Part shown: in pieces, positions 1-32,079 of the stretch
How positions within the stretch are numbered: position 1 is the first letter of the stretch
Layout: each line of letters starts with the position of its first letter
Source: Phycisphaerales bacterium
Lineage (GTDB): Bacteria; Planctomycetota; Phycisphaerae; Phycisphaerales; UBA1924
Assembly: GCA_029260535.1 (NCBI GenBank)
Contig: JAJDDA010000253.1
Span: 1-32,079, forward strand
Length of the DNA stretch: 32,079 nt
Reading direction: 5' to 3'
Translations under genes and position numbers: made by a program
The notes under the pieces: generated by a model
Databases searched by the model: none
The model's input: only the letters and a program-made list of their open reading frames with translations
What the model was told of the DNA's origin: nothing

Positions 1-335
1 TTGGCCCGATCCAGATCCAACCGGCCAAACTCCCGCTTGGTGTAGTCCGTGACGGCGTCCCGTTCCGCCGCGAACTCCGCCTCGTGAGCCGCGCCGGTGA
101 ACTGTTCAAGCTCACCGACTGGAAGATCGACTGCGATTACGAGGGCCTCGAAATGAACCTTGAGGTCGCGAACGAGATGCCGGAAGAGGGCGTCGCGATC
201 CTCCGCTTGATCGTCACGGGGACCGGCCCTGCGAAGATCGGCAAGCTCGAAGGCAAGATCGTCCTGAGCACGGACCTGGACGAAGAGCGCGACATCAACG
301 TGCCGTTCCATTGCATCGTTCGGGCGGTGAAGTAA
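1..335 (+). CDS. DUF1573-family exported protein, C-terminal part (5' end outside window)
   Basis: The frame is open from base 3 and ends with TAA at 333-335, so this is the last ~110 residues of a longer protein. The visible part matches the C-terminal domain of the next gene almost position by position: both contain PAKLPLGVVRDGV, LVSR.GEL, VTGTGP..IGKLEG and end INVPFHCIVRAVK. The two are therefore tandem paralogues. A GTG at 84 could act as a start, but the homology continues upstream to the window edge, so 84 is internal. DUF1573-type proteins carry immunoglobulin-like beta domains and are usually exported; no enzymatic role is known to me. The gene probably belongs to the same operon as the next three, since only 33 bases separate it from the following ATG. 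Confidence 0.75.
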   Translation, partial: GPIQIQPAKLPLGVVRDGVPFRRELRLVSRAGELFKLTDWKIDCDYEGLEMNLEVANEMPEEGVAILRLIVTGTGPAKIGKLEGKIVLSTDLDEERDINVPFHCIVRAVK

Positions 336-368
336 GCAGCGGCCTGCCCTTCGAGGGCGACAGATCCA

Positions 369-1484
369 ATGTTCAAAGCAACCAACGCAATCGCGATTGT
401 CCTGGCGACGATCGCGATTGTTTCTTTTTGCAGTTGTTCGAAGCCGAGCAGTCCACAGGCGGCATCGACCGAACCGCCGGCAGAAGAACAGGTCGAAACC
501 GTCGCGGAGTTAACGGTTGATCCAGCCCCGGCTCCGAAGATTGTTTTTGATGAAACGTTTCACGACTTCGGTGTGATCGATGACACGAAAACTGTCCAGC
601 ATGACTTTGTGTTCTGGAATCGTGGCGATGCGACTCTGGTAATCAAAGGAATCCGAGCTTCTGGTACCGGCGCCTCGTATTTCGAGCCTTCGAAATACGA
701 GCCCGGCGAACGCGGCGTGATCCCGGTTGTTTTCACACCCAAGGGCCGCACCGGGCATCAAGCGAAGAGCATCCGCGTCGAGACCAACGATCCCAAGACT
801 CCGATCACCAACCTGCGGATCTCCAGCGATATTTTCTCTGTAGTCTCGCTCGACCCCAGGGTCTTCCGCTTTGAGCAGGTCGAAGCAGGCAGCAGCAAGA
901 CGATCAACGGCACGGTCCGCCTCCAGGGCGAAGACTTCGGAGTCACTGGGATCGAGGTTCTCGGCGATTACGTCTCAGGGAAGATCCTCGGGACCGAGGT
1001 GATCGATGTCGCTGACGAGACCGCGACATCAACCGAGATCAAGATCACGATCCACGACGACGCCCCGCTCGGTTGGATGGACAGCAAGGTCATCATCAGC
1101 ACAGACAATCCGAAACGGCCAACGTTTGAAGCCCCCATCTGGGCCGAGGTGCTGGGGCCGATCCATGTCCTGCCAGCCAAACTGCCGCTGGGTGTGGTCC
1201 GTGACGGCGTCCAGTTCAAGCGTCAACTCCTCCTGGTCAGCCGTACCGGCGAGCTTATCAACATCGTCGACTGGGTCATCGAGTGCAACATCGAAGACAT
1301 CGATATGCAGATCGTTCCCAACGTCCCTATCCCGGACGATGGGGCCGAGATCATCAGCCTGGTCGTCACCGGAACCGGTCCTGACATGATTGGGAAACTT
1401 GAGGGCAGGATCATCATTCAAACCACGGCAGACAAACGGCCGATCAATGTTCCGTTCCACTGCATCGTCAGGGCGGTAAAGTAG
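369..1484 (+). CDS. DUF1573-domain lipoprotein, complete paralogue of the preceding gene
   Basis: 371 residues. The N-terminus has a short hydrophobic stretch (about residues 7-20) followed by FCSCS, so C23 is a plausible though non-ideal lipidation site and the protein is probably envelope-anchored. A DUF1573 domain covers about residues 58-155: FHDFGVID opens it, the FWNRGDATLVI strand follows, and PGERG...VVFTPKGRTG and the VETNDP strand close it. The CGC-like motif often found after the NxGd strand in this family is replaced by SGTGAS. A second beta domain (about 155-265) includes ISTDNPKRP. The third (265-371) is the one shared with the upstream paralogue. No catalytic residues are evident; a structural or binding role in the envelope is inference. 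No strong ribosome-binding site precedes the ATG. Confidence 0.8.
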   Translation: MFKATNAIAIVLATIAIVSFCSCSKPSSPQAASTEPPAEEQVETVAELTVDPAPAPKIVFDETFHDFGVIDDTKTVQHDFVFWNRGDATLVIKGIRASGTGASYFEPSKYEPGERGVIPVVFTPKGRTGHQAKSIRVETNDPKTPITNLRISSDIFSVVSLDPRVFRFEQVEAGSSKTINGTVRLQGEDFGVTGIEVLGDYVSGKILGTEVIDVADETATSTEIKITIHDDAPLGWMDSKVIISTDNPKRPTFEAPIWAEVLGPIHVLPAKLPLGVVRDGVQFKRQLLLVSRTGELINIVDWVIECNIEDIDMQIVPNVPIPDDGAEIISLVVTGTGPDMIGKLEGRIIIQTTADKRPINVPFHCIVRAVK

Positions 1485-1498
1485 TCTGGCATTCACCT

Positions 1499-1990
1499 AT
1501 GAAAACACTCCTCGGAATCCTGATCATCGCAATCATCGGCCAGATCGCCGGCGCCATCGATGGGTCCGTCCGGTCGGTCCGCACCTCCGCGGCCCCAATC
1601 GCTGAACCAGTCGATGGTGATGACACCACGCAACAAGGCGAAACGCTCGGGTTCTACCTCGACGTGCCGCAGGCGCAGGCTCTCTACGAAGCCGGCGAGA
1701 CGGTCTTTGCCGACGCCCGCTCGATCGATCAATACGAAGAAGGGCACATCGCCGGCGCCGAGCATCTCGACCCGGACGCCTTCACGACCGGCGAGGACCC
1801 CGACTTTGTTTACATCTACCCGATGGATCAACGCATCGTGATCTACTGTCCGGGTGGTGAGTGCGACGCATCCGACCTTGTCGCGATTCGTCTGCAGGAT
1901 CTCGGCTACACCAGCGTGCACGTCCTCAAGCCGGGCTACCCCGGCTGGGTCGAAGCAGGCCTTCCCACGGAGGCCGGCAGCCATGAGTAA
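1499..1990 (+). CDS. Rhodanese-like sulfurtransferase, exported or membrane-anchored
   Basis: 163 residues. Residues 1-19 form a hydrophobic signal or anchor sequence (MKTLLGILIIAIIGQIAGA). A single rhodanese domain covers about residues 50-155: the FADARS..QYEEGHIAGAEHL region is the typical CH2A-like motif, and the active-site loop is C117-PGGEC-D, with catalytic C117 and a second cysteine at 122 in the same loop. Rhodanese domains move sulfane sulfur through a cysteine persulfide; the physiological acceptor here is unknown. The gene starts 14 bases after the DUF1573 gene and its stop overlaps the start of the MauE/DoxX-like gene by 8 bases, so the two are very likely co-translated. The signal sequence and the membrane partner suggest a periplasmic sulfur or thiol-redox function (inference). 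Confidence 0.85.
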   Translation: MKTLLGILIIAIIGQIAGAIDGSVRSVRTSAAPIAEPVDGDDTTQQGETLGFYLDVPQAQALYEAGETVFADARSIDQYEEGHIAGAEHLDPDAFTTGEDPDFVYIYPMDQRIVIYCPGGECDASDLVAIRLQDLGYTSVHVLKPGYPGWVEAGLPTEAGSHE

Positions 1991-2510
1991 CCCTGATACC
2001 ACGTGCGCAATCGATGGCGGCGGCTGCACCGGCTGCGTCATCGCCAAGGGCGTTGCGACGTTCGGCAGGTTCGCGCTCGGCGCCCTGTTTATCTTCAGCG
2101 GCTACATGAAGATCAACGACCCGCAGGCCTTCGCGTTCGCAATCAAGGGGTTCAAGCTCGTCGAGAACCACGAACTGATCAGTCAGGCGACGTTCTCGAT
2201 CCCGTGGACCGAGGTCCTCATCGGGGTCCTGGTCATGCTCGGGCTCTTCACGAAAGCCGCATCGGGCGCGATGTTCGCGATGCTCGCGGTCTTCACCGTC
2301 GCGGTGGGGACGGTCATCGCGCGTGACATCGACACGACCTGCGGCTGCTTCGGCAAGTTCCTCGGCTCCGAGATCGACGGATCAACCGTCATCCGCAACA
2401 CGGTGCTGCTCCTGCTGACCGGGTTGGTCTTCATTCACAATGGCGGCTTTGCGACGATCGACGCTGTTCGCGCCAGGCGGAACACGCCGCTCCCCGATCA
2501 GCCCGAGTGA
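1983..2510 (+). CDS. MauE/DoxX-like membrane protein
   Basis: 175 residues from the ATG at 1983, which overlaps the rhodanese stop. The same frame is open further upstream, but that part lies inside the rhodanese gene and looks like its shadow. About four transmembrane segments are visible: around FALGALFIFSGYMK, WTEVLIGVLVMLGLF, MFAMLAVFTVAVGTV and TVLLLLTGLVFI. The DTTCGCFGKFLG motif after the third helix is typical of MauE-like/DoxX proteins (methylamine utilisation MauE and related thiol-redox membrane proteins). The short N-terminus also has cysteines (CAIDGGGCTGC). The family is linked to disulfide or thiol chemistry, which fits the rhodanese neighbour, but the substrate is unknown. The 3' end overlaps the convergent LOG-family gene by 13 bases. 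Confidence 0.8.
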   Translation: MSNPDTTCAIDGGGCTGCVIAKGVATFGRFALGALFIFSGYMKINDPQAFAFAIKGFKLVENHELISQATFSIPWTEVLIGVLVMLGLFTKAASGAMFAMLAVFTVAVGTVIARDIDTTCGCFGKFLGSEIDGSTVIRNTVLLLLTGLVFIHNGGFATIDAVRARRNTPLPDQPE

Positions 2511-3310
2511 TTGTTCCGGAACCCGTTGAGCCCCTTCTCGAAGAAGATCTTCCAACGCGATCGCCGGACGCCCTTGCTCAAGCCGAAACTGTCCTTTGCT
2601 TCTGCGACAATCCACCGCACCGCCTCTTCCGGGTCGTCGGTGATGTGCAGCAATTCGAGGTCCTTCGGTGAGATCGTCTCTTCCGGGATCAGCGTCTCGT
2701 TGATGAACCCGATGATCGGCGCCCAGTAGTCCTTCCCGACGAAGATCACCGGGAACTGCTTGATGATCCCGGTCTGGATCAGCGTCAGCGTCTCGAAGAC
2801 CTCGTCGAGCGTCCCGAACCCCCCCGGCATCGCGACGAAGGCATACGAGTATTTCGTCATGATCACCTTGCGCACGAAGAAGTGCTTGAACGTGACGAAC
2901 CGATCGAGGTACGGGTTCTCCTGCTGCTCCACCGGGAGGATGATGTTGCACCCGATCGATGGGCCTTTCACATCGCGGGCGCCGCGGTTGGCGGCCTCCA
3001 TGATCCCGGGTCCCCCACCGGTCATCACGGTGAATCCGGCCTCGGATATCAGGCGTCCCAACTCGCGCGCCGTCTGGTAGTGCGGGTGGTCCTCGCCGAA
3101 GCGTGCGGAGCCGAACACCGTTACGCACGGTCCTACGAAGTGCAGCGATCGCAGGGCGCGGAGAAACTCGAACCCGATGCCGACGATCCGCCACAACTCC
3201 GATCGCCGGCTCGAAGGGCCGTGGAGGAAGCGCACGTCGTCCACCGTCCCCGGGTGCTTGCTCCAGAGATCCGACTGCGTCTTCGACGGTTGCTTGCCCT
3301 GATCATCCAT
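2498..3310 (-). CDS. LOG-family nucleotide 5'-monophosphate phosphoribohydrolase (TIGR00730-like)
   Basis: 270 residues. Both family signatures are present: GGGPGIMEAANRG at about 98-110 and PGGFGTLDE at 162-170, in a Rossmann-like fold. LOG proteins hydrolyse nucleoside 5'-monophosphates to base plus ribose 5-phosphate. Plant-type members release active cytokinin, and bacterial members include the purine/pyrimidine nucleosidase PpnN, so the substrate here cannot be fixed from sequence. An extension of about 55 residues precedes the Rossmann core, placing this among the longer LOG proteins. The gene begins 8 bases after the stop of the phosphohexomutase gene and is probably co-transcribed with it. 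The protein should be cytoplasmic. It converges on and slightly overlaps the MauE/DoxX-like gene. Confidence 0.88.
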   Translation of the reverse strand: MDDQGKQPSKTQSDLWSKHPGTVDDVRFLHGPSSRRSELWRIVGIGFEFLRALRSLHFVGPCVTVFGSARFGEDHPHYQTARELGRLISEAGFTVMTGGGPGIMEAANRGARDVKGPSIGCNIILPVEQQENPYLDRFVTFKHFFVRKVIMTKYSYAFVAMPGGFGTLDEVFETLTLIQTGIIKQFPVIFVGKDYWAPIIGFINETLIPEETISPKDLELLHITDDPEEAVRWIVAEAKDSFGLSKGVRRSRWKIFFEKGLNGFRNNHSG

Positions 3311-3318
3311 ACCAACAC

Positions 3319-4737
3319 TCAGTGCGCGACCTGCTGACCGAGCAGCGGCGCGATGGTATCGAGCATCTCGTCCAGCTTCGCCTGCGTCTTCGCTTCAAGG
3401 TTCAGCCGCAGCAGCGGTTCGGTGTTGCTCTTGCGGACGTTGCACCACCAGCCCTGATTCTCGAAGCAATCGACGGTGATCCCGTCGAGCTCGTCAATCT
3501 CGCCGAAGTCGATGTAGCGATCGACCAGCTCCTCCATCGCGGCGTCCTTGTCCTCGACCTCGAAGTTGATCTCGCCGGACTGGGGGTACCGCGCGATCGG
3601 CGCGATGCACCTGCTCATCGGTTTGCCCGCATCGGCGAGCGCCGTGAGCACGCACGCCATCGCGATCGCGCCGGAGTCCGCGTTGAAGTTGTCGCGGAAG
3701 TAGAAGTGCCCCGACAGCTCACCGCCGAAGACGGCGCCTTGCGCTTCGAGCTCGGCCTTCATGAAGACGTGCCCCACCCGGCCCTTGACCGGCTTGCCTC
3801 CCGCCTTGGTGATCTCTTCTTCGAGCGACTTGCTTGATCGCAGGTCGTAGACGATCGGTGAACCGGGGTTGCTCTTGAGGAACCACTGCGCCAGCCACGC
3901 GGTGAGGTGATCGCACCCGACGATGCCGCCCTTTTCATCCACCACCATGCAGCGGTCGGCGTCGCCGTCGAAGCAGATGCCGAGGTCGGCCTTCTCCTTG
4001 AGCACCTTCGCCTGCAGATCGGCGAGGTTTGCAGCGATCAGCGGGTTCGGCTCGTGCACGAACTCGTTCTTCGAATTGTCGAAGTAGAGCTCGACGATCT
4101 CGAGCCCCTCGATGTCGGCGCCTTTGGAGCCGAAGACCTTGGGGATCATCGTCCCGGCCATCGCGTTGGAGGCATCGACAACGATCTTCAGTTTCTTCCC
4201 GTTGAGCTTCAGGAACGAGCGCACGTGCTGGGTGTACGCGTCCCAGAGGTCACGCTTCTCGACGCGCCCCTTGTCGGCGACGTCCGCCTTGTGCTTGCGC
4301 GGGTCCGCCATCGCGGCGAACTTGCGGATCTCGTTGAGACCGGTCCCCGCGCCGACAGGTCTGGCGAGGCGTTTGGATATTTTGAACCCGTTGTACTGCG
4401 GCGGGTTGTGCGAGGCGGTCACCATCACACCGCCGGCGCAGTCGAGGTAGTTGATCGCGAAGTACACGAATGGTGTATCCACCATCCCCACATCGATGAC
4501 GTTGCCTCCCTGATCCGCGATGCCCTCTTGCAGTTCGGTCGACAAGGTCGGGCTCGATACCCGCATGTCGCGACCGACGACCAGCCGCTGCATCATCGGG
4601 GTCGTGTGCCCTGCGGTCTCCGCCTCGGCGAGGAGGAACCGGGACGAGCCGAAACCGATCTGCCACGCCATCCGGTCGGTCAGCGGATCGGGGTACACCC
4701 CGCGAACGTCGTACGCCTTGAACACATTCCCGAGCAT
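3319..4737 (-). CDS. Phosphomannomutase/phosphoglucomutase
   Basis: 472 residues, a full-length alpha-D-phosphohexomutase. All four signature loops are present: the phosphoserine loop TASHNPPQYNG with S109, the Mg-binding loop DGDADR at 257-262, the sugar-recognition loop GELSGH, and the phosphate-binding loop RKSNTEPLLR near the C-terminus. The architecture is closest to the AlgC/ManB type, which interconverts the 1- and 6-phosphates of mannose or glucose for GDP-mannose, LPS or exopolysaccharide precursors. The preference between mannose and glucose cannot be read from sequence. AAAGGA lies about 10 bases before the ATG and is a usable ribosome-binding site. The gene is followed closely by the LOG gene and separated by 105 bases from the helicase upstream. 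Confidence 0.92.
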   Translation of the reverse strand: MLGNVFKAYDVRGVYPDPLTDRMAWQIGFGSSRFLLAEAETAGHTTPMMQRLVVGRDMRVSSPTLSTELQEGIADQGGNVIDVGMVDTPFVYFAINYLDCAGGVMVTASHNPPQYNGFKISKRLARPVGAGTGLNEIRKFAAMADPRKHKADVADKGRVEKRDLWDAYTQHVRSFLKLNGKKLKIVVDASNAMAGTMIPKVFGSKGADIEGLEIVELYFDNSKNEFVHEPNPLIAANLADLQAKVLKEKADLGICFDGDADRCMVVDEKGGIVGCDHLTAWLAQWFLKSNPGSPIVYDLRSSKSLEEEITKAGGKPVKGRVGHVFMKAELEAQGAVFGGELSGHFYFRDNFNADSGAIAMACVLTALADAGKPMSRCIAPIARYPQSGEINFEVEDKDAAMEELVDRYIDFGEIDELDGITVDCFENQGWWCNVRKSNTEPLLRLNLEAKTQAKLDEMLDTIAPLLGQQVAH

Positions 4738-4842
4738 GAGGTTGGGATCCTTTGCGCTAAAGATTCAAAGAGGGATTCGGAGCCAAAGAATCGGCAAACC
4801 GACCCGTTCAGCAGCAACCATAACGCGATCCGGGGATATCTG

Positions 4843-6876
4843 TCAGGTCCCCGATTGACCGCTCATCGGCTCTGGTACGACCGGGGTCCCCTCCGGGATC
4901 GCCTTCAGGAAGGACTTCCCGTACCCCTTGGTCGCGATCCGGGGGTCCAGCACAACGACCCGGCCCTCGTCGGTCGCGCTGCGGATCAGTCGCCCGAACC
5001 CCTGCCGGAACCGGATAATCGCCCTCGGAAGGGAATCATCGCGGAAGGGGTCCTTCCCGTGCTCCTTGAGCATCTCGTGCCGAGCCTCGGTAATCGGTTT
5101 GCCGGGCGGCTCGAAGGGGAGCCTCGTGATGATGACGTTCCGCAGGGCGGGGCCCTTGACGTCCACCCCCTGCCAGAAACTCGCCGTCCCGAAGAGCGCC
5201 GCGTTGCCGTCCTCGCGGAACCGCGACAGGAGCGAGGACCGGGAGCCGTCCTGCCCCTGCACGAGCGTCGTGATCGAAGCGGCTCGGAGGTCTTCGCGGG
5301 TCCGGTTCACGATCGCCTGCATCGTTGAGTAGCTCGTGCACAGCACGAAGACCCCGCCTTTGGTCGCGAGGATGTGCTTGCTCACCCTTTCAGCGAGCGC
5401 ATCGGAATAATCCGCCGACCGGGGGTCGGGCATTGTCGCATCGACGTGCAGCGTCACCTGATCCGCGTAATGGAAGGGGCTGCCCAGCGTGAGCGTCTCG
5501 ACGGCCTCGTCTTCGGTGTCGATCCCGAGCCTTGAGGCGAGGTGGTCGTATTTGCCGCTGTTGGTTGCGAGCGTCGCCGAGGTCAGGATGATTGATTTTT
5601 CGGTGGCGAAGAGTTTTTCGTTGAGCAGATCCCCGACCTCGACCGGTGAGCAGGCGAAGGTCACCCGCGTTGTCGCTCCGCCTCGGGAACCCTGGCGGCG
5701 CTGCAACTCGATCCAGTAGGCGCAGCTCGGGAGCTTCTGATCGATCAGCGTTTTCGCCTCTTCTGCGATCGCGTTCGCACGCATCGAATACCCGGTCAGC
5801 TCGTATCGGTCTTCCTCGCGGAGGACCCTCGCACCGACCCGCTTGAGCGCGATGCCTAATGCGGTGAAGACCTCGGTCATGCTGTTCTCGATGATCCCGG
5901 CATCGGAGATACGGACCGTCTGCGCGATACCGCCGCGCTTGATCGCGTAATCAGCGAGATCCCCGAAGAACTTGCGCGTCGCGTCCGTCGCGACCAGCAC
6001 ACCCCGCACAGCGTTGTGCAACGTGTCATCCGCGGCGTCCTCGTTGAGCGCCACGTGCGCCAGGAACCCGGCTCCTGTACGTTCGTGGTGGAGTTGGCCG
6101 AGCAGTCGCATTACGCGTGTTTCAGCGAGCGAAACGCCGAAGTGGTCCGTCGCGACATCCTCGACGCCGTGCGCTTCATCGAGGATGACATGGTCGTACG
6201 GAGGCAGGAACCCGACGCCGTTCGCTCGCAACGCGAGATCGCTGAAGAAGAGCGCGTGGTTGCAGATCAGCAGATCGGCGTTCTCCATCCGGCGCCTGGC
6301 GCTCTGGAAGAAGCACTTGTCGTACGTCCCGCACTTGCGTCCCATGCAGTTGCCCGAGTCCGACCGGACGTGGTCCCACACCGCCATCCGATCGAGTTGC
6401 GGGAGCGTCGCGAGCGATCCGTCATCGGTCTGGTAGGCCCAATCCTCGATCGTGTGGAGGCTCGTTCGGCTCGGTCCATCAGCGAGCAGCCGCTCCTGCC
6501 GTTTCGAGGCGAGCATCAGGCGGCGAACGGAGACGTAGTTCCCGCGCCCCTTCACCAACACCGCGGAAAACTCGTCCGGCATCGCGGCGCGCAAAAGCGG
6601 GATGTCCTTTTCGAGCAACTGCTCCTGCAGCGCGATCGTGTTGGTCGCGATGACGACGCGCTCGCCGGCCTGTGATGCCCGACGGATCGCCGGGATCAGG
6701 TACGCGTACGACTTGCCCACACCGGTCCCGGCTTCGACGAGCAGCGTGCCCTTGTTGTTGATCGTGCGCTCGACCGCGTCGACCATCTCCGCCTGCTGCG
6801 GGCGCCGTTCGTACCCCTCACCGAGTCGCCTGGCGATCGGTCCATCGACATCCAGAAGGCTGCTCAGCGCGCTCAT
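4843..6876 (-). CDS. dinG: DinG/YoaA-type ATP-dependent superfamily 2 helicase
   Basis: 677 residues. Walker A is EAGTGVGKS (49-56) and the DEAH box is ILDEAHGVED (about 231-240). C-terminal helicase motifs include TSATLA, SFWQGVDVKG and RFRQGFGRLIR. This is the XPD/DinG family of 5'-3' DNA helicases, which act in repair of structured or damaged DNA. Three cysteines of the Fe-S cluster are present, C177, C182 and C188, with the 5- and 6-residue spacing seen in E. coli DinG (C194, C199, C205). The first expected cysteine, in the KGRxNYxC motif, is serine here (KGRGNYVS, S116). No exonuclease domain is fused. The ATG overlaps the rsmG stop as ATGA, so translation is probably coupled. The assignment to DinG/YoaA rather than a more specific subfamily is moderate. 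Confidence 0.9.
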   Translation of the reverse strand: MSALSSLLDVDGPIARRLGEGYERRPQQAEMVDAVERTINNKGTLLVEAGTGVGKSYAYLIPAIRRASQAGERVVIATNTIALQEQLLEKDIPLLRAAMPDEFSAVLVKGRGNYVSVRRLMLASKRQERLLADGPSRTSLHTIEDWAYQTDDGSLATLPQLDRMAVWDHVRSDSGNCMGRKCGTYDKCFFQSARRRMENADLLICNHALFFSDLALRANGVGFLPPYDHVILDEAHGVEDVATDHFGVSLAETRVMRLLGQLHHERTGAGFLAHVALNEDAADDTLHNAVRGVLVATDATRKFFGDLADYAIKRGGIAQTVRISDAGIIENSMTEVFTALGIALKRVGARVLREEDRYELTGYSMRANAIAEEAKTLIDQKLPSCAYWIELQRRQGSRGGATTRVTFACSPVEVGDLLNEKLFATEKSIILTSATLATNSGKYDHLASRLGIDTEDEAVETLTLGSPFHYADQVTLHVDATMPDPRSADYSDALAERVSKHILATKGGVFVLCTSYSTMQAIVNRTREDLRAASITTLVQGQDGSRSSLLSRFREDGNAALFGTASFWQGVDVKGPALRNVIITRLPFEPPGKPITEARHEMLKEHGKDPFRDDSLPRAIIRFRQGFGRLIRSATDEGRVVVLDPRIATKGYGKSFLKAIPEGTPVVPEPMSGQSGT

Positions 6877-7640
6877 TTACTCGGTCCTGATGAGACCCCC
6901 AACGGCGACCGCTTGGGTTCGCCGGGACGACGCGGGTACATGCCTGGCGTCGGCCTGCGCTTTTCGAGGACCACGATCCGCCCTGTCGGCGTCTGCTCTG
7001 TCCCGGCGTGCGTCGCGCAGAGCATGTGCAGGCACTGCTTCGCCTCTTCGAGTTCTTCTTCGGCGCGCTCACCCTTGATCAGCGCGACGAGCCCCCCCAC
7101 GTTCGCCAGCGGCACGGTCAACTCCGCCGCGACCGCGACCCGGCCCAGCGCGCGCGCCGTGACCAGATTGAATTGATCCCGGAGCGGGCCGTTCTTCGCG
7201 CCGAGCGTCTCGGCGCGATCGCCGACCACCTCGACGTTCTCGAGCCCCAGCGCCGTGACGGTTTCACGGAGGAAATCCGCCTTCTTCCCGGTCGCCTCGA
7301 TGCACGTAAACCTGAGCCTCGGCTCGACGATCGCCAGCGGCAGCACCGGCGTGCCCCCACCGGAGCCCACATCGCCGACCCTCGCGCCGTCGAGAAGCTC
7401 GGCGCACAGCGGGAGCAGCGTCAGCGAATCGAGGATGTGCCGCATCCAGCACTCGTCCGGGTCCTTGATGCCGGTCAGGTTGGTCGTCTTGTTGCGTTCG
7501 AGCAGCAGCGCGAGGTACAGCCCCAGACGTTCGACGTCGCCCGGATCGAACTCGATACCGAGGGCGGCCGTGGCTTCGAGAAACTCCGGCGTCGGCGTGA
7601 GCGGGGCGATCGATGGGTCTGCATTGCTGGTGGTGTCCAT
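6873..7640 (-). CDS. rsmG: 16S rRNA (guanine527-N7)-methyltransferase RsmG
   Basis: 255 residues from the ATG at 7640. An in-frame ATG nine codons upstream (7667) is possible, but the downstream start has AAGG eight bases before it and gives the expected protein length. Family hallmarks are LLERNKTTNLTGI, then W..RHILDSL, the SAM-binding loop GDVGSGGGTPVLPLA, and the acidic strand FTCIEATGKKADFL. RsmG methylates G527 in the 530 loop of 16S rRNA; loss gives low-level streptomycin resistance in other bacteria. The C-terminal tail of about 20 residues is rich in R, P and S. The stop overlaps the helicase ATG. In most bacteria rsmG sits near gidA/parAB, which are not seen here. Confidence 0.92.
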   Translation of the reverse strand: MDTTSNADPSIAPLTPTPEFLEATAALGIEFDPGDVERLGLYLALLLERNKTTNLTGIKDPDECWMRHILDSLTLLPLCAELLDGARVGDVGSGGGTPVLPLAIVEPRLRFTCIEATGKKADFLRETVTALGLENVEVVGDRAETLGAKNGPLRDQFNLVTARALGRVAVAAELTVPLANVGGLVALIKGERAEEELEEAKQCLHMLCATHAGTEQTPTGRIVVLEKRRPTPGMYPRRPGEPKRSPLGVSSGPSK

Positions 7641-7684
7641 TGGTTGATACCTTAGCCACTCACCCATCTTCCGAGGATTCCGCG

Positions 7685-8218
7685 ATGCAATTTTCCGCCC
7701 TGATCAGCCTGATCCCTGCCGTCCTCGTGCTCGCCGTGTCGGGCTGCCAGCATGCCGATGGCCACATCGCGCTTAGCAGGCAGCCCCAATCGACTGCTCT
7801 GAGCGAGATCAACGCCGTTCTCGACAGCTTCCACGACGCCGCGGCGGTCGCCGATCTGGATCGATACTTCGGGCATCTCACCGAGGACGCGGTCTTTCTG
7901 GGGAGCGACGCTACCGAGCGATGGCCACGAGAAGCGTTCAGGGCCTTCGCCGAGCCGTACTTTCAGGGCGAGACCGCGTGGGCGTACACCCCGAGGGATC
8001 GCTCGGTCTCGCTCAGCGACAACGGCAGGACCGCGTGGTTCGATGAAACCGCAGTCAACGACAAGTACGGCGCCCTGCGGGGGTCCGGGGTTCTCGTCTT
8101 TGAGGGTGACAGGGTCTGGCGGATCGCGCAGTACAACCTGGTTTTTACGGTGCCCAACGGGATCGCCGGTGAGGTGGTTGAGATGATCAAGTCGAGTTCG
8201 GACGACGCGGAGCGTTAG
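7685..8218 (+). CDS. Lipoprotein with SnoaL/NTF2-like (DUF4440-type) domain
   Basis: 177 residues from the ATG at 7685. The frame is open further upstream, but that part runs into the divergent rsmG start and looks non-coding. The signal peptide ends in a clear lipobox, VSGC, with C21 as the lipidated cysteine. The mature part fits the cone-shaped NTF2/SnoaL fold: an N-terminal helix INAVLDSFHDAAAVADLDRY, LTEDAVFLGSDATERW, and paired strands around TAWFDETAVN and RIAQYNLVFTVP. The family is often annotated as SnoaL-like or nuclear transport factor 2-like, with no fixed reaction; many members are calculated to bind small hydrophobic ligands. It is divergent from rsmG (44 bases between the starts) and convergent with the next lipoprotein gene. 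Confidence 0.8.
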   Translation: MQFSALISLIPAVLVLAVSGCQHADGHIALSRQPQSTALSEINAVLDSFHDAAAVADLDRYFGHLTEDAVFLGSDATERWPREAFRAFAEPYFQGETAWAYTPRDRSVSLSDNGRTAWFDETAVNDKYGALRGSGVLVFEGDRVWRIAQYNLVFTVPNGIAGEVVEMIKSSSDDAER

Positions 8219-8235
8219 ACGTTGGTAGTCATTCT

Positions 8236-8655
8236 CTATTGCATCTGGACTGGATCGATGAGATACCACACATCGTCGAGCTCCAACCTTGTCTGTGGAT
8301 AAATGTTACCTACACGGTCAGGGGGAAGATATGGCGGTCTTTTCTGAAGGACGCCTTCGAGCACCACCGGTTTGCCGTATTGGCCCTCGGGCCAGCGGTT
8401 CCATTCAGGGATGTCTAATGACTTACCCTCGATTCTGATGACTGCATTCGCCTTGATATTGGAAGCAGTACCTATCACTTGAACTCGGCAACCGAGTGCC
8501 GCATCGAGATCACTCGCAGATTTTACGATAAGCGGTGATGATCCAGAATTTGCACAACCGGTCAGCAATACAAACAGAAGAGCGGCCATCAAGGTCACAT
8601 ACGACCGCGACTGATTCTGCATCATCTTCTCTGTCATGGCTTGTTGTACGGCCAA
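8236..8655 (-). CDS. Small lipoprotein of unknown function
   Basis: Up to 139 residues. The N-terminus has several candidate methionines (residues 1, 7, 11, 12) and no decisive ribosome-binding site; starts at 8637 or 8622 give a more typical signal peptide. A hydrophobic segment (VTLMAALLFVLL) is followed by the lipobox LTGC, so this is an envelope lipoprotein. The mature part is about 105 residues, mainly predicted beta, with VIGTASNIKANAVIRIEG and GKPVVLEGVLQKR reading like strands of a small beta barrel (OB-like at best, inference). I do not recognise a family. Base composition is visibly lower in GC than all neighbours, and codon choice is less GC-ending, which suggests a later arrival. 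It ends 18 bases from the convergent lipoprotein gene and sits 30 bases downstream of the rodA stop. Confidence 0.65.
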   Translation of the reverse strand: MAVQQAMTEKMMQNQSRSYVTLMAALLFVLLTGCANSGSSPLIVKSASDLDAALGCRVQVIGTASNIKANAVIRIEGKSLDIPEWNRWPEGQYGKPVVLEGVLQKRPPYLPPDRVGNIYPQTRLELDDVWYLIDPVQMQ

Positions 8656-8685
8656 CTCACGGCATCAGTTTCCGGAAACGACTCA

Positions 8686-9930
8686 TTATTCGTCATCATC
8701 GAACTCGAAGCTCTGCCTCGTCAGCAGCGCAGGGCGCCGCATCGCGACGTTGACAATCAGCCCGGTCATCAGGAACGCGACGACGAGGCTCGCGCCGCCG
8801 TAACTGACAAACGGCAGCGTCATCCCGGTGATCGGGAGCACACCGAGATTCATCCCCATATTGACGATGACCTGCGCCGCGACCATCGCACTCAATCCCA
8901 CGACGAGCAACCTTCCGAACGGGTCCTTGCACGTCGCTGCGGTGAGCGTCGCGCCCAATAACCAAAGCAGGTACAGCCCCATCACGAGCAAGCCGCCGAA
9001 AAGCCCGAAGCGGTTGATCACGACGGAGAAGATCATGTCATTGTGATCCTCGGGGAGCCTGTTGTAGTGCACGACCGCCCTGCTCTTCGTGCCGCCGAGC
9101 CCCGTGACGCCGCCGGCGCCGATGAGCGTCTGCGCTTTGAGTCCCTGGTAGTTGATGTTGTCGCCGGTCGCGGCGGTGTTACCGGCCATCTGCTTGATAA
9201 CCGCATTGATGCGTGCTTGCTGATGGGGTTGCAAGAGAGGGTACATGGCCGGCGAAACCACCATCGCGACGACCACCACCGCCGCGAGGTGCTTCAGTTT
9301 CGCCCCTGCCGCGATGAGCATCGCAAAGAGCGCGGGCAAGAACAGCAGCGCCGTCCCCAGGTCGGGCTCGACCAACACCAGCCCCATCGGGATGAACGTG
9401 ATCACCGCCGGCGGGATCAACCCCTGCAATGACCGGTGATTCTTCCGGTAGCGCAGGTAGTACGCGATCGCCAGCACGTACACGACCTTGGCGAGCTCGC
9501 TCGGCTGGAAGTCCAGCACGACAAGGTTGATCCACCGCCGAGCGCCGTTGCGGGGCGTCACGATGGACTCCGGAACGAACGGGATCAGCAGCAGCACCAG
9601 CGCCCCGAGGACGCCGACGATCATCACCGGGATCAATCGACCAAGCAGGCGGTAGTGCGGGATCATCACGATCGCGCCGGCCATGAGCGCGACCACGAGC
9701 AGGGCGAATTGCTTCTTCGCGTACACGCCGATACCGGCGACCTCGACCCCCGATGTCAGGTTCATCGTGTACAACCCGAGCGCGCACAGCGCCAGCGAGG
9801 CGATCACGCTCAACCAGGCAGGGTGGTGGAAGACGATGCGCCGCCTGACCGGTGCGCTCGACCCGGTTGAGCGGGACCGCGCCGTCAGGAAGAGCTCGCT
9901 GCTCGAAGGCTGTCTTGGGGCGGCGCTCAT
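8686..9930 (-). CDS. rodA: SEDS-family peptidoglycan glycosyltransferase RodA
   Basis: 414 residues with about ten hydrophobic helices after a short cytoplasmic N-terminus. The family signatures are present: GARRWINL in the first half, FQPSELAKV, then LVLVEPDLGTALLFLPA, TKSRAVVHYNRLPEDHNDMIF (the conserved PExxxDxIF loop) and TGMTLPFVSYGGASL near the C-terminus. SEDS proteins polymerise lipid II in the inner membrane together with a class B PBP. That partner is encoded immediately upstream and overlaps by 4 bases, which identifies this protein as RodA rather than FtsW. Where most RodA proteins read AEELG after the DxIF loop, this one reads INRFG, so the acidic pair is lost. The C-terminal tail is acidic (FEFDDDE). 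Confidence 0.92.
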   Translation of the reverse strand: MSAAPRQPSSSELFLTARSRSTGSSAPVRRRIVFHHPAWLSVIASLALCALGLYTMNLTSGVEVAGIGVYAKKQFALLVVALMAGAIVMIPHYRLLGRLIPVMIVGVLGALVLLLIPFVPESIVTPRNGARRWINLVVLDFQPSELAKVVYVLAIAYYLRYRKNHRSLQGLIPPAVITFIPMGLVLVEPDLGTALLFLPALFAMLIAAGAKLKHLAAVVVVAMVVSPAMYPLLQPHQQARINAVIKQMAGNTAATGDNINYQGLKAQTLIGAGGVTGLGGTKSRAVVHYNRLPEDHNDMIFSVVINRFGLFGGLLVMGLYLLWLLGATLTAATCKDPFGRLLVVGLSAMVAAQVIVNMGMNLGVLPITGMTLPFVSYGGASLVVAFLMTGLIVNVAMRRPALLTRQSFEFDDDE

Positions 9931-12299
9931 TCGCTCAAGCCCCCTTCCGGATCGATGGATTCGTCCACCGAATAATTAGGCAGGTACCCCTCGGCGATCA
10001 GCGCGTGGACGACCTGGTTCGCGATCGGACCGGCGACCCGGCCACCGCTGCCGCCGTACTCGACGAGCACCGCGACGGTGTACTGCGGCGCCATCCCCTC
10101 AGGACCAACAAGGATGTTCGTCCACGAGTGCTCGCCGGCGAGCAGGACCTTGGTGCGTTCGAGCGGGCCGATCGAATCGTCCGCCGGGCTGTCGAGCAGG
10201 TCACTTGTTTCGGCAGGGTCGTCGTCAGACCTGTAGATCCTCGGCGCCTGCGCGGTGCCGGTCTTGGCGCGGACATCGATCCCCTGCGCGTTGAAGATCA
10301 GCTCTGTTCGCCCGGACTCGAGCGTGATGTGGTTCCCGGTGCCGAACGGTTCGTTGGCGGATTGCCGGAGCCCGTTGAGCGCCTCGGCAATCGCGGCGCG
10401 GTCGTAATCGAGATCCACCGGCGTGCGCACGATCGAGGCGTCGATGCGCGGTTCAAGACGGACGCCGTTGCGCGCCAGGGTCGCGTAGGCATCCGCCGCG
10501 TGCAGCGGGGTCCACGCGACCGGCCCTTGCCCGATCGCCATCATGATCGCGTCATTCGGTTCGATCGGGCGCTGCGGATCCGCGTAACCGACCGAGCCCG
10601 GGTAGCCGCCGCCGATCCCGAGGTGGCGCTCGAAGCCAACCCCAAAGTCGCGATAGAAATCAACGATCCCCGCGGCGCCCATGATCCGGCCGAGGACGTA
10701 GAAGTAGATGTTGCACGATCGACCGATCGCTTCATCACCGCGCAGATCGCTACCGAGTTGCTGGGAATGCGTCGTGTATCCGTACCTGGCGCGATAGATC
10801 CAGCAGCGGTACACATCGTCACGATTCTCGAGCAGGTGCCCCTGGCAGGCGATCGTCCGTCCCAGCTCGTGCATCCCCTTGGAGACGGTCCACACCAGCA
10901 CCAACGGCTTGACGATCGAACCCGGCGGGTACGGCGAATCGATCGCTCGGTTCACCCACGCCGGGCGTTTGCGGTCCTTGTAGACCGAATCAGGCTCTTC
11001 CTGCAGCTGCGCGCGCGTGAACGTCGGCGTCGAGACCATCGCGAGCACATCACCAGTTTCGATATCGATCACGACCGCGGACGCGGCAAGCGGTGTGCCC
11101 TGCTTGAGGAACATGTTCGTGTGCCAGGGCTGGACCTGCGCCAAACCAACATCCGGTGTCATCGCCGCCTGGATGCGCGCCTGGAGCGCGATGTCGATGG
11201 TGAGGTTGACATCCATGCCGACGACCGGCAACTCGCGTTCCTGCTCGCCGGTGTCGAGCCGCAATCGGCGCACACCGCGGAGCCCTCGCAGGTCGTGCTC
11301 GCGTTCAAACTCCACACCGGTCAGCCCCGCGCCATCACCCGGGAGGTACCGCCCGCGGTCCGAAGCCGCGCCGGATAGACGCAGCGCCTCGGCGCGCCGG
11401 TCGGCGTCTTCCTTTGTGAATACGCTGCGCATCCGACCGAGGATGTGCGCCGCAACACCGTCAACGCGCACGCTCTCGCTGCGATCAGCGCGGAGCCCCG
11501 CCGGCATTGTCTTCATGTTGACCGGGACGTCCATCGCCTCGTAGGGGTAGATCCGGCGCCCACCATCGCGGACGACGACCTGCCCGTCTTGCCACGCTTC
11601 GGCGATCTTCCGCAGCGCGAACGCGGTCTCATCATCGAGCTGCGTCAGGATCGGGTGCGGCTCGACCTGCTCACGGATCGGGCGTTTGACAGCCTCAACG
11701 TCGACTGTCTCCCAGTCCGCCTCATCGAGGTCCTCGTTGAGGAGGTTTTCGAGGCGGAGCCGTTGCGCTTCCCAGACGCTCCGCGCCTGACGCATGACCT
11801 GCCGGTGGATGCGTTCGCGGATCATCGCGAGATCCGCGAGCGGCGTGCCGGTTGATCGTGAGATTTCAAGCCAGAGCGTCTCGATCTGCGCATCGAATTC
11901 CGGCAGGTATCGATCGACGATGACCCGGTTCCGCTCTTCCGGCGCGATCTTCGTGAAGACGTCTCGGTTCTCGCGCCACGCGAGGCGGCTCGCCTGCTTG
12001 AGCGCCCAATCGTTGGGGAGCGTGCGGTAATCACTCGGGATCTCACGGAAGTCCGCGGCGATGATCCGGAAGTCCACCGCCAATTCGTAACTCGGTTGGT
12101 TCACCGCGAGGACCCGCCCCTTGCGGTCGAGGATCCGTCCTCGGACGGTCGCGTCCCAGTCGGTCCGGACGAGCGGCCTTTCAGCGGATTCCAGCCAGCG
12201 GTCGTGCTGGACCACCGTGAGGCGGGTGAGCTGAGCGGTCAATCCCAGCATCCCCAGGCAGACGAGCGCGTACAGCAGCGCCAGGCGGCGGTGGAACAT
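9927..12299 (-). CDS. mrdA: Penicillin-binding protein 2 (class B transpeptidase)
   Basis: 790 residues from the ATG at 12299. An in-frame TTG at 12446 would add 49 mostly polar, non-conserved residues, so the later start, which puts the transmembrane helix (LALLYALVCLGMLGLTAQL) at the N-terminus, is preferred. The pedestal domain begins RGRILDRKGRVLAVN, as in PBP2/PBP3. The transpeptidase motifs are in order: PPGSIVKP (SxxK, nucleophile S), RSCNIYF (SxN) and AKTGTAQ (KTG). The protein cross-links peptidoglycan during cell elongation with RodA, encoded directly downstream with a 4-base overlap. It is longer than E. coli PBP2 (633 residues), mainly because of an enlarged, charged pedestal region at about residues 90-280. 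Its presence implies a peptidoglycan wall in this organism. Confidence 0.93.
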   Translation of the reverse strand: MFHRRLALLYALVCLGMLGLTAQLTRLTVVQHDRWLESAERPLVRTDWDATVRGRILDRKGRVLAVNQPSYELAVDFRIIAADFREIPSDYRTLPNDWALKQASRLAWRENRDVFTKIAPEERNRVIVDRYLPEFDAQIETLWLEISRSTGTPLADLAMIRERIHRQVMRQARSVWEAQRLRLENLLNEDLDEADWETVDVEAVKRPIREQVEPHPILTQLDDETAFALRKIAEAWQDGQVVVRDGGRRIYPYEAMDVPVNMKTMPAGLRADRSESVRVDGVAAHILGRMRSVFTKEDADRRAEALRLSGAASDRGRYLPGDGAGLTGVEFEREHDLRGLRGVRRLRLDTGEQERELPVVGMDVNLTIDIALQARIQAAMTPDVGLAQVQPWHTNMFLKQGTPLAASAVVIDIETGDVLAMVSTPTFTRAQLQEEPDSVYKDRKRPAWVNRAIDSPYPPGSIVKPLVLVWTVSKGMHELGRTIACQGHLLENRDDVYRCWIYRARYGYTTHSQQLGSDLRGDEAIGRSCNIYFYVLGRIMGAAGIVDFYRDFGVGFERHLGIGGGYPGSVGYADPQRPIEPNDAIMMAIGQGPVAWTPLHAADAYATLARNGVRLEPRIDASIVRTPVDLDYDRAAIAEALNGLRQSANEPFGTGNHITLESGRTELIFNAQGIDVRAKTGTAQAPRIYRSDDDPAETSDLLDSPADDSIGPLERTKVLLAGEHSWTNILVGPEGMAPQYTVAVLVEYGGSGGRVAGPIANQVVHALIAEGYLPNYSVDESIDPEGGLSE

Positions 12300-12467
12300 G
12301 CTGGGGATAAGACTCTTGATCGGCAACGCCCGGCTCCATCCGGCTTGTACCCGCAGCCACGGACCTGTGCGGCGGTCATCATGCAGTATCGGCGATCCAT
12401 CCCGGTTTTGGGGATGATCGCTGCGGATACTGTACCGGCTGATCAAATGGAGCGATGCCGGTGCTGA

Positions 12468-13283
12468 TCAGCCCTCGCGTTTATCGCGGGTGATCGTGGC
12501 GTAGGCGTTGTGGTTGTGGATCGATTCGAAGTTCTCGCTGTCGATCTCGTACCAGTGGATCCGCTCTTCGGCATCCAGGCCGATCGCGAGATCGCGGACG
12601 ATGTCCTCGACGAACTTCGGGTTCTCGAAGGCGTCCTCGGTCACGAACTTCTCGTCGGGGCGCTTCAGCACCGAGTAGACCTCGGTCGAGGCGGCGTTTT
12701 CCAGAATCCGCACCAGGTCCTCGATCCAGAGCGTCCCGTCGAAGCGGACCCGCGCGGTGATCTCGCAGCGCTGGTTGTGGGCGCCGAACCGGCTGATCTC
12801 TTTCGAGCAGGGGCACAGGCTCGTCGCCGGCGCGGTCACCTGCATGATGAAGTCATCATGAGAGTTGCTCGAGCACTCGAACGTGACGCGGTAATCCATC
12901 AACCCCGGGGCCTTGGTCACGGGGGCCCGCTTGTTGATGAAGTAGGTGAATTCAAGCTTGAAGTGCGCCGTCTCGGCGTTCAGGCGGTCACGTATTTTTC
13001 TGGTGATCTCGGGGATCATCGCCGGTGTGACACCCTCGGCGTTCTCGTTGAGCACCTCCAGGAAGCGGCTCATGTGCGTGCCCTTCTGGTTGTGCGGCAG
13101 CGCGACGTACATGTCGATATTCGCGATCGTGTGCTGCTCACCACCCTCGGGGGTCTTCAGCACGATGGGGTAGGTGACGTTCTTCACGCCGACCTTGTCG
13201 ATCGCGATGTTCCGGCGATCGCTCAGGCCCTGAACATCAGGCATCGCGACCGGCTTCGATTTGCATTCGTTCGCTTCAGGCAT
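12468..13283 (-). CDS. folE2: GTP cyclohydrolase FolE2 (type IB)
   Basis: 271 residues from the ATG at 13283, which has GGAG seven bases upstream; a start at 13340 would add 19 charged residues and lacks that site. Conserved features are GTHMSRF (about 69-74), the catalytic-cysteine region SLCPCSKEIS (C157, C159), GAHNQR, and the C-terminal ESIHNHNA. FolE2 converts GTP to 7,8-dihydroneopterin triphosphate, the first step of tetrahydrofolate synthesis and, in many bacteria, of queuosine. Unlike the Zn-dependent FolE it accepts other metals, and in several bacteria it is induced by zinc limitation. No other folate genes are near. The 5' leader (13284-13435) holds overlapping inverted repeats, described separately. 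Its stop is about 170 bases upstream of the PBP2 start. Confidence 0.93.
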   Translation of the reverse strand: MPEANECKSKPVAMPDVQGLSDRRNIAIDKVGVKNVTYPIVLKTPEGGEQHTIANIDMYVALPHNQKGTHMSRFLEVLNENAEGVTPAMIPEITRKIRDRLNAETAHFKLEFTYFINKRAPVTKAPGLMDYRVTFECSSNSHDDFIMQVTAPATSLCPCSKEISRFGAHNQRCEITARVRFDGTLWIEDLVRILENAASTEVYSVLKRPDEKFVTEDAFENPKFVEDIVRDLAIGLDAEERIHWYEIDSENFESIHNHNAYATITRDKREG

Positions 13284-13435
13284 CCGGCTCTCCGAGTCGT
13301 CTGTTAGGCGTCTACGGACGCGATCTGGTGATGGTGTCATCGTATGCGCTGCATACTTGGATGACGATCATCCACCGGACGTCACACGCGATGAAACATT
13401 GCTGCACGAAGGCCAATGGACCCACTTGTGGGTTA
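13284..13435 (-). promoter_or_regulatory. folE2 leader with two mutually exclusive stem-loops
   Basis: On the transcribed (minus) strand, 13373-13359 reads GGATGA-tcg-TCATCC, a perfect 6-bp hairpin. The segment GTCATC at 13365-13360 can instead pair with GATGAC at 13341-13336, stacked on an inner perfect stem GTATGC-agc-GCATAC (13356-13342), giving a 12-bp stem with a 3-base bulge. The two structures share a strand and cannot form together. The larger one ends 52 bases before the folE2 ATG, and neither has a U-tract. They may be an RNA switch or nested operator sites. A further short palindrome (CCCAC/GTGGG) lies just after the upstream gene's stop. Confidence 0.4.
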
Positions 13436-14272
13436 TTACGCGGTTGCGGTGGACTGCGGCTGGCGCTCAAGCATGGACTCCGCCCATGAGGACCCGATCG
13501 GAACACCGATCAGGGCGCCGGACGCCCACATCATCGGGGTCAGCCGACCCAGATTGAGCATCGATCCGAGATACGCCGACTCGACCAGATCATCTCCAGC
13601 CATCAATCCGGTCAGCAAAGGCGCCGCGATCGCGGCGAGGACCAACCCGAGCATCGCGGTGACAGGCCCCGGACCGGGGCCGATGAACCGGGCGACGGTT
13701 CCTGCCAGGAGCGCCCCGACGATCGCCGCTGCGAATATCTGCATCCGTTGGTCACCGATCGCGACGAGCAGGACAACGAACATCGCGAGGGTCCCCGCTG
13801 CCATCGCGCCAGCGATCACGCCCCCTGCACCGGGAACGACGCCCCGGACCGCGTCCGGCAGCTTGTCGATCCCCGGATCGAGGCGATGGAGGATCCAGAT
13901 GATCCCGAGGACCATCGCGAGCAGCACACCGCCCTCGATCGCAAGCTTCGTCATGATCGGTGTTTCACCGGCGATCCTGACGAGTTGGGAGACCCCCGAG
14001 TGCTCGATCGCCGGCCACGCGAGCGTGACCCCTGCGACGAAGCTACCCAACCTCCAGCCGAGGATCTTTGATACGCCGGCGCCGAAGAGCAGCGCCAGAG
14101 CGAAAACGAGCAAGGTCCTGATGATCGCGGGGGCGACCGATGTCCCGACGAGCATCGTCGAGACCGGTCCACCATCGAGCCCACGGATCGGCCGGCACAG
14201 CCACGCGGCGAGAGGGCCGAGCAGCGCGACGGCGAGGGCGATCATTGTCCAGCGGAGTGTGACTCGAACCAT
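13436..14272 (-). CDS. Polytopic membrane protein of unknown function
   Basis: 278 residues from the ATG at 14272. The frame is open to 14710, but the upstream part lies antisense to hutH and its predicted residues are low-complexity R, D and G, so it is rejected. Seven or eight hydrophobic segments can be seen, the first being WTMIALAVALLGPLAAWL, then LLVFALALLFGAGV, GGVLLAMVLGIIWIL, GAMAAGTLAMFVVLLVAI, IFAAAIVGALLAGTVA and VTAMLGLVLAAIAAPLL. There are few charged residues within the membrane part, and no transporter or enzyme motif is apparent. I do not recognise the family. The gene is divergent from hutH with 84 bases between the ATGs; both starts are preceded by the same 12-base sequence, which hints at shared control. 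Confidence 0.7.
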   Translation of the reverse strand: MVRVTLRWTMIALAVALLGPLAAWLCRPIRGLDGGPVSTMLVGTSVAPAIIRTLLVFALALLFGAGVSKILGWRLGSFVAGVTLAWPAIEHSGVSQLVRIAGETPIMTKLAIEGGVLLAMVLGIIWILHRLDPGIDKLPDAVRGVVPGAGGVIAGAMAAGTLAMFVVLLVAIGDQRMQIFAAAIVGALLAGTVARFIGPGPGPVTAMLGLVLAAIAAPLLTGLMAGDDLVESAYLGSMLNLGRLTPMMWASGALIGVPIGSSWAESMLERQPQSTATA

Positions 14273-14307
14273 CCGAGCAGTGTCCCCGGTTGGTGTCCAT
14301 CTGGCAA
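14273..14307 (-). promoter_or_regulatory. Candidate leaderless promoter of the membrane-protein gene
   Basis: On the minus strand TTGCCA (14307-14302) and GACACT (14284-14279) are separated by exactly 17 bases, and GACACT ends six bases before the ATG. TTGCCA matches five of six consensus -35 bases. GACACT matches three of six -10 bases but keeps the key A and the final T. Transcription would start at about the A of the ATG, and there is no ribosome-binding site. The -10 region is part of the inverted repeat shared with hutH. Confidence 0.4.
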
Positions 14308-14353
14308 ACCCGAATTGCCCTTGTGGGAACGCCCCGGGATCGGGACACTGCTC
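14275..14353. repeat. Perfect 12-bp inverted repeat in the hutH divergent region
   Basis: The left arm GAGCAGTGTCCC (14275-14286) is the exact reverse complement of GGGACACTGCTC (14342-14353), with a 55-base spacer. Each arm lies directly before a start codon: two bases before the membrane-protein ATG and three before the hutH ATG. The sub-motif GTGTCC occurs a third time inside the spacer (14294-14299). The arms could be a pair of promoter cores, an operator pair allowing looping, or both. Confidence 0.7.
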
Positions 14354-14356
14354 ACC
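14321..14356 (+). promoter_or_regulatory. Candidate leaderless promoter of hutH
   Basis: TTGTGG (14321-14326), a 17-base spacer and GACACT (14344-14349) are followed by only seven bases before the hutH ATG at 14357. No Shine-Dalgarno sequence is present. The hexamer GACACT and its flanks (GGGACACTGCTC, 14342-14353) are identical to the sequence before the divergent gene, in mirror orientation. The -35 match is weak (TTG only). Confidence 0.38.
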
Positions 14357-15916
14357 ATGCCCACCGCCCCATCCTCCAACACGATCGCCCTGACCGGGGA
14401 ACCGCTGACCATCACGCAGATCGAGCGGATCGCTCTGTCTCAAGCCACCATCGAGATCCCATCGGACACGATCGCCCGGATCGAGGCTTCGAGGAGCGTC
14501 GTCGAGCAGGCGATGACCGATGGCCGGACGATTTACGGCGTCAACACCGGGTTCGGCTCGCTCGCCAACACCCGCGTCCCGGCGGAGGATCTCCGCTCGC
14601 TCCAATTGAACCTGATCCGCTCGCACGCGGCGTGTATCGGTAAGCCCCTGCCAACCGAGACGGTGCGGGCGATGATGGCCCTGCTGACCGCATCGCTGAG
14701 TAGAGGGCATTCAGGGGTGCGACCGGTGCTCGTCCGGACGCTCGTCGAGATGCTCAACAAGGGGGTCACCCCGATCGTCCCGGAGACCGGCTCGGTCGGG
14801 GCATCTGGTGATTTGGCGCCGTTGGCGCACACGGTGCTCGTCGCGCTCGGTGAAGGAGATGCGGAATACCAGGACAACCGCATCGCCGGTGCGGACGCGA
14901 TGCGGCAAGCCGGGATCACGCCGATCCATCTCGAAGCCAAAGAGGGGCTGGCGCTGATCAACGGGACGCACCTGATGGCGGCTCGTGCGAGCCTGGCGCT
15001 GTGCGCGATCGATCGGCTCGTCGCGGCGGCGGTGGTTTCGACCGGGCTCGCGATCGATTCAGCAAAGGCGACCGACTCCTTCCTCGACCCGCGCGTCCAC
15101 GCGATCCGCAACCAACCGAATCAGGCGAAGGCGGCAGCGCTCATCTCGGCTCAACTCAAGGGCAGCGCAATATTGCCAAGCCACAGTGTTGATGACCCTC
15201 GCGTGCAGGATCCGTATTCGTACCGGTGCTCGCCGGTGGTGCTCGGCGCCGCGTTGGATCTGATTGATGCCGCGAGATCAGTTGTTGAGAATGAACTCGG
15301 CGCGGTGACGGACAATCCGCTGGTCTTTGGTCGCGCCGGCGATGATGGTCCCGACATGGTCAGCGCGGGAAACTTCCACGGGATGCCGCTGGCCGTACAA
15401 CTCGATTCGCTCTCGGTCGCGATGTGCCACATCGCGGGGATCGCCGAACGGCGGATCTTCCAATTGCTCGCCGCGAGAGACCCTCAAAACCCGCTCACCC
15501 CCCACCTGAGCCCCAACCCCGGGACCCAATCGGGGCTGATGATCACGCAGTACACCGCGGCGGCGTGCGTGAACGAATTGCAGACCCTCGCGACCCCTGC
15601 GAGCGTGGCCAACGTGCCGACCTGCGCCGGGATGGAGGATTACAACTCCTTCGGACCGACCAGCGCCAAGCAGCTCCGGAGGGCGGTGGATCTGACCCGG
15701 TCGGTGATCGCGATCGAGATGCTCTGCTGCTGCGCGGCTCTCGATCAGCAGGAACTGAAAACCGGCGGAAACCTCGAAGAGGCGAGGAGCATCGTACGGG
15801 GAGTCGTCCCGGTGCTGACCGAGGACCGTTCCCCTTCACCGGACATCGAGGCCATCAAATTACTGATCAGCCAGGGGCGATTCGCAGCGCTCGTCGATGG
15901 GATGAGCGAAGGCTGA
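14357..15916 (+). CDS. hutH: Histidine ammonia-lyase
   Basis: 519 residues from the ATG at 14357; an in-frame ATG at 14315 would add 14 residues that overlap the putative promoter, so it is not used. The MIO prosthetic-group tripeptide A149-S150-G151 sits in GSVGASGDLAPLAH, the family signature. YGVNTGFGSLA (about 60-70) is the conserved N-terminal active-site segment, and QDPYSYRCSP lies in the second half. The enzyme deaminates L-histidine to trans-urocanate and ammonia, the first step of the Hut pathway, and is a cytoplasmic homotetramer. It leads a set of hut genes on the same strand (hutU, hutG, hutI), though two non-hut genes are inserted. No HutC or other regulator gene is visible. Confidence 0.95.
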   Translation: MPTAPSSNTIALTGEPLTITQIERIALSQATIEIPSDTIARIEASRSVVEQAMTDGRTIYGVNTGFGSLANTRVPAEDLRSLQLNLIRSHAACIGKPLPTETVRAMMALLTASLSRGHSGVRPVLVRTLVEMLNKGVTPIVPETGSVGASGDLAPLAHTVLVALGEGDAEYQDNRIAGADAMRQAGITPIHLEAKEGLALINGTHLMAARASLALCAIDRLVAAAVVSTGLAIDSAKATDSFLDPRVHAIRNQPNQAKAAALISAQLKGSAILPSHSVDDPRVQDPYSYRCSPVVLGAALDLIDAARSVVENELGAVTDNPLVFGRAGDDGPDMVSAGNFHGMPLAVQLDSLSVAMCHIAGIAERRIFQLLAARDPQNPLTPHLSPNPGTQSGLMITQYTAAACVNELQTLATPASVANVPTCAGMEDYNSFGPTSAKQLRRAVDLTRSVIAIEMLCCCAALDQQELKTGGNLEEARSIVRGVVPVLTEDRSPSPDIEAIKLLISQGRFAALVDGMSEG

Positions 15917-15998
15917 AATAGTCTTCCCGGCAGCGATGTTCGTATTCAGACCAATCAGCAAGACACACCACGATCCCTCACTCACGGAGCATTTTCCC

Positions 15999-16646
15999 AT
16001 GCGTCTCAAATTCATCGATTCCATCGCGCCGCTTGCATCGCTGGCGCTCGTCTCGCTGGCCGTCGCCGGCGCTTCGGTCAATTCCGACTTGCTTGATCCG
16101 GCTACCGAATCACCGGGGCTTGCGGTGGGTGACGCGGCTCCCGATGTTGCTCTCGTGACCCCCGAAGGCGAAGAGATCGACCTGTCGGGGCTTTACGCCG
16201 ATGGCCCGCTGGTCGTGACGTTCTACCGCGGCGGCTGGTGCCCCTACTGCAACATGGCCCTCAAGGAATGGGCAGGGCGCTTCGACGACCTGACCGCGGC
16301 CGGCGGGCAGTTCATCGCGATCACCCCAGAGAAACCCGAGGATGCGCAGGCGACGATCGAGAAGGCGAACGCCGGGTACCGGGTCTTCATCGATCCCGAA
16401 GGCGACGTGGGCAAGGCGTTCCGGGTGCAGTTCGAGGTCGACGCCGAAACCAGGAAGGCGTACAAAAATTACGGTATCGATCTGGAGAAAGCCAACGCCA
16501 ACGGCCTCTGGGAGCTCCCGGCGCCTGCGACCTTCGTGATCGATACCAAGGGCGTGATCCGGTGGGTCCACGCGGAGTGGGATTACCGCGCCGACCATCG
16601 CGCTGAGCCCGACGAGGTCATCGCGGCGGTCCGCGACCTCGACTGA
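15999..16646 (+). CDS. Secreted peroxiredoxin-like (AhpC/TSA, thioredoxin-fold) protein
   Basis: 215 residues from the ATG at 15999, which has GGAG nine bases upstream; an in-frame ATG at 15936 would bury the signal peptide. Residues 1-26 form a signal peptide ([18 protein letters not shown]). The domain starts [17 protein letters not shown], and the active site is [14 protein letters not shown] with C81 and C84. The CxxC sits where the peroxidatic cysteine of AhpC-like proteins is expected, typical of the peroxiredoxin-like group with a WCPYC motif. [15 protein letters not shown] is the conserved strand with the cis-proline. It probably reduces peroxides or protein disulfides in the periplasm; the reductant is unknown. 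The gene lies between hutH and hutU and is followed by a terminator-like hairpin. Confidence 0.85.
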
Positions 16647-16671
16647 TCGAGCCTGAGAAATCTTCCATTCC

Positions 16672-16708
16672 AAACCACCGCCTTGAGGTATCATGGTGGT
16701 GGTTTTTT
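16672..16708 (+). terminator. Rho-independent terminator-like hairpin before hutU
   Basis: AAACCACCGCC (16672-16682) pairs with GGTGGTGGTTT (16695-16705), an 11-bp stem with one G-U pair and a 12-base loop, followed by a run of T. It would end transcription of the peroxiredoxin-like gene. The loop contains TATCAT (16689-16694), a good -10 hexamer, so the same stretch could also house the hutU promoter. The hutU ribosome-binding site GGAGG begins four bases after the T run. Confidence 0.65.
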
Positions 16709-16723
16709 CATGGAGGATTCCCG

Positions 16724-18412
<1,689 letters not shown>

Positions 18413-18551
18413 CGGTTAGCCGGGCGGTGCTGACGACGATGTTGGTTTTCGGAATCAACGGGCAGATATCGGCCTGCCATCAGTGGCAAGGCCCCGGAAC
18501 CACGGCACAGTTCTCCTGACGAGCCATTGCGCGCTCGCCGGGAGAGAACCA

Positions 18552-19703
18552 ATGCCGAAATCGAAAATTGCTATCTGTCTTTCTGCGATCGCGTGTTGCG
18601 GCGCCGGTGCTCTGAGCGCCATCGCCGACACCGCCGGCGAGGAACCTCAAGAGATCCGGATCGATTTCGAGGGATTCGCCGAACTGACACCGATCGGGGA
18701 TCAGTACGCGCACCTCGGTGTGACGTTCGAACTCGGCGGGACAACCATGCTTCCGGTCATCGCGACCGAGGGTGCGCCTTCGGTCGCGTTCGCAGGCTAC
18801 GACGGCTCGCTGGACACGCCGTTCGTTTCCGGGTTCTCCGGTCTGACCGACCCTCCCGGGCAGACGGTGATCGAGAGCAACGACATGGTGATCCGGTTCG
18901 CGAAGCCCGCGAAGATTGTCCGGATCTGGGTCCTGGATATCGACGGCGGCGCCCAGACCTACTGGACGGACAAGTGCCTCGTCGCGGGCGCGGACACCAA
19001 CGACATCATCATCGACTGGATGACCCTCGACGCGGATGATCCGGGGACCGGCGATCTGGCGCACACGCTCTTCGAGCTGATCGCGCCCGAGGGCAGCACC
19101 GGGTTTGCCAAGGTCGCTATCGATGTCTCAGCAGATATGGGGTACGCGATCGACGATCTGAGTTTCGTTCTGATGCCGGATGCGCCAGAGGAAGGCCCCG
19201 AGGAGGGACCGGAAGAAGGCCCTGAGGAAGGTCCTGAAGAAGGCCCCGGCGGACCGATCATCCCCGACGACAACCCGTTGTTCTACGAGATCGAGCAGGC
19301 GATACCGATCGATCCGTACGCGATCGATATTCGCGGAGGCATGGCCTACCTGACCGACGAGCCGGACGGCGGCGAGGTGTTCGCGATCGTTCCGGTCAGC
19401 CCGACCGGCGAAATCGAGGTTGACCCTTCGGTCCTCCCGTGCGGGCAGCCGATCTACTGGAGTTACGTCGGTATCGGCCCCCGTGGGAACACGATCCGGT
19501 TCGGCTCGCGTCTTGAGACGATCACGCGGAGCCCCTTCGCGGACATCACAGTGGACGGAACGGTGGACACCGCGGACCTGGGTGTGATGATCCAGGCCTT
19601 CGGTGCGAGCAACCCAACCGGGGATCTCAACGCGGACGGGATTGTGGACACCGCGGACCTGGGGCTGCTCATCGGCGCTTTCGGGACGACCTGCCACGAG
19701 TGA
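18552..19703 (+). CDS. Secreted protein with C-terminal dockerin-like repeat pair
   Basis: 383 residues from the ATG at 18552, with GGAG seven bases upstream; the open frame before it is not used. Residues 1-25 form a signal peptide (IAICLSAIACCGAGALSAIA). The first domain (about 30-208) is all-beta and opens IDFEGFAELTPIGDQY, a pattern seen in lectin-like or PEP-CTERM-type surface proteins. An acidic linker of five EEGP repeats follows (19188-19247), then a second small domain. The C-terminus has two EF-hand-like repeats, DGTVDTADLGVMIQAFG and DGIVDTADLGLLIGAFG, as in type I dockerins, with Ca-binding D/N positions. Such ends are common on planctomycete extracellular proteins. No catalytic motif is seen. 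It lies between hutU and hutG with no evident link to histidine use. Confidence 0.8.
   Translation: MPKSKIAICLSAIACCGAGALSAIADTAGEEPQEIRIDFEGFAELTPIGDQYAHLGVTFELGGTTMLPVIATEGAPSVAFAGYDGSLDTPFVSGFSGLTDPPGQTVIESNDMVIRFAKPAKIVRIWVLDIDGGAQTYWTDKCLVAGADTNDIIIDWMTLDADDPGTGDLAHTLFELIAPEGSTGFAKVAIDVSADMGYAIDDLSFVLMPDAPEEGPEEGPEEGPEEGPEEGPGGPIIPDDNPLFYEIEQAIPIDPYAIDIRGGMAYLTDEPDGGEVFAIVPVSPTGEIEVDPSVLPCGQPIYWSYVGIGPRGNTIRFGSRLETITRSPFADITVDGTVDTADLGVMIQAFGASNPTGDLNADGIVDTADLGLLIGAFGTTCHE
19563..19663 (+). repeat. 20-bp direct repeat encoding the two dockerin-like motifs
   Basis: The 20-base sequence at 19563-19582 recurs exactly at 19644-19663, an 81-base (27-codon) period. It encodes VDTADLG in both Ca-binding repeats, while the bases between have diverged. 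The identity at DNA level suggests a fairly recent duplication or gene conversion within the domain. Confidence 0.8.
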
Positions 19704-19724
19704 TCCCGGTTCGCTTCTCGAGTC

Positions 19725-19741
19725 TGTGATACTGTGTCGGT
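19725..19741 (+). promoter_or_regulatory. Candidate extended -10 promoter before hutG
   Basis: TGT-GATACT (19725-19733) is an extended -10 motif, and it ends eight bases before the hutG ATG. No Shine-Dalgarno sequence is visible, and no good -35 is found at normal spacing. If used, the transcript would be leaderless, like the proposal for hutH. Confidence 0.35.
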
Positions 19742-20689
19742 ATGGGCCGCACAATCCCGAACACAATCGCCCCCGACTGGCCGAGCATCGCTGCGGACCG
19801 GTTCGCGCAGACGTTCCTGCTCGATGACGGCGCGACCGGCGATGTCGCGCTGCTTGGGCTCCCCAGCGAGATCGGTGTCAAGCTGAATCACGGCAGACCC
19901 GGCGCGGCGCTCGGTCCCTCGGCGTTCCGCGCGGCGCTCGCTCGGCTCGGGACAACCTACGACGCGGCAAGGCGCAGACCCCTGACCGTCCGCGTCGTCG
20001 ATGCCGGGGATGTCGAAACCGCGCCAGGCGATGACGAAGCCGCGCTGCACGAAACACACGAACGCATCACGAGCGCCGTCGCGACGATCCACGAGCGGGG
20101 CATGATCCCGGTCTGCATCGGTGGCGGGCACGACCTGACGTACCCATCGGTCAGGGCCTTGTCGGCGAGCGTCGGCGGTCCGGTCGGCGGGATCAACTTC
20201 GACTCCCATCTCGATGTCCGCGATTCGGTCGGCTCGGGCATGCCTTTCAGACGGTTGATCGTCGAGGGGTTCCTCGATCCCGCGCGGCATGTCACGCTGG
20301 GCGTCGGGCGATTCACCAACAGCAGGGAGCATGTCGAGTGGCTCACGCACCAGGGCGGGATCCTGATCAACGCGGATGAGGCGATGACCAGAGCGGACGC
20401 GGCCTCGTTCGCGCTGAGTTCGTCGATGCGCGGTGGCGCTGGCTTTGTCTCGATCGACCTCGACGGGATCGATTCCTCCCAGGCGCCCGGCGTCAGCAGC
20501 CCCAACCCGATGGGGATGACCGCGATGCAGGCGAATCAGCTCGCGGTCCTCGCGGGGAGGCACCCCGCGGTGCGGCACTTCGACATCATGGAATTATCAC
20601 CGCCACACGATGTGGATGGCAGAACCGCCAAAGTCGCGGCGAAGCTGTTCCTCAGTTTCGTCGCCGGGTTGCAGGAGCGGGCGTCTTGA
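19742..20689 (+). CDS. hutG: Formiminoglutamase (arginase/ureohydrolase family)
   Basis: 315 residues. The di-manganese site of ureohydrolases is visible: H130 in IGGGHDLTYPS, D154-x-H156-x-D158 in NFDSHLDVRD, and the second D-x-D in SIDLDGIDSSQAPGVS. Most family members have Ala in the DAH motif; here it is DSH. The enzyme hydrolyses N-formimino-L-glutamate to L-glutamate and formamide, the last step of the three-step lower Hut branch. The neighbouring hutI and the PGVSxPNP pattern make formiminoglutamase more likely than agmatinase or arginase. No deiminase (hutF) is seen, so the direct formamide-producing route is inferred. Its TGA overlaps the TTG start of hutI by three bases inside TTGA, pointing to translational coupling. 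Confidence 0.92.
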   Translation: MGRTIPNTIAPDWPSIAADRFAQTFLLDDGATGDVALLGLPSEIGVKLNHGRPGAALGPSAFRAALARLGTTYDAARRRPLTVRVVDAGDVETAPGDDEAALHETHERITSAVATIHERGMIPVCIGGGHDLTYPSVRALSASVGGPVGGINFDSHLDVRDSVGSGMPFRRLIVEGFLDPARHVTLGVGRFTNSREHVEWLTHQGGILINADEAMTRADAASFALSSSMRGGAGFVSIDLDGIDSSQAPGVSSPNPMGMTAMQANQLAVLAGRHPAVRHFDIMELSPPHDVDGRTAKVAAKLFLSFVAGLQERAS

Positions 20690-21906
20690 ATTCGCTCCTG
20701 ATCCGCAACGCCCGGTTGGTCACGCTCAACGATGGCGATCTCCCCAGAAGAGGCGCCGCGATGCGCGAGCTTGGCATCGTGCCGAAGGGTGATGTGCTCA
20801 TCGAGAACGGTTCGATCGCGGAGATCGGCGCCGGGCTCAGCGCGCCGAACGGCGCGACGGTCATCGAAGCGGAGGGCCGGGTGTGCATGCCGGGGTTTGT
20901 CGATGCGCACACGCACGCCATCTGGGCGGGTGATCGTCTCGATGAGGTCGATCTCAAGCAGCGGGGCGCCTCCTATTTGGACATCCTCAAAGCGGGTGGC
21001 GGGATCATGTCGACGGTCCGCGCTGTCCGCGCCGCGTCGCAAGGCGAGCTTGCGGCGGGATTGCGCAAGCGATTGGGTTGGGCACTTCAAGAAGGCACGA
21101 CCACCATCGAGGTCAAATCGGGGTACGGGCTGACGACCGCGGACGAGCTCAAGTCGCTCCGGGCGATCGTTGATGCGTCCGGCTCATTCCCGGGGACGGT
21201 CATCCCGACGGCGCTGATCGCGCACGCGATCGACCCTGAGCAACCCAATTTCATCGAGACAACGATCAACGAGACTCTCCCTGCGGTCCATGAAGCGTTC
21301 CCGGAGATCGCCATCGACGCGTACTGCGAGCAGGGCGCGTGGTCGCTCGATGATTGCCGGAGGCTGTTCGAGGCCGCAACGGCGCTGGGGCATCCGCTCC
21401 GTGTGCACGCGGACCAGTTCAACGCATTGGGCATGATCGAGCTGGCGATCGAGATGGGGTTCGTCAGTGTTGATCATCTCGAAGCGACGGGCGCCGAGTC
21501 GCTCGCTCGATTGGCGTCGTCGTCAACCTTCGGCGTGATGCTCCCGTGCTCCGGATTTCAGGTGGACGATCGGTACGCCGATGGGCGGGCCTTCATCGAT
21601 GCCGGCGGCGCGCTGGTCATCGCGTCCAACTGCAACCCGGGGTCGTCGCCCACCTCCTCAATCCCGCTGACGATCGCGCTGGCGACGCGAAAATCAGGCG
21701 TGACCACCGCCGAGGCGATCTGTGCCTGCACCGCCAACGCCGCGGCGTTGCTGGGGCTGGTTGACCGAGGGACAATCGCGAAGGGGCAGCGTGCGGACCT
21801 GCTCCTGCTCCGGCACGAGGACGAACGGATGCTGGGCTACGAGTTCGGCGGCGACCCGGTCGACTGCGTGATCTGCGAAGGGCGGGTCGTCCGATCGCTG
21901 CCCTGA
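20686..21906 (+). CDS. hutI: Imidazolonepropionase
   Basis: 406 residues from a TTG start at 20686 that overlaps the hutG stop (TTGA). GGAG lies eight bases upstream, and residues LLIRNARLVTL right after the start match the family's N-terminal beta sandwich, which supports TTG as the true start. The amidohydrolase metal site is visible: GFVDAHTHAIWAGDR with H75 and H77, then HADQFNALG and VDHLEATG. ASNCNPGSSPTSSIPL is the conserved segment near the last metal ligand. The enzyme hydrolyses 4-imidazolone-5-propionate to N-formimino-L-glutamate in the cytoplasm, feeding HutG. Confidence 0.95.
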   Translation: MNSLLIRNARLVTLNDGDLPRRGAAMRELGIVPKGDVLIENGSIAEIGAGLSAPNGATVIEAEGRVCMPGFVDAHTHAIWAGDRLDEVDLKQRGASYLDILKAGGGIMSTVRAVRAASQGELAAGLRKRLGWALQEGTTTIEVKSGYGLTTADELKSLRAIVDASGSFPGTVIPTALIAHAIDPEQPNFIETTINETLPAVHEAFPEIAIDAYCEQGAWSLDDCRRLFEAATALGHPLRVHADQFNALGMIELAIEMGFVSVDHLEATGAESLARLASSSTFGVMLPCSGFQVDDRYADGRAFIDAGGALVIASNCNPGSSPTSSIPLTIALATRKSGVTTAEAICACTANAAALLGLVDRGTIAKGQRADLLLLRHEDERMLGYEFGGDPVDCVICEGRVVRSLP

Positions 21907-21917
21907 ATGGGCGCGGC

Positions 21918-21931
21918 TATGATCCCGACCT
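21918..21931 (+). promoter_or_regulatory. Candidate -10 element directly before map
   Basis: TATGAT (21918-21923) matches five of six -10 consensus bases and ends eight bases before the ATG at 21932. There is no ribosome-binding site in the gap, and no convincing -35 at 17 bases. A leaderless transcript is possible. Confidence 0.35.
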
Positions 21932-22753
21932 ATGTCCACACCACTCGTTACCAAAGACGCCGACATCGAAACCGCCGCCCACGCCGCCCAGTGCGTCGTT
22001 GAGACGCACCACCGCCTCGCGGGATGGCTCAAGAGCGGTGTGACGCTGGCGCAGATCGACACCTATGTCGCACAGCAGCTCGCGGACCTGAAGTGCAAGT
22101 CGTGCTTCCTGGGGTACAAGGCCGGCGGCTCACCAGCGTTCCCGAGCCACGCCTGCCTCTCGCCCAACACCTGCATCGTCCACGGCACCGCCGGGTTCTA
22201 CACCGAGCCGATGAAGCCGGGCGACATCCTCTCGATCGACCTTGGGGTGACCTACCACGGATGGATCGGCGACGCCGCGTGGACGTACGCGTTCGAGCAC
22301 GCGAGCGACGAGGCGCTGCGTCTGATGAAGTGCGGGCGCGAGTCGATCGCGCTGGGTGTTGCTCAACTGCGCCCCGAGAACACGTACATCGAGTTCGCGC
22401 GAGCAGTGCAGGAGTGTGTCGAGGGCGACTACGGGTACCACTGCGTCCGGGGGCTCGGCGGGCACGGCATCGGGCGCAAGCTCCACCAGCCGCCGTTCGT
22501 CGCGAACAACGTACCGACACATCCCGGTGAGTGGCCGGACGCGTACACCAAGTGCAAGCCTGGGACGCTCGTCGCGGTCGAGCCGATGATCGCGGTCGGG
22601 ACGGCGCAGATCGCGCAGAACGGAAAAGAATGGCCGATCTTCACCGCCGATGATTCGCTGAGCGTGCATTACGAGCACGACGTGCTGATCACCGATGGCG
22701 ACCCGCGCGTGCTGACCGCCGGTCTTGAAGAACTGCCCGACATCGTCGGTTGA
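21932..22753 (+). CDS. map: Methionine aminopeptidase, type I
   Basis: 273 residues. The pita-bread fold ligands are in order: D in ILSIDLGVTYHGW, D in IGDAAWTYAF, H in GLGGHGIGRKLHQPP, E in LVAVEPMIAVG and E in SVHYEHDVLIT. The enzyme removes the N-terminal methionine from nascent proteins when the second residue is small. It starts at 21932, 25 bases after the hutI stop, on the same strand, and is probably transcribed both by read-through and from its own -10 element. The usual neighbours of map (secY, infA, ribosomal proteins) are absent. An unusual cysteine-rich segment (KCKSCFLGYK, then SPNTCIVHG) is at about residues 52-80; the later cysteine is common in type I enzymes. Confidence 0.94.
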   Translation: MSTPLVTKDADIETAAHAAQCVVETHHRLAGWLKSGVTLAQIDTYVAQQLADLKCKSCFLGYKAGGSPAFPSHACLSPNTCIVHGTAGFYTEPMKPGDILSIDLGVTYHGWIGDAAWTYAFEHASDEALRLMKCGRESIALGVAQLRPENTYIEFARAVQECVEGDYGYHCVRGLGGHGIGRKLHQPPFVANNVPTHPGEWPDAYTKCKPGTLVAVEPMIAVGTAQIAQNGKEWPIFTADDSLSVHYEHDVLITDGDPRVLTAGLEELPDIVG

Positions 22754-22766
22754 GCATCTGCAAATT

Positions 22767-23747
22767 TTATTCGGGGAGCATCACGCCGTGGGGGTCTTCG
22801 ACTTTCGAGCCCTCGCTGGTGGTCACCGTGTGGTGGAAGCCGGGGCGGATGGCGCAGCTTGCCCAATCACCGGTCGGGGTCATCGCGAGCATCGCGACCT
22901 GATGATCCTGTACGAGCGTGAACCGGTCGATGATCCGCTGGAGGGTTTCGCGGATCGCTTCGAGTGGCGATGCGCCGCGACGCATGAGCTCGACCACAAG
23001 GAACGAACCGCACACGCCGCTGATCAGTTCGCCGGTGCCTGTCGCGCACGCGGCGCCGGCGGTCTGATCGACGTAGAGCCCCTGACCGATGATCGGTGAA
23101 TCGCCGACGCGCCCTGGGACCTTGAACGCCATCCCGCTCGTCGAGCACGCACCGGCGATCTTGCCGTGCGTGTCGAGCACCAGCACGCCGACGGTGTCGT
23201 GCGAGCCATCGGGTCCATCGCCAGCGAAAACGCCTCCGGGGGCCCCGACCTTGCTGTCCATCTCTTCGACATTCATCGGGGGGAGCCAGCCCTGGTATTT
23301 CTCGCGGTTGATGTTCGAGGGATCGTGCCGCCACGTCTGCCACTCGCGCTGTGCATCAGGGGTAAGCAGCGCCCTTTCAACGAACCCTTCGCGCGTTGCG
23401 AAGTCGTCCGCCTCGTCGCCTGCGAGGGTGATGTGGATGGTCGTGTCCATCACGCGCCGCGCGATCGCGGCGGGGTTGGGGTGCCGCTGCACGTTGCAGA
23501 CGGCGCCGCAGCGGTCGGGGTTTTCCATGACGCAGGCGTCGAGCGACACCCGGCCCTCGGCGTCGGGGAGCCCCCCCACACCGACCGAGTGGATCGTCGG
23601 GTCGTCCTCGATCACGGTGACGGCGCCGATCGCGGCGTCGAGCGCCTCACCACCGGCGAGCAGCAGCGGCATCGCGGCATCGGCGCCGACCGGCGCGAAG
23701 GACCACGTGGAAAGGATCAGCGGGTTGTTGGTCTGTTGTTTCGTCAT
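22767..23747 (-). CDS. N(4)-(beta-N-acetylglucosaminyl)-L-asparaginase-type Ntn hydrolase
   Basis: 326 residues, family T2. The autocleavage and catalytic site is GSHDTVGVLVLD: cleavage between D184 and T185 would free T185 as the N-terminal nucleophile. Substrate-loop residues VPGRVGDSPI and the GAACATGTGE segment match glycosylasparaginases more closely than isoaspartyl peptidases or plant-type asparaginases. It would cleave the GlcNAc-Asn bond of glycosylated asparagine or a related amide. The well-studied bacterial enzymes carry a signal peptide; this one starts MTKQQTNNPLIL with none visible, suggesting a cytoplasmic protein acting on imported substrate. The ATG overlaps the stop of the upstream SpoIIE phosphatase (ATGA). 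It converges with map, leaving 13 bases between the stops. Confidence 0.88.
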   Translation of the reverse strand: MTKQQTNNPLILSTWSFAPVGADAAMPLLLAGGEALDAAIGAVTVIEDDPTIHSVGVGGLPDAEGRVSLDACVMENPDRCGAVCNVQRHPNPAAIARRVMDTTIHITLAGDEADDFATREGFVERALLTPDAQREWQTWRHDPSNINREKYQGWLPPMNVEEMDSKVGAPGGVFAGDGPDGSHDTVGVLVLDTHGKIAGACSTSGMAFKVPGRVGDSPIIGQGLYVDQTAGAACATGTGELISGVCGSFLVVELMRRGASPLEAIRETLQRIIDRFTLVQDHQVAMLAMTPTGDWASCAIRPGFHHTVTTSEGSKVEDPHGVMLPE

Positions 23748-25195
23748 ACGGCCGAGAGCGTATCCGATCGCTGCGGCGTGGGTTGATTGATCGGCCGGCG
23801 GATCTCAACGATCAGCGTGTCGTCCTGGATCGGACCGTGCCGATGGGCATCGACCGCCTCAAGAACCACCCTCCCCAGATTCTCCTGCACATCCTTGCTG
23901 CTGCTCGCAACGACGCGCCGGATCCCTTCGATGCACAGCATCCGACCAGTGGAATTGATCACCTCGTTCGCCCCGTCGGTGTACGCGACGAGCGCATCGC
24001 CCGGCTCGAACCGCACGGACCGCTGTCCCGGCGCGAAGACATCGTCGTGGACCACGCCCGGCATGAAGGTCGTCGAATCGAGTTGATCCACCCGGCCGTC
24101 GATCGTGCGGATAAACGCCGGGGGGTGTCCGCCGTTGGCGTACTCGAGCGTGCCCTCTCCCGGGTTGACCCGGAGGCACAGCGCGGTTGCAAAGACGCTG
24201 TGCTCCGCCATCGTGAGATAGACGTACCGGTTGATGGCGTCGAGCGCCTCACCGGGGTTGAGCGTGGGTTTCTCGCCGAAGAGGCGCTGCAGCTCGCCGT
24301 GAAGGCGGTTGACGGTCAGCGCCGCCGGGATGCCGTGCCCGGTGACATCGATGATCACCACGCTGAGCCCCTCGGCGCCTTCGCCCTGTCGGCGGTGCGT
24401 GTAGAGGAAATCGCCGCCGATCTGCCGCATCGGTTCGTAGAGGTAATCGAAGTGGACCGCCCCATCGACGATCGGCTTGGGGAAGAGCGCTTCATGGATG
24501 CGCTGCGCATCGGTCAGCTCACGCTTCATCTGCGTGTACCGGCCCCGGAGCATGCTGTAATGGAACCGCGAGTGGAATCGGCTCTGGCGCCACCAGGCGA
24601 TCCCCATCCCAGGGAGGAAGATCACGTTGGAGAGCACGATTCCCAGAATCACCATCAGGAACGATTCGTTTTTGAAGAGGAGCATGATGGCGTTCACCAC
24701 CAGCACCGGGAGTATCGGAACCAACGACTCCCTCGGTGTCCACGGGATGAACAGCGACGCGACGATGTGCAGCAGCATCACCTGCGTCAGCCACACCGGG
24801 AGCGATCCGATCGTGCTCGACGACTCCTTGAAGAAGGCATCGTTGAACAACGCGGTGACAACCTGTGCCGGGACGTAGAGCAGGAACGCGGTCGTGAGGA
24901 TCAGCCCGGTGATAATCCAGACCATCCGCCGTCTGGTCAGGATGGCTTTGCGCGACATCCCGTAGATGAAGGCGGCGCCGTACAGCGCCAAGTTGGTCGA
25001 TCGGACCACCAGTTTGATCCAGAACAACCGCCCGATGTCGGAAGGATCCACCGCTGCCCAGATCGTCTGCCAGAGCAGCAGGAACGCGAAGAACCCGGCG
25101 ATCAGACCGGTGAACCACAGCACCCGCCGCCGGAGGAAGACCTGCCGCGACGTCTCGTACTCGTTCCGAAAATCGGAAGTCAGGGTGCTCGTCAT
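23744..25195 (-). CDS. Membrane-bound SpoIIE-type PP2C phosphatase, second copy
   Basis: 483 residues from the ATG at 25195; this start aligns with the upstream paralogue (MTSTLTSDFRNEYE against MTRTVTAEFRDEFE). The N-terminal half (about 20-230) has six hydrophobic segments forming a membrane sensor-like region. A short charged linker (RGRYTQMKRELTDAQRIHEALFP) resembles the coiled connector of RsbU-type proteins. The C-terminal PP2C_SIG domain keeps the metal-binding motifs: IGGDFLY, IDVTGHG, YANGGHPP, YTDGANE and QDDTLIV. Such enzymes dephosphorylate anti-anti-sigma factors or similar partners in partner-switching. No anti-sigma or STAS gene is nearby, so the target is unknown. It ends with a proline-rich tail. 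Confidence 0.87.
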   Translation of the reverse strand: MTSTLTSDFRNEYETSRQVFLRRRVLWFTGLIAGFFAFLLLWQTIWAAVDPSDIGRLFWIKLVVRSTNLALYGAAFIYGMSRKAILTRRRMVWIITGLILTTAFLLYVPAQVVTALFNDAFFKESSSTIGSLPVWLTQVMLLHIVASLFIPWTPRESLVPILPVLVVNAIMLLFKNESFLMVILGIVLSNVIFLPGMGIAWWRQSRFHSRFHYSMLRGRYTQMKRELTDAQRIHEALFPKPIVDGAVHFDYLYEPMRQIGGDFLYTHRRQGEGAEGLSVVIIDVTGHGIPAALTVNRLHGELQRLFGEKPTLNPGEALDAINRYVYLTMAEHSVFATALCLRVNPGEGTLEYANGGHPPAFIRTIDGRVDQLDSTTFMPGVVHDDVFAPGQRSVRFEPGDALVAYTDGANEVINSTGRMLCIEGIRRVVASSSKDVQENLGRVVLEAVDAHRHGPIQDDTLIVEIRRPINQPTPQRSDTLSAV

Positions 25196-25247
25196 GCTGT
25201 TCGTTCCGGCGCCATTACTACCAAATCGTACAGAAGTCGAGCCCGGG

Positions 25248-26714
25248 TCACACGCGCAATGGTCTGAAGATCTCAACAATCAGCGTGTCATCAAGCGCTG
25301 GGCCGTACCGGTGCGTGTCGACATCCCGGAGGATCGCCGACGCCCAGCCGCCCCGTGCATCGGTGTCAGGATGCGTCGCGGAGACGATCGAGCGGAAACC
25401 GGTCACACCCAGCATCCGGCCCCTGTCGTTCATCGCCTCGATCGCACCGTCGGTGTAGGCGATAATCGTGTCACCGGCACAGAGTTTGGAGACCTGCTCG
25501 TCCGCTACAAAATCATCCGAGGCACAGGCGCCCAGGACGAACGTTGTCGAGTCCAATTGCTCCAAGCGACCATCGATCGTGCGCACAAAGACCGGCGGAT
25601 GCCCGGCGCTCGCCCACTGGAGCGTGTCGTCGTGCGCGTTGATCCGCAGGCACACCGCGGTCGCATAAACGCTGTGTGTCGCCAGCGTCAGGTGGATGTA
25701 CCGGTTGAGCGCCACGAGCACTTCTCCCGGAGCGATGTCCGGCTCCTCGGCGAAGAGCCGTTCGAGCTCGCCGTGCAACCGGTTGACGGTTAGCGCCGCG
25801 GCGATGCCGTGCCCGGTGACATCGATCAGGACAACACTGAGCGGCTCGGAGTCCGGGTCGTCACCGGGGAGCCCCGGGAAACGGAAGGCGTAGAGGTAAT
25901 CGCCGCCGATCTGCCCCATCGGTTCGTACCGGAAGTCCATCCGGGTCAACCCGGTCTTGATGGGTTCGGGGAAGAGCGACTCGTGGATTCTTCTCGCGTC
26001 GGTCAGCTCGCGGGAGATCTGCCCGTACCTGCCGCGGAGTTTTTTGTAGTGGAACATGTCCCGGTGCCTGCTGTGCCTCCACCAGCAGATCGCAGCACCC
26101 GGGGCGCCGATCAACACCCCCAGAAGCATCACGAGATAACCCCACCATGCCAGTTCCACGAGCATGACCGAGGAGCCAACGAAGATCGAGTACAGCACGA
26201 CGAATGGGTTGAGGGATTCCTTGAGCGTCCATGGGATAAACAGCGACGCGAAGAAATGCGTGATGAAGATGCCCCAGAGCCCTATGACCAGCTGCGTTCC
26301 GGCGATCCCCGCCTTGTTCATTTCGCCGCCGTCCGCGGCGCCGATCCGCTCGAGCGCGTTCCCGAAGAGCGCCGAAGTCATGATCAATGAAAACCCGGTC
26401 ACGACCACAATGACCCAGAAAATCATCCGGAGCATCTGGGGCCTTGTCAGTGTGCGTTTGAGAACGATAAAGAACACGATCGAATAAACGAGATAGGAGC
26501 CCCACGCGAAGAGGCTGAGGACATCCTGCACCTCGATGAGCTCGGGCTGTTGATTCGGTCGGCCCCCGAGGAGGTCGATGACCTTGGTCACGGTCTGCGC
26601 AAAGATCCCGAAGAGCACGTAGACACCGACGTACCACAGGATCCGGCGACGCAATAACCTCGTGCGGTCCGCTTCAAACTCATCCCTGAACTCTGCGGTA
26701 ACTGTTCTTGTCAA
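25248..26714 (-). CDS. Membrane-bound SpoIIE-type PP2C phosphatase, first copy
   Basis: 488 residues. The start is TTG at 26714, overlapping the stop of the adenosyltransferase gene (TTGA). The choice is supported by full-register alignment with the downstream paralogue from the first residue. The layout is the same: six hydrophobic segments (for example VLFGIFAQTV, YLVYSIVFFIVL, IFWVIVVVTGFSLIM, FASLFIPWTLKESL), a connector (RGRYGQISRELTDARRIHESLFP), then PP2C_SIG with IGGDYLY, IDVTGHG, ASAGHPP, YTDGAIE and LDDTLIV. All four Asp metal ligands are kept, so both copies should be active. The extracytoplasmic or loop parts differ more than the catalytic half, consistent with two sensors feeding similar outputs (inference). 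52 bases separate it from the second copy. Confidence 0.87.
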   Translation of the reverse strand: MTRTVTAEFRDEFEADRTRLLRRRILWYVGVYVLFGIFAQTVTKVIDLLGGRPNQQPELIEVQDVLSLFAWGSYLVYSIVFFIVLKRTLTRPQMLRMIFWVIVVVTGFSLIMTSALFGNALERIGAADGGEMNKAGIAGTQLVIGLWGIFITHFFASLFIPWTLKESLNPFVVLYSIFVGSSVMLVELAWWGYLVMLLGVLIGAPGAAICWWRHSRHRDMFHYKKLRGRYGQISRELTDARRIHESLFPEPIKTGLTRMDFRYEPMGQIGGDYLYAFRFPGLPGDDPDSEPLSVVLIDVTGHGIAAALTVNRLHGELERLFAEEPDIAPGEVLVALNRYIHLTLATHSVYATAVCLRINAHDDTLQWASAGHPPVFVRTIDGRLEQLDSTTFVLGACASDDFVADEQVSKLCAGDTIIAYTDGAIEAMNDRGRMLGVTGFRSIVSATHPDTDARGGWASAILRDVDTHRYGPALDDTLIVEIFRPLRV

Positions 26715-27343
26715 CTTGCGGTCTCGTTATCCGTTTGCATGTTGTCATCGTCCAACGAAGCCCCGGGGTTCCACAGCACGTCTTTCGCGCCGTTGTCATT
26801 GGCAACGCGTGCGAGAACAAAGAGCAGATCACTGAGGCGATTCATATAGACCAGTGTTTCCTGATTCGTCTGCTTGCAGTCAGCGTTGAAAAGCATCGCC
26901 ACGGCTCGTTCCGCTCGGCGCACAATAGTGCGAGCAACGTGCAGATTCGCGGCCATCAATGTTCCTCCCGGCAGGACAAACGAGTCCAACTCCGAGAGCG
27001 GCTCGTTGAATCGGTCGATCATCGTTTCGATCCGATCGGACTGCTTCGATTGAACGCGCAGGCGAGCACCGGGCTTCTCCGTTGCATCGATCGGCACGCA
27101 CAGATCAGCGCCAACATCGAACAGGTCGTTCTGGATGGAGAGCAGGGCTTCGCGAATTTCCTTGGTTTGCCCCTGGTCAGACTCGGGCATCGAAGCGACC
27201 ACGTATCCCAGCATCGAGTTCGCCTCATCGACCAGCCCGTAGGCGCCGACGCGCACCGATGATTTATCGACGGCGCTCCCGTCACCCAGATGCGTCGAGC
27301 CCTGATCCCCGACCCTGGTGTACACCTTGCTGATTTTGACCAT
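26711..27343 (-). CDS. Cob(I)alamin adenosyltransferase, PduO type
   Basis: 210 residues from the ATG at 27343; the frame is open further upstream but runs antisense-free into fusA and has no family match there. The PduO/MMAB signatures are present: YTRVGDQGSTHLGDGS near the N-terminus (ATP binding), GLVDEANSMLGYV, ARTIVRRAERAV (conserved R..ER), and NRLSDLLFVLARVAN near the C-terminus. The enzyme transfers the adenosyl group of ATP to cob(I)alamin to make coenzyme B12. Weak purine-rich segments (AGGGA, TAGG) precede the ATG. It begins a four-gene string with the two SpoIIE phosphatases and the glycosylasparaginase, an unexpected set. No B12-dependent enzyme is in the window. Confidence 0.92.
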   Translation of the reverse strand: MVKISKVYTRVGDQGSTHLGDGSAVDKSSVRVGAYGLVDEANSMLGYVVASMPESDQGQTKEIREALLSIQNDLFDVGADLCVPIDATEKPGARLRVQSKQSDRIETMIDRFNEPLSELDSFVLPGGTLMAANLHVARTIVRRAERAVAMLFNADCKQTNQETLVYMNRLSDLLFVLARVANDNGAKDVLWNPGASLDDDNMQTDNETAS

Positions 27344-27420
27344 GTTGGCGCCTATCCCTAATGAACTGAATTGGTTGACCCAAAAGGATACCGCAATGTG
27401 CGGGCTCTGGGAGAAACACG

Positions 27421-27452
27421 AAAAAACCGCCAGCCTCGAGAGGCCGGCGGTT
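27421..27452 (-). terminator. fusA rho-independent terminator
   Basis: On the minus strand AACCGCC and GGCCT (27452-27441) pair with AGGC and GGCGGTT (27436-27425) around a four-base loop, with a single mismatch, followed by a run of T. It lies about 50 bases past the fusA stop and separates fusA from the adenosyltransferase operon. Confidence 0.85.
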
Positions 27453-27503
27453 GATTTGAGTGTGTATAAGGCTGCTCTACGCGATTGAGAGCGGCATTGG
27501 CGG

Positions 27504-29609
27504 TCAGACGGCCTCGACCACTTCCTTCGCCAGGTTTGCCGGCAGCGGGCGGTACTCGAGCGGTTCCATCGAGGAGCTGGCCCGGCCCTGCGACATCGAG
27601 CGGAGCACCGTGACATAGCCGAACATCTCGGACAGCGGGACCTCCGCGGTGATCAGGCGGCTGTTGCCCATCTCTTCGGTCCCGACAACCATGCCGCGAC
27701 GGCCGGAGATATCGCCGGTCACCGACCCGATGTAGTCATCGGGGGTGTTGATGACGACCTTCATGATCGGCTCGAGGAGCGTCAGCCCTGCCTTGTGGCA
27801 GGCCTCGATCAGCGCCATCCGGCCGGCCTGCTCGAACGCGACCTGTGACGAATCGACAGGGTGGGTCGAGCCATCGACGAGCGTCGCCTTGAAGTTGATC
27901 AGCGGGAAGCCGGCCATGACGCCGGAGACCGCGGTCGACCGGATGCCGGCCTCGACGCTCGGGACGTACTCCTTGGGAATCGAGCCACCGATGACCTTGT
28001 TCTCGAAGGCCATGCTGTCCTTGAATTTGAGGCCATCCTCTTCAGCCTGTGCTGCGGTGTAGGGCTCGAGGTTGATCGTACAATCGCCGAACTGACCACG
28101 GCCACCGGTCTGCTTGACGAACTTGCCGCGGATGTTCTCGGCCTTCTTCGTGATCGCCTCGCGGTACGACACGCGGGGCTTGCCGACTTCGACGCCGACC
28201 TTCATGTCGCGGACGAGCTTGTTCTTGATGATCTCAAGGTGGAGTTCACCCATGCCCGAGATGATCGTCTGGCCGGTCTCTTCGTCGTAATTCGCACGGA
28301 ACGAGGGATCCTCGCGTTTGATCGTGATCAACGCGTCGGTCAGCTTGCGCTTGTCGTCGGCGGTGTTGGGCTCGATGGACATCGAGATCACCGGCTCGGG
28401 GAAGGTCATCCGCTCGAGCACGATCGGGGCGTCAGGGGCACACAGCGAATCGCCCGTGCCGGAATCCTTGAGACCGACGACAGCGACGATGGAGCCAGCG
28501 CTGGCCTGATCGAGCGCCTGGCGATCCTTTGCGTGCATCTCGAAGATGCGGCTGACGATCTCGCGCTTGCCCTTGGCGGGGTTCAGCACACGCTCGCCCT
28601 TTTTCAGAATACCGGAGTAGATCCGGACGTAGGTCAGATCGCCGTGCGTGTCGTTGACGACCTTGAAGACAAGGCCCGAGAAGGGCGCATCGGGGTTGTT
28701 GGGGCGGGTCAGCACCTTGTCCTCGTCCTTGGGGTCGGTGCCCTTGACGTCGGGGACCTCGTCCGGCGAGGGCATGTAATCGATGACGCCGTCGAGCAGA
28801 CGCTGGACACCGATGTACTTCAGAGCAGAGCCACAGAAGACCGCGGTGCACTGCTGCGCGAGCACGCCTTTGCGGATCGCCGCCTTGATCTCGGCTTGCG
28901 TGGGCTCTTCGTCGTGGAGGAACTTCTCCATGAGGTGATCGCACTGCTCGGCGGCCTTCTCGATCATGTCGTGGCGCCACAGCTCCGCGATCTCCTGGAG
29001 ATCCTCGGGGATGTCACGCTCCTCGACGACAGCGCCGAGGTCGGAGGAATCGTAGTAGAACGCCCGCATCTCGACGAGGTCGATGATGCCCTCGAACGTG
29101 TCGGCGGCGCCGATCGCGTACTGAACCGCGATGGGGTTGGCCGCGAGGCGATCTTCGATCGTCTTGAACGAGTACTCGAAGTTGGCGCCCATCTTGTCCA
29201 TCTTGTTGATGAAGCACATGCGGGGCACGCCGTAACGGACGGCCTGACGCCAGACGGTTTCGGACTGCGCCTCGACGCCTTCCTTGCCGTCGAAGACCGC
29301 GACGGCGCCATCGAGGACACGCATCGAGCGCTCGACCTCGACGGTGAAGTCGACGTGGCCGGGGGTGTCGATCAGGTTGACCTGGTATTCGTTCCCGTCG
29401 TGTTCCCAGGGGCAGGTCGTCGCGGCGGACTGGATCGTGATGCCACGCTCCTGTTCTTCCTGCAGGAAGTCCATCGTCGCGGTGCCCTCGTGGACCTCGC
29501 CCATCTTGTAGGTCTTGCCGGTGTAGTACAGGACGCGTTCGGTGACGGTCGTTTTGCCAGCGTCGATGTGGGCGCAGATGCCGATATTGCGAATCTTACT
29601 GAGGTCCAT
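27504..29609 (-). CDS. fusA: Translation elongation factor G
   Basis: 701 residues, normal length. The G domain shows AHIDAGKTT (P loop), RGITIQSAAT (switch I), DTPGHVDF (switch II), NKMDKMGA and GSAL. Domains II-V follow, with MGELHLEII, GGRGQFG and the C-terminal RSMSQGRASSSMEPLEYRP segment. EF-G drives GTP-dependent translocation and, with RRF, ribosome recycling. It stands alone rather than in the usual str operon (rpsL-rpsG-fusA-tuf), as seen for additional or displaced EF-G copies; whether another copy exists cannot be told from this window. The ATG at 29609 has only a weak GAGA purine site. The 375 bases upstream carry a promoter candidate, a tiny ORF and a hairpin. Confidence 0.97.
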   Translation of the reverse strand: MDLSKIRNIGICAHIDAGKTTVTERVLYYTGKTYKMGEVHEGTATMDFLQEEQERGITIQSAATTCPWEHDGNEYQVNLIDTPGHVDFTVEVERSMRVLDGAVAVFDGKEGVEAQSETVWRQAVRYGVPRMCFINKMDKMGANFEYSFKTIEDRLAANPIAVQYAIGAADTFEGIIDLVEMRAFYYDSSDLGAVVEERDIPEDLQEIAELWRHDMIEKAAEQCDHLMEKFLHDEEPTQAEIKAAIRKGVLAQQCTAVFCGSALKYIGVQRLLDGVIDYMPSPDEVPDVKGTDPKDEDKVLTRPNNPDAPFSGLVFKVVNDTHGDLTYVRIYSGILKKGERVLNPAKGKREIVSRIFEMHAKDRQALDQASAGSIVAVVGLKDSGTGDSLCAPDAPIVLERMTFPEPVISMSIEPNTADDKRKLTDALITIKREDPSFRANYDEETGQTIISGMGELHLEIIKNKLVRDMKVGVEVGKPRVSYREAITKKAENIRGKFVKQTGGRGQFGDCTINLEPYTAAQAEEDGLKFKDSMAFENKVIGGSIPKEYVPSVEAGIRSTAVSGVMAGFPLINFKATLVDGSTHPVDSSQVAFEQAGRMALIEACHKAGLTLLEPIMKVVINTPDDYIGSVTGDISGRRGMVVGTEEMGNSRLITAEVPLSEMFGYVTVLRSMSQGRASSSMEPLEYRPLPANLAKEVVEAV

Positions 29610-29736
29610 GGGTCTGATCTCTACGGTGTTGCCCTGTATGAATCAGGGCCGGTGGGGTGATCGCTCGATCCCGACGGAGGGACCGCGAAAGGTGTGATGC
29701 GTAACGCGAGCTGCGATTGCTCGTTTGAATGATGAA

Positions 29737-29766
29737 TGGATGACCGAGCATTATTCGGTCCATCCA
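29737..29766 (-). promoter_or_regulatory. Stem-loop in the fusA leader
   Basis: On the minus strand TGGATG-g-ACCGA pairs with TCGGT-CATCCA across a 7-base loop, an 11-bp stem with one bulged G. It is not followed by a U-tract, so it is not a standard terminator. Its place between a tiny ORF and fusA makes a regulatory role possible. Confidence 0.5.
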
Positions 29767-29844
29767 AGCCTTCAATTGAAGTGGATTAACCGTTGTTGTC
29801 TCGATCGGCACCGGCTCGCCCAGTGGACGCCGCCGGATGCGGGT

Positions 29845-29892
29845 CTAGTGCTGGTGCGGGCCGGCTCCGTCGTCCTCGTCAGAAGAGTCCAT
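29845..29892 (-). CDS. Candidate 15-residue leader peptide upstream of fusA
   Basis: The ATG at 29892 is preceded by AAGGA with eight bases of spacing, one of the better ribosome-binding sites in the window. The ORF encodes MDSSDEDDGAGPHQH and stops at TAG. It is strongly acidic in the first half and ends His-Gln-His. It lies about 85 bases downstream of a promoter-like pair and upstream of a stem-loop and fusA. I do not recognise it. It may be a translated leader ORF, an unannotated small protein or chance; only conservation in relatives would tell. Confidence 0.3.
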   Translation of the reverse strand: MDSSDEDDGAGPHQH

Positions 29893-29982
29893 AGAGCGGT
29901 TCCTTTCAGTGTGCCCCAAACAGATGCCTACCGGCAATCAGGGCAGATATATCACAACTGGCAACGCCAATCGCGATGTTGA

Positions 29983-30010
29983 ATCCTAGCGACAACTGGC
30001 ATCCGGTCAA
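29983..30010 (-). promoter_or_regulatory. Sigma70-like promoter candidate for the fusA transcript
   Basis: TTGACC (30010-30005) matches five of six -35 bases, and TAGGAT (29988-29983) matches four of six -10 bases including the key T, A and T positions. The spacer is 16 bases. It lies just past the terminator of the upstream peptidase gene, so it is well placed to start the fusA transcript with a leader of about 365 bases. Confidence 0.4.
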
Positions 30011-30038
30011 GAAAAGCGCCCCTCCACCACACCCAATG

Positions 30039-30070
30039 AAAAACACCGGCCCCCATCGTGAGGACCGGTG
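30039..30070 (-). terminator. Terminator of the prolyl oligopeptidase gene
   Basis: On the minus strand CACCGGTCC (30070-30062) pairs with GGGCCGGTG (30052-30044), nine base pairs including one U-G, with a 9-base loop and a run of five T. It begins 28 bases after the peptidase stop codon. Confidence 0.85.
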
Positions 30071-30097
30071 CTGAATTCCTGCTTCAGATGGCTCGGA

Positions 30098-32079
30098 TCA
30101 GTTCAGATCAGGATCGGCGTCCAACGCCCGCACCAGGAACGACCAGCGATCGGCTGCCTGCTCGATCGACTTGCTCGTCGGGGTGCCGGCGCCGTGCCCG
30201 GCTCTGGTCTCGATACGGATGAGGATCGGGTTGTCGCAGCCCTGCGCCGCCTGGAGGGCTGCTGCGAACTTGAAGCTGTGCGCCGGGACCACCCGGTCGT
30301 CGTGATCCGCCGTGGTGATCATCGTCGGGGGGTAGCACTGGCCGGGGGTGATGTTGTGGTAGGGCGAGTACGCGTAGAGCGCATCAAACTCGTCCTTGTT
30401 ATCCACCGAGCCGTAATCGCTGACCCATGCCCACCCGATCGTGAATTCGTGGAATCGGAGCATGTCGAGGACCCCAACCGCCGGGATGCAGGCGCCGAAG
30501 AGGTCCGGTCGCTGCGTCATGCAGGCGCCGACGAGCAGCCCGCCGTTGCTCCCGCCGAAAATGCCGAGCTTCTCGGAACTGGTGTAGCGTTTCTTGATCA
30601 GGTGCTCACCCGCGGCGATGAAGTCATCGAAGACGTTCTGCTTGTTGAGCTTCATCCCCGCCTCGTGCCATTCCTCACCGTACTCACCACCGCCGCGGAG
30701 GTTGGCGACGGCGTAGATGCCGCCCATCTCCATCCAGACGAGGTTCGAGACGCTGAATGACGGACGCAGTGAGATGTTGAACCCGCCGTAGCCGTAGAGC
30801 AGCGTGGGGTTGGCGCCGTCGCGCTTCATGCCCTTTTTGTACGAGATGAACATCGGGATCCGCGAGCCGTCCTTGCTGCGGTAGAAGACCTGCTCGGTGG
30901 TGTAGTCATCCGCATCAAACTTGACATCCGGCTTGCGGAAGAGATCGGTCTTTCCTGTCGCGAGGTCGTGCCTGTAGATCGTCGTGGGCGAGGTGTAGCT
31001 GGTGAAGGCGAAGAAGGTCTCCGAGTCGTCGCGCTCGCCGCCGAACCCGAAAGCCGAGCCGATCCCGGGGAGTTCGATCTCACCAAGATCATCACCCTTG
31101 AGGCTGTATTGGTGGATGACAGTTTTCACGTCATGCAGGTACGAGGCGAGGAATCGACCGCCTACGGCGCTGACGCTCTGGAGGGGGTCGTCGCTCTCGG
31201 GGATGATCTCTTTCCAGGCGCTGCGATGAGGATTACGGATGTCGATCGCGACCAGGCGCCCCTTGGGGGCGTCGAGATCGGTCTGGAACCAGAAGATCGG
31301 TCCGTCGTTGTCCACGAACGAGTACGAAGCGTCGGCCGCGTTGAGCAACTCAACAACCTCGGATTGGGGGTAACTCAGGTCCTTGTAGAAGATCCGGTTT
31401 TTGTTCTCGGTGCCCTTCCAGACGCCGATCATGAGGTAGCGGCCGTCATCGGTCACGCTCCCACCGAAGCCCCAGTCCTTGTGGTCGGGCCGCTCGTACA
31501 CGAGTTGATCCTTGCTCTGCGGATCACCGAGCTTGTGGTAGAACAGTTTCTGGAAGTAGACCGCGTTCTGGAGTTCCTTGCCCTCGACTGGTTCGTCGTA
31601 CCGGCTGTAGAAGAACCCCTCGTTGTCCTTGGTCCAGGAAGCGCCGGAGAACTTCACCCAGTCGATCTCGTCGTCGAGGTTCTGCCCGGTCTCGATGTCC
31701 CGGACCTGCCACGTGCGCCAGTCCGAGCCGCCGTCGCTCGTGCCGTACGCGATGAAACGGCCGTTGTCGCTGACGGTGTACCCGGCGATCGAGACCGTGC
31801 CATCCTCGGAGAAGGTGTTGGGATCGAGCAGCACGCGCGGGGGCGCGTTGAGCGAATCCGCGACGTACAGAACACTCTGGTTCTGAAGACCGTCGTTGCG
31901 CGTGTAGAAGTATCGGCCGCCTTCTTTGAAGGGTGTCCCGATACGCTCGTAGTCCCACAGATCGGTCAGCCGTTCCTTAATAGCGCCGCGCTGCGCGACA
32001 CCACCGAGGTAGTCCGCGGTGATCAGGTTCTCTTCCTCGATCCAGGCGCGGGAGTCGTCCGCGTCGGGGTCTTCGAGCC
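30098..32079 (-). CDS. Prolyl oligopeptidase (family S9A), N-terminus outside window
   Basis: 660 residues are visible and the frame stays open to the right edge, so only the first few tens of residues are missing. The visible start region DDSRAWIEEENLITADYL is the typical N-terminal helix of prolyl endopeptidases. A seven-bladed propeller follows, with repeats such as FFYSRYD, GRYLMIGVW and FFAFTSYTSPTTIY. The C-terminal alpha/beta-hydrolase domain has the triad: Ser in FGGSNGGLLVG, Asp in TADHDDRVVPAHS and His in RAGHGAGTP. YGYGGFNISLRPSFS is the segment that opens the catalytic domain. The enzyme cuts short peptides after proline. Whether it has a signal peptide, as many gram-negative and planctomycete forms do, cannot be seen. 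Confidence 0.94.
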   Translation of the reverse strand, partial: LEDPDADDSRAWIEEENLITADYLGGVAQRGAIKERLTDLWDYERIGTPFKEGGRYFYTRNDGLQNQSVLYVADSLNAPPRVLLDPNTFSEDGTVSIAGYTVSDNGRFIAYGTSDGGSDWRTWQVRDIETGQNLDDEIDWVKFSGASWTKDNEGFFYSRYDEPVEGKELQNAVYFQKLFYHKLGDPQSKDQLVYERPDHKDWGFGGSVTDDGRYLMIGVWKGTENKNRIFYKDLSYPQSEVVELLNAADASYSFVDNDGPIFWFQTDLDAPKGRLVAIDIRNPHRSAWKEIIPESDDPLQSVSAVGGRFLASYLHDVKTVIHQYSLKGDDLGEIELPGIGSAFGFGGERDDSETFFAFTSYTSPTTIYRHDLATGKTDLFRKPDVKFDADDYTTEQVFYRSKDGSRIPMFISYKKGMKRDGANPTLLYGYGGFNISLRPSFSVSNLVWMEMGGIYAVANLRGGGEYGEEWHEAGMKLNKQNVFDDFIAAGEHLIKKRYTSSEKLGIFGGSNGGLLVGACMTQRPDLFGACIPAVGVLDMLRFHEFTIGWAWVSDYGSVDNKDEFDALYAYSPYHNITPGQCYPPTMITTADHDDRVVPAHSFKFAAALQAAQGCDNPILIRIETRAGHGAGTPTSKSIEQAADRWSFLVRALDADPDLN

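Follow-up and report, generated by a model that had tools for sequence, protein, structure and literature searches.

Architecture of the divergent hutH locus

The window, i.e. the entire 32,079-nucleotide stretch of Phycisphaerales DNA analyzed here, encodes a histidine ammonia-lyase (HutH), whose nearest named relatives come from Phycisphaerales metagenome assemblies of the Planctomycetota, and a membrane protein transcribed divergently from it across an 84-bp intergenic region (Table 1). On the 3' side of hutH lie the hut-pathway urocanase (hutU), arginase-family and amidohydrolase genes. Side features of this hut cluster (window 15936-16646 and 18483-19703) include a redoxin-like gene that separates hutH from hutU. 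Between hutU and the arginase-family gene, a protein with EEGPEEGP repeats is encoded; it matches no family and has an end that is presumably dockerin-like. On the opposite side, the membrane-protein gene is followed in the window by folE2 and then by a PBP2-like gene.

Examination of the intergenic region reveals two exact copies of the 12-mer GGGACACTGCTC in inverted orientation, with no third copy in the window. They are separated from the start codons by 2 nt on the membrane-protein side and 3 nt on the hutH side, right to the base as the first-pass annotation had described, and the coordinates of the GACACT hexamers and of the TTG-beginning hexamers upstream of them likewise agree with that description. 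None of the Shine-Dalgarno-type tetramers AGGA, GGAG, GAGG and AAGG occurs in the 18 nt preceding either ATG. A scan of positions 14200-14420 with the E. coli-type consensus detected no promoter because both hexamers depart from this consensus.

Table 1. Genes and promoter-like elements at the divergent locus, in window coordinates
Feature	Position	Strand	Remarks
folE2	12468..13340	-	GCHY-1 PF02649; conserved downstream neighbor of the membrane-protein gene
Membrane protein, 278 aa, no Pfam family	13436..14272	-	start matches homologs aligning from residue 1
Membrane-protein ATG	14272-14270	-	
12-mer GGGACACTGCTC, membrane-protein arm	14275..14286	-	exact copy
Membrane-protein -10-like hexamer GACACT	14279..14284	-	6 nt before ATG
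Membrane-protein -35-like hexamer TTGCCA	14302..14307	-	spacer 17
hutH -35-like hexamer TTGTGG	14321..14326	+	spacer 17
12-mer GGGACACTGCTC, hutH arm	14342..14353	+	exact copy
hutH -10-like hexamer GACACT	14344..14349	+	7 nt before ATG
hutH ATG	14357-14359	+	
hutH, histidine ammonia-lyase	14357..15916	+	Lyase_aromatic PF00221, E 9e-165

Start-adjacent -10 elements in Phycisphaerales genomes

Samples of genes from the same genome, with starts called by a simple purpose-made codon-usage gene caller, show a marked excess of the -10-like pattern TANNNT at -16 to -11 relative to the start codon: 26/153 genes in the first sample (4.8 on average at four control places) and 14/117 in the second (control 2.2). 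The two GACACT hexamers, at -13 for hutH and -12 for the membrane protein, fall within this peak. Shine-Dalgarno-like sites precede 47/153 and 30/117 genes respectively (controls 18 and 13), and these are mostly genes other than those with TANNNT. Among 40 leaderless-type genes from this genome a G stands two bases before the hexamer in 26, as it does in both GACACT arms, and the -35 place is not often occupied by TTG in the same set. A promoter scan was positive at the real-frame starts of 132/573 genes and at 14 and 7 of 573 wrong-frame decoy starts. The TANNNT peak is seen in all six other samples of the order, which include four more families (G035 9/43, G023 4/49, G046 9/51, G051 6/47, G056 10/49 and G057 9/66); elsewhere in the class or phylum it appears in one of six samples (G125, 6/48), with no clear peak in G116, G083, G107, G115 and G084. 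G125 (L185-L189) belongs to another family of the phylum, and four others from outside the class lack the peak. Together these counts suggest that promoters abutting the start codon are common in this order.

The two elements at the hutH locus belong to the leaderless promoters by position, each being a -10-like hexamer 6 or 7 nt from the ATG at the place of the genome-wide peak; having G rather than T as their first base, they are kept out of the strict TANNNT subtype. GACACT is close to the frequent TACACT. However, neither VACACT nor VA[CG]ACT is present at -16 to -11 among the 573 sampled genes, and hence the GACACT type of -10 is rare genome-wide. An imperfect -10 combined with TTG was likewise found in only 12/573, and shared ancestry therefore explains part of the frequency of such sites at hutH and the membrane-protein gene described below. 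Across 41 genomes of the family, GACACTN{5,8}ATG occurs 1130 times against 426 for the reversed pattern, which is a rough control because codon context differs.

Two further genes of this genome, which we take to be carA and dnaX, have TACACTGC, whose end is 5 nt away from the ATG and which shares seven of the eight bases of GACACTGC. TANNNT is found 5-10 nt before the start in 26/30 carA and 21/30 dnaX orthologs, and none of these loci (30 for each gene) combines it with TTG at 16-18 bp. The persistence of TANNNT at both genes across the order (L205-L264) suggests that these core genes have been expressed without a leader for a long time.

Putative promoters of hutH and membrane-protein orthologs

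For hutH, 74 loci were reduced to 62 by dropping duplicates and fragments, and to 56 by removing six from outside the order (L112-L117); for the membrane protein 37 loci were examined, 36 of them in a scan of five gene sets. A layout of TTG, 17 bp, hexamer, 5-10 nt and start codon recurs in other genera at both genes. At hutH, NACACT lies 5-10 nt before a start in 17/56 loci; where its first base is not T (11 loci), TTG is found at 16-18 bp in 10, and where it is T (6 loci), in none (Fisher p 6e-4, kinship not corrected for). In the wider class of hutH hexamers with a first base other than T, 13/17 have TTG, the exceptions being L023, L099, L108 and L110. A kinship-aware version of this test yielded on average 3.3 of 5 independent pairs in agreement and 0 opposed, too few for significance. 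The membrane-protein orthologs use a different hexamer family, NAT[CG]AN (37 loci): TTG accompanies all 14 hexamers that lack one T (at 17 bp in 12 loci, at 18 bp in 2) and is missing from the only locus with a complete TATCAT. The NACACT loci of hutH and these membrane-protein hexamers were picked without regard to TTG, for which the chance of occurrence at one of three places is 3.5%. Combined, a -10 lacking one T is accompanied by TTG at 17-18 bp in 24/25 cases, the alternative being TANNNT without TTG.

The spacer of the TTG-backed imperfect -10 sites (class I) is similarly constrained, being 17 bp at 13/14 hutH loci and 18 bp at the remaining one. Across the five gene sets it is exactly 17 bp in 30/33 class I sites, against 11 expected from an even spread over 16-18, the control used there since this set was picked by TTG. 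The scan shows no promoter of either kind at 28/56 hutH and 10/36 membrane-protein loci. Orthologs of hutH, the membrane-protein gene and a deaminase gene switch between the two kinds, while those of carA and dnaX stay with TANNNT. We tentatively suggest, as a possibility falling somewhat short of an even chance, that leaderless promoters in Phycisphaerales come in two interchangeable builds, namely a full TANNNT without a -35 element, or a -10 minus one T together with TTG(CC) at 17 bp. Given that orthologs mix both builds, a separate sigma factor for the TTG-bearing class is not needed, though conceivable, and the switching raises the possibility that promoter strength is held within bounds by selection. 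Active avoidance of TTG alongside TANNNT was also considered; the combination occurs in 0/80 sites of the five gene sets (about 2.8 expected), yet in 12/132 of the genome samples, where the latitude allowed for the start was wide, and avoidance is therefore not claimed.

Two probable back-to-back core promoters

The positional enrichment in the genome and the recurrence at orthologs of both genes bear out the twin leaderless promoter geometry proposed in the first-pass annotation. We therefore favor, with a probability of roughly 85%, the view that the 84-bp region comprises two back-to-back core promoters of the sigma-70 family whose transcripts would start at or next to the ATGs. Each would consist of TTG, 17 bp, GACACT, 6 or 7 nt and ATG; each -35/-10 set would be recognized by a sigma-70-family polymerase, with initiation some 7 nt downstream of the -10, at the A of the ATG or next to it. 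The resulting mRNAs would be leaderless, devoid of a Shine-Dalgarno sequence, and read by ribosomes binding the 5'-terminal AUG. The start-site and ribosome-entry steps follow the established anatomy of sigma-70 promoters, and it is from the sequence that we infer the transcription starts, the sigma factor, leaderless translation and promoter competition. As to the last, with 13 bp between the -35 elements the footprints of the polymerases are likely to overlap, the promoters may compete, and both polymerases could probably not be seated at the same time.

A variant of this view, which we consider quite improbable, retains the promoters and places the true translation starts further downstream, giving the mRNAs short leaders. 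In some orthologs the hexamer is indeed missing or stands 9-10 nt from the ATG, and the simple gene caller chose 14245 over 14272 as the start of the membrane protein; however, the membrane-protein homologs align from residue 1, several hutH orthologs start at the same aligned residue, and the distance from hexamer to ATG is mostly 5-8 nt.

The 12-bp inverted repeat

The first-pass annotation had read the 12-mer as a shared regulatory site, which would make it an operator: a single regulator would occupy both arms and control hutH together with the membrane protein. The exact identity at both starts speaks for this. The 35,778 pairs of 30-nt upstream regions (268 genes of the own-genome sample) include 3 that share at least 12 bases in any register and none that does so within ±2 bases of the same register; scaling the 34 divergent pairs found in 517.6 kb to a genome-wide total of about 200 gives an expectation of about 0.02 pairs with such a match per genome. 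The earlier statement that a chance match is unlikely is upheld by this figure and tempered by the selection of the feature from among many observations: the match is unusual, but for a feature singled out once the whole window had been read it is not extreme.

The comparative evidence points away from an operator. Twelve relatives with the divergent pair were examined at the DNA level (G037 and G050, with the pair present and no locus, being left out), and none has GGGACACTGCTC or an inverted repeat of at least 10 bp, the longest inverted repeats being 6-9 bp. What is conserved is the -10 core at the promoter position: in four of the 12 (L082, L084, L085 and L086) both genes are preceded by a TTG-backed leaderless arrangement, with hexamers that differ. 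The earlier reading had been staked on conservation of the arms in relatives, and such conservation is seen for the core promoter positions and not for the flanks of the 12-mer. As the interior of the hexamer in membrane-protein orthologs is mostly TCA or TGA rather than CAC, the two arms probably became identical within this lineage. A search of the 3.09-Mb assembly (257 contigs) for the 12-mer near other start codons, as the earlier annotation had advised, recovered a single further exact copy (C94:4479), which lies 114 nt into a coding frame beginning at 4365 and not before a functionally related gene. One relative offers some support for an operator, since L083 has on its membrane-protein side GTACACTGCTCG, a near-match to the 12-mer, though well upstream (about 40-50 nt) of a Shine-Dalgarno-led start (L083 1885-2000). 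A Shine-Dalgarno-like leader is seen at the membrane-protein gene in both L081 and L083, and GTACACTGCTCG looks like a leadered version of the membrane-protein promoter. Also against an operator stands the linkage of the membrane-protein gene to folE2 and not to hut (see below). On the relatives, the genomic copies and the inverted repeats we reject a shared operator of the divergent pair, and regard such a site as very improbable.

Under the preferred reading of two core promoters, the 12-bp identity would be that of an extended -10 region, with a G two bases before the hexamer, the ACACT core and GC after it; two near-consensus -10 regions would happen to coincide in their bordering bases too, without forming a conserved operator. 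The -10 core alone does not fully explain the 12-bp coincidence. That both arms are a functionless coincidence is scarcely credible: 12-mers with at most 2 mismatches are about as numerous in the window as after shuffling (4 versus a mean of 3.45), but the TTG-17-hexamer arrangement recurs position-specifically at orthologs of both genes.

The membrane protein

The membrane-protein gene has a folE2 homolog downstream in the same direction in 25/30 loci, whether or not hutH is nearby, and a PBP2-like gene often follows (window 12468-14272 (-); L031-L060). Of the 39 genomes holding both genes, only 10 have it divergent to hutH, three of these in a sister family, which indicates that the pair is probably old and has often been broken. 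An alignment-query search found matches in 5/119 genomes of the phylum, all in the same order. The protein of the window matches no Pfam or NCBIfam family, and its 11 homologs give weak, scattered hits. A structure model of fair confidence (mean pLDDT 81.5) shows an all-helical bundle, for which Foldseek found no match in the PDB at E <= 0.001. Membrane pyrophosphatases took the top rank in VIA-align 2 (Z 7.4, rmsd 5.1, 227 aligned), a likeness we do not use because the score is under the trust level for helical proteins. Since the stable neighbor is folE2 rather than hut, the earlier proposals that the membrane protein is co-regulated with histidine use, and that it is a transporter or sensor for histidine, find no support, and the promoter layout alone would not tie it to histidine use. 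From the neighboring genes we would guess at a role in folate, pterin or cell-wall work.

Implications and relation to known leaderless systems

Start-adjacent promoters as a regular mode of expression in an almost uncultured order would affect both start-codon annotation and promoter prediction. The ortholog sets are ready data on -35/-10 compensation, and the two-build rule, if true, would provide a natural record of compensatory evolution between these elements. The locus also carries a caution, in that a regulator site is not the only possible source of a perfect repeat shared by divergent starts; a pair of core promoters can produce one.

We found no published study of this promoter layout in Phycisphaerales in the open-licence literature. 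In the accessible portion of a 2024 survey, Phycisphaerae appear solely in a table of anti-Shine-Dalgarno types. Leaderless genes in which TANNNT precedes the start by about 12 bp are described from other phyla (Zheng et al. 2011, PMC3160421; the Deinococcus -10-motif, PMC12340547), and the term 'planctomyc' is absent from the available text of both sources. As far as those texts go, the present sites resemble these systems in how far the -10-like hexamer stands from the start codon, in lacking a Shine-Dalgarno sequence, and in that the middle bases of the hexamer carry little information, as in high-GC groups; they differ in their lineage, in having G in place of the first T of the hexamer, and in the TTG -35 element at 17 bp. 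Closer in phylogeny, the available part of Nakagawa et al. 2017 (PMC5397173) describes an upstream nucleotide bias at non-Shine-Dalgarno genes of one planctomycete species. That bias, which may reflect leaderless mRNA and/or S1 binding in Planctomycetes, agrees with the picture drawn here; whereas it concerns a single species and comes, in that text, with no motif or gene-level anatomy, the present analysis supplies a motif, its positions and its recurrence at Phycisphaerales orthologs.
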